From: Jiulongibacter sediminis
GTDB taxonomy: Bacteria; Bacteroidota; Bacteroidia; Cytophagales; Spirosomataceae
Direction: 5' to 3'
Length of the DNA stretch: 64,000 nucleotides
Assembly: GCF_001306455.1 (NCBI RefSeq)
Contig: NZ_LGTQ01000005.1
Span: forward strand, 682,001 to 746,000
Shown here one piece after another: positions 1 to 64,000 of the stretch (within the stretch, counting starts at the first letter, position 1; every line of letters starts with the position of its first letter). The notes beneath the pieces were generated by a model. It did not search any database, was not told the DNA's origin, and was given only the letters and a program-made list of their open reading frames with translations. The position numbers were made by a program, and so were the translations under genes.

Positions 1-929
1 GCCCAGCCATCAAAAAGCAAAGCGGCGAAACTGAGGAAAAGTAAAAAAGTACTGAACCTGATCAATTTTAATTCCCCATAAGCTTTTTTCTCCAGCCAAT
101 GAATCAAGGGCATTTCAAATACCACAATTAAAGCTCCGTTCAGAAAGAATAATAAGCCTGTATGAAATTCAGTTAATCCAAATTGTTCACTATGATAAAT
201 GGGCAATGTGGTGAAAATTTGGAAGAAAACCATTCCCACCAAAAAGCACACAGCCAAAAACTGCCAGTATACACCATCTTTGAAAACCTGTGCTTTCGTA
301 TTTAGCAAAGATGCCTCTGCCCTGCTTTGTTTTTCCGACTTTCTTTCAGGAACCGTTTTGATAAAGATCAAAATGGCCATGATGCAGCTTATACCATCAA
401 TCCAAAACAGCATATTATAACCTTGCGATACAATCAGCAAACCCGCCAGACTTGGCCCAATTACGAAACCAAGATTAAGGGCAAGACGAATCAAAGTCAA
501 AGAGCGGGTTCGATTCTCCGGTTTACTATATGCACCGAGTGAAACAAACATGGCCGGCCTGAAGGCATCGGCGATTGTCATCAGAATAAAAATACCGATG
601 CAAAGTCCCCAAAAAGAGTCTAGATATTGTAAAGCTATGAAGAGAAAACCTGAAGCCAAAAGGCTACCTACCATGACTTTGTAGTAGCCAATTTTATCTG
701 ATAGTCTACCGCCAAGCCAGGCACCAGCGAAAGACCCAATTCCAAAGAAAAACATGATCCACCCTACTTCTCCATAACTGAATTGAAGGTTTTCTTTCAA
801 ATATTTAGAAAGAAAAGGAATAACCATTGTTCCTGCCCTATTAATGAGTGACACAAGGGCGAGTATCCAAACTTCGTGTGATAAGCCACGAAAGGCGTCG
901 ACATAATGTTCATTAAAGAGTTTCTTCAT
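1..929 (-). CDS. MFS transporter, efflux type (C-terminus cut by window edge)
   Basis: About 309 codons are present, read leftward from the ATG at 927-929 and open to the window edge. The translation begins MKKLFNEHYVDAFRGL and is strongly hydrophobic with alternating membrane segments. Residues about 71-87 carry the MFS motif A pattern (GGRLSDKIGYYKVM) in the loop between helices 2 and 3. This fits a 12-helix DHA1-type drug or metabolite exporter of the inner membrane. The substrate cannot be read from the sequence. The gene lies 12 bases beyond the T-tract of an intrinsic terminator and downstream of a short leader ORF, so expression is probably controlled by attenuation rather than by readthrough from menD. 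The last helices are missing only because the window ends. Confidence 0.85.
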   Translation of the reverse strand, partial: MKKLFNEHYVDAFRGLSHEVWILALVSLINRAGTMVIPFLSKYLKENLQFSYGEVGWIMFFFGIGSFAGAWLGGRLSDKIGYYKVMVGSLLASGFLFIALQYLDSFWGLCIGIFILMTIADAFRPAMFVSLGAYSKPENRTRSLTLIRLALNLGFVIGPSLAGLLIVSQGYNMLFWIDGISCIMAILIFIKTVPERKSEKQSRAEASLLNTKAQVFKDGVYWQFLAVCFLVGMVFFQIFTTLPIYHSEQFGLTEFHTGLLFFLNGALIVVFEMPLIHWLEKKAYGELKLIRFSTFLLFLSFAALLFDGW

Positions 930-940
930 AACTAAAAAAC

Positions 941-966
941 AAAAAATCCGGCTCTAAGCCGGATCA
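941..966 (-). terminator. Intrinsic terminator in the MFS leader (candidate attenuator)
   Basis: On the minus strand a perfect 8-bp stem (ATCCGGCT / AGCCGGAT, plus-strand 946-964) with a 3-base loop is followed by TTTTTTGTTTTTT. The T-tract ends about 12 bases before the MFS start codon. The 5' arm region TGATCCGG (959-966) is also perfectly complementary to CCGGATCA inside the leader ORF (1004-1011), so two exclusive structures are possible. Confidence 0.85.
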
Positions 967-991
967 GTGAATGCCATATCTTTAGTGAAAA

Positions 992-1063
992 TTAGCACAC
1001 AAATGATCCGGTATTCCTTTGAGAATACTTTTCACAGACCATCATGTATGTCGCTGTTTTCAT
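992..1063 (-). CDS. 23-residue leader peptide ahead of the MFS gene
   Basis: A short leftward ORF begins ATG at 1063 and ends TAA at 992. The peptide begins MKTATYMM and ends GSFVC, with three Met, two Cys and two Tyr. It has no recognisable domain and is too short for an enzyme. Its codons ACC GGA TCA contain the sequence that can pair with the downstream terminator arm. A ribosome waiting at the stop codon would cover that segment (10-17 bases upstream of the stop). This arrangement is typical of leader peptides in ribosome-mediated attenuation. A TAnnTTTG promoter core ends 6 bases before the ATG. The identification as a translated peptide is inferred; I do not know a named family for it. 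Confidence 0.6.
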   Translation of the reverse strand: MKTATYMMVCEKYSQRNTGSFVC

Positions 1064-1069
1064 TTGGTA

Positions 1070-1077
1070 CAAAGCTA
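1070..1077 (-). promoter_or_regulatory. Promoter -7 element of the MFS leader
   Basis: Minus strand TAGCTTTG matches the Bacteroidota -7 consensus TAnnTTTG. It lies between the menD stop and the leader ATG, with only 6 bases (TACCAA) before the ATG, so the leader mRNA would have a very short 5' end. No good -33 TTTG is seen at 19-20 bases. Confidence 0.5.
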
Positions 1078-1098
1078 GTAAGAAATTCTTTTGAGCTG

Positions 1099-2760
1099 TT
1101 ATGACTCAAAAAACTTTTTGTACGAAAGCGTATTTAGCTCGTAATCAGTGAAAATCTCTAAAATTGATTTCTGATGACAAGTCAAAAATTTTCTTAAACC
1201 TTCCTCAATTTCTGAAGGAGAAGTGATTTTAAAGTAATCTAAACCATATTCCTGAGCTAAATAACTCGCCCTATTGGGCTGCATTGTTTTGAAATAATCC
1301 TCAAAAGAAGACTGATCTGAAGGTCCTTGAATCATATTGAAAATGATTCCACCGGAATTATTAAGGATGATAATCTTTAAATTATCAGGCAAATAGCGAT
1401 TCCAAAGGGCATTCTTGTCATATTGAAAACTCACATCTCCCAAAATACAATAGACCGGTTTGTCTGTTTTTAAAGCCTGACCAACCGCCGTACTCAGGCA
1501 CCCATCAATTCCACTGGTTCCGCGATTGCAATACACCTTGCAACCCGAAGGCAATACGGAATTCAAGGCATTGACATATCGAATACTCATGCTATTTCCT
1601 ACATGTAGAATGCAGTCTTCAGGTATTTTATGAAAGAGTTTTCTTAGAATATGGAACTCGGAGAATTCAGGTTTTTCAAAATATTGCCTTATTGAATCAG
1701 AGGACTTCTTTTCCAAGGACTTCCATCTTTCCTGATAATTCTCGTCATTAGACAGCCCATCAAAATTTAAAGTCTGTTGAAAAAACTCCAACGGAGTTAT
1801 TTCAACCTTTTTTGTGAGTGACCGGAAGGGGTCAATGAATGCAGGATTCGACTGAACATGCCAATGAGCCTGAATATCAAAACCTCTCAACATTAACTTC
1901 AAAGATTTCGAAATCAACGACATATCGGTGCTAATCAGCAAATCGGGACAAAGTGTTTGCTTTTCCTTATCAGAAAGCTTTTTAAGAAAATGATCCTGAT
2001 TTTTTATTCCACCACTGATATTCGAAATCGAGTCTGAAACAAGAATGAAACCAAACTTTCCAGCAAATTCCGATGCCAGTTTCCCTACTTCTTCATCATG
2101 CTGCTGGCCTACAACCAAAAGTCTTTTCGGGTACCTTCTCAGAGCTTTTAAAAAGCTGACTCCCTCAATTTCCGGCTTGAAAGCCTTCGGCTCTATCACT
2201 TTCCATGGATTCACATCTGTTTCCTCAAATCTGGATGGATAAAAGGGCTCACTAATAGGGATATTGATGTGAACAGGTCCTTTGGGGCTTCTTTGAGTAC
2301 TATTGAGGGCTTTATTCGAAACACTTTCTGCCTCCCTGAGTTTAGTATCTGATAAATCAGAAGACCATGAAAAAGCCTCTTTTACATGCTTGCCATAAAC
2401 ATTATCCTGAAATATTGTCTGACCGTCATATTGATGTATCCATTCCGGAGGCCTGTCAGCTGTGAGAACTAAAAGTGGAACTTCCTGAAAATAGGCTTCA
2501 GCCACTGCAGGGGCATAATTCAAAGCAGCTGTTCCCGAAGTGCAGATCAGTACAGTAGTTTTCCCCGTTTGAAGGGCCATTCCTATGGCCAAATAGCCGG
2601 CAGAGCGTTCATCTGATATACTGAAGCAGCTAAGCCCTTTTTGACCTGAAAAAGCTATCGTCAGAAGTGCATTTCGGCTTCCAGGACTGATGATTACATT
2701 TTCAACACCCTTTTCTAAACAGAGTCGGGCCAGTTGCCTGAACGGGGTTAATTTATCCAT
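1099..2760 (-). CDS. menD: MenD, SEPHCHC synthase
   Basis: Thiamine-diphosphate enzyme of menaquinone synthesis. It joins isochorismate and 2-oxoglutarate to make 2-succinyl-5-enolpyruvyl-6-hydroxy-3-cyclohexene-1-carboxylate. The 553 residues match the family length. Visible motifs are ISPGSRN near residue 24, DERSAG near 50 (with the glutamate that activates the cofactor), CTSGTA near 73, and the C-terminal cofactor/Mg motif LGDVSFQYDKNALW followed by NNSGG. The ATG start at 2760 lies just beyond the rpoD terminator, so the gene is transcribed separately from rpoD. Another menaquinone gene, menC, is about 20 kb away (22607-23692). Confidence 0.95.
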   Translation of the reverse strand: MDKLTPFRQLARLCLEKGVENVIISPGSRNALLTIAFSGQKGLSCFSISDERSAGYLAIGMALQTGKTTVLICTSGTAALNYAPAVAEAYFQEVPLLVLTADRPPEWIHQYDGQTIFQDNVYGKHVKEAFSWSSDLSDTKLREAESVSNKALNSTQRSPKGPVHINIPISEPFYPSRFEETDVNPWKVIEPKAFKPEIEGVSFLKALRRYPKRLLVVGQQHDEEVGKLASEFAGKFGFILVSDSISNISGGIKNQDHFLKKLSDKEKQTLCPDLLISTDMSLISKSLKLMLRGFDIQAHWHVQSNPAFIDPFRSLTKKVEITPLEFFQQTLNFDGLSNDENYQERWKSLEKKSSDSIRQYFEKPEFSEFHILRKLFHKIPEDCILHVGNSMSIRYVNALNSVLPSGCKVYCNRGTSGIDGCLSTAVGQALKTDKPVYCILGDVSFQYDKNALWNRYLPDNLKIIILNNSGGIIFNMIQGPSDQSSFEDYFKTMQPNRASYLAQEYGLDYFKITSPSEIEEGLRKFLTCHQKSILEIFTDYELNTLSYKKFFES

Positions 2761-2770
2761 AGATCATAAA

Positions 2771-2794
2771 AAAAGGCACCCGACTGGGTGCCTT
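2771..2794 (-). terminator. Terminator of rpoD
   Basis: Stem AAGGCACCC / GGGTGCCTT (2773-2781 with 2786-2794), 4-base loop, followed on the minus strand by a run of T. It lies in the 54-base gap between the rpoD stop and the menD start. Confidence 0.9.
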
Positions 2795-2814
2795 CAAATT
2801 TAGCCAATAAAATT

Positions 2815-3678
2815 TTATCCTAAATAGGCTTTCAAAGCTTTACTTCTTGAGGTTTGTCTCAATCTTCTGATGGCTTTTTCTTTGATCTGACGCACACGCT
2901 CACGAGTCAAATTGAACTTTTCGCCAATTTCCTCAAGCGTCATGGCCTGCTCACCATTCAGTCCGAAATAATACATAATAACCTCTGCTTCACGCTGCGT
3001 AAGAGTTGAAAGAGCTCTTAAAACTTCTCTTCTCAAAGAGTCATTCATTAGCTCCTGATCCGGCTTTTCTTCCAGATCATTCTCCAATACATCAAGAAGA
3101 CTGTTTTCTTCACCTTGTACGAAAGGTGCATCCACAGACACGTGACGGCCGGAGATTTTCATGGTGTCAACTACCTCGTTTGAAGTAATTTCAAGTACTT
3201 CTGCCAATTCTTCAGGTGAAGGCTCTCTCTCAAACTGCTGCTCCAATTCAGAAAACTTCTTGGAGATTTTGTTCAAAGAACCCACTCTGTTCAGAGGCAA
3301 ACGTACAATTCTTGATTGCTCAGCCAATGCTTGAAGAATTGACTGGCGAATCCACCATACAGCGTAAGAAATAAACTTGAAACCACGGGTTTCGTCAAAT
3401 CTCTGAGCAGCTTTAATTAATCCTAAATTACCTTCATTGATCAAATCACCTAGTGAAAGACCTTGATTTTGGTACTGCTTAGCTACTGAAACTACGAAAC
3501 GTAGGTTTGCTTTGGTAAGCCTTTCAAGAGACAGCTGATCTCCCTCTCTGATCTTCTGAGCAAGAGTTACTTCCTCATCCGGAGTCAGAAGGTCCACTTT
3601 ACCAATCTCCTGAAGGTACTTGTCTAACGACTGACTCTCACGATTGGTGATCTGCTTACTAATTTTTAGTTGTCTCAT
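2815..3678 (-). CDS. rpoD: Primary sigma factor RpoD/SigA (Bacteroidota short form)
   Basis: Housekeeping sigma factor of 287 residues. It starts directly at region 1.2 ([20 protein letters not shown]) and lacks region 1.1, as usual in Bacteroidota. Region 2 is complete: [37 protein letters not shown], and the -10-recognition segment [16 protein letters not shown]. Region 4.2 has the helix-turn-helix [20 protein letters not shown] near residues 246-265. This protein would read the TTTG / TAnnTTTG promoters found throughout the window. It sits downstream of rpsO and pnp with a 70-base gap and ends in a strong terminator. Confidence 0.97.
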
Positions 3679-3748
3679 ATTGCTTATTTATTAAAGAAAA
3701 TTCACTCGTTGGTTTAAGAACGACAATTAAACAACGTAATACACTGAA

Positions 3749-5911
3749 TTATTGTTCTTTTTTCTCTTCACCGTTTTGACTAAGCTTCGGTGGTCTAGGT
3801 AACAAAACTTTTCTGGAAAGTCTGAATTTACCCGTTTTCTTATCAACCTCTGTTAGTTTTACCTGAATTTCCTCTCCTACCTCAAGAACACCATCCATAG
3901 AAGGCAAACGCTCCCAGGTGATCTCTGAAATATGAAGAAGACCGTCTTTACCAGGTAAGAACTCACAGAAAGCCCCAAATGGCTGAATTGACTTCACTTT
4001 AGCATCATAAACTGTTCCTACTTCAGGAACAGCAACTATACCTTTAATACGGTTTTTAGCCATTTCCATGCTATCGCCATTGGTTGCAAAAATAGAAACG
4101 ATACCTTCGTTACCTACTTCTTCAATATTGACAGTGGCACCTGATTCACGCTGGATTTCCTGGATAATTTTACCACCTGGTCCGATTACCGCACCGATAA
4201 ACTCTCTGTCAATCTTCATGGTGAAGGCTCTTGGAGCATGAGGCTTCATATCTTCTCTTGGTTTTTCAAGAGCAGCCGTCATTTTACCAAGAATGTGTAA
4301 ACGACCGTCCTTTGCCTGATTCAGAGCTTGCTCTAAAATTTCAAAAGATAAGCCATCAACCTTGATATCCATCTGACAAGCAACGATACCTTTCTCAGTA
4401 CCAGTTACTTTAAAGTCCATGTCTCCAAGGTGATCTTCGTCTCCAAGAATATCAGACAAAACCGCCCATTTACCCGTTTCTGAGTCTGAAATAAGACCCA
4501 TAGCAATACCAGAAACTGGTGCTGAAATAGGGATACCGGCATCCATCAATGACAAACAACCCGCACATACGGTCGCCATTGAGGAAGAACCGTTTGACTC
4601 TAAAATATCAGAAACGATACGAACTGTATAAGGATTTGACTCATCTGGTGGCATCACTTTCGCCAATGAACGCTGGGCAAGGTTACCATGACCAATTTCA
4701 CGTCTACTGGCACCTCTGTTAGGCTTTACTTCACCAGTTGAGAAACCAGGGAAATTATAGTGCAAATAGAATCTTGAATATCCTGAATACATTGCCTGAT
4801 CGATCAATTGTTCGTCAAGCTTTGTACCTACAGTACAGGTAGATAACGATTGCGTTTCACCTCTAGTGAACAAAGCTGAACCATGTGCACCCGGTAGAAA
4901 ATCTACCTCACACTCAATTGGTCTGATTTCAGTCAATTGTCTTCCATCAAGTCTCTTCCTTTCATTAAGAACAAGGTCTCTTGAAGCTTTGTATTTCAGC
5001 TCACCGAAATACTTACCTATCAACATCATGGTGTCGTCATCGGCTTCTTCAGCGACGTAAGGCTCTTTGAAAGCATCGAGAATGGCTGCATAGCCTTCTT
5101 TTCTTTCATTTTTATTGGCAGAGCCCTTTGCTCCAACAGCATAAACCTGATCATAAAGCTCTGAGAATATTTTCTCTTTAAGCTCTTCATTATGAATTTC
5201 GTGAGAGTATTCTCTTTTTTCCAATGACCCAACAGCCTTAGCCAGTTCAACCTGAGCCGCAACCTGCTTTTTGATGGCTTCGTGACCGATTTTGATAGCT
5301 TCGATCATTTCAAGTTCAGAAACCTCATTGGCTTCGCCCTCAACCATGTTGATGTTCTCAGAAGTACCTGCTATGATAAGGTCTAATGAAGCTCCCGTAA
5401 GAGCTGATTTATCAGGATTAACTACATATTCGCCATTTATTTTAGCGACTCTAACCTCTGAAACTGGGCCGTTAAAAGGAATATCTGATACCGCAAGAGC
5501 TGCAGATGCTGCTAAGGCTGCAAGAGCATCAGGGGCCACTTCAGGGTCTGAAGAAACCATGCTGATCATCACCTGTACGTCTGCATGATAATCATCAGGG
5601 AAAATCGGACGAAGTGCTCTGTCTACTAATCTACTGATGAGAATTTCGTTATCTGAAAGTCTTCCTTCTCTTCTTTGGAAACTTCCCGGAATTTTACCGG
5701 CTGAAGCGAATTTTTCCTGATAATCGACAGAAAGTGGAAGGAAATCAACGCCGTCTTTGGCGTTTTTTGCTGCTACCACAGTGGCGAGTAGCATTGCGTT
5801 ACCACATCTTAAAACCACTGCACCGTCGGCCTGACGAGCTAATTTACCGGTCTCTAATGTGATGTCTTTACCACCCGGCATTGGGATGGTTTGAGAATGA
5901 ATGTTAAACAT
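3749..5911 (-). CDS. pnp: Polynucleotide phosphorylase
   Basis: 3'-5' exoribonuclease that phosphorolyses RNA in mRNA decay. The 720 residues show the normal order: first RNase PH domain (about 10-140), helical linker, second RNase PH domain (about 325-530), KH domain ([15 protein letters not shown] near 567) and S1 domain ([20 protein letters not shown] near 635). The tail is charged and rich in K and E. It lies just downstream of rpsO, the classic rpsO-pnp neighbourhood, but a strong terminator separates the two, so pnp probably has its own promoter or depends on readthrough. Confidence 0.97.
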
Positions 5912-6001
5912 CTGGTTAATTTAATTGTATCGCATTTGCCGCTTTCGATGCGATGATTTGATCCTGTATTCCGCGGGGATATTGTTGCTGTGCTTTTAAC
6001 C

Positions 6002-6032
6002 AAAAAATGGGGAATCTCTTTCGAGACTCCCC
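6002..6032 (-). terminator. Terminator of rpsO
   Basis: Ten-bp stem (6009-6018 with 6023-6032, one G-T pair) closed by a GAAA tetraloop on the minus strand and followed by ATTTTTT. It lies 11 bases past the rpsO stop codon. Confidence 0.9.
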
Positions 6033-6042
6033 TATTTCAGGA

Positions 6043-6318
6043 TTACTTACGAATTCCTAATTCAGCGATAATTGCTCTGTAACGGTTGATGTCCTTCTTT
6101 TGAAGGTACGTCAATAAGTTACGACGCTTACCTACTAATTTTAACAGACCCAGACGCGTAGAATAATCCTTCTTGTGCGTTTTAAGGTGCTCAGTCAAAT
6201 GAGCGATTCTGTAAGTGAATAGTGCGATTTGAGATTCTGCTGAACCTGTGTCGCTTTGGTTTTTCTGGAAGCCTTTCTCTTTAAAGATTTCTTGCTTCTT
6301 CTCCGAAGTTAAATACAT
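6043..6318 (-). CDS. rpsO: 30S ribosomal protein S15
   Basis: Small-subunit protein that binds the 16S rRNA central domain early in assembly. Length 91 residues. Typical motifs are [38 protein letters not shown], and [15 protein letters not shown]. The start ATG at 6318 follows a leader of about 35 bases after a TACTTTTG promoter core. It is followed by its own terminator and then pnp. Confidence 0.98.
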
Positions 6319-6359
6319 GAGATATTAACCTAGATTTTAGTTAAAAATTAAAACAGCCA

Positions 6360-6367
6360 CAAAAGTA
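6360..6367 (-). promoter_or_regulatory. Promoter -7 element of rpsO
   Basis: Minus strand TACTTTTG matches TAnnTTTG and lies in the gap between the permease stop (6375) and rpsO. It gives an AT-rich leader of about 35-38 bases, in which S15 autoregulation could act. No clear -33 element is seen. Confidence 0.5.
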
Positions 6368-6374
6368 CGAATTA

Positions 6375-7865
6375 TTATTCAATTGAGGTCTTCAAAGAAG
6401 GGGATTTCTTTTTAGGAAGAATTGCCAAAAATTTCTCCCATATTTTAGCATAAACCTCTGTATCAAAGATACTAGCGTCTTTGGTGGCCTTTGAAATGAA
6501 AATAGCACCAATGATCGATAAAATGAGGTCAGGAATCCAAACCGCCACCACCACAGGAATAAAGCCCTCCTTTGCATTTTTATCGGCTAGCTGCATCATC
6601 ACATAATAGAGGATAAAAAAGCTGATAGCGATTAAGACGGGCATCCCGAATCCTCCTTTTTTTATAATGGAACCCAGAGAAGCCCCAATAATAAACATGG
6701 CCAGACATGCCACGGCATAAGTATATTTATGCCAACGTTCAATATCAGCACTATACATAGTACGCCTTTTACTTCCTAGAATGGCATGGTTATTCTGTAG
6801 CTGAGAGGCAAAACTATGGGCTGTAGACTGCGAAAGTGTCCATATTTCCTCATATCTCCGACTATCATCCAGAAGCTTCATTTTTTCCTGAATCCAAGCT
6901 CCGGGCTTAATGGTGAGTAAGGTACTATCGCCCGTTAACGAATCTACACTCCAACGCTCAGGTAATTCTTTGAATTGATAAGTATGCATAGTCTTCAGAG
7001 AAGACAGCTGTGTTTTTGCCGTTTGGTCTATCTGGATCTGAGCCGTATCAATCTGATCTTTCAACTCACTGATATTCTTCATGTATTCATGGTACTTGAA
7101 TTGATTTTCACTTGTTTTTTGCATATTGAAAGACTCCAGCGAAAATACGAGGCGGTTTCGCTTAAAACCATTGCGGTAAAACTGGGTATCGTTTAAACCC
7201 TGATTGGTCTTTGTTTCCGAGTAATTAAACCCATTATAAAGCTCAAAAACGAGATAATGATCATTATACATCGTGTACATTCTGCCGCTGTCAGCTACCG
7301 TTACATTCTTGTTCCCGTTTCTTTGGGTATGATTGTAAACAATAACATCTTTCAGCGTCTCATTATCAGGAAGCTTTTCTTTAACCTTAATGGCATAACC
7401 AGGGATTTCCCGATAAAAAATACCTTCCTGAATATTCAGGGCTACCTTGGTGGTGCGTATATCCCAAAGAAGTGAATAGCCCTTTAGGTTAGCCCAGGGA
7501 GTAACATTGTTATTGAACCAGAAAGAGAAGATTGAAATAAAAATAGTAAATACTAAAGTGGGCATAATAACCCTTCCCAGAGGAATACCGGCCGATTTTA
7601 TCGCAGTTAACTCTGTGTGTTCACCAAGATTACCAAAGCTCATAAGAGCTGCCAATAGCGTAGAAAGTGGCAGAGAAATTGGCACCGTGATCAAAGAGAA
7701 ATAGGCAAAAAGCTGAGCAAACGTTTTAAGCCCTAAGTCTTTCCCGACAAAATCGTCAAAGTAAAGCATCAGGAAACGAAGCAAAAAAATAAAGACCACA
7801 ACGAGCGTGGTCAGTACAAATGGCCCCAGAAAATTCTTTATGACAAGTTTGTCAATCTTTCTCAT
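6375..7865 (-). CDS. LptF/LptG family permease (YjgP/YjgQ)
   Basis: Inner-membrane part of the LPS export machine (LptB2FG), which pulls lipopolysaccharide out of the inner membrane. The 496 residues show three N-terminal membrane helices (about 14-36, 52-75, 98-120), a periplasmic beta-rich region with long insertions (about 125-385), and three C-terminal helices (about 385-475). The family motif NLGEHTELTAIKSAGIPLGR is at about residues 74-93. Whether it is F or G cannot be decided. The periplasmic region is longer than in Proteobacteria, which is common in Bacteroidota. No Lpt partner is adjacent. Confidence 0.9.
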   Translation of the reverse strand: MRKIDKLVIKNFLGPFVLTTLVVVFIFLLRFLMLYFDDFVGKDLGLKTFAQLFAYFSLITVPISLPLSTLLAALMSFGNLGEHTELTAIKSAGIPLGRVIMPTLVFTIFISIFSFWFNNNVTPWANLKGYSLLWDIRTTKVALNIQEGIFYREIPGYAIKVKEKLPDNETLKDVIVYNHTQRNGNKNVTVADSGRMYTMYNDHYLVFELYNGFNYSETKTNQGLNDTQFYRNGFKRNRLVFSLESFNMQKTSENQFKYHEYMKNISELKDQIDTAQIQIDQTAKTQLSSLKTMHTYQFKELPERWSVDSLTGDSTLLTIKPGAWIQEKMKLLDDSRRYEEIWTLSQSTAHSFASQLQNNHAILGSKRRTMYSADIERWHKYTYAVACLAMFIIGASLGSIIKKGGFGMPVLIAISFFILYYVMMQLADKNAKEGFIPVVVAVWIPDLILSIIGAIFISKATKDASIFDTEVYAKIWEKFLAILPKKKSPSLKTSIE

Positions 7866-7934
7866 CAGTAAGGATTAGCTCACAAAAATCAGAGAGTTTT
7901 TGCCGGATAGCAACTATTTCAGAAATTTTAAGAA

Positions 7935-8312
7935 CTAGCCTCCGACAATATCTTTCAAATCATTAACCAAGCCAAGCCAAAGGTCGTTCAAATCTTCGTC
8001 ATCATCATTATCAGATACATCAATAACCTGCAGATAAGTAGAGCCATCTAATTCACCAGAGACCAGTTTTAACTCCAATGAGCTCCCTTCATCATCCCCC
8101 ATGAAATCATACTTGGCAGATTTATTCAGCCGTTTAGATACAGCGGCCACGTGGACTTCATTATCCCATTCAATATGAAAGTTTCTGTCAGAATCTATTG
8201 AAACATTCTCAGCAAACCATTGTTGCAAACCTCCCGGAGTACTGATATAGTTGTAAAGTACCTTTGGTGATGTCTTAAAAGGGTATTCCCCCACAAATTT
8301 ATGCTTTGACAT
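7935..8312 (-). CDS. START-like domain protein (Bacteroidota family)
   Basis: Small protein of 125 residues, beginning MSKHKFVGEYPFKTSPKVLYNYISTPGGL. The pattern of a ligand-cavity START/AHSA1 fold is visible: the N-terminal strand, LYNYISTPGGLQQWFAE helix, and FHIEW, with a final helix LNDLWLGLVNDLKDIVGG preceded by an acidic DDDED loop. There is no signal peptide, so it is cytosolic. Homologues of this type are common single-copy genes in Bacteroidota but have no established function. It lies upstream of the LptF/G gene on the same strand with a 69-base gap. Confidence 0.8.
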   Translation of the reverse strand: MSKHKFVGEYPFKTSPKVLYNYISTPGGLQQWFAENVSIDSDRNFHIEWDNEVHVAAVSKRLNKSAKYDFMGDDEGSSLELKLVSGELDGSTYLQVIDVSDNDDDEDLNDLWLGLVNDLKDIVGG

Positions 8313-8409
8313 GGGCGTAAATAGTAATTTCTTCCTATTTACTTTTTTAAAGACAAGAATGCAAATTTCACTCCTATTATTTCTTTCTTAAGAATTCTTC
8401 AATTTTATG

Positions 8410-8440
8410 TTTGGATGAAAAAATGGTTTGTATAAATTTG
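8410..8440 (+). promoter_or_regulatory. Promoter of tRNA-Met
   Basis: A full consensus Bacteroidota promoter: TTTG (8410-8413), 19-base spacer, TAAATTTG (8433-8440). It is followed at once by CAGCC, a sequence that recurs at other promoters in the window. The tRNA starts 17 bases after the -7 element. Confidence 0.8.
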
Positions 8441-8457
8441 CAGCCTCATTCGCAGAC

Positions 8458-8531
8458 GGCGGGGTAGCTCAGATGGTTAGAGCGTCGGATTCATAACCCG
8501 GAGGTCACGGGTTCGATTCCCGTCCCCGCTA
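8458..8531 (+). tRNA. tRNA-Met (CAT)
   Basis: Cloverleaf of 74 bases. The acceptor GGCGGGG pairs with CCCCGCT (one G-T). The D-arm is GCTC...GAGC, the anticodon loop is TTCATAA with CAT, and the T-arm is GGGTTCGATTCCC. CCA is not encoded. One A-C mismatch closes the anticodon stem. The 5' base G pairs in the stem, so this is not initiator-like. Elongator Met is most likely, although a CAT anticodon could also be lysidine-modified tRNA-Ile. Confidence 0.93.
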
Positions 8532-8535
8532 CATA

Positions 8536-8565
8536 ATAGCTCCTGATTTCAGGGGCTATTTTTTT
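8536..8565 (+). terminator. Terminator of tRNA-Met
   Basis: Stem ATAGCTCCTGA / TCAGGGGCTAT (one T-G pair), then TTTTTT on the plus strand. It overlaps the last codon of holA, which runs the other way. Confidence 0.85.
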
Positions 8566-9583
8566 ATGCCAAAATGCTATAAATCAACTCTTTGTATAGG
8601 TCTGAATCCACCTTAGTTCCGCCCTGAATACCCTTGGAATTTTTGTCAATTTCACGCAAAGTGTGAATAATCAGAAGGAGCTTACCCGAAGAATATTTCT
8701 GGGCTGCAGCTGTATAATCTTTGAGAAAATAGGGGTTCACCTTCAACAGTGAAGCCAAATTGATATCATTTTTACCCCGAGCTCCATGAACCAAAAGAAC
8801 TTTTGAGAAAAAATTGTATAAAATCAAGATTACGGGTTGTATCGGATGATCTTTGGGGTTTGCCCCGAAATAATTGACAATTTGAAAACATTTACCAAAG
8901 TCTTTCTGTACTAAAGCTTTTTGAAGTTCAAAGACATTATAGTCTTTACTAATACCAACGTACTTCTCAATCACCTCGCCATTGATCTCAGCATTATCTC
9001 CGAGATTGATTGCCATTTTCTCAATCTCTTTAACAATAGACTCAAGGTTGTTCCCTGTATGCTCAAATAACAATTGAGCTGCTTTTGGAGAAATTTTATA
9101 ACCTTTTTCATGACAAATCTGACTGATAAAATCAGGCACTTGATTGTCGTATAATTTCTTTGAGTTTAACAGAACACCTTTCTCAGCAAAAGCTTTAACA
9201 AAAGACTTTCGCTCATCCATGCTTTTATTGAAAAGCATCACCAGAATGGTACTGGGCAAAGGATCTTTCACATAAGATTCCAGCATGCTTTGGGCTTCCT
9301 TCTGACCGATATCCTGAATCAGATCGGCATCTTTTATGACAACAAGCTGCCGCTCTGTCATCATCGGAAAACGACGGGCATTATTCAGAACAGCTCCGAC
9401 ATTTAAGTCTTTTCCGAAAAGAATGAACTCATTGAAGCCTTTTTCATGCTCTGGAATGGCAACTTCAATGATTTTTTTGGTGATGGCTGCAGGGTAATAA
9501 CTTTCATTGCCATGCAAAAAATAGACAGGCTTAAGATTCCCTGCCGTTATTTCTTTTAATTCTGCTGATGCCGATTTTGCCAC
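8564..9583 (-). CDS. holA: DNA polymerase III delta subunit
   Basis: Clamp-loader subunit that opens the beta sliding clamp. The 339 residues fit the HolA family. The N-terminal region has PVYFLHGNESYYPAAITKKI (a degenerate P-loop region as normal for delta), then RFPMMTERQLVVIKDADLI, and the helical C-terminal collar domain follows. It is last in a leftward run with AcpH (2-base gap), dCMP deaminase, an M43 protease and PhoH. Confidence 0.92.
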   Translation of the reverse strand: MAKSASAELKEITAGNLKPVYFLHGNESYYPAAITKKIIEVAIPEHEKGFNEFILFGKDLNVGAVLNNARRFPMMTERQLVVIKDADLIQDIGQKEAQSMLESYVKDPLPSTILVMLFNKSMDERKSFVKAFAEKGVLLNSKKLYDNQVPDFISQICHEKGYKISPKAAQLLFEHTGNNLESIVKEIEKMAINLGDNAEINGEVIEKYVGISKDYNVFELQKALVQKDFGKCFQIVNYFGANPKDHPIQPVILILYNFFSKVLLVHGARGKNDINLASLLKVNPYFLKDYTAAAQKYSSGKLLLIIHTLREIDKNSKGIQGGTKVDSDLYKELIYSILA

Positions 9584-9585
9584 TC

Positions 9586-10182
9586 CTAGTTATGTTCAAT
9601 AAATAATTCACACTCTGCTTTCAATTCTTCAAAAAAGGCCAAAAATTGTTCATTGAGCAAATCATAATTCTCATGCATGATCGGGATGCTCAATAACATA
9701 TCGGGTCCATTTTTAATTTTTCTGTTCAAACTCTCAAAAGCCCTGGAAAGCCCTTCATCAAATTCATATTCTTTGAGCCAGTCATAAGTAATCATGGACT
9801 CCACAGTTCTCAGAAGCCGCTCCGGCATCAGAGATTTGAATTTGACAAGACTATCGTACACCCTGAACCTGAAAACCTCAAAATCTTCATCCGAAAAGGC
9901 CGACCAATTTTTGATCAGATAGTGATCATAGATTACATCAACGGTAACTGAGGCATATCGACCAATTTCAGCCTGAAAAACTTTCTTACTCTCTTTAACC
10001 AACTCGTGAGTATCTGTAAAGGTATCAATGAAGCGGTGAAGCTTTATACCTCTCTTTATTTCGGAGCTTAAATGGTTATTTCTGGGGTGATCTACTCTGC
10101 CATGCATGAAATCTTCAAGCATGTTACCAAAAAGAATGGCCTCATTTTGACCTGAAAGGAAAACGTGGGCCAGGTAATTCAC
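9586..10182 (-). CDS. Acyl carrier protein phosphodiesterase family (AcpH/DUF479)
   Basis: Predicted hydrolase that removes the 4'-phosphopantetheine arm from acyl carrier protein. The 198 residues open with MNYLAHVFLSG and contain GNMLEDFMHGR, GIKLHRFIDTFTD and DVIYDHYLIKNW, the His/Asp motifs of this metal-dependent HD-like family. It overlaps the dCMP deaminase gene by 4 bases and precedes holA by 2 bases, so the three are translated from one message. Confidence 0.88.
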   Translation of the reverse strand: MNYLAHVFLSGQNEAILFGNMLEDFMHGRVDHPRNNHLSSEIKRGIKLHRFIDTFTDTHELVKESKKVFQAEIGRYASVTVDVIYDHYLIKNWSAFSDEDFEVFRFRVYDSLVKFKSLMPERLLRTVESMITYDWLKEYEFDEGLSRAFESLNRKIKNGPDMLLSIPIMHENYDLLNEQFLAFFEELKAECELFIEHN

Positions 10183-10643
10183 GGTTTTTTCGGTTCGTAT
10201 TTTTCTACTTCCACTCCAAAGCTTCTCAAAAACTCTACGCCCTCGTCTTTCTCAATACCTTTGTATTCTGCGTAAGAATTGAGGAAAAAGACTTTCTTAA
10301 TCTTCATTGTGTAGATTACACGAGCACATGAAATACATGGCGAAAGCGTCACATAAAGGGTGGCTCCTTCTACTTTGCCTCCATTTTTTGCGGCATATAA
10401 GATGGCATTTTGCTCTGCATGAAGAGCAAGTGAGCAGCTTCCTTTGGAGTCTCGTGGGCAGCCTTCATGACCGTAATCGTCATCACAGTTATGCGTTCCG
10501 CTGGGTGGACCGTTATATCCAATGGAAATAATCCTGGTCTCATTAGCCAAAACCGCCCCCACCTGAGCTTTTACGCAGTGAGAGCGTTTAGCCAGGCTCA
10601 TGGCCAGTTCCATAAAAATGTCGTCAAAGTCGGGTCTATTCAT
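10179..10643 (-). CDS. Deoxycytidylate (dCMP) deaminase
   Basis: Zinc enzyme converting dCMP to dUMP for dTTP synthesis. The 154 residues carry the deaminase signature HAEQNAIL (His/Glu) and PCISCARVIY (two zinc Cys). A second Cys/His-rich loop (HNCDDDYGHEGCPRD), typical of the ComEB type, probably binds a second zinc. It overlaps the M43 protease gene by 8 bases and the AcpH gene by 4 bases. Confidence 0.93.
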   Translation of the reverse strand: MNRPDFDDIFMELAMSLAKRSHCVKAQVGAVLANETRIISIGYNGPPSGTHNCDDDYGHEGCPRDSKGSCSLALHAEQNAILYAAKNGGKVEGATLYVTLSPCISCARVIYTMKIKKVFFLNSYAEYKGIEKDEGVEFLRSFGVEVEKYEPKKP

Positions 10644-11901
10644 AGAGGTAAATACGCTTGAAATAAATTTCTCCGGCCGTTTGCATGGTTACGATATTCA
10701 TGCCGGGCGGCAAATTTAATTCTTCTGCACTGATAACCGTGCTTGGGTAATCTAAATATGCTTTTCTGGCCACCTCCCGGCCTAAGGAATTATAGGAAAC
10801 AATAGTGAAATCCTGAAAATCGGGAAGTAATACCTGAAATTTCAACTCAGAACGAGAACCAGGGTTACTCAAAACATTAAATTCAGTAACATCGGTAGAG
10901 GGTAGTAAAAACTGACTATTTAAGACCATCCGCCTTCGTCTTGGGCTTAATTCTAAAACTGCCCGGACTCTGGCTTTCTGGTCTTCCGTGAAAATATTCA
11001 TGCACGAGTCAGGAGTGTAATCCATATAATTCTCAATCATATTTCTGCGACTGATTCCATCGCAGCGACTGAATATCTCTCTACAGGTCTCACTATCGTT
11101 CTCTCTTTGAATCTGAGGGGTATCTTCACAATAGTCGGTTCCGCACCGCTCATCTCCCCAAGTGTGCAAGAGCCCAAACCAATGCCCCACCTCATGTGTT
11201 AAAGTACGACCATAAGTGTAAATACCCGCTGAGGCCGTTCCTGTTCTGTCTCCAAAAACTTCATGGTCAATAAATATTCCGTCAGTTTCTTCGGGCGAAT
11301 CAGCCAAATCCAATCCATCGAGTTCTCCACCTGGAAACTCGCCATAGCCTAAATAACCACCGGCCAGCGTTACTACCCATACATTGAGATATTTGTCAGA
11401 TGGCCAGTAGGATAAGCCAGAAATTCGTTCAAGGTCTGAGAAAACGTCAAAAGTTCTGTCACTACTGTAAACACGGTTAATACCTGAACTTGGTGCACCA
11501 TCAGGGCCTGTTTGAGCCAGAAAGAATTCAATTTCCATATCGGCACCATCCGGGTGTTCATTATATCCCCGGGTACCAAACATTTTCCTGAAGTCCTCAT
11601 TTAGAACTCTTATCTGAGAGAAGATCTGTTCATCTGAAATATTAGAGTTTCCTTCGCCTCCAATATCTCCTGAAATGTTATTGTGAATAACATGAACAAC
11701 TAAAGGAATACGGATAATACCCTCCTGTTCTCTTGCATTTTTACTATTACCAGGATTGTAATTATCAATAAACCTTTGAAGAATTTCATGTCGTTTTTTC
11801 ATTTCCGGTGAGGCCATCACGCCATGCCCGCAACGTTGTGCATAAGCAGAAAAACCGACAAGAAAAAACAAGCTACTTATTATCAGCCTCTTCATAAGCA
11901 T
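10636..11901 (-). CDS. Secreted M43 (cytophagalysin/pappalysin-like) metalloprotease
   Basis: Zinc endopeptidase of 421 residues. An N-terminal signal peptide (KRLIISSLFFLVGFSAYAQ) ends near residue 22. The metzincin motif HEVGHWFGLLH is at residues 236-246, and a Met-turn (NYMDY) lies near 292. The C-terminal 80 residues look like a type IX secretion sorting domain (LPPGMNIVTMQTAGEIYFKR). The start overlaps phoH by 29 bases; the ATG two codons later (11895, MKRLII) is an equally good start. Its place among replication and nucleotide genes is odd and suggests co-transcription rather than shared function. Confidence 0.88.
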   Translation of the reverse strand: MLMKRLIISSLFFLVGFSAYAQRCGHGVMASPEMKKRHEILQRFIDNYNPGNSKNAREQEGIIRIPLVVHVIHNNISGDIGGEGNSNISDEQIFSQIRVLNEDFRKMFGTRGYNEHPDGADMEIEFFLAQTGPDGAPSSGINRVYSSDRTFDVFSDLERISGLSYWPSDKYLNVWVVTLAGGYLGYGEFPGGELDGLDLADSPEETDGIFIDHEVFGDRTGTASAGIYTYGRTLTHEVGHWFGLLHTWGDERCGTDYCEDTPQIQRENDSETCREIFSRCDGISRRNMIENYMDYTPDSCMNIFTEDQKARVRAVLELSPRRRRMVLNSQFLLPSTDVTEFNVLSNPGSRSELKFQVLLPDFQDFTIVSYNSLGREVARKAYLDYPSTVISAEELNLPPGMNIVTMQTAGEIYFKRIYLYE

Positions 11902-12820
11902 TTAGAATCTTCACCACCAGCGGATGACGCACCACATCGCGGCCATCTAACTCTATAAACTTTATTCCATTGATTTTATTGAGTTTTTGAAGAGCATCCT
12001 GAAGTCCGGACTTTTGGTTTCGGGGAAGGTCAATTTGTGTAACATCGCCTGTCACCACAATTTTTGAATTAGGCCCCATACGTGTTAGAAACATCTTTAA
12101 TTGCATAGGTGTGGTATTTTGAGCCTCATCCAGAATTATAAAGGCATTATTGAGTGTGCGGCCTCTCATATAGGCCAGTGGAGCAATTTCCACTACATTT
12201 TTCTCAATATATCCACTCAGTTTCTCAGAGACCAGCATATCATTTAATGCATCATAAATAGGCATTAAATAAGGATCAATTTTTTCTTTGAGATCACCGG
12301 GAAGGAAACCAAGGTTCTCCCCCGCTTCCACCGCCGGTCTTGTTATGATTATCTTTTTGACCTGTTTGTCTTTCAAAGCTTTAACCGCCAGAGCTACGGC
12401 CGTATAGGTTTTTCCGGTACCGGCAGGCCCTACAGCAAAAACGATGTCATGACTTAAACTTGCCTCAACTAATTTCTTCTGATTGGCCGTTTTGGCTTTA
12501 ATAATCATCCCACGATTACCATGCACCAGCACAGAATCATCTTTGATGATATTTTCAAGGTGATAATGTTCTTTTTGAAGATAATTCTTCACCACGTCAG
12601 TCGTCAATTTACCAAAACGATGATAATGCTCTACCAAGTCGGTCATTATTGAGTCTATTTCCTTCACCTCTTTTGCGGGACCTCTAAGGAAAACCTCGTC
12701 ACCACGAGATACTACCTTACTGGCAGGAAAGGCTTTAGCGATTTCTTTGATGTTCCGGTTCTGCACACCAAGAAAATCAATCAGAGAGACATCGTTTAGT
12801 TTTAGGACTTTTTCTGTCAA
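11873..12820 (-). CDS. PhoH-family ATPase
   Basis: Cytosolic P-loop protein of 315 residues. An N-terminal KH-like region precedes the ATPase domain, with Walker A GPAGTGKT at 131-138 and Walker B FIILDEAQ at 227-234, plus KMFLTRMGPNSKIVVTGD. The family has RNA-related ATPase/helicase activity in studied members, often linked to YbeY. The start is TTG at 12820; a stop lies two codons upstream in frame and no better ATG exists. It heads the leftward run toward holA. Confidence 0.93.
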   Translation of the reverse strand: MTEKVLKLNDVSLIDFLGVQNRNIKEIAKAFPASKVVSRGDEVFLRGPAKEVKEIDSIMTDLVEHYHRFGKLTTDVVKNYLQKEHYHLENIIKDDSVLVHGNRGMIIKAKTANQKKLVEASLSHDIVFAVGPAGTGKTYTAVALAVKALKDKQVKKIIITRPAVEAGENLGFLPGDLKEKIDPYLMPIYDALNDMLVSEKLSGYIEKNVVEIAPLAYMRGRTLNNAFIILDEAQNTTPMQLKMFLTRMGPNSKIVVTGDVTQIDLPRNQKSGLQDALQKLNKINGIKFIELDGRDVVRHPLVVKILNAYEEADNK

Positions 12821-12880
12821 ATGTTATTCGTTTAAAGTGTCATTCAAATGTCAAAAAAATAATTAACAGTTGCATGGGCT

Positions 12881-12911
12881 TTATTCACAAAATAATGAAG
12901 ATTAATCCACA
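12881..12911 (+). promoter_or_regulatory. Two DnaA-box-like 9-mers between phoH and dnaB
   Basis: TTATTCACA (12881-12889) fits TTATNCACA exactly. TAATCCACA (12903-12911) differs from TTATCCACA at one base. The two are on the same strand, 22 bases apart, in the divergent phoH-dnaB gap. They may let DnaA act on dnaB transcription, but chance occurrence is possible. Confidence 0.4.
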
Positions 12912-13009
12912 ATGGCCACACAAACGGGCTCTTCTTATATCAGAGTATTGACTAAAATTGTTGAATAATTTAGACTATCCAACTCTCCTGATTAATCGGG
13001 CATATTCCC

Positions 13010-13017
13010 TAATTTTG
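13010..13017 (+). promoter_or_regulatory. Promoter -7 element of dnaB
   Basis: TAATTTTG matches TAnnTTTG, 34 bases before the dnaB ATG. No clear TTTG at -33. Confidence 0.45.
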
Positions 13018-13051
13018 TCATGTTCAAATTATCATAAAGAAATCCAGATTA

Positions 13052-14653
13052 ATGACCCCAGATACGGTAGATTTTCAAACCAGAAGTGGTATTGCCCAGG
13101 TAACTGACGGCAAGAAACTACCCTATTCAATTGATATTGAGGCTGCTGTATTAGGCAGCTTGCTTATTGACAAAGAGGCACTGTCATTAATTAAAGAACT
13201 TGTTCGTGTAAAAACCTTTTATAACGAACAGCACCAGATTATTTATGAGGCGATACTTAAACTCTTTGAAGCCTCAGAACCTATTGATATTGTTACTGTT
13301 AGCTCCTACCTCAGAAGTAAAAATAAGATCAGAGAAGCAGGTGGGACCAAGTACTTGACGGAGCTCATGTCTAAGGTAAATTCTGCTTCAAACATTGAAC
13401 ATCATGCTCTGATCATATCCCAATTGAGCATTAAAAGAGAGATGGTAGCAGCCTCAAATGAACTGATGACTCAGGCTTTTGATGAGAACAATGATATCTT
13501 CAATGTGCTTGATAATACCGAGCAGTATTTCTTCAAGATTTCGGAGCAAAGCATTAAGCGTCAGTACATGAGCTCGTCTGAAATTATGCGTTTGACGATC
13601 GACGAACTGGAGCATAAAAAGCTTGGAAATGACGACGGATTAACGGGTATTCCGAGTGGATTCTCTGATCTTGATAAGTTAACCGGTGGATGGCAGAAGA
13701 CGGAACTCACTATTATTGCCGCCAGACCGGGTATGGGTAAGACTGCTTTTGTAGTTTCAGCTATGCGAAATGCGGCTGTAGATCATCAGTCACCGGTAGC
13801 TATTTTTTCCTTGGAAATGTCTGCCACTCAGCTTATGCTGAGATTGATTTCTGCTGAGGCAGAAATAGAGAGTGAGAAACTCAGAAAAGGAATCTTGGAG
13901 CCTCACGAGTGGCAACAGTTGCATACCCGACTAGACAAACTCTCAGCAGCTCCCATCTACATTGATGACACCCCAGCCCTTTCGGTGCTTGAATTGCGTG
14001 CAAAATGCCGACGCCTGAAAGCTCAGTTTGGAATTGAAATGGTCATCATTGATTATCTGCAGTTAATGAGTGGAGAGGATGGCACCAACTCGCAGGGTAA
14101 CCGTGAGCAGGAAATCGCAACTATTTCGAGGTCTTTGAAAAACCTCTCAAAAGAAATTAATGTACCTGTTTTAGCCCTTTCTCAGCTATCCAGAGCCGTA
14201 GAAACCCGTGGTGGTGATAAACGGCCTCAGCTTTCAGATTTGAGAGAATCGGGTTCTATTGAGCAGGACGCCGATATGGTAATGTTCTTGTACCGACCTG
14301 AATATTACAAAATCACAGAAGATGAAAACGGGAACCCCACCGATGGTATTGGTGAAGTAATCATTGCCAAAAACAGAGCCGGAACCTTGGATACCATCAG
14401 GCTCCAGTTTGTAAAAGAATTCACCAAATTCGCTGATTTAGGTTCTGGTATGCGTGCCGGTGGAATGTCTGACTACGGAAAGATTAATTTACCTGGTGGT
14501 GCCGGAGATTACAGCCATTTTGAAAATGGAGGTAGTTCAGGCGGCGAGGAGCCTTGGGCCCCTCCTACTTTTTTGCAGAGTAAAGCCAATAAACCTCAGG
14601 ATACTGATGGCCCATTTGGCGATATTAAGCCTGATGACGAGGTGCCTTTCTAG
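13052..14653 (+). CDS. dnaB: Replicative DNA helicase
   Basis: Hexameric helicase at the replication fork. The 533 residues show the N-terminal DnaB domain (YSIDIEAAVLGSLLIDKEAL near 25), a linker helix, and the RecA-like motor with Walker A ARPGMGKT at 224-231, Walker B VIIDYLQLM, and DLRESGSIEQDADMVMF. The C-terminal tail of about 60 residues is rich in Gly, Pro and Asp and ends in DDEVPF, a possible partner-binding tail. Its stop TAG shares a CTAG palindrome with the stop of the convergent methyltransferase gene. Confidence 0.97.
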   Translation: MTPDTVDFQTRSGIAQVTDGKKLPYSIDIEAAVLGSLLIDKEALSLIKELVRVKTFYNEQHQIIYEAILKLFEASEPIDIVTVSSYLRSKNKIREAGGTKYLTELMSKVNSASNIEHHALIISQLSIKREMVAASNELMTQAFDENNDIFNVLDNTEQYFFKISEQSIKRQYMSSSEIMRLTIDELEHKKLGNDDGLTGIPSGFSDLDKLTGGWQKTELTIIAARPGMGKTAFVVSAMRNAAVDHQSPVAIFSLEMSATQLMLRLISAEAEIESEKLRKGILEPHEWQQLHTRLDKLSAAPIYIDDTPALSVLELRAKCRRLKAQFGIEMVIIDYLQLMSGEDGTNSQGNREQEIATISRSLKNLSKEINVPVLALSQLSRAVETRGGDKRPQLSDLRESGSIEQDADMVMFLYRPEYYKITEDENGNPTDGIGEVIIAKNRAGTLDTIRLQFVKEFTKFADLGSGMRAGGMSDYGKINLPGGAGDYSHFENGGSSGGEEPWAPPTFLQSKANKPQDTDGPFGDIKPDDEVPF

Positions 14654-16056
14654 GCCTTTAAAACCAATTTAGCGATGTTCTCCACATGATGGGTATGTGG
14701 AAACATGTCTACTGGCTGAACGTCAGTAATCTCGTATATTTCACTCAATATCTGAAGGTCTCTGGCTTGTGTCGCGGCATTACAGCTCACATAGACAATT
14801 CGCTTCGCCCTGATTTTCAACAACATATCCACCACCTCTTTATCCATTCCTGCTCTTGGAGGGTCAGTGATGATAACATCAGGAGCACCTTCTCTAGCAA
14901 TGAATTCATCATTGAGAATATCACGCATGTTACCGGCGTAGAAAGACGTATTGTCAATTCCGTTGACCTCCGAATTGATTTTCGCGTCTTTGATAGCATC
15001 TTCTACATATTCAACACCAACCACTCTTTTAGCCTTTTTAGCCACAAAATTGGCGATAGTGCCCGTACCTGTATAAAGATCATAGACCACGTCTTCAGAA
15101 CTAATTTCTGCAAATTCCCGGGTCTTTTTGTAAAGCTCGAAAGCCTGGTCTGAATTGGTCTGATAAAACGATTTCACTCCTATTCGGAAACGCAAGCCCT
15201 CCATTTCTTCCTCTATGTAGGGCTGGCCACTATAATTATGGGGTTCCAGATCCTGGTAGCTGTCGTTTCTTTTTTGATTGATAAAATAATTCACCGATGT
15301 GATATCAGGGAAAGCTTTAATAAAATCACCTAAGCACCTCTCAATCAAGCCAATATCATCTTTAGCAAACTGCACCACCACCATGGTATCACCTGTACTG
15401 GCCGTTCTGATCATGATATTTCTGAAAAAACCTTCATGCTTCACATGATCATAAAAAGGCTCTCCACTCTGACGGGCATAAGTATCAAAAAAGCGGCGAA
15501 TAGCGTTTGAAGGGTCTTCCTGAAGATAACAGGTATCAATGGGCAGTACCTTATCAAAACGTTTAGGCACGTGAAAACCTAAAGCATCTTTGTCAAAATC
15601 ATTATTATCATTGATTTCTTCGCGGGTGAACCAGCGGGAATTTGAGAAAGTAAATTCAAGCTTATTACGGTAAAACTGAGTTTTTTCAGAAGGCAATATG
15701 GAATGAAACTCACCGATCTCTAATTTACCCAATCGAAGGAGCTGATCTCTTACCTGCTGCTCTTTTTGCTTAAGCTGCATGTCATAGGGTATATGCTGCC
15801 ATTTACAGCCACCACAGATTCCAAAATGCGAGCAAAACGGCTCAATTCTATCAGGAGAATCCTGAAGCCGCTCCAGTACAATGGCCTCAGAAAAGTTTTT
15901 TCTTTTGCGGTTAATCTGGAGTTTTACCAGATCGCCCGGAGCAATATTAGGTGTAGTGATAAAAATGACCTGACCCTCATGCTTTGCAATGCATTTGCCT
16001 TCTGCCGCAAAGTCAAGGACCTCAATTTGCTCAATGATTTTCTTTTTTCTGGCCAT
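14650..16056 (-). CDS. rlmD: 23S rRNA (uracil-5-)methyltransferase, RlmD/RumA family
   Basis: SAM-dependent enzyme making m5U in 23S rRNA. The 468 residues have an N-terminal TRAM domain (about 1-65), a [4Fe-4S] site with Cys75, Cys81, Cys84 (CSHFGICGGC) and Cys176, then the methyltransferase domain with DLYTGTGTIANF. The catalytic nucleophile is Cys425 (YVSCNAATQARDL), and the general base is Glu in HHVENIA. It converges on dnaB with a 4-base overlap and no terminator between. Whether it acts on one or two 23S positions cannot be read from sequence. Confidence 0.92.
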   Translation of the reverse strand: MARKKKIIEQIEVLDFAAEGKCIAKHEGQVIFITTPNIAPGDLVKLQINRKRKNFSEAIVLERLQDSPDRIEPFCSHFGICGGCKWQHIPYDMQLKQKEQQVRDQLLRLGKLEIGEFHSILPSEKTQFYRNKLEFTFSNSRWFTREEINDNNDFDKDALGFHVPKRFDKVLPIDTCYLQEDPSNAIRRFFDTYARQSGEPFYDHVKHEGFFRNIMIRTASTGDTMVVVQFAKDDIGLIERCLGDFIKAFPDITSVNYFINQKRNDSYQDLEPHNYSGQPYIEEEMEGLRFRIGVKSFYQTNSDQAFELYKKTREFAEISSEDVVYDLYTGTGTIANFVAKKAKRVVGVEYVEDAIKDAKINSEVNGIDNTSFYAGNMRDILNDEFIAREGAPDVIITDPPRAGMDKEVVDMLLKIRAKRIVYVSCNAATQARDLQILSEIYEITDVQPVDMFPHTHHVENIAKLVLKA

Positions 16057-16076
16057 GAAAAGAGATGTTTAGGTAC

Positions 16077-16110
16077 AAAAAAACCACCAACGCCAGGCGA
16101 GGTGGTTTTT
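16077..16110 (-). terminator. Terminator of tRNA-Lys
   Basis: Outer stem AAACCACC / GGTGGTTT (16081-16088 with 16101-16108), small inner stem CGCC/GGCG, and a T-run on the minus strand. It is 5 bases downstream of the tRNA and upstream of the methyltransferase start. Confidence 0.8.
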
Positions 16111-16114
16111 GTTG

Positions 16115-16187
16115 TGATCCCGCTGGGGCTCGAACCCAGGACCCATACATTAAAAGTGTATTGCTCTACCAGCTGAGCTACGGAATC
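16115..16187 (-). tRNA. tRNA-Lys (TTT)
   Basis: 73 bases. Acceptor GATTCCG pairs with CGGGATC (one T-G). D-arm GCTC/GAGC, anticodon stem ATACA/TGTAT with loop CTTTTAA (anticodon TTT), T-arm CTGGGTTCGAGCCCCAG. No encoded CCA. Confidence 0.96.
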
Positions 16188-16258
16188 ATTTGATTAACTT
16201 TGTAAAATCTTACTCCGTTTCTCAATTGCGAGTGCAAAACTAGAGGAAACCTTTTTAA

Positions 16259-16993
16259 ATGCAAAACCTGAAGTACATTTTTATTTGTCTTTTCTTTACC
16301 CTTTTTGTGCAAATTACTGATAGTCAAGGACAATCTCATTTTGCACAAAAAGCAGATTCTTTATTTAGTGAAAAAAAATATCAGGAAGCTGCAAACCTGT
16401 ACACTGATCTCATCAAAAAGCATGATATCAATAAAGGGCTGGCCTATCTGAAATTGGCCTATATACATGAGAATCAGGGAGAATTTTCGCTCGCTATCTA
16501 CTATTTAAACGAGTATCATAAGCTTCACCCTGATGAAAAGGTCTTTGATAAGATAAACCAGATGGCAGCCGAAAACGGTTTTCAGGGCTATGGACAGAGC
16601 GATCTGAACTTCTTCAGCCTTATCGTCCAGAAAAACACGGTTTGGGTACTTTTAATAGCCACTTTGATTATCACCTACTCTTTTGTTATTCTCTTTTTGA
16701 AAAGAAATAAAAATATTACAATTCCAAGAGCCCACAAAGTCAGTTTGACTCTTGGGATTCTGGCTGTTTTATTGGTCATCAACTTTCCGAAAGTTTATAA
16801 AACCGGAATCATTAATAAGAAAGAAGCTTTTGTGCGGGAAATGCCAGCTGCTGCAGCCGGGGTTGTAGAAACGCTTTCAGAAGGCAGTAAGGTGAATATT
16901 ATCGGAAAAAAGGATATCTGGCTTAAACTCTGGGAGGATGGTAAGATCCGGTATATCAAAGAAAATGATCTTTGGATTATTGGTCAGGAATAA
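16259..16993 (+). CDS. TPR and SH3 membrane protein, BatE-like
   Basis: Protein of 244 residues. An N-terminal signal peptide (about 1-24) is followed by TPR repeats (about 28-100: ADSLFSEKKYQEAANLYTDL, GLAYLKLAYIHENQGEFSLA). Two membrane helices (about 125-147 and 160-180) are followed by a C-terminal bacterial SH3-like domain (VREMPAAAAGVVETLSEGSK). This order matches BatE of the Bacteroidota aerotolerance operon, but no batA-D or MoxR gene is nearby, so it may be a stand-alone paralogue. It lies between two tRNA genes. Confidence 0.7.
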   Translation: MQNLKYIFICLFFTLFVQITDSQGQSHFAQKADSLFSEKKYQEAANLYTDLIKKHDINKGLAYLKLAYIHENQGEFSLAIYYLNEYHKLHPDEKVFDKINQMAAENGFQGYGQSDLNFFSLIVQKNTVWVLLIATLIITYSFVILFLKRNKNITIPRAHKVSLTLGILAVLLVINFPKVYKTGIINKKEAFVREMPAAAAGVVETLSEGSKVNIIGKKDIWLKLWEDGKIRYIKENDLWIIGQE

Positions 16994-17015
16994 TTGGAAA
17001 TTTTAGAAGGCTTTG

Positions 17016-17028
17016 TAGATTTGCAGCC
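17016..17028 (+). promoter_or_regulatory. Promoter core of tRNA-Leu
   Basis: TAGATTTG (17016-17023) followed directly by CAGCC. A weak -33 (TTGG) lies 18 bases upstream. The tRNA starts 11 bases after the -7 element. Confidence 0.65.
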
Positions 17029-17034
17029 CCGAAC

Positions 17035-17118
17035 GGCGATGTGGTGGAATTGGTAGACACGCCATCTTGAGGGGGTGGTGGGCTTACGCCCATGGGAGTT
17101 CGACTCTCCCCATCGTCA
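17035..17118 (+). tRNA. tRNA-Leu (GAG)
   Basis: 84-base class II tRNA with a long variable arm (TGGTGGGCTTACGCCCAT region). Acceptor GGCGATG pairs with CATCGTC (one G-T), anticodon loop TTGAGGG with GAG, T-arm GGGAGTTCGACTCTCCC. No encoded CCA. Confidence 0.95.
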
Positions 17119-17120
17119 CT

Positions 17121-17152
17121 AAAACACCGTCTGAGAAGGCGGTGTTTTATTT
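17121..17152 (+). terminator. Terminator of tRNA-Leu
   Basis: Stem AAAACACCG / CGGTGTTTT (17121-17129 with 17140-17148) followed by ATTTTTTT. It overlaps the 3' end of the convergent DUF5723 gene. Confidence 0.88.
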
Positions 17153-18706
17153 TTTTCTGAATAGTCCTGCCTTCTTCTGCCTCGATTCAGGCTCAAACCA
17201 ACAATCCAGTAAAGAATTTCCCGGTCTGCGATGGCTAAGGGCTAGGAACAGGCCAGCGTGGGCTGACAAGCTCTTCGGTTTTCCAATACCAAACCAGCCC
17301 GTAGCATGATCAATTCCCAGCCAAAGCGGTCCGGCACGCATGGTGGCTCCGAAGTTGAAATTGGCATAATCCTGATCTAAACTGACCGGAAACGAGAATT
17401 CCACATATTTTTTCTCAAAGCGTGGGATAATGCTCAAACCGGAATAAGACACGGGCCCCATCCGCCGGTTACCAAACAGGGATTGACGAAGTATACCGCC
17501 GACATAGAAACCTTCACGAACCTCATAATCAACCTGTAAATTCAATTTAGCCGGCATGAGAATACGGAAGGAGTTGCCATAGGGTGAATCAGGATCAAAA
17601 ACATCTTCAATATCACCAACAAACTCCTGAGTGGTGCCGATTTGATAAAAAGTAGCTGGCTGAATCACCCGGCCGCTATTGGCGATTTGACCGACCTGAA
17701 CCTCATTCACTCCGTTAAACGTAATGAAACCCACATCCGTTAACGATGCTCCTAATCGTAGTTTATACTTATTGACCTCAGGGTCAGGGATAAACTGGCC
17801 TTTGTATTTGTAGCGTTGACGGGCATAATTTGGTCTTTGTTCGTAAACAATCCCTATTTCTGCTCCAAAGCCGTTTCCAACCGCCGAAAATGAGGTCATT
17901 TGATCAATGACCCAGCCGAAACCCGGAGTGCCCGTAGTAGCAGCCGCATGAAAAAAGCCACCTTGTGCCTGAGGGACCTGAATAGTTTGACTCATATTTA
18001 GGGCTGAGTTAGGCTCAATCCGATAATCAACGTCAGTGGCATTGACACTTAAATTGACATTGCTGGTCAATCTTTTTGCGGTAGCACCTACTTTTATAAA
18101 AGTCGGACCGTCTTCCCGAATGACTTTGGCGATAGTACCGTAAAATTCATTAACCGCAGCGATATTCATCAAACCATGACTGTCGATATAATCAATGTTT
18201 TGTAAAGCCGGATTTCTGGTACCTGTGGCTATGGCCTGAGCAATTACCGGACTGGTATTGGTTAAAGAACCAAAAAGCCTGAACCTCACCCCTCCGGAAA
18301 TTCCAAAACCTAAACGCGGAAAAGTTAATGTCAACGCCGGGCCTACCAACTCTCCATTGATAAATAACTTTGCTCTGTTGGCATTGGTAAACTGGTAATA
18401 AGAGGGTTGCCATACAGGTAAACCTGAAGTAGTAGATAAATATCGGGAAGGTACTGTTTTCGTAATTAACCTGAATAAAGAATATGGAGCAGCCCATTTC
18501 AGATGGTTGTTTTGCAGGCCAACACCAACTCCGGCTAAATTGAGGTGAATCTTGTACCGACCATCCACTGCGTGAGCCGGATTGAGATTTACCGCATAGT
18601 TCCCGGCATAATTGCTTTGCGACACTCCAATAAAATTCTGAGCATTTAGTTTGAGGCCAAATGTGATCAAAAGTATTATCAGGAAAGCGTTATGCGTTTT
18701 TAACAA
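17147..18706 (-). CDS. DUF5723 outer-membrane barrel protein
   Basis: Protein of 519 residues with a signal peptide (FLIILLITFGLKLNAQ) followed by NFIGVSQSNYAGNYAVNLNP. This 'something-SNYAG...NPA' opening is typical of DUF5723. The rest alternates polar and aromatic residues in short strands, as expected for an outer-membrane beta-barrel. The start is TTG at 18706; no ATG precedes the signal peptide. A TATATTTG promoter core lies 20 bases upstream. Function unknown. Confidence 0.75.
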   Translation of the reverse strand: MLKTHNAFLIILLITFGLKLNAQNFIGVSQSNYAGNYAVNLNPAHAVDGRYKIHLNLAGVGVGLQNNHLKWAAPYSLFRLITKTVPSRYLSTTSGLPVWQPSYYQFTNANRAKLFINGELVGPALTLTFPRLGFGISGGVRFRLFGSLTNTSPVIAQAIATGTRNPALQNIDYIDSHGLMNIAAVNEFYGTIAKVIREDGPTFIKVGATAKRLTSNVNLSVNATDVDYRIEPNSALNMSQTIQVPQAQGGFFHAAATTGTPGFGWVIDQMTSFSAVGNGFGAEIGIVYEQRPNYARQRYKYKGQFIPDPEVNKYKLRLGASLTDVGFITFNGVNEVQVGQIANSGRVIQPATFYQIGTTQEFVGDIEDVFDPDSPYGNSFRILMPAKLNLQVDYEVREGFYVGGILRQSLFGNRRMGPVSYSGLSIIPRFEKKYVEFSFPVSLDQDYANFNFGATMRAGPLWLGIDHATGWFGIGKPKSLSAHAGLFLALSHRRPGNSLLDCWFEPESRQKKAGLFRKK

Positions 18707-18725
18707 AGCTATTTCTTGGGTTACG

Positions 18726-18733
18726 CAAATATA
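18726..18733 (-). promoter_or_regulatory. Promoter -7 element of the DUF5723 gene
   Basis: Minus strand TATATTTG, 19 bases before the TTG start; supports the short leader and the TTG start. Confidence 0.5.
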
Positions 18734-18780
18734 TTAATTCAGAATTATCTCTTTAGGGAACGAAATGAATAGTCATTTCA

Positions 18781-18812
18781 TTTGAATACAAGTATGTCAA
18801 AAACTATTTTTG
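18781..18812 (+). promoter_or_regulatory. Promoter of the DUF6580-DUF4286 pair
   Basis: TTTG (18781-18784), 20-base spacer, TATTTTTG (18805-18812). This full match places transcription start near 18816 and rules out an upstream in-frame TTG at 18810 as the start codon. Confidence 0.75.
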
Positions 18813-18827
18813 TGCCAAAAGAAAGAA

Positions 18828-19382
18828 ATGATGAAAAATAAACAACATATAATTCTGGCTTTACTGTTGGTGATTGTTGCGGCCTTGAGTCGATTGGTAG
18901 ATCATCCGATGAATTTTACGCCTATCACCGGAATTGCTCTTTTCTCAGCCTTCGCTTTTGAAGGAAAATGGAAATTGATTGTTCCTTTTTCTGCGATTCT
19001 ACTTTCCGATATTGCTCTTGAGCTTTCTCAAGGCATCGGTTTTCATAACGGAACTATTTTGGTTTATACCGGTTTTGCCCTCATGATTGGTCTCGGTTAC
19101 CTGATCATCAAAAAGGCTAACCTCCTTAATGTAGCTCTGGCCACTCTTGCCGCATCAACCCTGTTTTTCTTACTGACCAATTTCGCTTTATTTTATCCTG
19201 AAGCCACCACAGCAAATGGATTGATGGGTTACCCGCATACTATGACAGGTGTTATTGCTAGTTATACGGCAGGTATTCCTTTCTTTAAAAATATGCTGAT
19301 TGGTGATTTAATTTTCACCGGAGCCATTTTCTCAGTTTACAGTCTGGCCAACAGATTTATCCTAAATAAGTCATTGGCTTGA
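18828..19382 (+). CDS. DUF6580 membrane protein, putative transporter
   Basis: About 184 residues beginning MMKNKQHIILALL (ATG at 18828 or 18831). An in-frame TTG at 18810 is excluded because it lies inside the promoter. Five to six membrane helices are visible, with the family region FTPITGIALFSAFAF near residue 32 and GYPHTMTGVIASYTAGIPFF near 135. The pattern resembles ECF-type substrate-binding membrane subunits, but no energy-coupling partner is adjacent. The substrate is unknown. The next gene overlaps its stop by 4 bases. Confidence 0.72.
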   Translation: MMKNKQHIILALLLVIVAALSRLVDHPMNFTPITGIALFSAFAFEGKWKLIVPFSAILLSDIALELSQGIGFHNGTILVYTGFALMIGLGYLIIKKANLLNVALATLAASTLFFLLTNFALFYPEATTANGLMGYPHTMTGVIASYTAGIPFFKNMLIGDLIFTGAIFSVYSLANRFILNKSLA

Positions 19383-19681
19383 TACTTTCCAGCTTTACGT
19401 TTAACGTCAATTTTTCGCATGCTCTGCTTTTTGAGCAAAGTTTGCGAAATGACTATATCCCTTTTGTAGAAAACTCTGAAGGAGTACACGAGATCAAGGT
19501 TTATAAACTATTGACCGAGGTGGATAACGGAGGGGATACCGTTTCAATGCAGGTTTTTTTCAAAACAATGGAAAGCTTCATGGAATTTGAACTCAATCAA
19601 AAAGACAAACTAATCGGTCTTATTGAGTCCAAATACAGGGGTAATTATGTTTTCTTTCATACTCTACTCAAAGAGTTTTAA
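19379..19681 (+). CDS. DUF4286 family protein
   Basis: Small cytosolic protein of 100 residues. The start is TTG at 19379, overlapping the previous stop as TTGA. The resulting MILSSFTFNVN opening matches the usual start of this Bacteroidota family. The dimeric alpha-beta barrel (ferredoxin-like) pattern is visible: strand, helix FEQSLRNDYIPFV, strand, then VSMQVFF and a second helix. The function of the family is not known. The stop TAA shares the TTAA palindrome with the convergent porin gene. Confidence 0.75.
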   Translation: MILSSFTFNVNFSHALLFEQSLRNDYIPFVENSEGVHEIKVYKLLTEVDNGGDTVSMQVFFKTMESFMEFELNQKDKLIGLIESKYRGNYVFFHTLLKEF

Positions 19682-21537
19682 TCAAACAAAGGCCAGTTTA
19701 CTTTCAAATGGAAAGTACGACCCATTGCCAGATAATCAGGCGTGGTGTAGTATCCCTGCGTTGGTACGCCCTTGTTGAGATAATTAAAACTGAAGGCCAG
19801 TTTCACTCGTTTGATCATGAAATTAGTGTAAACATCCGCCACCGGATAACCCCAAACATTCTGGCCATCCTGCAAATAGAAACTTCGCAAATAGGGCGAA
19901 TAAGCGTCACCTGAATAGGCACCTCTGAAATAGAGGTCAGTTCCGAAATACAAATCCAGCACCTTGGCATATTTGACGTGATATTCAAGGTTGAAATTGT
20001 TAATAACCGCTGGCAGACGAAATACTTCTTTATTGCCAATAACATTGAGAATAAACCGATTCTCAACTTTCCAGTTCTTTAAACTAACCCCGGCGTTCAC
20101 ATCAAAATCCATCAAAAGAGCCGTACTTTCTAGTTGTTGCGGAGACTGATTTTGATCAAAATAAAGGTGATTGCCTACCAAGTTGATATTTGCCACGGGA
20201 CTAAACCAGGCTTTTTGACCTGAGAGGTTAATCTTACCCGAAAATGAAGTGTAAGTCAGGTTTTTGAAGTTATTATCCCAGGAAGCCACCTGACTGCTGA
20301 ATGAATTGAACAACAAATAGGACGGTTTCGATATCAACCTGAAACCAAGATCAAACTGCTTTATTTTCAGATTACTTCGGATAAAAACATTTGGCGATTC
20401 GCCTATGCCCAAATAAACCTCATTGTCTAGATAAGAGGTACTGTCCGGAAACCAATAGCCGGCATTTCCACCTACCAGAATTTCTGTTTTTCGATTCCCC
20501 GTTTCCCCATCATGAACTGCATTTAGAGCATAAATTCGATTGGTTAAACCTAAACTATACTTGAAACCCTTGAAGGTTCCCTTAAACCCGAAACGATTCT
20601 GAATATTATTGAAGAAGTAGTAATTCTTCATTTTTTCAGCTTCTACGCTATCAGGATAAATACCAGAGGGGAAATTTCTTGATATCAAAGTGTCCCGTTG
20701 AAAGTATTTCTGTCGTTGGTAATCAAAAACATGAAAGAGCTGAACTCCTTTCGCCAGCTGAAATTGATGATAAATATGAGCATTATTCCATCGCTCGCGA
20801 GTGCTAATACCAGTTAGCCGTTCCTGATAGTTCGTATTATAATCTCCGCTGAGGTCAGCCTCCGGAATAAAATTAAGGCCCTCAAAAACGCTGATTCCTC
20901 CTTGCTCCTCCTGTTTATGGTTAAAATTCACAAAAGCCCCAAGAAAACGATACTTCTTGTTTTTACTGAGGTAGTTAGTGCTTAAAGTGTAATCCCAATG
21001 ATCTACCAGACGGTCTTCACTTGTTGAGGCCGACCATTGCTTTGAAGCTACTATCCGATTCACATTTACCGCTACATTAAAGTAAGGACTTATATTCTGA
21101 GCATGGGTAAATCCCAGGTTTGACATTCCGTTCCCACTTTGGGTATAAGCCATATTGGTAAAAGGCGACCTTGTATTATAGTATTTGACATTTTCTATAT
21201 CAGGAGCATAAAATTGAGAAAAAGCCGTCCAGCCCGTTTCTGTGAAAGAGTTTGCCGGAAGCTTAAAGACCATGTTCTTTGCCGCAGTGCCTTCATTACC
21301 TAAATCTTGCCAGAGGAGTCCGTTGCGATGATTTAAAGTCATTAAATGAAAACCATCAATGAGCGTGTCAGGGTGATGAAGCAAAGTGTCATCCAGAAGA
21401 ACATCTTTCTCCATTAAATAACCTGTTGTAGCCGGCCCGTACACATTTTGTACGGTGTCATTCAGAATCTTTTGAGCAGAAGACCAAAATGGAAATAGGA
21501 GAAAAAGCAGCCAAAGGCGTTTGCTCATGTTTTTCAT
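19678..21537 (-). CDS. Putative porin (Porin_10 family)
   Basis: Outer-membrane barrel protein of about 619 residues. An upstream in-frame ATG at 21564 is unlikely as start because the promoter core TAAATTTGCAGCC lies within it. The ATG at 21537 (MKNMSKRLWLLFLLFPFWSS) or 21528 gives a clean signal peptide. The mature part opens with a short disordered segment, then strands with aromatic belts and a C-terminal aromatic strand (TFHLKVNWPLFD). It may allow diffusion of small solutes, but no substrate is implied. It follows lpxK on the same strand. Confidence 0.78.
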   Translation of the reverse strand: MKNMSKRLWLLFLLFPFWSSAQKILNDTVQNVYGPATTGYLMEKDVLLDDTLLHHPDTLIDGFHLMTLNHRNGLLWQDLGNEGTAAKNMVFKLPANSFTETGWTAFSQFYAPDIENVKYYNTRSPFTNMAYTQSGNGMSNLGFTHAQNISPYFNVAVNVNRIVASKQWSASTSEDRLVDHWDYTLSTNYLSKNKKYRFLGAFVNFNHKQEEQGGISVFEGLNFIPEADLSGDYNTNYQERLTGISTRERWNNAHIYHQFQLAKGVQLFHVFDYQRQKYFQRDTLISRNFPSGIYPDSVEAEKMKNYYFFNNIQNRFGFKGTFKGFKYSLGLTNRIYALNAVHDGETGNRKTEILVGGNAGYWFPDSTSYLDNEVYLGIGESPNVFIRSNLKIKQFDLGFRLISKPSYLLFNSFSSQVASWDNNFKNLTYTSFSGKINLSGQKAWFSPVANINLVGNHLYFDQNQSPQQLESTALLMDFDVNAGVSLKNWKVENRFILNVIGNKEVFRLPAVINNFNLEYHVKYAKVLDLYFGTDLYFRGAYSGDAYSPYLRSFYLQDGQNVWGYPVADVYTNFMIKRVKLAFSFNYLNKGVPTQGYYTTPDYLAMGRTFHLKVNWPLFD

Positions 21538-21546
21538 TGAAAATTT

Positions 21547-21559
21547 GGCTGCAAATTTA
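21547..21559 (-). promoter_or_regulatory. Promoter core of the porin gene
   Basis: Minus strand TAAATTTG (21552-21559) followed by CAGCC, overlapping the lpxK stop codon. It decides the porin start, leaving a leader of under 20 bases. Confidence 0.6.
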
Positions 21560-22600
21560 GCCATTAATTACAGAACCCTTTTCCTCTTTAAATCTTTTAT
21601 CAGCTTCCATAATATTCCTTAAAAAGTCGGCTTCTTCATCTATTTCCACCTCTATTTTTTGAACGTAAAACCTCGGCTTTTCCTCAGGTTTCAGGAGCTT
21701 CTCAATTTTGACCCAATCTTTCTCTGAACAGATGACGGGCAATTTAGAATTGTCAAAAACCAAATCAGCTTTTCGGAAAGCATAATGATCTCTTAAAAGC
21801 TTCATTTGCTGAATCTCAAAAGTAGTCTCAATTTGATTAACAAAAGCTTTGTTGTCGGCTAAAGCAGAGACAATATTCACTTTTCCTCCCGTTATTAATG
21901 ATTCAGCGAAAGTATTTTCAGGTGCATCGACTTTGACTTTTGAAAAATAAACCGCTTGATGCGGACCCGCCGCATTTTGATAATCATCTTTTGAAAAGCT
22001 TTCCGGGCATTTGGTAAAGACAATTGCATCGGCCCTCCTTGCTCCTTTTCGTGCTTCTCTCAACTGACCGACTGGCATCAAATGATCTTTAAAAAAAGGC
22101 CTCTGATAGGTACTCAATAACAATAGGTAGCCAGGCTTCAAATGTCTATGCTGAAATACGTCATCAAAAAGTATCAAATCCGTTTGAGGATAAGAGGTCA
22201 TAATTTTCTCAACCCCTTCTACCCTACTTTCACAAACAAAAAAGCGGGCTTGATTTTGATGCCGTTTGAAGAGCATGAAAATTTCATCGCCGACTGTTGA
22301 AGCGTCTTCAGAATGGTTAACTTCCCGGAATCCCTTTGTCTTTCTACCATATCCCCTGCTCAAAACAGCTATATTATCAAAATCAAGCTTTTGAATCAAA
22401 AACGAAACCATAGGTGTTTTTCCGGTACCGCCAACTGATAAATTTCCTACACCGATACTGAAAACAGGCGGTTCTTTGGACTTCAAAAGGCCGGTATCGA
22501 ACATAAAATTCCGGAGCCAAGTGATGAATGCATAAATCAGCGACAGAGGCCACAGCAGCGGTCTTAAAAAAAATAGTAATCTTGCAGAGCGATTAACCAA
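21557..22600 (-). CDS. lpxK: Tetraacyldisaccharide 4'-kinase
   Basis: Inner-membrane-associated kinase that phosphorylates the 4' position of the lipid A precursor. The 347 residues open with an N-terminal membrane helix (LLFFLRPLLWPLSLIYAFI), then the P-loop GNLSVGGTGKT at 52-62 and LILFDDVFQHRHL. The last is usually DDGFQH, so one Gly is replaced by Val here. The start is TTG at 22600; no ATG lies nearby in frame. It diverges from menC with only 6 bases between start codons. Confidence 0.92.
   Translation of the reverse strand: MVNRSARLLFFLRPLLWPLSLIYAFITWLRNFMFDTGLLKSKEPPVFSIGVGNLSVGGTGKTPMVSFLIQKLDFDNIAVLSRGYGRKTKGFREVNHSEDASTVGDEIFMLFKRHQNQARFFVCESRVEGVEKIMTSYPQTDLILFDDVFQHRHLKPGYLLLLSTYQRPFFKDHLMPVGQLREARKGARRADAIVFTKCPESFSKDDYQNAAGPHQAVYFSKVKVDAPENTFAESLITGGKVNIVSALADNKAFVNQIETTFEIQQMKLLRDHYAFRKADLVFDNSKLPVICSEKDWVKIEKLLKPEEKPRFYVQKIEVEIDEEADFLRNIMEADKRFKEEKGSVING
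22577..22584 (+). promoter_or_regulatory. Candidate -7 element of menC inside lpxK
   Basis: TAATCTTG followed by CAG is one base off TAnnTTTG. It lies 22 bases before the menC ATG and inside the opposing lpxK coding start. Confidence 0.35.
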
Positions 22601-22606
22601 GGAACA

Positions 22607-23692
22607 ATGTCTTTAAAAGCTGAATGCTACAAACATACGTTAAATTTTAAATTTGACGCCGGTACCTCCCGAGGGGTCTTGCGTGAGCGGGATTCATGGT
22701 TTATCAAATTGTTTGAAGAAAGTGTACCTGAAGTTTTCGGACTTGGTGAAGCCTCGCCGCTAAAAGGGCTTTCCATTGATTTTAAACCAGAATTAGGCGG
22801 TCTGATTACCGGAATTATTGATCAGATTAATGCCGACGAATTAGGTTATAATGAGTTCGAAAAGTTTATCTACTCTGCTCCTCTGGAAAACTGGCCATCC
22901 GTCGTTTTTGCTCTGGAAACCGCACTGAAAGACCTTCAGAATGGCGGTCAGCGAAAAATCTACCCTAACGATTTCTATGAAAAAGAGGCTCCTATTTTGA
23001 TGAACGGGCTCATATGGATGGGCTCTGAAGAATTTATGGCAGGACAAATTGAGAAAAAACTCGAAGAGGGCTTCAGTACTGTCAAAATGAAAATAGGAGC
23101 CATTGATTTTGAGACCGAATACAAGCTCCTCAAATCGATGAGAGATTCCTTTTCGGCTAAGGATTTAACACTACGGGTAGATGCGAATGGAGCCTTTAGC
23201 CCTGAACAAGCACCGGAAATTCTTGAAAAATTAGCGAAACTGGAGATTCACTCCATTGAACAACCGATTAGAGCTGGTCAATGGGATGACATGGCCAAAC
23301 TTTGTCAAATTAGCCCTGTGCCGATTGCCTTAGACGAAGAATTGATAGGCCTGAATCCTGGACGTAGAAAAGAGCTTTTAGAAACCATCCAACCGCAATA
23401 CCTGATTTTTAAGCCCACTCTTCTGGGAGGACTGAAAGCCACCGAAGACTGGATTAGCCTTTGTGAAAAAATGAGCATTCAATGGTGGATGACCTCTGCA
23501 TTAGAATCGAACATCGGCCTAAATGCCATTGCTCAATTCACCGCTGAGACAGGAAATAAACTCCCACAGGGACTTGGTACAGGGCAACTCTACCATAATA
23601 ATATTCAATCACCACTTCAGGTGAAAAACGGTCAAATCTTCTATTCAAAAGAGGCTGAATGGGATTTTTCTCAACTCAATTTCAAGAGTTGA
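22607..23692 (+). CDS. menC: o-Succinylbenzoate synthase (enolase superfamily)
   Basis: Menaquinone-pathway dehydratase turning SHCHC into o-succinylbenzoate. The 361 residues keep the enolase-superfamily catalytic set: KMK with Lys160 and Lys162, metal ligands Asp192 (RVDANG), Glu218 (IEQP) and Asp243 (ALDEE), and Lys269 (IFKPTLLGG). The tail SALESNIGLNAIAQFTAE is typical of MenC. Some relatives also racemise N-acylamino acids, but menD in the same window supports the menaquinone role. The 3' end overlaps hemF by 11 bases, tail to tail. Confidence 0.9.
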   Translation: MSLKAECYKHTLNFKFDAGTSRGVLRERDSWFIKLFEESVPEVFGLGEASPLKGLSIDFKPELGGLITGIIDQINADELGYNEFEKFIYSAPLENWPSVVFALETALKDLQNGGQRKIYPNDFYEKEAPILMNGLIWMGSEEFMAGQIEKKLEEGFSTVKMKIGAIDFETEYKLLKSMRDSFSAKDLTLRVDANGAFSPEQAPEILEKLAKLEIHSIEQPIRAGQWDDMAKLCQISPVPIALDEELIGLNPGRRKELLETIQPQYLIFKPTLLGGLKATEDWISLCEKMSIQWWMTSALESNIGLNAIAQFTAETGNKLPQGLGTGQLYHNNIQSPLQVKNGQIFYSKEAEWDFSQLNFKS

Positions 23693-24599
23693 CCCAGTCG
23701 ATTCCCTTTTTGAGTAGGGAAATTGTTTTTTCTTCAGCAGAGCCTTTTAACACTTGATGATTATAGGCCCAATTGGCCTCGGCAGGCAAACTCATGAGTA
23801 TAGATTCGGTTCTTCCTCCGGTAGCCAGACCGAATTTAGTTCCTCTGTCCCATACCAAATTAAACTCCACGTAACGTCCACGGCGTAGCAGTTGCCATTT
23901 TTTTTCGTTTTCAGAGTAAGGCTTTTCGGAATTCAGCCTCATCAAATTAGTGTAAATGGGAGCAAAAGCTTCTCCGACTGCTTTGACAAACTCAAAAATC
24001 TCTCTTTTAGACTTTTTCAGGCTGGTTTCATTGAGATGATCAAAGAAAATTCCGCCTATTCCACGGGTTTCAGAACGATGCGGAATGTAGAAATACTCAT
24101 CTGCCCAGGTTTTATATTTTGGGTAAAAACTGATGTCATGCTGATCGCAAACGGCTTTCAATTGCTCATGAAACCACCTGGCCTGAGATTCGTCAACATA
24201 ATGGGGAGTAAGGTCAATGCCGCCGCCAAACCAATATGTGCCATCAGAGAGCTCAAAATAGCGAACATTCATATGAATAATGGGCACCATCGGACTTACC
24301 GGATGCTGAACAATTGAAACACCTGAAGCGAAGAAATCAGCATCATTTTCTATTTTCAACTGCTTTTTCATGTCTTCGGAGGCTGGTCCGCTTACAGCAG
24401 AAAAATTAACCCCTCCCTTCTCAATGATATTGCCATTTTGTATCAGACGCGTTCTGCCGCCCCCTCCTGAGTGATGTTCCCAAAGATCCTGATGAAAAGT
24501 TCCTTTTCCATCCGTCACTTCAAGAGCATTGCAAATGTTATCCTGAAGCGTTTTAAAAAACGCTTCGATTTCTTCCTTTTGAGGATCAGTCGTATTCAT
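23682..24599 (-). CDS. hemF: Oxygen-dependent coproporphyrinogen III oxidase
   Basis: Haem-pathway enzyme that decarboxylates coproporphyrinogen III to protoporphyrinogen IX using O2. The 305 residues include IEKGGVNFSAV near 59, HMNVRYFE near 109, FGGGIDLTPHY near 124, and RRGRYVEFNLVWDRGTKFGL near 251, all family signatures. Its presence implies aerobic haem synthesis. The ATG at 24599 is only 4 bases after a TAATTTTG promoter core, so the message is probably almost leaderless. Confidence 0.95.
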   Translation of the reverse strand: MNTTDPQKEEIEAFFKTLQDNICNALEVTDGKGTFHQDLWEHHSGGGGRTRLIQNGNIIEKGGVNFSAVSGPASEDMKKQLKIENDADFFASGVSIVQHPVSPMVPIIHMNVRYFELSDGTYWFGGGIDLTPHYVDESQARWFHEQLKAVCDQHDISFYPKYKTWADEYFYIPHRSETRGIGGIFFDHLNETSLKKSKREIFEFVKAVGEAFAPIYTNLMRLNSEKPYSENEKKWQLLRRGRYVEFNLVWDRGTKFGLATGGRTESILMSLPAEANWAYNHQVLKGSAEEKTISLLKKGIDWVNS

Positions 24600-24603
24600 G
24601 GGC

Positions 24604-24611
24604 CAAAATTA
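24604..24611 (-). promoter_or_regulatory. Promoter -7 element of hemF
   Basis: Minus strand TAATTTTG, four bases (GCCC) before the hemF ATG. The usual transcription start falls at or next to the start codon. Confidence 0.5.
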
Positions 24612-24665
24612 GGAAAGTTCGCAGCATCTTTTCGATTTGCCCATACGTTTTGAGAATTCTTATTC

Positions 24666-24673
24666 TACTTTTG
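24666..24673 (+). promoter_or_regulatory. Promoter -7 element of hisC
   Basis: TACTTTTG, 30 bases before the ATG at 24704. It lies downstream of the alternative ATG at 24650 and argues against that start. Confidence 0.5.
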
Positions 24674-24703
24674 CCGGAGTTTTCTTTTAAAACCGGTCGC
24701 CCA

Positions 24704-25753
24704 ATGTCGCTTTACAAAAAATTGATTCGTGAGCATCTTCAGTCTTTAAAACCGTATAGTTCTGCCCGGGATGAATATTCAGGCAAGGAAGGAGTTTTTC
24801 TGGATGCCAATGAAAACCCTTTTGGTTCGGTGGCCGGTAAGGATTTAAACCGGTATCCTGACCCCTATCAATGGGAAATCAAAGAGAAACTGGCTGCTCT
24901 CAAAAATTGTAAACCGGAGCAAATTTTTCTCGGAAATGGCTCTGATGAGGCTATCGATCTTCTTATAAAGGCCATTTGTGAGCCGAAAAGAGACAATATG
25001 ATCATACTGCCGCCTACGTACGGCATGTATCAGGTTTGTGCTGATATTCAACAGGTAGAAGTCAGGAAGGCTAATCTGACCGGGAACTATCAGCCTAATC
25101 TTGAGGAAATTGCTCGAATTGTGGATGAGCTTACCAAAATCATCTGGATTTGTTCGCCAAACAACCCTACGGGTAATTTGATTGAGGGCTATATCATCGA
25201 AAAATTGCTCAATCAGCACCCTGAAGTCATCATCGTGATTGATGAAGCCTATATTGATTTTGCGGAGCAACCTTCTTATATCAACCGACTGTCAGAATTT
25301 GAAAATCTGGTTATCATGCAAACCTTCTCCAAAGCCTGGGGAATGGCCGGTTTACGTGTGGGAATGGCCTTTGGTCAGCCGGAGTTGATTGCGATGCTGA
25401 ACAAGATCAAATATCCATATAACCTGAATTTGCAGTCACAACGCATTATTTCTGAGGCTATTGATAACGTAGAAAAGAAAGACGCTTACGTGGAGAAAAT
25501 CCTCAAAGAACGATTGAAGCTTTTCAAAAAGCTGATGGAACTGGGCATTGTTCGTCATATATTTCCTTCTGATTCGAACCAACTTCTGGTGAAATTCACC
25601 GATGCCAAAGCCATTTTCAACTACCTTCTCGACAAAAAAGTAATTGTAAGAGACCGCTCAAACGTCGTTCTATGTGATGACTGCCTGAGAATCAGTATCG
25701 GTACTCAGACGGAGAATAACAAGTTGATTGAGGAGTTGCAGGCTTACAACTAA
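24704..25753 (+). CDS. hisC: Histidinol-phosphate aminotransferase
   Basis: PLP enzyme of histidine synthesis, class II aminotransferase fold, 349 residues from the ATG at 24704. An in-frame ATG at 24650 would add 18 residues but sits upstream of the promoter core. Motifs are DANENPFGS, LGNGSDEAIDLL, CSPNNPTGN, IDEAYIDF, and TFSKAWGMAGLR with the cofactor lysine at residue 210. The gene stands alone rather than in a his operon, so it may also serve another aromatic aminotransferase role, although hisC is the best fit. Confidence 0.88.
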   Translation: MSLYKKLIREHLQSLKPYSSARDEYSGKEGVFLDANENPFGSVAGKDLNRYPDPYQWEIKEKLAALKNCKPEQIFLGNGSDEAIDLLIKAICEPKRDNMIILPPTYGMYQVCADIQQVEVRKANLTGNYQPNLEEIARIVDELTKIIWICSPNNPTGNLIEGYIIEKLLNQHPEVIIVIDEAYIDFAEQPSYINRLSEFENLVIMQTFSKAWGMAGLRVGMAFGQPELIAMLNKIKYPYNLNLQSQRIISEAIDNVEKKDAYVEKILKERLKLFKKLMELGIVRHIFPSDSNQLLVKFTDAKAIFNYLLDKKVIVRDRSNVVLCDDCLRISIGTQTENNKLIEELQAYN

Positions 25754-25822
25754 TTGGCCAAACAACCTTCCTTAATATGACGCCTAGTTCTGCGATCTTT
25801 TGACTGCCCTCTGCCGGAAAAT

Positions 25823-25855
25823 GAAAAAGCCCCGGAATTTCTTCCGAAGCTTTTT
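25823..25855 (-). terminator. Terminator of the array, copy 4
   Basis: Minus strand AAAAAGCTTCGGAAG / loop / CCGGGGCTTTTT type hairpin with a T-run; nearly identical to the one at 25926-25958. Confidence 0.65.
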
Positions 25856-25925
25856 GTAGAGGATACGGGAATGGAACGGGGACGCCCAGTTCAGCGATCT
25901 TTTGACTGCCAATTTCCCCTGAAAA

Positions 25926-25958
25926 CGAAAAAGCCCGGAATTTCTTCCGAAGCTTTTT
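25926..25958 (-). terminator. Terminator of the array, copy 3
   Basis: Hairpin with GCTTCGGAA and TTCCGGGC arms and a T-run, minus strand. Confidence 0.65.
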
Positions 25959-26027
25959 GTATGTGATACAGGAATCTAACAGGGACGCGTAGTTCTGCGA
26001 CCTTCTGACTGCCAAATCCCTAGAAAC

Positions 26028-26062
26028 GAAAAAGCCCGAATCTTGCGACTCAGGCTTTTTGT
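26028..26062 (-). terminator. Terminator of the array, copy 2
   Basis: AAAAAGCCTGAGTC / GATTCGGGCTTTTT hairpin with a 4-base loop on the minus strand. It differs from the terminator next to the tRNA at about two bases. Confidence 0.7.
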
Positions 26063-26128
26063 GGAGGATACAGGAATAGAACGGGAACGCCCAGTTCTGC
26101 GACCTTTTGACTACACTCTCACAGAAAA

Positions 26129-26162
26129 TGAAAAAGCCCGAATCTTACGACTCAGGCTTTTG
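26129..26162 (-). terminator. Terminator of tRNA-Ala
   Basis: Minus strand stem AAAAGCCTGAGTC / GATTCGGGCTTTT (two wobble pairs), GTAA loop, then T-run. It lies directly past the tRNA. Confidence 0.85.
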
Positions 26163-26163
26163 G

Positions 26164-26237
26164 TGGAGGATACAGGAATCGAACCTGCGACCTTTTGACT
26201 GCCAGTCAAACGCTCTAGCCAACTGAGCTAATCCCCC
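26164..26237 (-). tRNA. tRNA-Ala (GGC)
   Basis: 74 bases. Acceptor GGGGGAT pairs with ATCCTCC (one G-T), D-arm GCTC/GAGC, anticodon stem TTTGA/TCAAA with loop CTGGCAG (anticodon GGC), T-arm GCAGGTTCGATTCCTGT. No encoded CCA. Its promoter now lies about 60 bases upstream because a partial copy of its own 5' end is interposed. Confidence 0.95.
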
Positions 26238-26246
26238 TTGTTTTGA

Positions 26247-26286
26247 GCTCTAGCCTCCCGATAGATATCGGGAGAGCTAATCCCCC
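26247..26286 (-). repeat. Partial 5' copy of tRNA-Ala with an 18-bp palindrome in the D-loop
   Basis: GAGCTAATCCCCC (26274-26286) and GCTCTAGCC (26247-26255) are exact copies of the tRNA 5' end. In the true tRNA they are separated by AACT; here they are separated by TCCCGATAGATATCGGGA (26256-26273), a 7-bp inverted repeat around AGAT. The copy starts 10 bases after the promoter core, the position expected for the original tRNA start. Confidence 0.85.
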
Positions 26287-26291
26287 ATTGC

Positions 26292-26304
26292 GGCTGCAAA
26301 TATA
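26292..26304 (-). promoter_or_regulatory. Promoter core of the tRNA-Ala locus
   Basis: Minus strand TATATTTG (26297-26304) followed by CAGCC, as at tRNA-Met and tRNA-Leu. A TTGC lies 20 bases upstream as a weak -33. Confidence 0.6.
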
Positions 26305-26330
26305 GCAGAACGCTTTTGATATTTGCAATA

Positions 26331-29300
26331 CTACCAGCCCGGAATCATAAAATTCATTCCAGTCACTACAGGCTTCTTCCCACCGTTATAAAATGGCACC
26401 GCCATATATGGTTCTAAGATCAAATAACCTAAAACATTGATTCTCAAACTTAAACCAGTAGTAATGATGGGGTCAGTCTTGAAATTGACTAAGGAATTCC
26501 CGAAGCTTTGAAGACCATAGGTTTCTCCAATTTGTCGCTCTCTTGACCATACTAAACCGGCATCCACATAAAAGTTGAGATCACTTGGTAGGTATTGAAA
26601 AGGAATCAAAGCAATCTGCTCCGGTCCTGTAAAAGGTAGTCTGACTTCAAAATTGGCGACTGCCAACTGCTCTCCCATCAAAGCACTTTGGGTTATTTCA
26701 CCCGTTGCCGCTTGCTTGCTGAAGGCATTTCCATAAAAACCATGCATATACCAGGGGAAGCCCAGATAAAGTGGGTTGATTTGGTTCAGGAAGTCCAGAT
26801 TTTGAGGATTTAGTCGGCCATTGTAAAGCAAACGACCGGCAATGGTAAACGGCTTCACATATTGATATTTCCTCAAGTCCATCAAAAGATCAGTATAAGA
26901 TGTGGTTCCGAAATACTGCCCCACCTGGAAACGATAACGATAGCCATTCAAAGGAGCAACAGTACCAAAAGTGGCATCATCACCTACCAAAGCTCCATAG
27001 ACATGATTTAATCTAAAGGGCTCCAGTCCAAAATCTGATGGGTCAAGTTTAACAGGCCTATCCTGAGCAAAAGGGCGGTAATCATACAGATAACCTGAAG
27101 GGTCAATGGCGATTTGAGCATATTCAGGATACTCTCTTACTGAAAAGTTGTAGAAACTCATAGAGGTACCTGCTTCAATCCTTTTGGACTTCGAAAAAGG
27201 CCTGAAGGCAAAAACTGAGACCTCATCAATAAACAGGCGGTTAATACGCTGATTGACAACCGCGTTATAATAATCTATCCCCCCGGTGTTAGTCAAAGTA
27301 TCCAGAATGTCATAATCTGTCCCTCCAAAAAACTGGTAAGGGATGTGCGAGACCGATGCACCAAACTGTAAAGGACGTGTCTGATTTAAATAAAAGAATT
27401 GACCTCCAAAGTCTTGAATTTCACCGTTTAGAGCCAATGTACCACCCAATTGATTATTATTCAGCATATCGCTGAAAAGACCGGTGATACCACCACCAAG
27501 ACCTGTGCCGAAACGGGATGTAGAAACACCAAGACCTGAATTTGCCAGATAGTCAAGTTTAAACTTACCCTGATAGGCTTTTTCGTTGAAAACAGAAGTT
27601 CTGGTTCTGGACACCAACCCTTCTTTTTCAAGGTTGTTTTGAACAAGATTCCGTCCTTCTTCCCACTCAAATGGTGGTAAAATACCAGCTATTTTGTTAA
27701 CCTCATTTTCAACCGGGATATTTAATAAATCATTTTCACCAGCTTTGGCGATGGTATAAGCTCCATTGAAGAAATAAGTATAGGCCAACTCGCCTGTTTC
27801 GGCAGCCATGCTGAAGGCTGGTGAATACATGGTAATTCCGCTAACCCCGGTGTAGAAATTCGTCAACTGCGTGGCTTTATCTTCTTCAATATTGTATTTG
27901 TACAAATTGCGAAAGCCATCACGATCAGAGATGAAAACAATATTCTTGCCCGATGGATCAGCGACAGGATTGAAGTTATCGGCTCCTTTGAAAATATCGA
28001 AATTTTCAATTTTGCCACTACTCATTTCATATCGACTGATAGACAAACTGGCCTTTTCAAGTCTTCCTTCACTATCTCCACGGTCTGAAACAAAATAAAC
28101 GTAACGACCATCAGGACTCCAGGAAGGCTGAATATCTGAATACTCATCATTGGTAAGATTCTTTACTTCCCTTGTTTTCAGATTGAAACTGTACAAGTCT
28201 GAAAAACCTTCCATTAAGCCGGAAACCACGACAGTATTTCCATCAGGTGACCAGGCCGGATTCGTGAAAGAATCAACTCCTTTCAGGGTATAAATCTTGT
28301 TTGACCCTCTGGCAGCATTGATAATACTGAGTTTATTTTTTCCTTTTGACTGCACCACAATGGCCAGATTCTTACTATCCGGTGACCAGGATCCGGCTGT
28401 TTCAATAAAGCTGTAAGAGTCCACGTGACCGGCAAAAGAGCTGCTGGGGATTCGCTTGATTACCTTACCCGTGGCCGCCTCAGCAATATAAATGTCAATA
28501 GACAATACGTTTTTTGATGAAATGTAGGCAACATACTTACCGTCAGGGCTAATGGCCGGTGACAGGTTCATTTCGCCGCCATCCTCTTTGGAGGCAATTG
28601 CAGAACCTCTGACTTCGATCTCTTTTCCTTCTTTTAATGGACTATAACTATCAACCAAAGACTTTTTAAACTTCGCTGAGAATAGTCCAATATCCATCTT
28701 AAAAATACGCTTAAAAGCAGCCTCTATTCCATAAATAGCCGTTTCTTTAAATAAAGGTCGGATGATATCATCACCATAAGTCGCTGTAGTGTAAGCCCAG
28801 AAAGCCTGCCCCCACCGATATGGGAAATACTTGTATTGTTTTGTAACCAGGTCCTCAATCGTGGGAATATCGTCATTTTGCACGGCATCACGCATCCACA
28901 TGGCGGTATGAGAGTCTTCACGACCTATGGACATATACTCGGCAAGGCCTTCGACCATGAAAAGAGGAAGATTCTGAATATTGGCCAAAGAGGTGGAATC
29001 TGAGCCATAGGTCATGGTTTGATATTGGAAAGCATGCACCAGCTCGTGGCCCAGTACGTGGTCGGTCTGCCGGTGAGTGTACATCACAGGCATCACTACT
29101 CTAGTTCTCAAACCCTCGGTAACTCCTCCGGTACCTTCTCCAATCGTACTACCAATTGCAGTTGTTTCCTGAAAATCAGGATGATTTTTATAAATTATTA
29201 AGGGATTTGGCTTGATAAAAGCCAGCTTGAAAACCTCCTGATGAAGTTTATACCAGTGCTCTGTATTCACCAGTAACTGATCGGGCACTGTACGGTTATC

Positions 29301-29462
29301 AAAATAGTGATATAATTCAATATGTGGACTTTGAAGTACTTCAAAGTCAAATTTCTTGTAGCGTGGTTTATTTTGCCCGAAATACTGTGACTGTGCTTCA
29401 GCTACTAAAGTGCCGGCAATCAGCATAACGGACAATACAAAAGCGATTTTCTTCATATTCAT
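26331..29462 (-). CDS. Metalloprotease - TolB-like propeller - outer-membrane barrel fusion protein
   Basis: Large envelope protein of 1043 residues. A signal peptide (about 1-24) is followed by a gluzincin-like peptidase domain with HELVH at 139-143 and EGLAEY at 171-176 (third zinc ligand Glu175). Next comes a PD40/TolB-type beta-propeller (about 285-575) with repeats such as SPDGKYVAYIS, SPDSKNLAIV, SPDGNTVVVS, SPDGRYVYFVSDRGD and FISDRDGFRNLY. The last 400 residues are beta-rich and aromatic, ending GMNFMIPGW, and look like a BamA/TamA-type barrel. The protease domain would face the periplasm. It is last in the operon that begins with the ABC ATPase at 33022, 1 base after the NlpC/P60 gene. 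Confidence 0.82.
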   Translation of the reverse strand: MNMKKIAFVLSVMLIAGTLVAEAQSQYFGQNKPRYKKFDFEVLQSPHIELYHYFDNRTVPDQLLVNTEHWYKLHQEVFKLAFIKPNPLIIYKNHPDFQETTAIGSTIGEGTGGVTEGLRTRVVMPVMYTHRQTDHVLGHELVHAFQYQTMTYGSDSTSLANIQNLPLFMVEGLAEYMSIGREDSHTAMWMRDAVQNDDIPTIEDLVTKQYKYFPYRWGQAFWAYTTATYGDDIIRPLFKETAIYGIEAAFKRIFKMDIGLFSAKFKKSLVDSYSPLKEGKEIEVRGSAIASKEDGGEMNLSPAISPDGKYVAYISSKNVLSIDIYIAEAATGKVIKRIPSSSFAGHVDSYSFIETAGSWSPDSKNLAIVVQSKGKNKLSIINAARGSNKIYTLKGVDSFTNPAWSPDGNTVVVSGLMEGFSDLYSFNLKTREVKNLTNDEYSDIQPSWSPDGRYVYFVSDRGDSEGRLEKASLSISRYEMSSGKIENFDIFKGADNFNPVADPSGKNIVFISDRDGFRNLYKYNIEEDKATQLTNFYTGVSGITMYSPAFSMAAETGELAYTYFFNGAYTIAKAGENDLLNIPVENEVNKIAGILPPFEWEEGRNLVQNNLEKEGLVSRTRTSVFNEKAYQGKFKLDYLANSGLGVSTSRFGTGLGGGITGLFSDMLNNNQLGGTLALNGEIQDFGGQFFYLNQTRPLQFGASVSHIPYQFFGGTDYDILDTLTNTGGIDYYNAVVNQRINRLFIDEVSVFAFRPFSKSKRIEAGTSMSFYNFSVREYPEYAQIAIDPSGYLYDYRPFAQDRPVKLDPSDFGLEPFRLNHVYGALVGDDATFGTVAPLNGYRYRFQVGQYFGTTSYTDLLMDLRKYQYVKPFTIAGRLLYNGRLNPQNLDFLNQINPLYLGFPWYMHGFYGNAFSKQAATGEITQSALMGEQLAVANFEVRLPFTGPEQIALIPFQYLPSDLNFYVDAGLVWSRERQIGETYGLQSFGNSLVNFKTDPIITTGLSLRINVLGYLILEPYMAVPFYNGGKKPVVTGMNFMIPGW

Positions 29463-29463
29463 A

Positions 29464-29928
29464 TTACTTAGATCTATGATATTCTATAGGTCTGGTCACT
29501 TTTACAAATTTATTCTTCCAGTAGTCAGATGCCAAATCGTCAATTCTGACACCTCCGGAAGTAGAAGCATGTAAAAACAATATTTTACGCTTCCCTTTTT
29601 TCTTAACTATTACACCGGTGTGGTTTATGCGGCTTCCTGAGGTTTTAAAATAGACTAAATCTCCTTTTCGGGCCTTTTCTAGCTTTTTTAACGTACGAAA
29701 AGTCTCAGCCTGTTGATGAGACACTCGTGGTATTTTAATGTCAAAAGTGCTGAAAGCGTTGCATATGACTCCTGAACAATCAATTCCTCTCTGATCATTT
29801 CCTCCAAACTTATATGGAGTACCGATATACTTCTTACACTCTTTGACAAATACCCTTGGTGAATAAGCCTTTTGACCATAAATGGGTACTCCTGCTACAA
29901 AAAGCAGCAAAATCAACAATTTCTTCAT
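29464..29928 (-). CDS. NlpC/P60 family cell-wall hydrolase
   Basis: Cysteine peptidase acting on peptidoglycan stem peptides. The 154 residues have a signal peptide (KKLLILLLFVAGVPIYGQ) and the catalytic set Cys51 (GIDCSGVICNAF), His103 (INHTGVIV) and His120 (FLHAST). No anchoring or SH3 domain is present, so this is a bare catalytic domain in the periplasm. It lies between the TlpA-like gene (15-base gap) and the protease/propeller/barrel gene (1-base gap). Confidence 0.9.
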   Translation of the reverse strand: MKKLLILLLFVAGVPIYGQKAYSPRVFVKECKKYIGTPYKFGGNDQRGIDCSGVICNAFSTFDIKIPRVSHQQAETFRTLKKLEKARKGDLVYFKTSGSRINHTGVIVKKKGKRKILFLHASTSGGVRIDDLASDYWKNKFVKVTRPIEYHRSK

Positions 29929-29943
29929 TTGAAAAGCACGTCG

Positions 29944-31317
29944 TTATTTTATCATAATTGCTTCAAGCTGTTTGATCAGCCCTCTGCCTTCATCAATAGC
30001 CGGAGCCATTAAATCTTGAGTTACCCACCTCCCTTCGTCGTCAATTAAAACATAAGAAGGTACCGTAGAAATTCCGTATTGCTTCAAGAGCCTTGAATTC
30101 GGGCTTACTCTGGCAGAGAGCCCACCGTATGAGCCTTTGGAGGCCACTTCGGCAAAGTCATCTGGGGTATCTACCGCAATATTTATAATTCTTAAGTCAG
30201 CTTTTTTTCGAAAATAACTTTCAACCAGTGGCAGATAGTCCAAATCCTCAAAGCAGGGTTCGCACCATGAGGCCCAAAACACTATTAAAACGTAATCTCC
30301 TCGAAAATCTTTTAATGAAAAATACTTATTTGAGGTATTAGAAAGCGTAAATGCGGGTGCCTCTCCCCCATTTTCCTTCATTTCTATGAACTCAGCCTTT
30401 TCCTTCAGGAAATTGTCAAATCCTTTCTGGCTATTGAAAGCCGAAAAATCCTTAAGCAAAGCTCCTTTTTGAGAACTATAATCGGGAATATCCAAAATCA
30501 GGCTCAATTGAGCGGCCATGAGCCTTTCTGCGATTTCCTTATTAATCAAATTTGACTCAAAACTGTATTTAATGAAATTATACTCAGAAACCGGATCAAC
30601 AGAAGACGTTAAACCTTGCTTTTGCTGATGGGCAGTTAGTAAGCGTTCGATAAAATTTCCAAATTCAAAGGACTTACTTTGCAGTCCTGCAGCAATCGTT
30701 TGAAGCTCAAATTCATCGAATAATGAACCTGCTGGTGGATGATCTAAGAAATAATCTAACCTCAGGTGGTTGGCTTTACCAATGATATCAGCACGCCTCA
30801 ATCTAAAAAAATCTTCCGAAAAATAAGCTTTAAATTTCTCCAGATATTCTATTTCTTCTTTTTCTAAGCTATTTACCGTTTGAAGATATGTTTCAGGCTT
30901 TTCAACGAGAACCTCAAAGAGTGCCGGCTTTGCTTCATCTACAAATTTCTTCCGCTGATTGAGATAATAAACCCATTTAGCAGAACCTTTCCCCTGAGGG
31001 TGAAGAGAGTTATAGAAATCAAGACCATCCGCTTTTAAATAGATATCATCTTCCGGCTCTATAATTTGAAATAACAATCCGGATAGCCCGTAGTGGATAT
31101 CGAGATAAGCGATTTGATCAATCGCGGTATTGAAGTAGAACGCATTTTCATTGTTCAGCTGAAGCGTGTATTCTTCAGGTGGAGCCACCCAGTTTCGGTA
31201 AAGAGTGATTTGTAACTGCCTCTCTTCTGCATTTTCAATAACCCCACTAAGCTTAAATGTTTTTTGAGCTTGTGTGGTAAACCAAAAGAGTATAAAAAAC
31301 AGGGTCAGGAGCCTCAT
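29944..31317 (-). CDS. TlpA-like thiol:disulfide oxidoreductase with long N-terminal domain
   Basis: Periplasmic protein of 457 residues. A signal peptide (about 1-18) is followed by a beta-rich domain like DUF4369 (FKLSGVIENAEERQLQITLY), a helical middle region (about 110-310), and a C-terminal thioredoxin domain with the redox pair in WCEPC (Cys352, Cys355). Such proteins usually keep periplasmic thiols reduced or mature cytochromes. No cytochrome genes are nearby. The start overlaps the preceding membrane-protein gene by 4 bases. Confidence 0.87.
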   Translation of the reverse strand: MRLLTLFFILFWFTTQAQKTFKLSGVIENAEERQLQITLYRNWVAPPEEYTLQLNNENAFYFNTAIDQIAYLDIHYGLSGLLFQIIEPEDDIYLKADGLDFYNSLHPQGKGSAKWVYYLNQRKKFVDEAKPALFEVLVEKPETYLQTVNSLEKEEIEYLEKFKAYFSEDFFRLRRADIIGKANHLRLDYFLDHPPAGSLFDEFELQTIAAGLQSKSFEFGNFIERLLTAHQQKQGLTSSVDPVSEYNFIKYSFESNLINKEIAERLMAAQLSLILDIPDYSSQKGALLKDFSAFNSQKGFDNFLKEKAEFIEMKENGGEAPAFTLSNTSNKYFSLKDFRGDYVLIVFWASWCEPCFEDLDYLPLVESYFRKKADLRIINIAVDTPDDFAEVASKGSYGGLSARVSPNSRLLKQYGISTVPSYVLIDDEGRWVTQDLMAPAIDEGRGLIKQLEAIMIK

Positions 31318-32402
31318 TTATCGTCTGATTGCAAAAGCTCGAAGTTATAATAATTCCGTCGAACGATAAACCCGGAAAGCGTTAAAATGATAATGGCAGA
31401 AAGTAATAAAGGCACTTTAAACATCACTAACAAAAATTGGAATACAGCCACAAAGAACATCTTACTGTTGAAGTCTTTTCGGGAAGCAAAAGAACTGTAT
31501 TGAATACAGTACCAAAAGGTAAGAGCAGCCAGCAAATACAAAATAGCACCGGCTAGCTGGAAAAGACTTACTTTATCAAACCAATTATAGGCAATAAGTA
31601 TGATTTCAGGGATAATCAATACAAAGGCTTCTAAAACAATAGAAGTGAACTTGCTGGCCTGGTCAAAAGGCAAATTGCGTTCAAAGCCGAGCTTCTGGCT
31701 CTCAAAGTTGATTTTCTCAACACCCAACGGAAATAAGCCAACCGAACCCAGAAAAACACCCAAACCTAGTAGCCTAAAGTCGTATTCATCGGTAGGAAAA
31801 AGTCGTGCTGCCGCGACAATGAAAAAGACCGAATAAATTTTCATACTTACATACAGTACCCACTTTTCATTAAGCAGGAAACGAACGAAGTAAAAAATCC
31901 GGTGCTTGGGTATAAATTGAAATTTGAAATATTTCGTGATCCCTATTTCCTTGTTAAAATTCAAAAAACGCCTGTTTAACCAGATTACCGGGGCAAAAAG
32001 AAGAACGAGATTTACCGAAATAACCAAAGCCACAGAGATGTAGTTTTGATTCATCAGTCCCAAAGTCATCATAGCCGCTGCATAAAGTGCGAAAGGTAAA
32101 TTTAAGTTCAGTTGGAGAGCTAGTAATGAAGTCCATTTGTGTTTAAATGGTAAGATTGAATTATCCTGAAGAAAAGCATATTCCTGCTCCTGAAGTGTCT
32201 GATGAACAAACAGAGCACTTTTAAGAACATGGAAAAACCAGGCCAGCCCCACAAATATTAAAAGTGCCGGACGAGCCATAATCACTGTAATGAGCTGACG
32301 ATGCTCCTGACCACTCATAAATCCGAAACAGAAAAGAAGGAGAAACAGGTAAAAAGCAACATTTTGCCTGTAATACTCCCTGACTAAGGTTCTCTGTAAC
32401 AT
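31314..32402 (-). CDS. Integral membrane protein, probable ABC-transporter permease
   Basis: Protein of 362 residues with about eight to ten hydrophobic helices and short charged loops. It shares one base with the ATPase gene upstream and overlaps the TlpA-like gene by 4 bases downstream, so it is almost certainly the membrane partner of that ATPase. I do not recognise a permease family signature; the size is short of two fused permease units, suggesting a homodimer. Function and substrate unknown. Confidence 0.65.
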   Translation of the reverse strand: MLQRTLVREYYRQNVAFYLFLLLFCFGFMSGQEHRQLITVIMARPALLIFVGLAWFFHVLKSALFVHQTLQEQEYAFLQDNSILPFKHKWTSLLALQLNLNLPFALYAAAMMTLGLMNQNYISVALVISVNLVLLFAPVIWLNRRFLNFNKEIGITKYFKFQFIPKHRIFYFVRFLLNEKWVLYVSMKIYSVFFIVAAARLFPTDEYDFRLLGLGVFLGSVGLFPLGVEKINFESQKLGFERNLPFDQASKFTSIVLEAFVLIIPEIILIAYNWFDKVSLFQLAGAILYLLAALTFWYCIQYSSFASRKDFNSKMFFVAVFQFLLVMFKVPLLLSAIIILTLSGFIVRRNYYNFELLQSDDK

Positions 32403-33022
32403 TAGCTTACCTGTTTAATGGTCATCTTGTCCACTAAAAAGTGGTGACTGACTCTCAGAGGGCCTGCAGGTAAGGAATGATGCGAAGCAATAAGAATATT
32501 GCATTCCTGCTCTGCTAAAAAAGCCAGCAGGTAATTTTGAAAAGCGGCATCAATGGTCGTCAATGGCTCGTCAAGCAGTAGTAAATCGGGTTTGCCGATC
32601 AAAGCCGAGATAAGACTTATTTTCTTCAGCATTCCGCTGCTATAATTCCCGATAGGTGTTTCGTAGTATTTCTCTACACCAAAAGACTCTATTAATATTT
32701 TAACCTCCGATCCGTCAGATTGATAGACTTTCTGATGATAGTCAATAATCTCTTTCCCGGATAGAAAGGCAGGATAACGTGGTTCGGCATAGCTGTAATT
32801 GACCTTTCTTCTGAATTCTACAGTGTTTTGTTTAAGACTTAAACCTTTTAAAGCAATTTCTCCTTCAAAAGGAATGATGCCTGCAACTGCCTTAAAAAAA
32901 GTGGATTTTCCGGAGCCATTAACTCCCTCAAACCAGGAAACACCTTTTGGAATGGTTAATTGAGGAACATCGAGAATAAGATGTTCATGATAACTTTTTT
33001 GAAATGAAGAAACCTCAAGCAT
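32402..33022 (-). CDS. ABC transporter ATP-binding protein
   Basis: ATPase of 206 residues, first gene of a five-gene leftward operon. Walker A is GVNGSGKST at 33-41, the signature is YSSGM at 127-131 (YSSG rather than LSGG), and Walker B is LLLLDEP at 147-153, with the switch His in IASHHS. The short length and the divergent signature resemble CcmA-like or ABC-2 exporters. The ATG at 33022 lies 75 bases past the previous gene, where a TA-rich segment CATAGTTTG may act as a weak promoter. Confidence 0.88.
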   Translation of the reverse strand: MLEVSSFQKSYHEHLILDVPQLTIPKGVSWFEGVNGSGKSTFFKAVAGIIPFEGEIALKGLSLKQNTVEFRRKVNYSYAEPRYPAFLSGKEIIDYHQKVYQSDGSEVKILIESFGVEKYYETPIGNYSSGMLKKISLISALIGKPDLLLLDEPLTTIDAAFQNYLLAFLAEQECNILIASHHSLPAGPLRVSHHFLVDKMTIKQVS

Positions 33023-33097
33023 GTATCCAAACTATGAAAAAGCCTGAAATACAGACTTGAGGTTTTCTATGAATGGTTTAAAAACCTTTTTAAAGGC

Positions 33098-35077
33098 TTA
33101 CTTAACTCTGAAAATCCCGTTCATCACGGTATAATGCCCCGGGAAAGTACAGACGAAATGATAGTCACCTTTTTTCTTTGGTGCCTGAAAATAGATGGTT
33201 TCTGAGCTTTCGGGTTGAAGAATGCCGGTATGATACAATACGTCCTCCATTTCAGGGACATAACCCATGTTTGGTCCCTTGAGGCCCATGTTTAAGGCGG
33301 CCTGTCCTACTTTCTCTACTGTTTTCGGATTTACAATCAGCAGGTTATGTAGCATGTCATCATTGTTCTGAAACACAATTTTAACCCTGCTGCCCGCTTT
33401 GGCCTGAATCAGTTTTGTGTCGAATTTTAAACCCGGAACGGTACCGATCAGGATAGTTTCATCTACTTCTCCATTCCATGAAGCCGGCATTTCATTTATC
33501 CTCTTTTCACTAATAAGCTTATCAGTCGGCATATCCATTGAAGCATGATCATGCTCCATCGTCTCTTCTGCAACCGCATAGAAATCAAGATTTAATGGTG
33601 CCACAGTATTATTGATACGGTTCAAGGTAAAGTACCCGACATTATGTAGTAGATTTTCATCCTTATCATTGGTAATTCCCTCAGCCGTTATTCCGAAAAT
33701 ATAACCTAAACGCATAGTATCAACAGCTAAATGCACCGTCTTTCTATCTTCTGAGAGTTCGATTCCTTTGATTTTCACCTCTCTTTGGTTGATGATCGGG
33801 CTGCCGTAAGTGTGATGATATTTGTAGGTAAAACTTTGAATATCATAACTAGACGGATTATAGGCCTTTTCTTCATTGATTTCCTCTGTAAATTCAAGAA
33901 TAAAACCATCAGATGCAGATGTTATGCTCTTAATTTCAAATGGTGTTTTACCGCTCCAAACCAAACGCTGGAGCCCGAATTCTGAGCGGCCCGTAGCGGC
34001 CCAGCCACGACTGGTTTGACCAACAAACATGGATTGATCAAAGCCCCACTCCATGCGTAATATACCTGACATAAAGCCTTCTCTGAACGGATAACAGGCT
34101 CCCTGATAAACTCCGTCCACTTTTTCAAGCGACATTCTCATGATTTTAGAGTGCCCTTGATCACCTACAAAATACTGACCGGAGAACGGCCCGAATTTAC
34201 CGCCACTCAAATCCTGCACCATATCTGAGGTAGAAATGCCCATCAACGTATGCGGAAACCAAACTGCCGGAGCTTTAATACCTTCTACTTTCTGTGCTGC
34301 CTCAAATAATGGTTGACCGGTATCCGGAATGTCCTCAGTTCTTAACTTCACAGGTGAGGTAGGGTCATCAGCCCATTTTAATCCAGCCGGATTACCTGCA
34401 AAGTCACCTTTTTCAAGATGTGTCACACGGCCTGAGCCAACCCAGTCGCCCTGGTTTTCTGCATAAAAAATATCACCCTCGTCGTTCACCATAAAGCCCG
34501 CAGGGGAACGCAATCCTGTAGCCCAAGGCTCCATTTTACCTTCATCGTCCAGAGTAAACATCCAGCCTCTCCACTTGGTTTGAGAAGCACCGTGGCCAAT
34601 CCAGTCCAGATTAAGGGTAAAAAGCTTTTTCCCGTCTTTGGTGATTTCAGGTCCGTAAGAGTATTGGTGATAATTGCCCGAAAGTGGCCATTGATAGTAT
34701 TGCTGAAAGCGATCTATCTGACCATCAGAGTTATCATCATGAAGAATAGTCACTTCTCCTCTTTGCGTGGCCCACAGTTTTCCATCGATATAATTCAAAC
34801 CCAATGGCTCATGAAGACCTTCAGCAATCTTGGTGAATACAGGCTTGCCGCCTCCAAACATGTAAGGATTGTCTACTTTCCATACCTCACCGCGACGTGT
34901 ACAGGCTGCCAGACTACCATCTGGCATTAGTACCATTCCTCCTACTTCCAATTCTACGCCTTCAGGGGTTGGAATAGTGACAATTTGATAATAGTCATCC
35001 TCCGTCAATGCCTGAGAAAAGGCGTTTGAGAGGGAAAAAATCAAAAGAATAATGAATGTTATATTTCTCAATTTCAT
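33098..35077 (-). CDS. Beta-propeller protein with C-terminal azurin-like copper domain
   Basis: Secreted protein of 659 residues. A signal peptide (about 1-21) is followed by a PQQ-sugar-dehydrogenase-like beta-propeller (about 35-370: VGGMVLMPDGSLAACTRRGE, GLRSPAGFMVNDEGDIFYAE). A linker domain (about 380-500), a Met/His/Asp-rich stretch (EHDHASMDMP) and a cupredoxin domain follow. Copper ligands are His577 (DMLHN), Cys643, His648 and Met652 (VCTFPGHYTVM), the type 1 set of azurin and plastocyanin. It could oxidise a sugar or polyol and pass electrons to copper. No haem motif CXXCH is present. It lies downstream of the DUF1080/PA14 gene. Confidence 0.83.
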   Translation of the reverse strand: MKLRNITFIILLIFSLSNAFSQALTEDDYYQIVTIPTPEGVELEVGGMVLMPDGSLAACTRRGEVWKVDNPYMFGGGKPVFTKIAEGLHEPLGLNYIDGKLWATQRGEVTILHDDNSDGQIDRFQQYYQWPLSGNYHQYSYGPEITKDGKKLFTLNLDWIGHGASQTKWRGWMFTLDDEGKMEPWATGLRSPAGFMVNDEGDIFYAENQGDWVGSGRVTHLEKGDFAGNPAGLKWADDPTSPVKLRTEDIPDTGQPLFEAAQKVEGIKAPAVWFPHTLMGISTSDMVQDLSGGKFGPFSGQYFVGDQGHSKIMRMSLEKVDGVYQGACYPFREGFMSGILRMEWGFDQSMFVGQTSRGWAATGRSEFGLQRLVWSGKTPFEIKSITSASDGFILEFTEEINEEKAYNPSSYDIQSFTYKYHHTYGSPIINQREVKIKGIELSEDRKTVHLAVDTMRLGYIFGITAEGITNDKDENLLHNVGYFTLNRINNTVAPLNLDFYAVAEETMEHDHASMDMPTDKLISEKRINEMPASWNGEVDETILIGTVPGLKFDTKLIQAKAGSRVKIVFQNNDDMLHNLLIVNPKTVEKVGQAALNMGLKGPNMGYVPEMEDVLYHTGILQPESSETIYFQAPKKKGDYHFVCTFPGHYTVMNGIFRVK

Positions 35078-35152
35078 GATGTTTTCTATTCAAAAGGTGG
35101 TTTTACAGCCTTTTCATCAAAAAAGCTCTACCACCGAAATATGTTCTTTTTC

Positions 35153-36811
35153 TTACCAGATGATTTCAAAGGATTGCAGTTCATTGGCTACTGCCCAAAG
35201 CTCCGTTTGGTCACCCACCTTTTTTTCTGTCACTTTTACTCCTTCGGGCACATTTATGAAATAATCTGAAGTACGATAGAGTCCTTCCCCTAAATTCTTT
35301 ACTTGTTTAGCAGACACAATAAGATAAAGAGCCATATTGCTTTCTGATCCTATTTCAATGGTCATGCCTTTGGTTTCAGGAATCAATTTTTGAGAAACTA
35401 GTTGACCGTTTAAAAGGTAATTGAAAGTTGGAATGCCTTTCGAATCAAGGTAGTATTCATCAAGCTTCAGACTTTCAGAGTTTTCTTCAATTTTAAAAGC
35501 ATTCTTACCACTAAAAGTGATAGTTTGACCCAAAGGCTTGATAATCTGAGGTTCTCCTCTTTCATACCACATTTCAGTAACGTCCGCGAAATTTCCTTTC
35601 CATCCGTAAAGTGGAGCTCCGCTACCTAAATCGAAGGAGAAATGACGGTTCTGAGGAGAACCGACGGAAATAACCTGCGTTTTTTTCTCATCACCAAATT
35701 CCATGAAAGAACGAATTAAAGTGGCTTTTTCAGCCGTTGGCTCTATAAAAATGCCGCCCGTAGTCTGTAAATCAGGCAAGGCACTTACACCATGAAGCGG
35801 ATAAGGCCTGAATGTAGGCCCTGACACAAATAAGCCGAGACCAGACGGCCACCAGGCTTTGGTGTAATTGTACTCAAAATGGTGAGTACCTTTAGAAAGC
35901 TCAACCAGACCTGAAGACGGAACGCGGTAATTGAAATCATCAAAACCGGCTATTTGCTTTCCATCGATGGCAAAAATGGCAATACCCTGATATTCAATAG
36001 TAAAAGCATAAGTTCCGGCTTCTTCTACCTCTAAATCACCCTTGAGTGTCAATAAGTATTGTCTGAAATCGTGTGGAACACGATACGTAATTTCATCAAG
36101 TACACCAGTAGTTGGCGGCGTTTTATCCGGAGCTTCGCTTTTCTTGAAATTAAAGGTTTCTTCCAGAGAATATTTGATATTCCCGATGTTAATAGGTCTA
36201 TGATCTCCGTATTCAGAGACAGCCATATTTCGCACGGCAAGCGTTCCTTTTTTTAGTGCGATCTTGATTGGACTTGTTTTTTGTTCCAAAGACCAATTGA
36301 AAACGTTCTCATGGATGATGATTCCATTGATTTTCAGCTTTTCCAGAATGGCAGGCGTACCTTCCTTGCCCATTACAAATGTTATTTCTGCTTTTTGCCA
36401 TAGGCCGGTAGCTTTGCAAACATTTTGAGGTGCTTGAGAAGAACCTTTGACAGTTCCGATAAAAGGTTTGTTGCCGGAACTCGAGTTACCCAAATTGATT
36501 TCTATTCCGCCACCAAGTAGTAGTGACGCCTGGGCTTCATTTGACTGCAAAAACTCAAACTCCAGCTTAAGATCGCCGAATGGCTTTACTGTTTCCAATT
36601 CGGCTAATCCAGAGGCATATAATATAGAATTTCCGCTTTCTACAGATATCTGATTTTTCAGCGGATGAATTGATATATCTCCGGCAGGAGACCATTTTCC
36701 CTTAACAGCTTGCCAATCAGCAAGAGACATTGGATTTAAAGGGAAGTCCTGTGCGAAAGAAAGAAGTGGTAAAAGCAGCAATAAAACTGACTGCCTTAAT
36801 TTATTGGTCAT
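35153..36811 (-). CDS. DUF1080 (3-keto-disaccharide hydrolase-like) and PA14-like domain protein
   Basis: Secreted protein of 552 residues with a signal peptide (LLLLLPLLSFAQ). Residues about 30-205 match the concanavalin-like DUF1080 fold (FGDLKLEFEF, GLWQKAEITFV, KINGIIIHENV, LAVRNMAV). Residues about 225-335 look like a PA14-type carbohydrate-binding module (YLLTLKGDLEVEEAGTYAFT, AIDGKQIAGFDDF). The C-terminal 200 residues are beta-rich and unrecognised. DUF1080 proteins cleave 3-keto-glycosides made by Gfo/Idh/MocA enzymes; one such enzyme is nearby (37901-38911). It is followed by the propeller-azurin gene with a 75-base gap. Confidence 0.75.
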   Translation of the reverse strand: MTNKLRQSVLLLLLPLLSFAQDFPLNPMSLADWQAVKGKWSPAGDISIHPLKNQISVESGNSILYASGLAELETVKPFGDLKLEFEFLQSNEAQASLLLGGGIEINLGNSSSGNKPFIGTVKGSSQAPQNVCKATGLWQKAEITFVMGKEGTPAILEKLKINGIIIHENVFNWSLEQKTSPIKIALKKGTLAVRNMAVSEYGDHRPINIGNIKYSLEETFNFKKSEAPDKTPPTTGVLDEITYRVPHDFRQYLLTLKGDLEVEEAGTYAFTIEYQGIAIFAIDGKQIAGFDDFNYRVPSSGLVELSKGTHHFEYNYTKAWWPSGLGLFVSGPTFRPYPLHGVSALPDLQTTGGIFIEPTAEKATLIRSFMEFGDEKKTQVISVGSPQNRHFSFDLGSGAPLYGWKGNFADVTEMWYERGEPQIIKPLGQTITFSGKNAFKIEENSESLKLDEYYLDSKGIPTFNYLLNGQLVSQKLIPETKGMTIEIGSESNMALYLIVSAKQVKNLGEGLYRTSDYFINVPEGVKVTEKKVGDQTELWAVANELQSFEIIW

Positions 36812-36843
36812 ATGTAAATGGGTTAGCGATTTTTAAAACATGC

Positions 36844-36874
36844 CAAATTTAATGCAGCACAGCCTGAAACCAAG
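36844..36874 (-). promoter_or_regulatory. Promoter of the DUF1080/propeller pair
   Basis: Minus strand CTTG (36871-36874), 19-base spacer, TAAATTTG (36844-36851). One base off full consensus, 32 bases before the start codon. Confidence 0.65.
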
Positions 36875-36893
36875 ATAGATTCCTATTTTTGTC

Positions 36894-36901
36894 GGCAAAT
36901 A
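36894..36901 (+). promoter_or_regulatory. Promoter -7 element of the nucleotidyltransferase gene
   Basis: TATTTTTG, 13 bases before the ATG at 36915; part of a compact divergent promoter region. Confidence 0.5.
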
Positions 36902-36914
36902 CAGTTTTAACGAA

Positions 36915-37817
36915 ATGACAAAACCCACATTATTGATTTTAGCTGCCGGAATGGGCAGTCGCTACGGCGGTATTAAACAATTAGACGCTTTTGGGCCAAA
37001 TGGTGAAACAATTATTGACTACTCCCTTTTTGATGCTATCAGAGCAGGATTCGGTAAAGTAGTTTTTATCATCCGAGAAGAACTCAGGGAGGATTTTGAG
37101 AAAGTTTTTGGGCCGAAATTGAAAGGTAAAATTGATTATGATTACGCCATACAGGGTTTTCAAAGCTATGTACCAGACAGTCTTGGAAAAGCTGAGAGAG
37201 CGAAACCCTGGGGAACAGGGCATGCCATGCTTTGTGCTTGGGAGCAAACCGATACTCCGTTCGCTGTCATAAATGCAGATGATTTTTACGGAGCAGATTC
37301 TTTCAAAACAATGGCTGATTTCTTATCTCAAAACACTGATGAAGGTGTCCATGCCATGATAGGGTATCACGTCAAAAATACTTTATCTGAAAACGGTACG
37401 GTATCGAGAGGTGTATGCGAGCAAGATGAAAATGGTTTCCTTACCTCGGTAGTAGAAAGAACCAAGATCCTTAGAAATGAGGAGGGCAAAATTGTCTTCT
37501 TAGACGAAGGAGATCCTGTCACTTTAGGAGATAATACTCCTGTTTCTATGAATTTCTGGGGTTTTATGCCTTCTGCCTTTCCCAAAACGAAAGAGTATTT
37601 TGAGGCCTATGCAGAGAAAAACTTCGATGCCCCAAAGGCCGAATTCTACATTCCAACTGTCATGAGCAATATGATTAATGAAGGCGTTGGTAAATGTAAG
37701 GTTTTTGATACCTCGTCTGATTGGTTCGGAGTAACTTACCCCGAAGACAAACCAGAAGTACAGGCCTCCATTCAGAAATTAGTTTCTGAAGGAAAATATC
37801 CTAAGAAGCTCTGGTAG
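36915..37817 (+). CDS. Sugar nucleotidyltransferase
   Basis: NTP-transferase of 300 residues joining a sugar phosphate to a nucleotide. The N-terminus has the family signature LILAAGMGSRYGGIKQLDAF, and INADDFYGADSF supplies the metal-binding Asp pair. The C-terminal part has FWGFMPSAFPKTKEYFEAY. This type is widespread in Bacteroidota as a stand-alone gene; the sugar and nucleotide cannot be assigned by sequence alone. Confidence 0.82.
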   Translation: MTKPTLLILAAGMGSRYGGIKQLDAFGPNGETIIDYSLFDAIRAGFGKVVFIIREELREDFEKVFGPKLKGKIDYDYAIQGFQSYVPDSLGKAERAKPWGTGHAMLCAWEQTDTPFAVINADDFYGADSFKTMADFLSQNTDEGVHAMIGYHVKNTLSENGTVSRGVCEQDENGFLTSVVERTKILRNEEGKIVFLDEGDPVTLGDNTPVSMNFWGFMPSAFPKTKEYFEAYAEKNFDAPKAEFYIPTVMSNMINEGVGKCKVFDTSSDWFGVTYPEDKPEVQASIQKLVSEGKYPKKLW

Positions 37818-37843
37818 GTTCTTATTAATTCGACGAAATAGTG

Positions 37844-37874
37844 AACCCCGAAGGTTGTCAAAATCTTCGGGGTT
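37844..37874. terminator. Weak bidirectional hairpin
   Basis: AACCCCGAAG / CTTCGGGGTT (10 bp, 11-base loop) between convergent genes. There is no clean T-run on either side. Confidence 0.5.
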
Positions 37875-37900
37875 ATCATTTAAAGGACCTTAACCTTCTT

Positions 37901-38911
37901 TTAATTCCCTCTCTTTACTGACTCAATAACCCTTATCTGCTCTGCCACCTCTTCAGGCTTAATAATTTGCTCAGCGTTGTTTAAAATGACATCGGCAAGG
38001 TTATCGTATAAATGCATCCAGTTACCTGCAAAAGTGGAGACGGTGGCTTTCATTTCTAACCCGGCCAGATTAGTGGTAAGCTTGCCATCATTTTCTTTGT
38101 CTTCAATACCAAAGCCCTGCATTCCGGGTAAATAACCCGCTTTCAGATGATCTTCCTGTGGATCAAGACCATATTTGATAAAAGAACCTTTCGTTCCGTG
38201 AATAGAGTATCGGGGTTCAAAATCCTTAATCATTAAGCTCGAGCTGAGTTTTACCTTTAATTTACCGTAATCCATGCTCATGTTAAAGGCATCGTCAATG
38301 GAGCTACCTTCTCTTTGGGTAAATACCTCTCCTTCTACTGCCTTCGGCTTTCCAAACAGATAAATCGCCTGATCAATCAAGTGAGCTCCCAAATCATAAA
38401 TAATTCCATTGGCCGGAGCTACTACTTCTTTCCAGGGTTTTGGGTTAAGGATTGGATTATAGCGATGCCAGCGAGCTTCATAGGTATGCACATCACCCAA
38501 AACACCGGATTGAATCACTCTTTGGGCGGTCATAAAATCACCATCAAAACGGCGGTTTTGATAAACCATAAGGGCTCTTCCTGCCTTTTTGCTGATTTTA
38601 ATGAGCTCCTGAGCCTCTTCATAAGTGGCTGTCATTGGTTTTTCTACTAAAACATGCTTGCCTGCCTCCAGTGACCTTTTTGCATAATCAAAATGTGTGC
38701 TTGAAGGCGTACAAATTGAAATCAAATTTATTTCCTCATCAGCAATTAATTCATCGATACTTGCGGCGGCATTAGTACCTTCAAAAAGAGGATCATCAAT
38801 AGGCCGCGAGGTCACAATCGACTTTAACTTATAATTTTGATTTAATACGAAAAAAGGGGCCTGAAGCCAGCGACCAGAGAGGCCGAACCCTACGAGTCCT
38901 ACGGTAATCAT
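37901..38911 (-). CDS. Gfo/Idh/MocA family oxidoreductase
   Basis: NAD(P)-dependent sugar or inositol dehydrogenase of 336 residues. The Rossmann motif is GLVGFGLSGRWL, followed by CTPSSTHFDYAKRSLEAGKH and the catalytic EKP(M) motif (VEKPMTATYEEA). A His typical of the active site is in YDLGAHLIDQAIYLFG. There is no signal peptide, so it is cytosolic. It converges with the nucleotidyltransferase gene. The substrate is unknown. Confidence 0.88.
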   Translation of the reverse strand: MITVGLVGFGLSGRWLQAPFFVLNQNYKLKSIVTSRPIDDPLFEGTNAAASIDELIADEEINLISICTPSSTHFDYAKRSLEAGKHVLVEKPMTATYEEAQELIKISKKAGRALMVYQNRRFDGDFMTAQRVIQSGVLGDVHTYEARWHRYNPILNPKPWKEVVAPANGIIYDLGAHLIDQAIYLFGKPKAVEGEVFTQREGSSIDDAFNMSMDYGKLKVKLSSSLMIKDFEPRYSIHGTKGSFIKYGLDPQEDHLKAGYLPGMQGFGIEDKENDGKLTTNLAGLEMKATVSTFAGNWMHLYDNLADVILNNAEQIIKPEEVAEQIRVIESVKRGN

Positions 38912-39098
38912 CTTTGCGTTTTGGTTGAATGTAGAACAAAGTTATTCTGTGTGATTGAAGTCACAAGTATTCTCCAAGAAGACTTTGAATTTTGTCTGCC
39001 AGAATAGAAGTATCGGTTAAAATAATATCAGTCATTCTTTTGAGCGAGTTCCTTACAACTATTTCTGGGTAGGATTTTCGAGGATAAAAAAGAGAAAA

Positions 39099-39812
39099 AT
39101 GGATTCAAACCTAAAGGAAGCCCCTTCTTGCGATATCAATGCCGAAGACTCTTGTTGTTGTTCTTCTGAACCAAAACAAACAGAAGTTCAGCACTTAAAA
39201 GAGCATTGGAATAAAAGTTATGAATCAAAAGCCCTTGAACAACTGGGCTGGTATGAAGAAAACCCTTTACCATCACTGCAATTAATTGAGAAGACAGGCT
39301 TAAAATCAAATGCCAGAATTTTCAATGCCGGAGCAGGGGCTACGACCTTGGTGGACGAATTGCTAAAAAATGGTTTTCAGAATATCATAATTAATGATCT
39401 CAGTTCAACAGCCATTGAGCTACTGAAAAACAGATTGGGTGAAAAAGCTTCTGACCTTCAATGGATTGAAGACGACCTTACAAATCCCAAAGAACTTCAA
39501 AGTCTTAAAGAAATAGATCTTTGGCACGACAGAGCGGTATTGCATTTTTTCCATACCCCTCAAGAACAAAAAACCTATTTCGACTTGGTCAGAAAAGTGG
39601 TCAAACCAGAGGGATTTGTCATTATTGCAGCCTTTAATCTGGAAGGAGCTACCTCCTGTAGCGGATTACCCGTTTTCAGATACAATGCAGAAATGATTAA
39701 GGAAAGAATAGGCGAAGACTTTGAACTTATTGAAGCCTTCGATTACACTTACACCATGCCGTCAAAAAATACGAGGGAATATGTTTATACTCTATTCAAG
39801 AGAAAAAAGTAA
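39099..39812 (+). CDS. SAM-dependent methyltransferase with Cys-rich N-terminus
   Basis: Class I methyltransferase of 237 residues. Motif I is NAGAGATTLVDELLKNG, followed by IINDLSSTAIELLKNR and LWHDRAVLHFF, which resemble the trans-aconitate/tellurite-type families. The first 25 residues hold Cys11, Cys19, Cys20 and Cys21 (CDINAEDSCCCSS), outside the catalytic domain, and a further Cys sits in ATSCSGLPVF. The Cys cluster suggests binding of a metal or metalloid. No ars or ter gene is nearby, so the substrate is open. Confidence 0.78.
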   Translation: MDSNLKEAPSCDINAEDSCCCSSEPKQTEVQHLKEHWNKSYESKALEQLGWYEENPLPSLQLIEKTGLKSNARIFNAGAGATTLVDELLKNGFQNIIINDLSSTAIELLKNRLGEKASDLQWIEDDLTNPKELQSLKEIDLWHDRAVLHFFHTPQEQKTYFDLVRKVVKPEGFVIIAAFNLEGATSCSGLPVFRYNAEMIKERIGEDFELIEAFDYTYTMPSKNTREYVYTLFKRKK

Positions 39813-39838
39813 AAAGACTGCTCAAATGAGCAGTCTTT
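39813..39838. terminator. Bidirectional terminator
   Basis: Perfect AAAGACTGCTC / GAGCAGTCTTT stem with AAAT loop, beginning right at the methyltransferase stop and shared with the convergent lysA. Confidence 0.85.
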
Positions 39839-39858
39839 CTAAGAATTTTTGACTCGCT

Positions 39859-41127
39859 TTAGAAAGTCACTTCAATCTGATGTCTGAAAATGTCCTCCAT
39901 GCTTTCTCTTTCTCTGATCAGCTGAGCTTTGCGGTTATAAACCAATACCTCAGCGGGTTTTATACGAGAGTTATAATTCGAAGACATGCTGAAACAGTAA
40001 GCTCCGGCATTTTTCATGGCAATGATATCGCCGGGTTTCACAACAGGTAGTTTTCTGTCTTTACCCATCGTATCCGTTTCGCAGATATAGCCTACGACAT
40101 CGTAATTTTCGGTTTGCGAATCATCAAGATTTGAAACATTAAGAATCTCGTGATAAGCATCGTACATCATTGGGCGAATCAGGTGATTCAAGCCGCTATC
40201 CACGTGAACGAAATTTCTGTTTGGATTGTGTTTTACCACATTGCAGGTCATTAAAAACGTACCCGACTCGCTTACCAAAAACTTACCAGGCTCAAACCAA
40301 AGCTCTATTTTTCGTCCGTAACGCTCCTGAAAATCATGAAACTCTTTCACCACTGACTTCGCCAATTCATGAATTTCGGTAATGTGATCTTCTTCGTGAT
40401 AGGCTACTTTGAAGCCAGATCCCATATCTATAAACTGAAGATCATGAAAGTACTTTTCAGCGACTTCAATAGATTTCTTCATTGCTGTAACAATCACAGA
40501 GCCATCTTTGAAATCTGAACCATTGTGCTGGTGTAGCCCAACAATCTTTAAGTCATATTTTTCAACCAACTCTACTATTTGATCAATGTAATCGATCGGA
40601 ATTCCAAACTTTGAATCAGCATGACCTGTAGAAATTTTCAGATTGCCCCCGGCCATAATGGAAGGGTTTAATCGAATAGCTACCGGTAGCTTTGAACCGT
40701 AGGTCTCCCCTACTTTTTCCAATAATTGAAGACTGTCAATATTTAATCGAATACCTAGCTCCACAGCTTCCTCTATTTCAGAAAAAGCTACTCCTGAGGG
40801 TGTGTATTGAATTTGAGAAGGCTGAAAACCAGCATGCAGAGCTAATTTTATCTCTTCTATAGAAACGGCGTCAATATCCACTCCATTTTTGAGCATTAAC
40901 TTGAGGATATTAATGTTAGTGAGGGCCTTACAGGCAAACTTTAATTTGACATCCACCTCTTTGAAAGCATCTTTCATAGAAGCTATCTGCTCTTCAATTT
41001 TTTGGCCGTCATACACATAGAGTGGTGACCCAAACTGCTCAATCAGAGAGTTGACTGATTGATTCTGAATAAAGTATCCGTTTTCCTTTTTCTGTAACAA
41101 GATTTCCTTTTCGTTAAATTTCGGCAA
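39859..41127 (-). CDS. lysA: Diaminopimelate decarboxylase
   Basis: PLP enzyme of the last lysine step. The 422 residues show the alanine-racemase-like barrel with cofactor lysine Lys67 (KFACKALTN), GLHQHNGSDFKDG, FIDMGSGFKVAYHEED, LWFEPGKFLVSESG, and the C-terminal CETDTMGKDR that completes the active site. The start at 41127 gives the full N-terminus. It stands alone between convergent and divergent neighbours. Confidence 0.92.
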   Translation of the reverse strand: MPKFNEKEILLQKKENGYFIQNQSVNSLIEQFGSPLYVYDGQKIEEQIASMKDAFKEVDVKLKFACKALTNINILKLMLKNGVDIDAVSIEEIKLALHAGFQPSQIQYTPSGVAFSEIEEAVELGIRLNIDSLQLLEKVGETYGSKLPVAIRLNPSIMAGGNLKISTGHADSKFGIPIDYIDQIVELVEKYDLKIVGLHQHNGSDFKDGSVIVTAMKKSIEVAEKYFHDLQFIDMGSGFKVAYHEEDHITEIHELAKSVVKEFHDFQERYGRKIELWFEPGKFLVSESGTFLMTCNVVKHNPNRNFVHVDSGLNHLIRPMMYDAYHEILNVSNLDDSQTENYDVVGYICETDTMGKDRKLPVVKPGDIIAMKNAGAYCFSMSSNYNSRIKPAEVLVYNRKAQLIRERESMEDIFRHQIEVTF

Positions 41128-41156
41128 AGATATAGAAAGCTATCTTTTCGGGCTCT

Positions 41157-41164
41157 TATATTTG
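41157..41164 (+). promoter_or_regulatory. Promoter -7 element of the PhoD-type phosphatase gene
   Basis: TATATTTG, 19 bases before the ATG at 41184. Confidence 0.5.
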
Positions 41165-41183
41165 GACAATAAACCAAATATAA

Positions 41184-42521
41184 ATGCTTCAAAAACGACT
41201 AATTCAAGTTCTTTTCCTTCTCTTTCTTTCAAATCAGCTCTTTGCTCAGCTCCTTGCCGGCCCTATGCTTGGCTATTCAGAAATGCGGGAGGTCTTGCTT
41301 TGGGTACAAACCGAAAAACCAGCTGTAGTCAAATACAACTATTGGGAGAAAGGAAATGAAAATGACAAATTCTCATCAACACCTCATTTAACTCAAAAAG
41401 ACAACTACTTCATTAGTAAGGTTGTTTTGGAAGATGTTTTACCGGGTAAAACGTATGAATATGAGTTGATCCTTAATGGAATAAAGCAAAAATTTGATTA
41501 CCCGCTGGAGTTTCAAACCCAAACGCTTTGGCAATACCGAACAGATCCTCCCGCTTTTACATTTGCCTTTGGTAGCTGTGTTTATACAAACGAGCCGGAG
41601 TTTGACCGTCCTGGAAAGCCTTATGGAAACAGTTTTAAAATATTCGATGAAATTTATGAGCAAAACCCAGATTTCATGGTTTGGGGTGGTGATAATATTT
41701 ACCTCAGGGAGGTCGATTGGAATACCAGAAGCGGCATTTACAAACGCTATATAGACTTTAAAAGACAACCCGAGTTACAAAAGCTTTTTGCCAATACGCA
41801 TCATTACGCAACCTGGGATGATCATGATTTCGGACCAAATGACGCAGACAGAAGCTACTGGGGTAAAAGTTGGACTCTAGAAGCCTTTAAAGACAACTGG
41901 GGAAATCCGAATTATATCTACGAAGATGAAGCCGTCACCGGGACTTTCTTCTGGGAAGATGTTCAGTTTTTTATTCTGGATGACCGGTGGTACAGAGCTC
42001 CAAACTACCTAAGCGATGAGGAAAAGGATTATTTCGGGCAAAAACAGACCGATTGGCTGATTGATGCCCTGGCAGCCAGCAGAGCTCCTTTCAAATTTGT
42101 AGTGGCTGGTGGGCAAGTAATTAACCCGGCAGCCGACTTTGAGAATATGGCCACTTTCCCTGCAGAAAGACAAAAGCTTTTAGATCGAATCACTGAAAAC
42201 AACATCAGCGGAGTAGTTTTCTTAACCGGTGACCGTCACCATACGGCTTTGAGAAAGTTAGACCGTGAAGGCACTTATCCTTTATATGATATTACCGTTT
42301 CAGCTTTAACCAGTGGAATGGCAAAGCCCCGTGATGAAGAACGGGTTTCCGCTGATTTAATTCCCGACACCATCGTTGAGGACTTAAATAACTTTGGCAT
42401 TTTTGAAGTTAGTGGACCGAGAACAGACCGATCATTGAAAATCAACATTATTGATAATGAGGGGAAACCAAGATGGAACTATACCATCAAAGCCCGTGAT
42501 TTGAGAAAGCCAAGAGACTAA
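41184..42521 (+). CDS. PhoD-type alkaline phosphatase/phosphodiesterase
   Basis: Secreted metallophosphatase of 445 residues. A signal peptide (LIQVLFLLFLSNQLFAQ) is followed by a fibronectin-like PhoD N-domain (about 25-115) and the catalytic domain. Metal-site motifs are FGSC, VWGGDNIYLREVDW, TWDDHDFGPND and LTGDRHHTAL. The C-terminal part lacks any anchor. It would release phosphate from diesters or other esters in the periplasm. It ends at a strong terminator. Confidence 0.88.
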   Translation: MLQKRLIQVLFLLFLSNQLFAQLLAGPMLGYSEMREVLLWVQTEKPAVVKYNYWEKGNENDKFSSTPHLTQKDNYFISKVVLEDVLPGKTYEYELILNGIKQKFDYPLEFQTQTLWQYRTDPPAFTFAFGSCVYTNEPEFDRPGKPYGNSFKIFDEIYEQNPDFMVWGGDNIYLREVDWNTRSGIYKRYIDFKRQPELQKLFANTHHYATWDDHDFGPNDADRSYWGKSWTLEAFKDNWGNPNYIYEDEAVTGTFFWEDVQFFILDDRWYRAPNYLSDEEKDYFGQKQTDWLIDALAASRAPFKFVVAGGQVINPAADFENMATFPAERQKLLDRITENNISGVVFLTGDRHHTALRKLDREGTYPLYDITVSALTSGMAKPRDEERVSADLIPDTIVEDLNNFGIFEVSGPRTDRSLKINIIDNEGKPRWNYTIKARDLRKPRD

Positions 42522-42543
42522 GTTATCACCAAACAGAACTTTG

Positions 42544-42580
42544 AGCGTTTTGAATTCGTATGTAATTCAAAACGCTTTTT
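42544..42580 (+). terminator. Terminator immediately upstream of msrB
   Basis: Perfect 13-bp stem AGCGTTTTGAATT / AATTCAAAACGCT, 7-base loop, then TTTT. It ends 6 bases before the msrB ATG. Confidence 0.85.
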
Positions 42581-42586
42581 ATTTCT

Positions 42587-43072
42587 ATGAAGAATCTTAT
42601 TTTCCTTTTCGTTCTCGGCCTTTTAAGTTGTAATTCATCCGCCCAAAAAGGGGCTTCTGTTGATCGCAGTAACTGTGATATAGAAGAAGTAACCAAAACG
42701 GATGCTGAATGGAAAAATCAGTTGAATGACCTGCAATACCGCGTGGCCCGTCAGGCAGGTACAGAACGAGCATTCACCGGAATTTACTGGGACAATAAAA
42801 AAGAGGGTATTTATAATTGTATCGGCTGTGGCCTGCCACTTTTTGATTCAAAAACCAAATACAAATCCGGAACGGGCTGGCCTTCTTATTACCAGCCTAT
42901 AGACCCTTGTAATGTCAAAATTATCCGAGACACCAGTTTGGGCATGGTGAGAGAGGAAGTTGTTTGTGCCCGTTGCGACTCCCATTTAGGCCATGTTTTC
43001 CCTGATGGCCCAAAACCAACGGGATTGAGATATTGTATGAATTCGGCTAGTTTGACTTTTGTTGAAAAGTAA
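42587..43072 (+). CDS. msrB: Lipoprotein peptide-methionine (R)-S-oxide reductase
   Basis: Repairs oxidised methionine in envelope proteins. The 161 residues open with a lipoprotein signal (LLSC, Cys15), so the enzyme is membrane-anchored outside the cytoplasm. Zinc Cys are Cys78, Cys81, Cys127 and Cys130, and the catalytic Cys150 is in RYCMNSASL. Active-site residues GWPSYYQP are present. There is no space for a promoter between the upstream terminator and the ATG, so expression depends on readthrough or a promoter inside the hairpin region. Confidence 0.93.
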   Translation: MKNLIFLFVLGLLSCNSSAQKGASVDRSNCDIEEVTKTDAEWKNQLNDLQYRVARQAGTERAFTGIYWDNKKEGIYNCIGCGLPLFDSKTKYKSGTGWPSYYQPIDPCNVKIIRDTSLGMVREEVVCARCDSHLGHVFPDGPKPTGLRYCMNSASLTFVEK

Positions 43073-43095
43073 AATTTATCACGGAGATATTTTTC

Positions 43096-43128
43096 AAAGG
43101 CAGCTTTCGGATAGAAAGCTGCCTTTTT
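43096..43128 (+). terminator. Terminator of msrB
   Basis: Perfect 13-bp stem AAAGGCAGCTTTC / GAAAGCTGCCTTT, 5-base loop, then TT. Confidence 0.85.
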
Positions 43129-43184
43129 CATGTTAATCTTAGATGAATTCTGAAGATTTGATTTCAAAAGGTAAGGTCTTCTTC

Positions 43185-43192
43185 TATTTTTG
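43185..43192 (+). promoter_or_regulatory. Promoter -7 element of the M42 peptidase gene
   Basis: TATTTTTG, 26 bases before the ATG at 43219; TTTC lies 19 bases upstream as a near -33. Confidence 0.55.
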
Positions 43193-43218
43193 CTAAAACA
43201 GAAATTAAAACTGAATAC

Positions 43219-44289
43219 ATGGAGAAAAACATCGAATTTCTTTACAAATACCTTAATAATGCCTCTCCCACAGGCTTTGAGCATCCAGGTCAGCAGATCT
43301 GGCTGGATTATATCAGACCATACATTGACGAAACTATCACCGATGCATACGGCTCGGCTGTCGGAGTTATAAATCCGGGAAAAGAATACAGTGTAGCCAT
43401 TGAGGCCCATGCCGATGAAATTGCCTGGTTTGTGAATTATATCACACCTGAAGGATATATCTATGTCATAAGAAATGGTGGTTCTGATCATCAAATCGCT
43501 CCATCAATGCGAGTGAACCTTCATACTCGTAAAAACGGCATAGTCAAAGGAATTTTTGGCTGGCCGGCTATTCATGTTAGAAACCGGACCAAAGAAGCAG
43601 CACCATCGCTTGATAACATTTTTATTGATGTAGGGGCGAGCAATAAAGAAGAAGTTGAGAAAATGGGAATCACCGTTGGTACTGTTGCCACTTTTGAAGA
43701 TGGCTTAACAGAGCTGAACGGAAAATACTACACCGGTCGAGCTTTAGATAACCGTATGGGTGGCTATGTCATTGCTGAAGTTGCCAGGAAGCTGAAAGAG
43801 AATAATGTTGAGCTTCCGTTTACGCTTTATATCGTGAATGCCGTTCAAGAGGAGATTGGATTGAGGGGAGCAGAAATGATTTCCAGAAGGTTGAAACCAA
43901 ATGTAGCCATCGTTACCGATGTAACACATGATACTCAATCGCCGATGTATGACAAGAAAAAATCGGGTGATACTGCTTGTGGAAAAGGACCTGCTCTGAC
44001 TTACGGACCTGCTGTTCAGAATAACCTGCTTCATTTCATCATGGATATTGCTGAGGAGAAGAATATTCCAGTCCAGTTACAGGCTGCAAGTCGATCTACC
44101 GGAACAGATACGGATGCTTTTGCATATTCAGCCGAGGGTGTACCTTCGGCATTGATCTCATTGCCTTTAAAGTATATGCACACTACAGTTGAAACCTGTT
44201 CAAAAGAGGATATTCAGTCGTGCATTGACTTGTATTACGAAGTGCTTACCAAAATGGTGAGTGGGCAGGATTTCAGTTATATCAAATAA
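43219..44289 (+). CDS. M42 family aminopeptidase
   Basis: Cytosolic metallo-aminopeptidase of 356 residues. Two-metal motifs are IEAHADEIAW, GRALDNRMGG, VQEEIGLRGA (catalytic Glu pair), VTDVTHDTQSP, and KYMHTTVETC near the end. Members form large tetrahedral particles that trim peptides. There is no signal peptide. It stands alone between a promoter and a strong terminator. Confidence 0.9.
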   Translation: MEKNIEFLYKYLNNASPTGFEHPGQQIWLDYIRPYIDETITDAYGSAVGVINPGKEYSVAIEAHADEIAWFVNYITPEGYIYVIRNGGSDHQIAPSMRVNLHTRKNGIVKGIFGWPAIHVRNRTKEAAPSLDNIFIDVGASNKEEVEKMGITVGTVATFEDGLTELNGKYYTGRALDNRMGGYVIAEVARKLKENNVELPFTLYIVNAVQEEIGLRGAEMISRRLKPNVAIVTDVTHDTQSPMYDKKKSGDTACGKGPALTYGPAVQNNLLHFIMDIAEEKNIPVQLQAASRSTGTDTDAFAYSAEGVPSALISLPLKYMHTTVETCSKEDIQSCIDLYYEVLTKMVSGQDFSYIK

Positions 44290-44308
44290 TTAATTGGCTT
44301 ATTATTAA

Positions 44309-44345
44309 AAAGGCCTTGATTCGCTTGAATCAAGGCCTTTCCTTT
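44309..44345 (+). terminator. Terminator of the M42 peptidase gene
   Basis: Perfect 14-bp stem AAAGGCCTTGATTC / GAATCAAGGCCTTT with GCTT loop, followed by CCTTTT. Confidence 0.85.
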
Positions 44346-44393
44346 TAGAAAGCATTTATTCACATAAACCTAATGATGTATTAAATAAGAACT

Positions 44394-44708
44394 CTATTCC
44401 CTCCTAACTATTTTCAGAGAGTCTTTTTGAAAAATGAGATAGATGTGGTTAAAAGAAATTGTATCTGATTCAAAGTCTATAACTTCAAACTGGTCGAAGT
44501 TGAGCAATTCAGATTCAATTCGTTTTTTAGTTAAATCGGTGCTATTAATTATAAGTATTAACTGTTCTAAATCTTGTTGAGTTTCGGTGTGAATTACCTC
44601 TCGATAAGTCAAAGTGAGCCCTTGGTCAATAAGCAAGTAAACTAAAGACAGCACTAAAAACATCAAAAGTGTCAGTGAAAACCAGAAAGCTACTTTCCAT
44701 TTATTCAT
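44394..44708 (-). CDS. Small single-pass membrane protein, unknown
   Basis: Protein of 104 residues: a short cytosolic start (MNKWK), one membrane helix (VAFWFSLTLLMFLVLSLVYLLI), then a soluble part of about 75 residues. The opening with a WKxxFW helix and DQGLTLTY recalls small anchored immunity-like proteins (Imm58 type), but I cannot confirm this by eye and no toxin gene is adjacent. It is transcribed alone, leftward. Confidence 0.5.
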   Translation of the reverse strand: MNKWKVAFWFSLTLLMFLVLSLVYLLIDQGLTLTYREVIHTETQQDLEQLILIINSTDLTKKRIESELLNFDQFEVIDFESDTISFNHIYLIFQKDSLKIVRRE

Positions 44709-44771
44709 TTGACGATTCTTTACCTGCTCGTATTTCTACAGAGAGCCTTTTAGCTACCGAAAAATTCAGAC

Positions 44772-45431
44772 TTACTGATACGTTGTAAACGCATACGTCA
44801 CAATATTAGCCCCCATCTGAAGAGCTTTTTGGCGTACAGATTCAGGGTCACCGTAAACGCTTTGGTCTTCCCAGCCATTGCCAAGATCAGACTCAAAAGA
44901 GAAGAAACTCACAAGACGTCCTTCATAGAAAAGTCCATAGCCCTGAGGTGGTTTATTATCATGCTCATGCACCTTTGGTAATCCATCTTTAAAATCATAT
45001 CGCTGATGGTAAATCGGGTGCGAAAAAGGAAGCTCTACAAATTCTGCTTCAGGGAAAACCTTTTTCATTTCCCTCTCAATAAATTTCCGCAAACCATAGT
45101 TGTCATCAACATGCAGAAAACCACCTGAGATCAAATATTTCCTAAGATTTTCGGCCTCCTGAGCAGTAAAAACAACGTTACCGTGGCCAGTCATATGAAC
45201 CAGCGGATATTGAAATATCTCGGGGCTGCCAACCTCTACAATGTCTTCTTCAGGAAAAATATTGGTTTTGAGATTCTTGTTACAAAACTCAATCAGGTTA
45301 GGTAGTGACGTTTTGTTCGCATACCAATCTCCCCCACCTCCATATTTAAGTTTCCCAATCTTCACCGAATATTTCTGGGCCGAGAGCCCGAAACAAAGTA
45401 TAGAAAAACAAAAGACTAATATTTTCTTCAT
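44772..45431 (-). CDS. DUF4159 secreted protein
   Basis: Protein of 219 residues with a signal peptide (ILVFCFSILCFGLSAQ). The family motifs LKYGGGGDWYANKTSLPNL, YPLVHMTGHGNVVFT, GGFLHVDDNYGL and LPFSHPIY are present. The fold resembles a glutamine-amidotransferase/ThuA-type alpha-beta domain. Related proteins sit with gliding or aerotolerance genes, but here it follows rsmE with a 2-base gap. The enzymatic role is not known. Confidence 0.82.
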   Translation of the reverse strand: MKKILVFCFSILCFGLSAQKYSVKIGKLKYGGGGDWYANKTSLPNLIEFCNKNLKTNIFPEEDIVEVGSPEIFQYPLVHMTGHGNVVFTAQEAENLRKYLISGGFLHVDDNYGLRKFIEREMKKVFPEAEFVELPFSHPIYHQRYDFKDGLPKVHEHDNKPPQGYGLFYEGRLVSFFSFESDLGNGWEDQSVYGDPESVRQKALQMGANIVTYAFTTYQ

Positions 45432-45433
45432 TC

Positions 45434-46120
45434 TTATAATAAATTTAAGAGGGTTACCCCCACAAGTCCGGCGGTTTCTGTTCTTAGTCTGCTATCGCCA
45501 AGACTTACTTGTTCAAAACCTGCCTTTGCGGCCATTTCTAACTCGGAAGGATCAAAATCCCCTTCAGGGCCGACTAATAGACAAACATCGCTTTCAATCT
45601 TGTGCTCAGTCAATGGTTTTGACAAATCACTCAAATGACAAACGAATCTTTGAGACGCTGTATTTTCTTCTAAAAACTGATTAATTGAGATCATCTCATT
45701 CACTTTTGGCAAATACGCCTTTAGTGACTGTTTCATCGCGGAAATGGCAACCCGCTCAATACGATCTGTTTTAACCACCTTTCTTTCTGAATTAGAAGTC
45801 AGGATAAAACTGATTTCCGAAATCCCGATTTCAGTTGCCTTTTCCACAAGGTAAGTTATCCGGTCAAGATTTTTAGTTGGAGCTATTGCCAGATGGATTC
45901 GCCTTTTGGCTTTCTGAAATCCTTGTTCTTCTGACAGTATGTACAGCCCGGTCCTTTTAGGATTGGCGTCTTCAATTCGGCAGTGGTACATTCCTCCTTT
46001 GCCGTCAGTAACCCAAATCTCGTCACCAACATTTTTGCGAAGTACTTTGATACAATGTTTGGAGTCTGTATCATCCAGTTGTTTTACTTCCGCAAAATTC
46101 TCCCGATAAAAAAGCTGCAT
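45434..46120 (-). CDS. rsmE: 16S rRNA (uracil-1498-N3)-methyltransferase
   Basis: SPOUT methyltransferase of 228 residues. An N-terminal PUA-like region (HCIKVLRKNVGDEIWVTDGK) precedes the trefoil knot with LLVGPEGDFDPSELE and SLGDSRLRTETAG, which bind SAM. It shares one base with the upstream unknown gene and is 2 bases from DUF4159, so the three form one transcript. Confidence 0.94.
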   Translation of the reverse strand: MQLFYRENFAEVKQLDDTDSKHCIKVLRKNVGDEIWVTDGKGGMYHCRIEDANPKRTGLYILSEEQGFQKAKRRIHLAIAPTKNLDRITYLVEKATEIGISEISFILTSNSERKVVKTDRIERVAISAMKQSLKAYLPKVNEMISINQFLEENTASQRFVCHLSDLSKPLTEHKIESDVCLLVGPEGDFDPSELEMAAKAGFEQVSLGDSRLRTETAGLVGVTLLNLL

Positions 46121-46653
46121 TAATCTTCCTGCTTAAAACTGTAAAGGTTCGTATCAGGCTTAAATGTGCCTGCATTGAAATCTTTGATAAATTCGGCGAT
46201 CACTTGTGAGTTAATTTCTTCTACATTAAGAGCCACTTCCAGCCCTATTCCGAATTCGAAATCAGCATCTAGTTCTATAAATTCAGATACTTTCAGGGAG
46301 TCTTCCTCTTCTATTTCTTCCATGAATTCCTGAACAAGCTCATCAATTTCAGGTTTTGCACGGTAACCCGGCTTTCTTTCATCTAAAGGCACAAAACCTT
46401 TGTGCATTTTAGCTACCCGCTGCTCGGCCAATTCCATGAGTTGACTTTGATAATGCAGCTCCAGTGTGAATAAAGCGGCGTCATAGATCACCTCTTTACC
46501 TTCATATTTACCAATAAACTGAAACTGAAGGTACTCACCACTATCGGCCAGCTCCAGTTCGTCCTCTACCATGACGAAACTTTGACCTTCTGCCTCACAT
46601 TCTTCTCTTAGTTTATGAATCTCAGCCTGGCTAAATCCGGGATTTTGTTGCAT
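46120..46653 (-). CDS. Conserved acidic protein, unknown
   Basis: Cytosolic protein of 177 residues, very acidic (runs such as EEIEEEDSL), mixed alpha/beta. I do not recognise a family. Features are a first helix (SQAEIHKLREECEAEGQSF), a beta pair (YLQFQFIGKYEGKEVIYDAA), and a His/Glu-rich helix. Being first in a transcript with rsmE suggests a housekeeping role. Confidence 0.6.
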   Translation of the reverse strand: MQQNPGFSQAEIHKLREECEAEGQSFVMVEDELELADSGEYLQFQFIGKYEGKEVIYDAALFTLELHYQSQLMELAEQRVAKMHKGFVPLDERKPGYRAKPEIDELVQEFMEEIEEEDSLKVSEFIELDADFEFGIGLEVALNVEEINSQVIAEFIKDFNAGTFKPDTNLYSFKQED

Positions 46654-46773
46654 TTCTGTTGTTGTCAGTGATTTACAAACTTAAACGAAAATGGAGTAAA
46701 AAAGATGTGACATCCGTTTTTTTGAAAAGCCCTGATACACTCTTGTTTTCAAAGACCATTTCAAGAGTATTTC

Positions 46774-46781
46774 TATCTTTG
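46774..46781 (+). promoter_or_regulatory. Promoter -7 element of the LtaS-like gene
   Basis: TATCTTTG, 23 bases before the ATG at 46805. It favours that ATG over an in-frame TTG at 46799. Confidence 0.45.
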
Positions 46782-46804
46782 AGATTCAATATGAAGATTT
46801 GTTT

Positions 46805-48649
46805 ATGAGAGAACGTATTCAGTTCTTGTTTATCTACTTTGGTTTTTGGGTAGTGTACTTTTTATGTGCCCGTTTGGTTTTTCTTGGTTACCATATTGAT
46901 CAAACCAAACTATTGACACTTGAAATGCTTGCAGGCACTTTCTGGAATGGCATCCGTATGGATATGTCAATGGCCGGTTACCTGTCTATCATTCCTTTCT
47001 TATGGATCAGTTTCTCCAATTTTATCAAAAAAAGCATTTTTGAAAGTAGCCTTTTTGGCTACACTTTGGTTATGGTTTTTGTCCTAACCCTAATCATCGT
47101 GATTGATCTTGAGGTCTTTAATGTATGGGACTATCGACTTGACGCCACTCCGTTAAATTATCTCAAAACGCCAAGAGAAGCCTGGGCATCTGTCAGTGCT
47201 TCTCCTATTCTAAGATTGATACTTAGCTATATACTCTTATTAATCGTAGCCAGTTATTTCGTCTATCGCATTATCGCCAATAAAATGAATAGCTGGAATT
47301 TTACGAAGAAATGGCGATTCATCCCCTGGGCCTTATTATTGACAGCGGCTTTGATTATTCCAATCAGAGGTGGATTTGGGATTGCCCCGATGAACCAAAG
47401 CACTGTATATTTCTCCAATAATAATTTCGCCAATATTTCCGCTGTAAATGCCTGTTGGAACTTCTTCAGCTCGCTAGTTAATAACACTTATGATAAGGTT
47501 AACCCTTACACCTATCTCCCTAAAGATGAGATAGAGCAAAATTTGAGAAAACTATATAAGACGGAAGGCTCTCCCATTGATATTCTCAGCAAAGACAGAC
47601 CTTCAAAGCCCAATGTGCTTATAGTAGCCTGGGAAAGCTTTACGGGCAAAGTGGTGGACAAAACATTTAACGGTAAAGAAGTAACTCCAAACTTTAACAA
47701 ATTTAAAAAGGAAGGATATTATTTTTCAAATGCTTATGCCTCCGGAGACCGGACAGACAAGGGGCTGGTTGCCATTCTGAGTGGATATCCGGCTCAGCCG
47801 ACTCAATCGATCATTAAAGAGCCTGCTAAAACTCAAAAGCTTCCCATATTAACGAAAAACTTTCTTCAGGAAGGTTATAGCACCGAATTCTATTATGGTG
47901 GCGAAACAGAGTTTGCAAACATCAAATCATATCTTTTCGCAGCTGATTATGAGCAGATTGTAGATCTTAACAATTTCCCTGAAGAACTCTATCAAACCAA
48001 ATGGGGAGTACATGATGAGGTTATTTTTGATAAATTTTTATCCAATCACCAATATGTAAGAAAAGATCCCTTTTTCAGTACGCTGCTAACCATCAGCAGT
48101 CATGAGCCATTTGATGTGCCCCTGGACTCGGCTATTTTCGAGGGCGATGACGAAGAAAACCTCTATCTCAATTCACTTTATTATGCCGATCAGGAATTTG
48201 GCAGATTCATTAACTCCGCCAAAACGCAATCCTGGTGGGAAAACACCATTATTATCGTTGTCGGCGACCACGGGCATCGCCTTCCTGAAACCGGTCTGAA
48301 GGCGGATAATTTCAAAATCCCAATTCTCTGGACTGGTGGTGCAATAAAAGGTTCACGTCAAATCAATGACGTAGTTTCTCAAACCGACATTGCTACATCT
48401 TTGCTTCGCACCCTCGGCTTTGACAATAAAGAGTATCATTGGGGCAAAGACATGTTTAGAACGCAACTTGCCAATTGGGCATTTTTTAGCTTCAACGACG
48501 GCTTTGGTTTCGTAAGAAATGACCGGAAAATTTTATTTGACAATATTGGCAAAAAGGAGATTTTTATTTCGGAAAATATTTCTGATGAAGACCGGAAACT
48601 CTCGAAATCTTTACAGCAAAAGTATTTTCAGGACTACCTTGATAAGTAA
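46805..48649 (+). CDS. LtaS-like membrane sulfatase (phosphoglycerol or phosphoethanolamine transferase type)
   Basis: About 614 residues. Five membrane helices (about 5-200) are followed by a periplasmic sulfatase-fold domain (about 265-570). Catalytic-site motifs are VLIVAWESF (metal Glu), SGDRTDKGLVAIL with the probable nucleophile Thr, and VVGDHGHRLPE. Gram-negative relatives transfer phosphoglycerol or phosphoethanolamine onto glycans or lipids; teichoic acid is not expected here. Substrate not determinable. It is a single gene upstream of glutamine synthetase. Confidence 0.83.
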   Translation: MRERIQFLFIYFGFWVVYFLCARLVFLGYHIDQTKLLTLEMLAGTFWNGIRMDMSMAGYLSIIPFLWISFSNFIKKSIFESSLFGYTLVMVFVLTLIIVIDLEVFNVWDYRLDATPLNYLKTPREAWASVSASPILRLILSYILLLIVASYFVYRIIANKMNSWNFTKKWRFIPWALLLTAALIIPIRGGFGIAPMNQSTVYFSNNNFANISAVNACWNFFSSLVNNTYDKVNPYTYLPKDEIEQNLRKLYKTEGSPIDILSKDRPSKPNVLIVAWESFTGKVVDKTFNGKEVTPNFNKFKKEGYYFSNAYASGDRTDKGLVAILSGYPAQPTQSIIKEPAKTQKLPILTKNFLQEGYSTEFYYGGETEFANIKSYLFAADYEQIVDLNNFPEELYQTKWGVHDEVIFDKFLSNHQYVRKDPFFSTLLTISSHEPFDVPLDSAIFEGDDEENLYLNSLYYADQEFGRFINSAKTQSWWENTIIIVVGDHGHRLPETGLKADNFKIPILWTGGAIKGSRQINDVVSQTDIATSLLRTLGFDNKEYHWGKDMFRTQLANWAFFSFNDGFGFVRNDRKILFDNIGKKEIFISENISDEDRKLSKSLQQKYFQDYLDK

Positions 48650-48758
48650 ATCTGACCTCTTTCTGAATCATGCTAATAGACAATTGCATTATTCTAATAA
48701 TTTAGAATAAAAAATTACAAAAATGCGATTTGGGGCAATTATGTATTGACCGATCATA

Positions 48759-48766
48759 TATATTTG
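48759..48766 (+). promoter_or_regulatory. Promoter -7 element of the glutamine synthetase gene
   Basis: TATATTTG, 47 bases before the ATG. An AU-only perfect hairpin (ATTCTAA / TTAGAAT, 48691-48708) lies upstream. Confidence 0.5.
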
Positions 48767-48813
48767 CTATCAAATTTTAGGATTATCAATTTTATTAATA
48801 CGTAAATATCATC

Positions 48814-49839
48814 ATGGCAAAAGCAAAACTTGAGTACATTTGGCTTGACGGTTACAAGCCGGTTCAAAGTCTTAGAAGCAAAACAAAAATTGAAAATAAC
48901 TTCAGCGGAAAACTTGAAGATTGTGATATGTGGTCTTTTGACGGATCATCTACAGAACAGGCTTCTGGTGGTTCTTCTGACTGTCAGCTTAAGCCGGTAT
49001 TTATTTGTCCGGATCCTGAGCGTTCTAAATTAGGTACACCTGCTTACTTTGTAATGTGTGAAGTTCTTGACGCTGCCGGTAACCCACACGAGTCAAACGG
49101 ACGTGCCACCATTGATGATGATGACAATGATTTCTGGTTTGGTTTTGAGCAGGAATATTTCCTTTACGACCCAGAAACTAATCTTCCATTAGGCTTCCCT
49201 GCCGGTGGTTATCCTGCCCCACAAGGACCATACTATTGCTCAGTAGGTTCTAAAAATGCTTACGGAAGAGAAATCATTGAAGAGCACCTTGAGTACTGTA
49301 TTCAGGCTGGTCTTAATATTGAAGGTATCAACGCCGAGGTAGCTGCTGGTCAGTGGGAATTCCAGATTTTCGCTAAAGGTGCTGCTGAAGCTGGTGATCA
49401 AATCTGGGTTGCCCGTTATATGTTGGAAAGAATTTGTGAGAAATACGGTGTTTGGGTGAACTACCACTGTAAGCCACTTGGCGATACTGACTGGAATGGT
49501 TCTGGTATGCACGCCAACTTCTCAAATACTGCCCTTAGAACTGCTGGTGACAAGGCTATCTATGACAAAATCTGTCAGTCTTTTGAGCCATTCGTGAAAG
49601 AGCATATTGCAGTTTACGGTCCTGACAACCACCTTCGTTTGACTGGTAAGCACGAGACTCAGTCTATCGACCAGTTCTCTTACGGTGTATCTGACAGAGG
49701 TGCTTCTATCCGTATTCCTATCGCCGCTGTTCAGAAAGGCTGGAAAGGATGGTTGGAAGACAGAAGACCAAACTCTGCCGCAGACCCTTACAAAGTGGCT
49801 GCCCGTATCATCAAAACAGTTAAAACTGCTGACGTTTAA
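48814..49839 (+). CDS. Type II (eukaryote-like) glutamine synthetase
   Basis: Makes glutamine from glutamate, ammonia and ATP. The 341 residues are GSII type, not the 470-residue bacterial GSI: MWSFDGSSTEQASGGSSDC, WFGFEQEYFLYD, GINAEVAAGQWEFQI, WNGSGMHANFS, and NHLRLTGKHET. There is no adenylylation tyrosine loop of GSI. Codon use is highly even and the message has a defined promoter and terminator, suggesting strong expression. No glutamate synthase or PII gene is adjacent. Confidence 0.93.
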   Translation: MAKAKLEYIWLDGYKPVQSLRSKTKIENNFSGKLEDCDMWSFDGSSTEQASGGSSDCQLKPVFICPDPERSKLGTPAYFVMCEVLDAAGNPHESNGRATIDDDDNDFWFGFEQEYFLYDPETNLPLGFPAGGYPAPQGPYYCSVGSKNAYGREIIEEHLEYCIQAGLNIEGINAEVAAGQWEFQIFAKGAAEAGDQIWVARYMLERICEKYGVWVNYHCKPLGDTDWNGSGMHANFSNTALRTAGDKAIYDKICQSFEPFVKEHIAVYGPDNHLRLTGKHETQSIDQFSYGVSDRGASIRIPIAAVQKGWKGWLEDRRPNSAADPYKVAARIIKTVKTADV

Positions 49840-49862
49840 GATTAAACTCAGTTATGGATATC

Positions 49863-49895
49863 AAAAGCCCTTCGGAGACGGAGGGCTTTTATTTT
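49863..49895 (+). terminator. Terminator of the glutamine synthetase gene
   Basis: AAAAGCCCT / AGGGCTTTT stem (extended by TC/GG) followed by ATTTT. Confidence 0.82.
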
Positions 49896-49931
49896 GAACG
49901 GATTATACAAAAAATCGATATCAATATTTCT

Positions 49932-49944
49932 TAACTTTGCAGCC
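49932..49944 (+). promoter_or_regulatory. Promoter core of mtaB
   Basis: TAACTTTG (49932-49939) followed by CAGCC, with the mtaB ATG only 7 bases after the -7 element; probably a near-leaderless message. Confidence 0.55.
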
Positions 49945-49946
49945 GC

Positions 49947-51302
49947 ATGAGTAAGAAAGTAGCATTTTATACGCTAGGTTGTAAATTAAACTATTCCGAG
50001 ACCTCAACCATCGGAAGAATGTTTGAGGAGAAGGGGTATCAAAAAGTAGAATTTGCTGACGAACCCGACATTTTTATTATCAACACCTGCTCGGTCACCG
50101 ATAATGCCGATAAGAAATGCCGCAAAATTGTCAGGGAAGCTCAATCCATCAATCCTGATGGTTACGTGGCTATTCTCGGCTGCTATGCCCAATTAAAACC
50201 ACAGGAAATCGCCGAAATCCCCGGAGTAGATGCCGTACTCGGAGCAGCAGAAAAGTTTCGTTTGCTTGACCTGATTGATGATTTCAAAAAAGAACCATCA
50301 GACAAACCTGCACAAGAGAAAGTTTATGCAGGCTCTATTGAACAAAAGCTTGATTATCATACGTCTTACTCATTAAACGACAGAACACGTACTTTCCTGA
50401 AAGTTCAGGATGGCTGCGATTACCCTTGTTCCTACTGTACCATACCGCTGGCTCGGGGCAAAAGCCGGTCAGATAAGATCGAAAACATCATAAAAGCCGC
50501 ACAAGAAATTGCCGCTAACGACGTCAAAGAGATCGTTCTGACAGGTGTCAACATTGGCGATTTTGGTCTACAAAATGAAGAAAGAAAAGAGAGCTTTCTT
50601 GATCTGTGTAAAGCTTTAGATGAAGTTGAAGGAATTGAGAGGTTCCGAATTTCCAGCATTGAACCAAATTTACTGAGCAACGAAATCATTGAGTTTGTCT
50701 CTCAATCGAAACGCTTTGTTCCACATTTTCATATTCCACTTCAAAGCGGAAGTCCCGAGGTTTTGAAGCTGATGAAACGCCGGTATAAAAAGGATTTGTA
50801 TATCGATCGAGTTGAACAAATTAAGTCGCTTATGCCCGACTGTTGCATAGGTGTTGATGTTATCGTTGGACATCCCGGCGAAACGGAAGAGCGTTTTCTT
50901 GAAACCCATCAATTTCTCAACGAATTGGATATCAGCTACCTGCATGTCTTTAGCTATTCTGAAAGGCCAAATACAGATGCAGTAGATATTCACCCGAAGG
51001 TCAGTCAGGCAGATAAGGCCCGACGCTCAAAAATGCTTCATATTCTTTCAGAGAAAAAGAAAAGAGCTTTTTACGATTCTCAGCTTGGTAGAGAAAAAAC
51101 AGTCTTGTGGGAAGATGACGTTACAGAGGGACAAATGCATGGCTGGACAGAGAATTACGTTCGTGTGAAGGCCAAATATGATCCCCTTCGGGTCAATACC
51201 ACCATGCCTGTAAATCTTCAAACTTTCAATGAAGAAGGCTCTGTAGATGTTCAGGAAATTGACGAAATACTAAGCCATACTCTTCTGCATAGTCAGGCCT
51301 AG
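49947..51302 (+). CDS. mtaB: tRNA t6A37 methylthiotransferase
   Basis: Radical-SAM enzyme making ms2t6A37 in ANN-reading tRNAs. The 451 residues have the N-terminal UPF0004 domain with cluster ligands Cys12, Cys48 and Cys79, the radical-SAM triad Cys157, Cys161 and Cys164 (CDYPCSYC), and a C-terminal TRAM domain. The opening VAFYTLGCKLNYSET is typical of MtaB rather than MiaB. Its promoter core is shared with tRNA genes in the window. Confidence 0.94.
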   Translation: MSKKVAFYTLGCKLNYSETSTIGRMFEEKGYQKVEFADEPDIFIINTCSVTDNADKKCRKIVREAQSINPDGYVAILGCYAQLKPQEIAEIPGVDAVLGAAEKFRLLDLIDDFKKEPSDKPAQEKVYAGSIEQKLDYHTSYSLNDRTRTFLKVQDGCDYPCSYCTIPLARGKSRSDKIENIIKAAQEIAANDVKEIVLTGVNIGDFGLQNEERKESFLDLCKALDEVEGIERFRISSIEPNLLSNEIIEFVSQSKRFVPHFHIPLQSGSPEVLKLMKRRYKKDLYIDRVEQIKSLMPDCCIGVDVIVGHPGETEERFLETHQFLNELDISYLHVFSYSERPNTDAVDIHPKVSQADKARRSKMLHILSEKKKRAFYDSQLGREKTVLWEDDVTEGQMHGWTENYVRVKAKYDPLRVNTTMPVNLQTFNEEGSVDVQEIDEILSHTLLHSQA

Positions 51303-51368
51303 CATTTCATTTTAAGCTTCTGAAAGGCCCTTTGCGTATTTGTTAATGACAAATATGCAACAGATCCT

Positions 51369-52661
51369 ATGAAAAAACTGAAGTACCTCTATCAGGAAAC
51401 CACCTCAAGTTTTTGGTTCATACCCTCTCTCATTGTTTTGATTGCAGTAGTGGTTGCTGTAAGTATGATTTACATAGACAATCATACCGAGATGAAAAAT
51501 TCGGGTGCTCTTTCCCTGATATTTACAGGCAGCCCAGACTCTGCACGAAGCGTTCTATCTACCATATCGGGAGCTATGATTGGAGTGGCCGGAACTGTAT
51601 TTTCAATTACGCTGGTTGCACTTACGCTTGCTTCTTCACAGTTTGGTCCCCGATTGCTGAGTAATTTTATGCATGTCAAAATCAACCAGGTGGTTCTGGG
51701 TACCTACATCGCTACCTATGTGTATACTCTTGTCATTTTAAATACCGTTCGATCCAATGATGTAGCTTCGTTTGTACCAAGGTACTCCATATTGATTGCC
51801 ATTTTGGCTGCAGTGGGCAATATAGGATTACTCATCGTTTTTATTCATCATGTTGCTGTCAGTATTCAGGCCGACAATGTAGTGGCCGATATTTCCAAAA
51901 ATCTTTCTAACACCATTGAAAATGTACTCAAGGATCAGCGAAAATATGACGATACAGCCTCTATTCAGGTAGAAGAAGAAATTAGGAAATATAGAAATTC
52001 AAAACCCTTGAAGGTCAAACAGACCGGTTACATTCATTTTATCGACTTTGATCAACTCATTAATAAAGCGAGCGAAAACAATAATTTTTACAAGGTTGAA
52101 AAGCGACCTGGCGATTATGTGGTAGAGAATCAGATTATTGGAAAATTTTATTCTCAGGAAACTGAGAGACAAGAACAGTTTAACAACTCGGTAATCATAG
52201 GAAAAAACCGACAAACAAGTCAGGATCTTGAATTCTCCATATTACAAATGGTGGAAATCGCAGTAAGAGCTCTTTCTCCCGGAATCAATGATCCATTTAC
52301 AGCCCTAACCTGTATTGATAATCTTACCAGTACCTTATCGCTTTTGACTGGATTTGAATTTCCATCTGAGAAAAAGACTGATGACCAGGGGACGCTACGT
52401 GTTTACGCAGATTCTCTGGATTTTGCCGGGGTGTTAAATGCTTCTTTCAATCAAATTCGTCAGAATGCCTCTGGTACGCCTTCTGTCCTTATCAGAATGT
52501 TGGAAGGATTAAAAACCATCAAAAGTTTTGCGAAAACAGACAGCCAAAGGGTTGAATTGAATAAACATGCTCTTATGGTTAAAAATCTGGCAGAGCAATC
52601 ATTCAATGAACTTAATGATTTGAAGGACCTATTAAATCGCTATCAAAAATTCATGACCTGA
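51369..52661 (+). CDS. DUF2254 membrane protein
   Basis: Protein of 430 residues with four membrane helices in the first 165 residues, then a soluble domain. Family signatures are SARSVLSTISGAMIGVAGTV, FSITLVALTLASSQFGPRLL and VEIAVRALSPGINDPFTAL. The role is not known. It starts 66 bases after mtaB and ends at a terminator. Confidence 0.87.
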   Translation: MKKLKYLYQETTSSFWFIPSLIVLIAVVVAVSMIYIDNHTEMKNSGALSLIFTGSPDSARSVLSTISGAMIGVAGTVFSITLVALTLASSQFGPRLLSNFMHVKINQVVLGTYIATYVYTLVILNTVRSNDVASFVPRYSILIAILAAVGNIGLLIVFIHHVAVSIQADNVVADISKNLSNTIENVLKDQRKYDDTASIQVEEEIRKYRNSKPLKVKQTGYIHFIDFDQLINKASENNNFYKVEKRPGDYVVENQIIGKFYSQETERQEQFNNSVIIGKNRQTSQDLEFSILQMVEIAVRALSPGINDPFTALTCIDNLTSTLSLLTGFEFPSEKKTDDQGTLRVYADSLDFAGVLNASFNQIRQNASGTPSVLIRMLEGLKTIKSFAKTDSQRVELNKHALMVKNLAEQSFNELNDLKDLLNRYQKFMT

Positions 52662-52695
52662 GTCATGTTGAACCGTGAGGACAGGAAACAGAAAA

Positions 52696-52727
52696 CCCGT
52701 CAATAGTGACGGGCTTCTTGCTTTTTT
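52696..52727 (+). terminator. Terminator of the DUF2254 gene
   Basis: CCCGTCA / TGACGGG with ATAG loop, then CTTCTTGCTTTTTT. Confidence 0.82.
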
Positions 52728-53072
52728 GAGTACAACAAAACCACAATTAATTGTGCTTTTGTCAAACACCTAACCTTTACCTAACAAAATTATCATTTGA
52801 CATTAAACAATAATTCAATATTTTATAATAAACTATCTCATAATTGTATCTTGTATAAATGTAATTCCAATTTGGGCTCAAAACCTAATATGAATCATCA
52901 TTATCTGATTTTACATTAAATTTTCTTCAAATCTTACCAGAATAAAGTTAAATATTTCAAAAGTTGTTAATTCTGTCTTTTTTACAATTTCCAGAATATA
53001 AGACTTATTAATTCATCAATATTGAAGTGTGAATATTTTATTTCTTTCTCGTTAAAGTAAAGTTTGAGAAAT
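52728..53072. other. AT-rich intergenic stretch with no recognised gene
   Basis: About 345 bases of strongly AT-rich sequence between two convergent terminators (52696-52727 and 53073-53101). No ORF of meaningful length, tRNA, or consensus TTTG/TAnnTTTG promoter pair was found. Any small RNA would need expression data. Confidence 0.6.
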
Positions 53073-53101
53073 AAAAAAGCCCCGACATCAGATGCCGGGG
53101 C
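53073..53101 (-). terminator. Terminator of the ferredoxin gene
   Basis: Minus strand GCCCCGGCAT / ATGTCGGGGC with CTG loop (one G-T), followed by six T. Confidence 0.88.
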
Positions 53102-53126
53102 CAAGAAGTTATTAATTTCTATTTTA

Positions 53127-53477
53127 TCAACCTTCTGCATGAAGCCAGGCTTTCTTGGCCAGCAAGGTTTCTTCATCTTCTACGTTGTCAGGATCAGGCA
53201 CACAGCAATCAACAGGGCAAACTGCAGCACATTGAGGTTCTTCATGAAATCCTGTACACTCTGTACATTTATCTGAGACGATATAATAAAATTCATCAGA
53301 AATAGGCTCCTGATCGTCTTTTGCGTCAATCACAGTACCATCACCAAAATCTACCTCTGTAAGAGCTGTTCCACCAGCCCAGGTCCACTCCACACCGCCT
53401 TCATATATCGCCGTATTCGGGCATTCAGGCTCGCAAGCTCCACAGTTGATACATTCGTCTGTTATAATAATTGCCAT
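53127..53477 (-). CDS. Ferredoxin with two [4Fe-4S] clusters
   Basis: Small acidic electron carrier of 116 residues. The first cluster motif is [11 protein letters not shown] (Cys9, 12, 15, 19). The second is [18 protein letters not shown], with the extended spacing of the Alvin-type 2[4Fe-4S] ferredoxins. It diverges from an acyl-CoA reductase gene. That pairing is common in Bacteroidota, though whether it feeds the reductase is inference. Confidence 0.92.
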
Positions 53478-53513
53478 TAGTCTACTGGTCTTGTTGGTTA
53501 TTCAAAGAAAGAA

Positions 53514-53521
53514 CAAATATA
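53514..53521 (-). promoter_or_regulatory. Promoter -7 element of the ferredoxin gene
   Basis: Minus strand TATATTTG, 36 bases before the ATG. Confidence 0.5.
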
Positions 53522-53546
53522 AGACTGCAAAGTTTCAAAGGCTTAG

Positions 53547-53554
53547 TATTTTTG
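53547..53554 (+). promoter_or_regulatory. Promoter -7 element of the acyl-CoA reductase gene
   Basis: TATTTTTG, 37 bases before the ATG at 53592; divergent with the ferredoxin promoter. Confidence 0.5.
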
Positions 53555-53591
53555 GGCGGATGAATAAAAAACTAAAAGAGACATTCAAAAA

Positions 53592-54590
53592 ATGACATTA
53601 AAGAGCAGAATAGTTCAATTTTCAACACTTGGAGATTTCTTAACAAATCCTGAAAATGAGACTGAGTTGAAAGATTGGGCCGCCCGTGCAAAAAACGAAA
53701 ACGGCTGGTTTACTGAGGATAATGTTCTGCTCTCATTAAAAGAAATAGGTCAGAAGTTTCTATCAAAAGAAGCTCTGGAAAGCTTCACCACGAATGTTTC
53801 TCTTTCCACAGAGCCAAAACGAGTAGGTATTGTTGCCGCGGGTAATATTCCGTTGGTTGGTTTTCATGACATGCTTTGTGTGCTTCTTAGCGGGCACAAA
53901 GCACTGTTGAAATTAAGCAGTAATGACACTCAGCTGATGCTGAGAATAATCCAAAAAATGCAGGAGTTGGCTCCTGAGTTTAAAGAGCAGCTTGAGGTAG
54001 TGGATCGTATAAAAGATGCCGACGCCTACATCGCCACAGGTAGTGATAATTCTTCGCGTTATTTTGAGCATTACTTTGGAAAGAAACCAAGCATTATCCG
54101 CAAGAATAGAAGCTCAGTAGCTGTTTTGACTGGTAATGAGTCTACTACGGATTTAAGAAACCTGGGTAATGACATCTTCCGTTACTTTGGCCTCGGCTGT
54201 CGCAATGTCTCCAAAATCTTTGTTCCGAAAGACTATAAATTCGATACGCTTTATGAGTCTATTGAATATTGGAACACCATCCAGCTTCATCATAAGTACA
54301 ATAATAATTACGATTATAATAAGTCCATTTACCTTGTAAATGGTGACAAGCATTTTGACAACGGTTTTCTGCTCTTAAAAGAAGACGAAAGGTTGGTGAG
54401 CCCCTTATCCGTGGTTTTCTACGAGTATTATGATAATGAGGCTGATCTTAATCTTAAACTTCAATCTTACGAAGGCAAATTGCAATGCATTGTTGGGGAG
54501 TCGTATATCCCTTTTGGTGAAAGTCAGTCGCCAAACCTCAATGACTTCGCCGATGGCGTCAACACCATGGATTTTTTGATGAGCTTGTAA
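53592..54590 (+). CDS. LuxC-type acyl-CoA reductase
   Basis: NADPH-dependent acyl-CoA reductase of 332 residues with the aldehyde-dehydrogenase-like fold. PKRVGIVAAGNIPLVGFHDM binds the cofactor, and the probable catalytic nucleophile is Cys203 (YFGLGCRNVSKIF). There are no luxAB genes. In this lineage it more likely makes fatty aldehyde or serves lipid metabolism. Confidence 0.83.
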   Translation: MTLKSRIVQFSTLGDFLTNPENETELKDWAARAKNENGWFTEDNVLLSLKEIGQKFLSKEALESFTTNVSLSTEPKRVGIVAAGNIPLVGFHDMLCVLLSGHKALLKLSSNDTQLMLRIIQKMQELAPEFKEQLEVVDRIKDADAYIATGSDNSSRYFEHYFGKKPSIIRKNRSSVAVLTGNESTTDLRNLGNDIFRYFGLGCRNVSKIFVPKDYKFDTLYESIEYWNTIQLHHKYNNNYDYNKSIYLVNGDKHFDNGFLLLKEDERLVSPLSVVFYEYYDNEADLNLKLQSYEGKLQCIVGESYIPFGESQSPNLNDFADGVNTMDFLMSL

Positions 54591-54682
54591 AGAACCAGTC
54601 TCCCAGAGAAAGGGCTTTCTTTCCGTTTTTTGAGTAAATTGATTGACAGATTTCATTTCAATACTCAAAACATCGGTCAATC

Positions 54683-55135
54683 ATGAAAACTCTTTTCAAA
54701 CTTTTTCTGCTATGCTGTTTGTTAGCCACCTCTCAATTCACTCAGGCTCAGAACAATCCCGATAAAATCGTCGAAGCATTTTTTGATAATTATGTGAATG
54801 CCGGAGCTTCTGAGGCTTTAGATCAACTATACGCCTCCAACAAGTGGATGTCGCGAGCAACGGATGCCATAAATAGCTTAAAGAGCAAGCTTGAAGGTCT
54901 GAATGAAGATTTTGTGGGTCCTTTTTATGGTTATGAACTCATCGTTGAGAAAAAACTTTCCCAAAGCTTTATTCTAAGGAGTTATTTAGTCAAATATGAT
55001 CGCCAACCCATTCGCTTCACTTTTCAATTTTATAAACCCGACAATAAATGGGTGGTGCACAGTTTTCAATATGATGGCAATGTAGGTGACGAAATTGAAG
55101 AGGCTGCTAAACTGTACTATCTAGACCTTGATTGA
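54683..55135 (+). CDS. Secreted small protein, unknown
   Basis: Protein of 150 residues with a signal peptide (LFKLFLLCCLLATSQFTQAQ). The rest looks like a single small alpha+beta (NTF2-like) domain: VEAFFDNYVNAGASEALDQL, then ESYLVKYDRQPIRFTFQFY-type strands. No catalytic motif is visible. A 7-base inverted repeat (GATTGAC 54641-54647 and GTCAATC 54676-54682) abuts the ATG and could be an operator. Confidence 0.62.
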   Translation: MKTLFKLFLLCCLLATSQFTQAQNNPDKIVEAFFDNYVNAGASEALDQLYASNKWMSRATDAINSLKSKLEGLNEDFVGPFYGYELIVEKKLSQSFILRSYLVKYDRQPIRFTFQFYKPDNKWVVHSFQYDGNVGDEIEEAAKLYYLDLD

Positions 55136-55174
55136 GCCCTAATCGCCATTTAGACATCCCATACTCAAAAAGAA

Positions 55175-55199
55175 AAAGGCCCTGACGATCAGGGCCTTT
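55175..55199. terminator. Bidirectional terminator
   Basis: Perfect 11-bp stem AAAGGCCCTGA / TCAGGGCCTTT with CGA loop, between two convergent genes, T-rich on both sides. Confidence 0.85.
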
Positions 55200-55203
55200 C
55201 CTT

Positions 55204-56526
55204 TTATACTGCTTTATATTTTCCCGGTACAGGAATATCATAAAACCCATTTTCATCCGGCAGGGATTGGGGTAAAGTATCCCATGTGTATGCTGAAGGA
55301 GCATACGAGATATCAGAAGCCAGAGCCTCTTCCATGGTAACCCGCTGGCCTGAGTAGGAGGCCATCCGGCCTAAAAGTGCTGTCATGGTACTCATGGCTC
55401 CATTATATGCATCGTTTACCGCAACATCATTTACAATACAATCAAACAAATGATCATGCTCTACCTGATAAGGGTTTTTATCATCGCGGTCCCGATGTCG
55501 CCAGATTGAATTTCCTTTGAGGTCAAAGATTTTGCCTTCTGTCGCTTTGCCCTTTGTACCCACCAAATGTTCCGAAACATTGGCGACTGTACCCGGTTGA
55601 TGACGGCATTGGCTATTGAGAATCATGCCATCAGCATATTCAAACTCCACGACATGATGATCGAAAATTTCTCCATACTGCTTGCCGGTACGTACTTCCC
55701 GACCTCCAATACCTATGGCTTCCGTTGGATAACCTCCCTTAAACCAGTTAACCACATCAATATTATGAATGTGTTGTTCCATAATGTGATCACCACAAAG
55801 CCAGACGAAATAATACCAGTTTCGCATCTGATATTCCATTTCTGTCATTTCAGGCTTTCTTTCTTTCACCCAAACGCCATCGTTATTCCAGTAACAACGG
55901 GCTGAAACGATATCGCCGATGGCTCCTTCCTCTACCACTCTCCTGTAAGTTTCCAAATATGATTTCTGGTAATGACGCTGAAGACCGACAACTACTTTGA
56001 GATTCTTCTTTTTTGATTCCTCTGCCGCATCAAGAACTCTTCTAATCCCTGGGGCATCTACAGCTACCGGTTTTTCCATGAAGACATGCTTATTCTGACG
56101 AATAGCTTCTTCAAAATGAATTGGTCTGAAACCAGGAGGGGTAGTTAAAATCACGACATCGGCGAGTGCAATTGCCTGCTTATAGGCCTCAAAGCCCACA
56201 AACTTTTGATCTTCTGGCACCTGAACCCGTTCAGCTACCTTGCCTTCTTTGGCTCTGCCAGTGGTAAGATTTTCATAACAGCTATCCAGGCGATCTCTGA
56301 AAGCATCAGCCATAGCAACGAGTCTGACATTTTCTTTTACCGAGAGAGCCTGAAAGGCAGCACCTGTACCACGACCGCCACAACCGATTAAGGCCACTTT
56401 GACTTCATCAGCACTTTGGCTGTAAAAGGCCGAGCTGGTCAATGGATTGGTTAGTAAAACTGAGGTTCCGGCAATGGCGGAGGCATTTTTGAGAAAGGAT
56501 CTTCTATCCAGGTCTTTCATTTTCAA
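55204..56526 (-). CDS. Exported Gfo/Idh/MocA oxidoreductase (Tat signal)
   Basis: Oxidoreductase of 440 residues. The N-terminus has a twin-arginine motif (DRRSFLKNASAIAGTS), so it is folded with its NAD(P) cofactor before export. The Rossmann motif is ALIGCGGRGTGAAF, with catalytic FMEKPVAVD. The C-terminal half has CGDHIMEQHIHNIDVVNWF, typical of the secreted subfamily linked to glycan oxidation and 3-keto sugar chemistry. ThuA and CE15 genes lie just beyond. Confidence 0.88.
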   Translation of the reverse strand: MKMKDLDRRSFLKNASAIAGTSVLLTNPLTSSAFYSQSADEVKVALIGCGGRGTGAAFQALSVKENVRLVAMADAFRDRLDSCYENLTTGRAKEGKVAERVQVPEDQKFVGFEAYKQAIALADVVILTTPPGFRPIHFEEAIRQNKHVFMEKPVAVDAPGIRRVLDAAEESKKKNLKVVVGLQRHYQKSYLETYRRVVEEGAIGDIVSARCYWNNDGVWVKERKPEMTEMEYQMRNWYYFVWLCGDHIMEQHIHNIDVVNWFKGGYPTEAIGIGGREVRTGKQYGEIFDHHVVEFEYADGMILNSQCRHQPGTVANVSEHLVGTKGKATEGKIFDLKGNSIWRHRDRDDKNPYQVEHDHLFDCIVNDVAVNDAYNGAMSTMTALLGRMASYSGQRVTMEEALASDISYAPSAYTWDTLPQSLPDENGFYDIPVPGKYKAV

Positions 56527-56776
56527 TGAGGGTTGTTTTTCATAAAGCTAAAACTCATTTCAGGAAGATCAAAGGAGGTTCTTTTAAAAGACCTATTTTG
56601 GCGATGAACCCGAAATAAAAAGATGTAAGATTTAAGACGCAAGACAAAAGTCCTTTTCAGTGGTTATATAATTCCCCAATCAACCAACAATTGTGAATGA
56701 ATTAGCAGAGCTAACTCAATCTTTACTATTTAGGGTTTTTCTTAACTTTAATGGATAAACTAAACTCTATCAAGCC

Positions 56777-56947
56777 TTGAATAAAAACACCCGTCTCTTT
56801 CTCACCGTAATCGGAATACTTAGTATTGTAGCCGGAGTATACAGTTACTTCGTCAAAGGAAGCTCGGAAACCGGCTTTTCAGGCATTTTCATTGGTATAG
56901 CCCTCATTGGAACTGTTTATATCAACTTCAAAAGACTTGACAAATAA
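56777..56947 (+). CDS. 56-residue two-helix membrane protein
   Basis: A short ORF with TTG start at 56777 and TAA at 56945-56947. The translation has two membrane helices (RLFLTVIGILSIVAGVYSYF and GFSGIFIGIALIGTVYINF) joined by KGSSETG and ends KRLDK. The clean hydrophobic pattern suggests a real gene, but there is no ATG and only a weak promoter-like TAACTTTA (56743-56750). A stop lies seven codons upstream in frame. It precedes the ThuA gene by 84 bases. Confidence 0.5.
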   Translation: MNKNTRLFLTVIGILSIVAGVYSYFVKGSSETGFSGIFIGIALIGTVYINFKRLDK

Positions 56948-57031
56948 GTCTGGAGGAAAGGTAAATTCAGAAGTTTGGCAACTGAATTTCTGCTGATTAT
57001 CTTTAAGTCTTATTCAAACCAAACCTTATAC

Positions 57032-58084
57032 ATGCAAAAGCCCTTTACCCTAAAAGGAATCACGATGCTAGTCATCGCTCTGATTTCCTTTTCTCTTATT
57101 TCTTGCTCCGGTACTGAAGAAGAGGCCGAAGAAACGACAATCAAAGCACTTATTATTGATGGACAAAGCAATCATGGTATTTGGCCTAAAACCACTGCTA
57201 TGATGAAAGATTACCTGGAGAACACAGGACTTTTCACAGTGGATGTTGCTCGGACAAAATACCTTTGGCTTGGCCCACATAGTCAAATGGACAGTACCCA
57301 ACTGATGGAAAATTATCTTCTATACACATTGGACGATAAAGAGTATTTCCCTCTGTCAAAACCTCAGATGGATTCAACCTTCAGTCCTGATTTTTCGCAA
57401 TACGATCTTGTCATTTCCAATTTTGGATGGTTAGCGGCTGAATTGCCAGAGCAAACAAAACGCAATCTTGAAGAATTTGTAGCCAATGGAGGTGGATTCA
57501 TCGTGACTCACGCTGCTAATAATAGCTGGGAGAAGTGGGAAGAGTTCAATAAAATGATTGGCCTTGGAGGCTGGGGAGGTAGAAATGAAGAAAGCGGACC
57601 CTATGTTTATTATAATCAGGCCAATGAATTGGTAACAGACACCACAGCAGGTTCTGGAGGTAGCCACGGCCCTCAGCAAGAAGGTATAGTGATTATCAGA
57701 GAACCTGAGCATCCAATTGTGAAAGGCATGCCATCACAGTGGAAGCATACTATGGATGAAATCTACGACCGTCTTCGTGGACCTGCAGAAAACATGACCG
57801 TGTTAGCCACCTCATTCTCAGGTGCTGTAGAGAACAGTCCGCCGTGGAGCCCTGAAGTACCAGGTACTGATCGTCATGAACCTATGTTTATGGCAATTGA
57901 TTATCAAAAAGGAAGAGTTTTGAATATTTCTTACGGGCATTCTGATCTTTCCTGGGAATGTATAGGCTTAAAAACGATTTTGGAACGTGGAGCCGAGTGG
58001 GTAGCTACAGGGGAGGTTACGCAGCCTTTGCCGGAAAATTTTCCTACGGAAAACGAAGTCAGTAAGATTGACTGGTCAAAATAA
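57032..58084 (+). CDS. ThuA-domain lipoprotein
   Basis: Protein of about 350 residues from the ATG at 57032; the upstream in-frame ATG at 56975 would bury the lipoprotein signal. A lipobox (ISFSLISCSG) anchors it. The ThuA/glutamine-amidotransferase-like fold shows in KALIIDGQSNHGIWP, FSQYDLVISNFGWLAAELPE, FVANGGGFIVTHAANNS, and GMPSQWKHTMDEIYDRLRG. ThuA is linked to sugar oxidation with Gfo/Idh/MocA enzymes. It is 24 bases upstream of the CE15 gene, in one transcript. Confidence 0.83.
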   Translation: MQKPFTLKGITMLVIALISFSLISCSGTEEEAEETTIKALIIDGQSNHGIWPKTTAMMKDYLENTGLFTVDVARTKYLWLGPHSQMDSTQLMENYLLYTLDDKEYFPLSKPQMDSTFSPDFSQYDLVISNFGWLAAELPEQTKRNLEEFVANGGGFIVTHAANNSWEKWEEFNKMIGLGGWGGRNEESGPYVYYNQANELVTDTTAGSGGSHGPQQEGIVIIREPEHPIVKGMPSQWKHTMDEIYDRLRGPAENMTVLATSFSGAVENSPPWSPEVPGTDRHEPMFMAIDYQKGRVLNISYGHSDLSWECIGLKTILERGAEWVATGEVTQPLPENFPTENEVSKIDWSK

Positions 58085-58108
58085 GGGGTTGTAAAAAAGG
58101 TATTTCCC

Positions 58109-59377
58109 ATGAAATCATTCTTATCTATTCTTTTCACCATACTCATTATGAAAGCCGGTGCCCAATCTAAAGTGAACTACGATGAATCCAAAGTAGAACC
58201 CTATACCCTACCCGAGCTACTTCGGTCTGCCGGCGGACAGGAGATCAAAACTGTTAAAGAATGGGAAAGCATAAGAAGAACTGAAATTGTCAGGCTTTTT
58301 GAAGAAGAAGTTTATGGGAAAATTCCTGCCGAAGCTCAGCTGAAGCCCACTATTGAAATATTGGAAAAGGAAGGAGAGGCATTTCACGGCAAAGCCGTGC
58401 GTCAACAAATCGCCCTTGATTTTGAAAGAAATGGACAAAGCCTAAGGGTTCATTTGTTGGTTTATCTTCCTGCCGGACAAGATAACCCTCCGGTCTTTGT
58501 TGGTTATAACTTTTACGGAAACGCCTCCATTACAGAGGATGAAAATATACTTTTGAGCCCTTCATGGGTGCCCAATAAAAAAGAATTTGGGATTACCGAA
58601 AACCAAATAACAGATGGTGCAAGAGGTCAAAGGGCACATCGTTGGCCCGTTGAGAAAATTATTGACGCAGGATTTGGACTAGCCGCCATTTATTATGGAG
58701 ATGTAGACCCTGATCGGGACGACTTCTCCGATGGAATACATCCACTATTTTATGAAGAAGGTCAAACCAAACCCGGCCCAAGCGAATGGGGTGCTATCTC
58801 TGCCTGGGCATGGGGAGCATCCAGAGCTTTGGATTATCTCAAAAGTGAACCGGCAACTGCCAATTCTAAGTACATTCTCTTCGGACATTCACGCCTGGGA
58901 AAAACGTCACTTTGGGGCGGAGCACTTGACAAACGCTGGGATCTCGTCATTGCCAATAATTCAGGATGTGGTGGTGTAGCCATCTCCAGACGTAAAATCG
59001 GGGAAACGGTGGAAGCCATAAATACCTCTTTCCCGCACTGGTTTGCTGATCGTTTTAAAAAGTATAATGATCAGGAAAACAAAATGCCCGTTGATCAGCA
59101 TATGTTGGTGGCACTGATTGCACCCAGACCGGTTTACATTTCAAGTGCTGTTGAAGATCGGTGGGCTGATCCCGTAGGTGAATATCTTGGTGCCTATTAT
59201 GCCAGCCCTGCCTATCAGCTATATGGACTTGAAACCCCAGCATCTGATCAACAGCCATCTGTTTCTAAACCTATCCATACTTCTATTGGGTATCATTTGA
59301 GACCCGGAGGGCATGATGTTACCGACTATGACTGGGAGCAGTTCATTGCTTTTAGCAGGAAGCACTTAAAACCTTAA
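58109..59377 (+). CDS. Glucuronoyl esterase-like hydrolase (CE15)
   Basis: Secreted alpha/beta hydrolase of 422 residues. CE15 enzymes cut the ester between lignin and the glucuronic acid of xylan. A signal peptide (FLSILFTILIMKAGAQ) is followed by the catalytic Ser261 (FGHSRLGKTSLWGG) and His402 (RPGGHDVTDYDW). GVAISRRKIGETVEAINTSF is the family's substrate loop. A GH10 xylanase lies 4 kb away, so glucuronoxylan use is plausible. Confidence 0.85.
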   Translation: MKSFLSILFTILIMKAGAQSKVNYDESKVEPYTLPELLRSAGGQEIKTVKEWESIRRTEIVRLFEEEVYGKIPAEAQLKPTIEILEKEGEAFHGKAVRQQIALDFERNGQSLRVHLLVYLPAGQDNPPVFVGYNFYGNASITEDENILLSPSWVPNKKEFGITENQITDGARGQRAHRWPVEKIIDAGFGLAAIYYGDVDPDRDDFSDGIHPLFYEEGQTKPGPSEWGAISAWAWGASRALDYLKSEPATANSKYILFGHSRLGKTSLWGGALDKRWDLVIANNSGCGGVAISRRKIGETVEAINTSFPHWFADRFKKYNDQENKMPVDQHMLVALIAPRPVYISSAVEDRWADPVGEYLGAYYASPAYQLYGLETPASDQQPSVSKPIHTSIGYHLRPGGHDVTDYDWEQFIAFSRKHLKP

Positions 59378-59435
59378 TCCATTTTAATCCACTTTCTCGT
59401 CTAAAAAATAATTCTTTCCATTTTATTGTGCAGCT

Positions 59436-59465
59436 ATCTGACTGCATATATATTTACAGTCAGAT
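59436..59465 (+). promoter_or_regulatory. Operator of the ArsR-family operon
   Basis: Perfect 9-bp inverted repeat ATCTGACTG (59436-59444) and CAGTCAGAT (59457-59465) around a 12-base AT-rich spacer. It ends 9 bases before the regulator ATG and overlaps a TATATTTA core. Confidence 0.75.
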
Positions 59466-59474
59466 GATTGCATT

Positions 59475-59804
59475 ATGGAAGTAAGGAGAGATGTTTTTCA
59501 AGCGATAGCAGACCCCACACGAAGGGCTATTCTTGCCATGGTAGCTGTTAAAGCAATGACGCCGGGAGCTATCGCTTTGGAATTCGATTCTTCACGACAA
59601 ACAATATCCAAACATATACAAGTGCTGAGTGAATGTGATCTTCTGAGAAAAGAGGTTATCGGCAGAGAGATCGTCTACCACCTTGAGGGGCAAAAATTAA
59701 AGGAAATAGCTGACTTTATTGAGCCATTCAGAGGAATGTGGGATAAACGCTTTGACAAACTTGAATCACTTATGAAATCTCTTCAACAAAATAAACAAGC
59801 TTGA
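59475..59804 (+). CDS. ArsR-family winged-helix regulator
   Basis: DNA-binding repressor of 109 residues. It has the N-terminal FQAIADPTRRAILAMVAVKA and the recognition region FDSSRQTISKHIQVLSECDL. No metal-binding Cys pair is visible, so it belongs to the metal-free group often paired with SRPBCC genes. A perfect inverted repeat sits right before it, so autorepression is expected. It overlaps the next gene by 4 bases. Confidence 0.9.
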   Translation: MEVRRDVFQAIADPTRRAILAMVAVKAMTPGAIALEFDSSRQTISKHIQVLSECDLLRKEVIGREIVYHLEGQKLKEIADFIEPFRGMWDKRFDKLESLMKSLQQNKQA

Positions 59805-60268
59805 TGCAAAGCCAGACGAAAGTAGTCGCCCCTGATGACCGTCAGGAAATAATAATTAACAGAGATTTTGAACTGCCTGTTGAATTGCTTTTCAAGGCCT
59901 ATGAACAAGCCTCCATTCTTGAACAATGGATGGGGACAAAAGTTCTTAAACTGGAAAACAAAAGGCATGGTGGCTGGGAGTTTGAAACCACCGATCCTCT
60001 CGGAAATAAACATATCTTTCATGGTACCATTCATGAGTTTGTAAAAGGAAACAGATTTGTCAGAACTTTTGAAATGGAAAACACTGATTTTCCGGCTCAA
60101 TTAGAATTTTTTGAATTTCAATCTGTAACTCCTCAAACCTCCAGGCTTGAAATGCGAATGATTTTCAGGTCAATTGAGGATAGGGACAGAATGCTTCAAT
60201 TGCCTTTTGCCAAAGGGATTAACATGGCACATAACACACTTGAGACAATAATGCTTAACAACATTTAA
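59801..60268 (+). CDS. SRPBCC (AHSA1-like) protein
   Basis: Cytosolic ligand-cavity protein of 155 residues: INRDFELPVELLFKAYEQAS, LEQWMGTKVLKLE, GGWEFETTDPLGNKHIFHG. Genes of this type are often transcribed with ArsR regulators, as here. The ligand is unknown. Confidence 0.85.
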   Translation: MMQSQTKVVAPDDRQEIIINRDFELPVELLFKAYEQASILEQWMGTKVLKLENKRHGGWEFETTDPLGNKHIFHGTIHEFVKGNRFVRTFEMENTDFPAQLEFFEFQSVTPQTSRLEMRMIFRSIEDRDRMLQLPFAKGINMAHNTLETIMLNNI

Positions 60269-60272
60269 ACTT

Positions 60273-60650
60273 ATGAACACAAACTCAAAAGCTTCGAAAA
60301 TTATCTATTGGGTAGCCACTGGTTGGCTGTCACTTGGCATGCTTTCTACCGGAATAGTTCAGCTTATTCAAATGGAGGAAGAAGTCAAAAATTTCGATAA
60401 TCTTGGCTACCCCCATTATTTGATGTCCATCATTGGAGTCTGGAAAATCCTTGGTGTAATCGCCATTTTAATGCCCGGGTTGGGACGCCTAAAAGAGTGG
60501 GCTTATGCCGGTTTCTTTTTCACGATGTCCGGAGCCGCAGTTTCTCACGTACTGGTAAAAGACCCTGCTATTTCACTTTTCGGGCCGTTTTTATTGCTTA
60601 TTCTTACCATGCTTTCCTGGTATTTCAGACCAGACAACCGTAAACTTTAA
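60273..60650 (+). CDS. DoxX-like membrane protein
   Basis: Protein of 125 residues with four membrane helices. The DoxX pattern GWLSLGMLSTGIVQLIQM, VWKILGVIAILMPGLGRLKE and GAAVSHVLVKDP is clear. Its role in the operon is unknown. It is 4 bases after the SRPBCC gene. Confidence 0.83.
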   Translation: MNTNSKASKIIYWVATGWLSLGMLSTGIVQLIQMEEEVKNFDNLGYPHYLMSIIGVWKILGVIAILMPGLGRLKEWAYAGFFFTMSGAAVSHVLVKDPAISLFGPFLLLILTMLSWYFRPDNRKL

Positions 60651-60655
60651 AGACA

Positions 60656-61306
60656 ATGGATCCAAAGGTAGAAGCCTACATCAGCAACGCTAAATATTGG
60701 TCAAAAGAACTTCAAATGCTCAGCGGTATTCTTCAGGACTGCGGACTAGAGGAAGTTTTCAAATGGCGGGCTCCCTGCTATATGGAAGGCAAGAAAAATG
60801 TCATTATAACCGGTGAGTTTAAGGATGGCTGTGTACTTAGTTTTCTGAAAGGAGTACTGCTCAAAGATGAGCACCAGTTATTGCAAAAACCCGGCGAGAA
60901 CAGTCAGTCTGCCCGATACGTTAAATTTACAAGCACCAAGGAGATTGCCGAAAAAGAAGCCATCATCAAAGCCTACATTTTTGAAGCTATCGAAATAGAA
61001 AAGGCCGGACTCAAGCCGGTAACCAAGGCCAAGAATAACCTGACATACCCGGATGAGCTCCTTGAAAAGTTTGAAGAGAAACCTTCTTTGAAAGAGGCCT
61101 TTGAGAAACTCACCCCAGGTCGCCAAAGGGCCTACCTGATCCACTTTACTGGTGCAAAACAGTCGAAAACGGTATTTGATCGGATAGACAAATACACACC
61201 ACGTATCTTAAGAGGTTTCGGTTTCAACGATTGCGTTTGCGGTCATTCGAAGCGAATGCCTAATTGCGATGGCTCGCACAAAAATTATGATCCTATCGGG
61301 TTTTGA
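60656..61306 (+). CDS. DUF1801-YdeI-CDGSH fusion protein
   Basis: Protein of 216 residues with three parts. DUF1801 covers about 10-110 (LQDCGLEEVFKWRAPCYMEG). An OmdA/YdeI region follows at about 125-190 (LLEKFEEKPSLKEAFEKLTP, GRQRAYLIHFTGAKQSKTVF). The C-terminal tail fits the CDGSH [2Fe-2S] signature exactly: Cys193, Cys195, Cys204, His208 (CVCGHSKRMPNCDGSH). The tail suggests redox or iron-sulfur sensing. It is the last gene of the ArsR operon and overlaps the next convergent gene by 14 bases. Confidence 0.85.
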   Translation: MDPKVEAYISNAKYWSKELQMLSGILQDCGLEEVFKWRAPCYMEGKKNVIITGEFKDGCVLSFLKGVLLKDEHQLLQKPGENSQSARYVKFTSTKEIAEKEAIIKAYIFEAIEIEKAGLKPVTKAKNNLTYPDELLEKFEEKPSLKEAFEKLTPGRQRAYLIHFTGAKQSKTVFDRIDKYTPRILRGFGFNDCVCGHSKRMPNCDGSHKNYDPIGF

Positions 61307-61808
61307 CTTTGAAGACTCCTTCGGTTACTTCAATTTTGTCGTCCAAATCTTTTCGATTGACCAGGGTTGCTTCAAAAGTACCTTCCGTGTAATCATCTTC
61401 CAAGACTTCAAAATCAACATATCCGCTGCCTCCGGTTTCTAATGCAGAATAATCAAGATCACCAACAAAATAAGTTATGTTCGTCAAATAACTGTTGACC
61501 ACAGTACCTACGGGTACTTTGGTAGCTCCCAGACTTGCAAAAGAATTAAAGTTAAAGATTTTGTCTTCGGAGCTAATATTTGAAGTGACGTCAAAGCCAC
61601 CCTCACCCGGAAAAGCCGACCAGCTCAGCCAGGCATTATTATTTGTCTGAGCTCTGTACGTCTCACCGTTTAATTTACACTCCACAAAATAGATGGGGTT
61701 TAAATCTGTATCCTCAAATATGTCTCCGAGATCTTCACAACTTTGAAGACTAAAAAAGGAAATCGTAAGCAACATCGTGCTCCAAAAGTGTCTTTTCAAT
61801 GTTTTCAT
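61293..61808 (-). CDS. Lipoprotein, DUF6252-like
   Basis: Protein of 171 residues with a lipoprotein signal (SFFSLQSCEDLG). The mature part is beta-rich: FVECKLNGETYRAQ, FNFNSFASLGATKVPVG, and TEGTFEATLVNRKDL. It resembles DUF6252/DUF5025-type surface lipoproteins of Bacteroidota with no known function. Confidence 0.65.
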   Translation of the reverse strand: MKTLKRHFWSTMLLTISFFSLQSCEDLGDIFEDTDLNPIYFVECKLNGETYRAQTNNNAWLSWSAFPGEGGFDVTSNISSEDKIFNFNSFASLGATKVPVGTVVNSYLTNITYFVGDLDYSALETGGSGYVDFEVLEDDYTEGTFEATLVNRKDLDDKIEVTEGVFKVKTR

Positions 61809-61909
61809 GGGTTCTTAATGAAATGTTTAGGTTAAGATACTAAAGAAGAGCTGAGATCAATAAATCCTTCTTCAAGCAAACCCCTGACCATAAGTCTATT
61901 CGACATAAA

Positions 61910-61940
61910 AAAGGGCTCCAGAATCATCTGATAGCCCTTT
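61910..61940 (-). terminator. Terminator of the nucleotide pyrophosphatase gene
   Basis: AAAGGGCT / AGCCCTTT stem (61910-61917 with 61933-61940), 15-base loop, T-run on the minus strand. Confidence 0.75.
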
Positions 61941-61972
61941 CAACCGTTTTATAAAAACATTGAAAAATTCCC

Positions 61973-63253
61973 CTATTGCCCATCTGAAGCCTTTAACATT
62001 GGAGCCAGCACCTCCAATTTGCCGTCAACAGGCGTAATGGGTGAAAGACCCAGGAGCTGTGCTACAAAAGGATAAACATGAATGTTTTCAACAGGAGAAA
62101 GTTTGAAATTTTGACGGATATTCGGCCCTTCAGCATAAAAAATGGCTCCCATATCTTTACTGGTAAAAGGGTCATATCCATGTGTGCCCCCGGGATTCTC
62201 CATCTCAGAAATCTGTTTTTCTGAATAGATGATGGTATACGGCGGGTCAGTAATCAAGATAAGATCACCAATTTGATCTCCTTTATTGAAATGCAAGTAA
62301 GATGGCATCGCCTCTTTCCTATAAACTCTTAGATTATCCTTTTTCTGAAGCTTTTGGTAGAAGTCCTCCGTTTCAGCAGGGCTGTCTGTGTAAATCATGG
62401 CTACAGGGCCACTGTAAAACTGCTCCTTTCGTAACTCCAGATCGTCATGAATATTGATGAGTTTGTTAACATTCGCCATGCCGTGATCTGCCGTAACTAT
62501 CAATGAGACATTCAGGCCTGATTCAGCCAGGCCTTTTCTGAGAGCACCGATTTGCTCATCGACATAGAGCACAGCTTCTCTTGCCTCTTCTGACTCTGGC
62601 CCGTACTCATGTCCCTGCGTATCTACTAAAGAAAAATAAAGTGAAACAAAATGCGGGCGTGTCTTTTCAGGCAGCTGAAGCCATTCTAAAACTCGTTGAA
62701 CACGGTATTCGTAAGGCGTTTGTTTGTTGTACGGGTAATAATATTTGGGGAGCAAACCGTTGATGTTAGCCTCAGAACCTACCCAGAAATAAGATGCTGA
62801 ACACATTCCATTTAACTGAGCAAGATTCCATAGTGGAACTCCGCCATACCATCCGCCGTCTTCCACCACTTTACGATTACTGATACGATATTCTTCTTTC
62901 TTAACTTTGTCAAAGAATGAATTCGCTACAATTCCGTGATTTTGAGGATATAATCCTGTAACCAGTGTGTAATGATTCGGAAACGTTTTTGAAGGAAAAG
63001 AAGGGATTAATCGTTCCACCGAACTTCCCTTTTCTGCCATCGTTAAAAGATTTTTTGCTCCGTATTTTTGAGCATAATCATGCCTGAAACCATCGATTGA
63101 TACCATCACCACATAAGGCTTTTGCTGTGCATCTGTGGTATTCTGGATTTCATTGGATAGGATTTCGTTTTGCAAAACCTCCTGATAGGAAGGCTTTTGC
63201 GAAAATGTGGCAAAACTAAAAAAAAGAAGTAATAGAAGAGAAAAATGCTTCAT
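61973..63253 (-). CDS. Nucleotide pyrophosphatase/phosphodiesterase (NPP family)
   Basis: Secreted alkaline-phosphatase-superfamily enzyme of about 426 residues from the ATG at 63253, where a signal peptide (HFSLLLLLFFSFATFSQ) begins. An upstream in-frame ATG at 63307 is less likely. The catalytic nucleophile is Thr in FPSKTFPNHYTLVTG, with metal ligands in VSIDGFRHDY and TADHGMANV, and NPGGTHGYDP near the end. It hydrolyses nucleotide or lipid phosphodiesters outside the cytoplasm. Confidence 0.88.
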   Translation of the reverse strand: MKHFSLLLLLFFSFATFSQKPSYQEVLQNEILSNEIQNTTDAQQKPYVVMVSIDGFRHDYAQKYGAKNLLTMAEKGSSVERLIPSFPSKTFPNHYTLVTGLYPQNHGIVANSFFDKVKKEEYRISNRKVVEDGGWYGGVPLWNLAQLNGMCSASYFWVGSEANINGLLPKYYYPYNKQTPYEYRVQRVLEWLQLPEKTRPHFVSLYFSLVDTQGHEYGPESEEAREAVLYVDEQIGALRKGLAESGLNVSLIVTADHGMANVNKLINIHDDLELRKEQFYSGPVAMIYTDSPAETEDFYQKLQKKDNLRVYRKEAMPSYLHFNKGDQIGDLILITDPPYTIIYSEKQISEMENPGGTHGYDPFTSKDMGAIFYAEGPNIRQNFKLSPVENIHVYPFVAQLLGLSPITPVDGKLEVLAPMLKASDGQ

Positions 63254-63367
63254 TCCATTGATGAGGTAAATTGTATTACAAAATAAAGGCTTTCCATTTT
63301 GAACCACCTCAATTTCATGAAAAAGTCATACTGATTATCATCAGTTTTTCCTCCATTCTTTTTGAAC

Positions 63368-63395
63368 AAAAAAAGGCCACCCCAGAAGGATGGCC
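63368..63395 (-). terminator. Terminator of the GH10 gene
   Basis: Minus strand GGCCATCC / GGGTGGCC type stem (one U-G pair), TTCT loop, and T-run. Confidence 0.8.
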
Positions 63396-63419
63396 CCTAA
63401 AAATAAACTGGGTTATGTT

Positions 63420-64000
63420 TTATCTTTCAATATCCATGATAGCCTCATAAGCTGCCTTTCGGCCGTTATTGCGGTCGAAAAGCAGAGGGTAGTTAGTTCT
63501 ACCTCTTACCGGAAATCCATTTTTCCAGGAATCACCATCGTTGACTCCCCAGAATGTAACACGGTCTATTTTGTCGCGGTGCTTAAAAAATAGAGCAAAT
63601 ATTTCTGCATAGCGTTTGGCTAAGGCTGTACTTACATCTTCAGGTAATCCATCAGTGTATGGGTCGAGCTCGGCCTTAAGTTCAGCACTCTGGCTGATTT
63701 CTGCTCCGCTAACTCCTTGCGGACTTGGCAAAACATCAATATCAAGTTCGGTTATGGCCACTTTTACACCTAAGTCGCTATAGGCAATTATGCTTTCTTC
63801 TATTTCCTGAAGAGAAGGAGAATCAAGATGCCAGTGTCCCTGCATACCTATTCCATCGATTTTGGCACCGCTTTCCTGAATCATTTTCACCATTTTGATG
63901 ACACCATCACGCTTAGCTTTTCCTGTCATGCTGTAGTCGTTATAGTACAAATCAGCATCTGGTTCTACCAAAGCAGCCTGTTTAAACGCAAAAGGCAAAT
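63420..64000 (-). CDS. GH10 endo-1,4-beta-xylanase (5' part beyond window)
   Basis: C-terminal 193 codons of a family 10 xylanase; the frame is open to the right edge and the true start is outside. Visible motifs are NDYSMTGKAKRDGVIKMVK, GIGMQGHWHLDSPS, the nucleophile Glu in VAITELDIDV, and VTFWGVNDGDSWKNGFPVRG. The lost part should carry the acid/base Glu. With CE15 it suggests xylan degradation. Confidence 0.9.
   Translation of the reverse strand, partial: LPFAFKQAALVEPDADLYYNDYSMTGKAKRDGVIKMVKMIQESGAKIDGIGMQGHWHLDSPSLQEIEESIIAYSDLGVKVAITELDIDVLPSPQGVSGAEISQSAELKAELDPYTDGLPEDVSTALAKRYAEIFALFFKHRDKIDRVTFWGVNDGDSWKNGFPVRGRTNYPLLFDRNNGRKAAYEAIMDIER

Follow-up and report, generated by a model that had tools for sequence, protein, structure and literature searches.

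Most of the leader peptides known to sense antibiotics come from Gram-positive bacteria. In the trp-type attenuators, three alternative pairings (1:2, 2:3 and 3:4) are available to the leader RNA, and a ribosome that has reached the stop codon covers segment 2. Among systems closest to the one described here, the mef(E)/mel attenuator of Streptococcus places a leader peptide (MTASMRLR), an intrinsic terminator and an antiterminator before an MFS drug exporter, and a stalled ribosome allows read-through (PMC4335068). The bmrB-bmrCD system of Bacillus subtilis, which is induced by ribosome-targeting drugs, likewise carries a translated small ORF and alternative stem-loops before a drug exporter (PMC4191407), and in the msrD leader, MsrDL, a drug-stalled leader ribosome prevents the intrinsic terminator (PMC10314930). 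For Bacteroidota, the only precedents that we found are the tetQ leader of Bacteroides, a drug-resistance leader whose control a review places at translation (PMC5418344), and unvalidated candidates, namely small ORFs in 5' UTRs of B. thetaiotaomicron, which are described as reminiscent of attenuation leaders and still to be validated (PMC7366714). According to the authors of PMC2965389, no regular leader-peptide system had, to their knowledge, been demonstrated beyond Proteobacteria and Actinobacteria, and words in Bacteroid- or Flavobact- are absent from the main text of that paper; PMC4833913 includes Bacteroidetes among the groups whose leader genes it counts, and uses neither the word transporter nor the word antibiotic. 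In a literature search with poor coverage of subscription journals and preprints, none of the papers listed described the leader reported here.

The present leader lies near one edge of the window, by which we mean the whole stretch of 64,000 nucleotides of Jiulongibacter sediminis DNA that was analysed, and is read, at a probability of about 0.8, as a ribosome-mediated transcription attenuator controlling an MFS exporter. It resembles the trp-type leaders in having segment 2 inside the ORF and differs from them in holding no repeated codons of one amino acid, through which those leaders sense charged tRNA. In function, it would resemble the attenuators of mef(E)/mel and bmrBCD. The mef(E)/mel leader is 327 nt long, encodes an 8-residue peptide, has its antiterminator strand immediately behind the peptide ORF and belongs to a Gram-positive host, whereas the present leaders measure approximately 125–145 nt, have ORFs of about 25 codons that contain the antiterminator strand, and occur in Bacteroidota (PMC4335068). 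The bmrB-bmrCD system differs in its 53-aa ORF, which contains the terminator, in its ABC exporter and in its Gram-positive host (PMC4191407), and MsrDL differs in preceding an ABC-F gene, in its specific macrolide stall peptide and in belonging to Streptococcus (PMC10314930). The tetQ leader comes from the same phylum, but is placed under translational control, as opposed to the transcription termination proposed here (PMC5418344).

On the minus strand of the window, the leader opens with a -7-like promoter element, TAGCTTTG (1076-1069), read in the sequence as the TAnnTTTG type whose consensus for Bacteroidota is given in PMC7366714; by eye, no good -33 element was seen in the window. The -7 element ends only 5 nt ahead of the leader ATG, with almost no 5' UTR between them, and the window's leader ORF would therefore be nearly leaderless. 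This ORF of 23 codons, from the ATG at 1063 to the stop TAA at 992, encodes the peptide MKTATYMMVCEKYSQRNTGSFVC and has equivalents at 47 other loci. In the predicted MFE structure of the ribosome-free leader, segment 1 (GATGGTCTG, codons 7-10, 1043-1035) pairs with 1010-1002, which overlaps segment 2, and predicted folds also contain a hairpin within the ORF, P1 (GTATTCT CAAA GGAATAC, 1028-1011), of which TATTC...GAATA is present as well in the three nearest relatives (G001, G022 and G035). Segment 2, the antiterminator strand CCGGATCA (1011-1004), pairs fully with segment 3, TGATCCGG (966-959), which is common to the antiterminator and the terminator. The intrinsic terminator, GATCCGGCT TAG AGCCGGATT (965-945), has a stem of 9 bp, including 5 G-C, and a 3-nt loop, is followed by the T-tract TTTTGTTTTTT (944-934), as read in the sequence, and is separated from the exporter ATG by a gap of 15 nt. 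The -7 element, the 23-codon ORF and the terminator with its T-tract had been listed in an earlier note on this DNA, and all are there on the minus strand, save that the stem has 9 bp and not 8. The perfect complementarity that the same note had reported between a segment of the ORF and the terminator's 5' arm was likewise borne out: the duplex, at -14.6 kcal/mol, is matched by shuffles of the ORF 3' half at p ~0.004 (5,000 shuffles) and, when judged over the whole leader, at p ~0.01. As a whole, the 139-nt leader is much more stable than its own shuffles (z -4.1, 0/200).

The gene behind the leader starts at the ATG at 929 and runs to position 1 and past the window edge (minus strand); it is intact and encodes 400 aa in all. 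The product, probably a drug exporter, matches Pfam MFS_1 (E 8.9e-64) and falls below every cut-off among the best 25 of 33 NCBIfam families (top TIGR00900, E 2e-19), and its relatives with solved structures include NorA (best E 5.1e-5) and the MFS transporter 3wdo (3e-6).

In the mechanism that we propose, transcription would begin just ahead of the leader ORF. With undelayed translation, the ribosome would cover segment 2 near the stop codon, segment 3 would be left free, and the terminator would form and halt transcription before the exporter. A ribosome stalled or lagging in about the first 14 codons would leave segment 2 exposed, and its pairing with segment 3 would block the terminator and allow the exporter to be transcribed. 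Ribosome positions were modelled at 23 loci by removing the RNA that a ribosome would cover, on the assumption that its footprint reaches 11 nt beyond the A-site codon, and then folding the nascent transcript as far as the last base of the terminator 5' arm. In this model, the arm was at least half paired with the A site at codons 9-13 in 20 of the 23 loci, and arm pairing was 0.4 or lower by codon 18 in 19 of those 20; the exceptions, L003, L004 and L005, had partial arm pairing of 0.3-0.5, falling to 0-0.3 near the ORF end. Modelled arm pairing falls only at codon 22 in L163, climbs back to 0.6 in L178, climbs again to 0.4 in the window with the ribosome at codons 19-24, and is only about 0.2-0.6 in G001, G022 and G035. 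Without a ribosome, several leaders are predicted to self-fold into the 1:2 form, in which early codons pair with the last codons and the stop, and the terminator is left free; the untranslated leader of the window, like some others, is predicted also to favour the antiterminator (0.75), and because of this, together with the renewed rise at codons 19-24, the effect of removing the start codon would not be clear-cut. The model gives a classical attenuator, in which a ribosome held in codons 2-14 would sequester the terminator arm and one further on would mostly free it.

Relatives were first sought in 59 genomes, the window's own included. The closest other exporters, 63-68% identical, are those of G001 (same genus) and of G022 and G035 (same family), and in all three a short ORF and a terminator stand immediately ahead of the exporter; a search of the 59 genomes with the leader DNA matched, besides the window, only G001 at the locus, with weak matches elsewhere in G023 and G038. 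A profile of the four exporters was used for wider searches. Within the window's family, 83 of 222 genomes match it at E <= 1e-90, only those four score below 1e-200, and the more distant exporters are 36-45% identical; in the upstream regions of these distant exporters that were scanned, no such leader-terminator unit was found. A terminator does lie 31-32 nt ahead of the ATG at L008/L133 and L021, in L008 behind an upstream gene. Among the 80 best relatives from named genomes, mostly Flavobacterium and other Flavobacteriaceae but including three metagenome bins whose titles, Bifidobacterium or Chitinophaga, may be wrong, the leader is present in eight, a terminator within 80 nt of the exporter start is missing in 71, and one is truncated by a contig end. 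The exporter occurs in 22 of 397 genomes of the family of Winogradskyella endarachnes (E <= 1e-130), of which 15 have the leader, one has it broken (L172) and six lack it; in the genus of this species it occurs in 31 of 68 genomes (E <= 1e-120), with the leader at all 30 loci fetched, five of them duplicates of loci already in the set. After identical proteins were dropped, 48 distinct loci remained, four from the family of the window and 44 from Flavobacteriaceae, and at all of them the layout precedes orthologous exporters. Exporter homologues were also seen on large plasmids, NZ_AP025308.1 and CP012860.1, of Aureibacter and Persicobacter (48% and 44% identity).

The layout is constant in most of its parts. 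A TAnnTTTG element precedes the ORF at 41 of the 48 loci and TAnnTTTA at five, with neither at L003 and L162; the ORF has 22-27 codons at 47 loci, and 23-32 nt separate its stop from the stem at 46. The start context of the leader is A-rich, with A at -3 in 73% and at -1 in 88%, against 42% overall, and A at -3 promotes initiation in Flavobacterium johnsoniae (PMC6847099). Among close relatives of L168 the switch appears to be decaying: in L170 (1346-1482) the ORF is cut to 15 codons, near an A-run, and L172 has no recognisable leader ORF and a broken terminator. A covariance model (R1), built from the terminator pairs alone of 19 of the 48 leaders, was run on 23 genomes for other leader-bearing genes; among the matches listed, the 17 best sit directly before the exporter by coordinates, and the eight weaker ones inspected (L219, L220, L223, L225-L228 and L231) are unlike the leader and mostly ordinary gene ends. 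These matches include neither the window genome's own leader nor that of G640, and further copies are possible. In L225 (G337), one of the weak matches, the terminator lies 27 nt before a gene, behind another gene on the same strand; at its start, the gene that follows resembles a glycerol kinase.

Pairing was examined in an alignment of 22 diverse leaders of the 48, for which only the sequences were used. For the terminator, 90% of cells are paired and 39 cells are changed on both sides (0/500 shuffles as high), and 6 of its 12 column pairs are altered on both sides (11/500). The antiterminator, which shares six of the terminator columns, pairs in 80% of cells as against 33-49% after one-column slides; two-sided changes occur in 5 of 6 pairs, the numbers of changed pairs and of changed cells each being reached by 20/500 shuffles, and its covariation score is 0.372 versus 0.264 shuffled (0/500). 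The column pairs of the 1:2 helix and the P1 helix show no significant covariation in the column test. An alignment-independent test, in which the ORF 3' half was paired with its own or foreign terminator arms at 19 of the 48 loci, the arms all being different, gave -9.02 kcal/mol for own and -6.41 for permuted arms (z -5.3, 0/20,000 permutations as good), statistics that ignore kinship among the 19 loci; the controls were null, with z 0.04 for the ORF 5' half and 0.49 for the spacer. Only five of the 19 leaders (L002, L160, L162, L163 and L178) bind their own arm better than every other, and in L003 16 foreign arms outbind the own one. A matched change is seen in L178: against GTCCGA (arm) and TCGGAC (leader) in its neighbours, it carries GTCTGA and TCAGAC. 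The duplex reaches -7 kcal/mol at 44 of the 48 loci, all but G001, G022, G035 and L170, and 16 of the 48 individually beat their own shuffles at p<0.05; G001, G022 and G035 have weak duplexes of segments 2 and 3 (-2.1, -5.2 and -4.3 kcal/mol), none of them better than shuffles. Of the pairing across relatives that the earlier note had named as a check, the terminator and an equivalent antiterminator thus co-vary in the wider set, while the exact pairing is weak in these three nearest relatives.

Taken by features of sequence, the locus has what defines a ribosome-mediated attenuator: an intrinsic terminator between the promoter and the structural gene; a mutually exclusive antiterminator sharing the terminator 5' arm, in the set and in the window, although weak in G001, G022, G035 and L170; and a short ORF of conserved frame that overlaps the switching segments, without third-position excess. 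The conserved layout, the co-varying terminator and antiterminator, the maintained frame and a folding model that yields the states are computationally shown. The competition between antiterminator and terminator, with a role for the ribosome, that the earlier note had set out is supported by the leader ORFs in relatives, the pairing tests and the modelled ribosome positions. We further infer translation of the ORF, a stall as the signal, a ribosome-targeting drug as the source of this signal, and removal of that drug by the exporter.

Of the other readings, the one that survives best, and which we nevertheless judge unlikely, is a translation-independent RNA switch that senses a ligand or a protein, with the ORF incidental. 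Some of the evidence on it comes from 26 ORFs of one type. These have constant length and no indels, and internal stops occur in 0/26 in frame versus 20/26 and 25/26 in the other frames. Lys9 (AAG, AAA; once Arg, AGG) and Gln10 (CAA, CAG, 24/26) are mostly retained despite codon changes. The differences per pair by codon position, however, are 4.3, 5.6 and 4.5, with no excess at the third, which speaks against a classical coding signal. Amino acids are weakly conserved across the leader peptides, and blocks such as AGATAT and TATCTATTGTA are invariant at the nucleotide level in 26/26, synonymous sites included, both of which, with the ribosome-free self-folding modelled for several leaders, would suit an RNA sensor; RNA pairing could explain the invariant blocks. 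Against it stand the maintenance of frame, start, stop and length, the retention of Lys9 and Gln10, the placement of segment 2 within the stretch that a ribosome standing at the stop codon would occupy, and the lack of Rfam matches at gathering cut-offs in window positions 1-6000 and in nine related loci. In the attenuator reading, the leader ORF would be translated, and read-through would follow the position of the ribosome.

Translational attenuation, in which a hairpin hides the region of the exporter start as in erm and tetQ leaders, is considerably less probable. The stem lies 12-28 nt ahead of the exporter ATG at 40 of the 47 loci measured, and the tetQ leader of Bacteroides is indeed controlled at translation (PMC5418344), but at the remaining 7 of 47 the distance is 63-103 nt and in L049 further still, and the stem and T-tract are kept even there.

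Equally slight is the probability of an amino-acid starvation attenuator, responding to Met, Cys or Tyr or to Lys/Gln. The sequence YMMVC is common to the window and G001, and 18 of 19 diverse peptides carry Lys or Arg somewhere in codons 8-13; yet none of the 48 peptides has the long run of one amino acid that marks an amino-acid attenuator, and the target is an exporter and not a biosynthetic gene. MMVC is confined to the window and G001 among the 48, and in codons 8-13 of the 19 diverse peptides Lys and Arg make up 27%, Met 3%, Cys 8% and Tyr 8%, figures that speak against the shortage of Met, Cys or Tyr put forward as an inducer by the earlier note. The pattern YMMVC.[KR]YS, with up to 3 mismatches, matched in 6 of 150 family genomes, exactly only in the window and G001 and with 3 mismatches in the other four, and a reversed control pattern also matched some genomes. 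Nor is there a conserved end of the GSFVC type, since relatives end in TTSYV, NCVQG, ADKRV, THYLL and others. Beyond its basic residue in codons 8-13 and the Ser that 16/19 have at position 14 or 15, the codon of which also belongs to hairpin P1, the peptide appears lightly constrained, and a sensor of slowed or blocked ribosomes therefore fits better than one of a single amino acid. As a drug-stall signature, the positions of the basic residue and Ser are only suggestive. Macrolide leaders of the mef(E)L/ErmDL type carry a short +X+ arrest motif such as RLR; [KR]X[KR] occurs anywhere in 9 of the 19 diverse peptides, within codons 6-15 in 3, and is absent from the window's peptide, and with so inconsistent a pattern the leader was not placed in that class. 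As the earlier note also proposed, the attenuator may be induced by a translation inhibitor, and a ribosome-blocking drug is our best guess at the inducer.

Hardly credible is the view that the terminator merely ends the upstream neighbour menD (2760-1099, minus strand; TIGR00173 above its cut-off; outside the switch), with the MFS gene expressed on its own or by read-through and the small ORF a matter of chance: the sigma-factor gene has an ordinary-looking terminator similarly placed before menD (2795-2772, 11 nt ahead of its ATG) and terminator-like sites are frequent (32 in the first 20 kb of the window versus 16.5 in shuffles), but the -7 element sits in between, the terminator and antiterminator co-vary, G022 and G035 keep the leader and terminator behind genes other than menD, and, among the 43 loci compared, 38 of the 39 of Flavobacteriaceae have one and the same gene family next upstream on the opposite strand, where the terminator cannot end that gene and points only at the exporter. 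On the upstream genes, the role of the terminator as the end of menD was rejected. Since menD shows the same placement, a terminator just before a start codon is by itself weak evidence. The terminator at 2795-2772 probably ends the sigma-factor gene; it leaves no promoter room before menD, which may be expressed by read-through or from a start further upstream. The divergent neighbour of the Flavobacteriaceae loci we take, by eye, to be a small lipoprotein-like gene, and a presumed CrcB-like gene lies beside the unit at 30 of the 39; both neighbours persist also where the exporter seems to have been exchanged.

The attenuator and its exporter appear to have a mobile history. In an exporter tree of 87 rows with a midpoint root, L163, a member of the Flavobacteriaceae set, clusters with the window, G001, G022 and G035 (98/91), and this cluster falls within a larger group that bears the leader (100/99). 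One side of the tree is made up of 11 distant exporters from the family and order of the window (100/100). Long-branch flags fall on the window, G035 and several others, and 5 changes are needed to explain the leader label. Exporter and leader have probably moved together between families. Within the Winogradskyella genus, comparisons of hand-picked pairs suggest that the two seem to recombine independently. L055 and L198 are 96% identical in the leader and 95% in the promoter but only 50% in the protein, and four chosen pairs among L055, L198, L181, L197, L200, L184 and L196 have leaders 91-96% and exporters only 47-50% identical; for L055 and L057 the values are 94% for the protein and 83% for the leader, and L185 and L186 have the reverse pattern, with 85% for the protein and 65% for the leader. 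L055 and L198 share flanking gene families on both sides, which suggests replacement in place. A broader proposal, which we hold tentatively and at less than even odds, would have the leader sense blocked translation generically and form a stable cassette, behind which differing exporters are swapped by recombination near the leader/CDS junction and which moves with an exporter between families, and would make it a drug-exporter attenuator of Bacteroidota for which the papers listed in our literature search gave no earlier description.

That the leader is retained ahead of exporters that have been exchanged suggests that what is conserved is the regulation and not the substrate. The leader recurs in two families of a phylum whose mRNAs are naturally devoid of Shine-Dalgarno sequences (PMC6847099). 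If the attenuator reading is true, transcription and translation in Bacteroidota would be coupled closely enough for attenuation, and the leader would point to a ribosome-targeting compound handled by the exporter.
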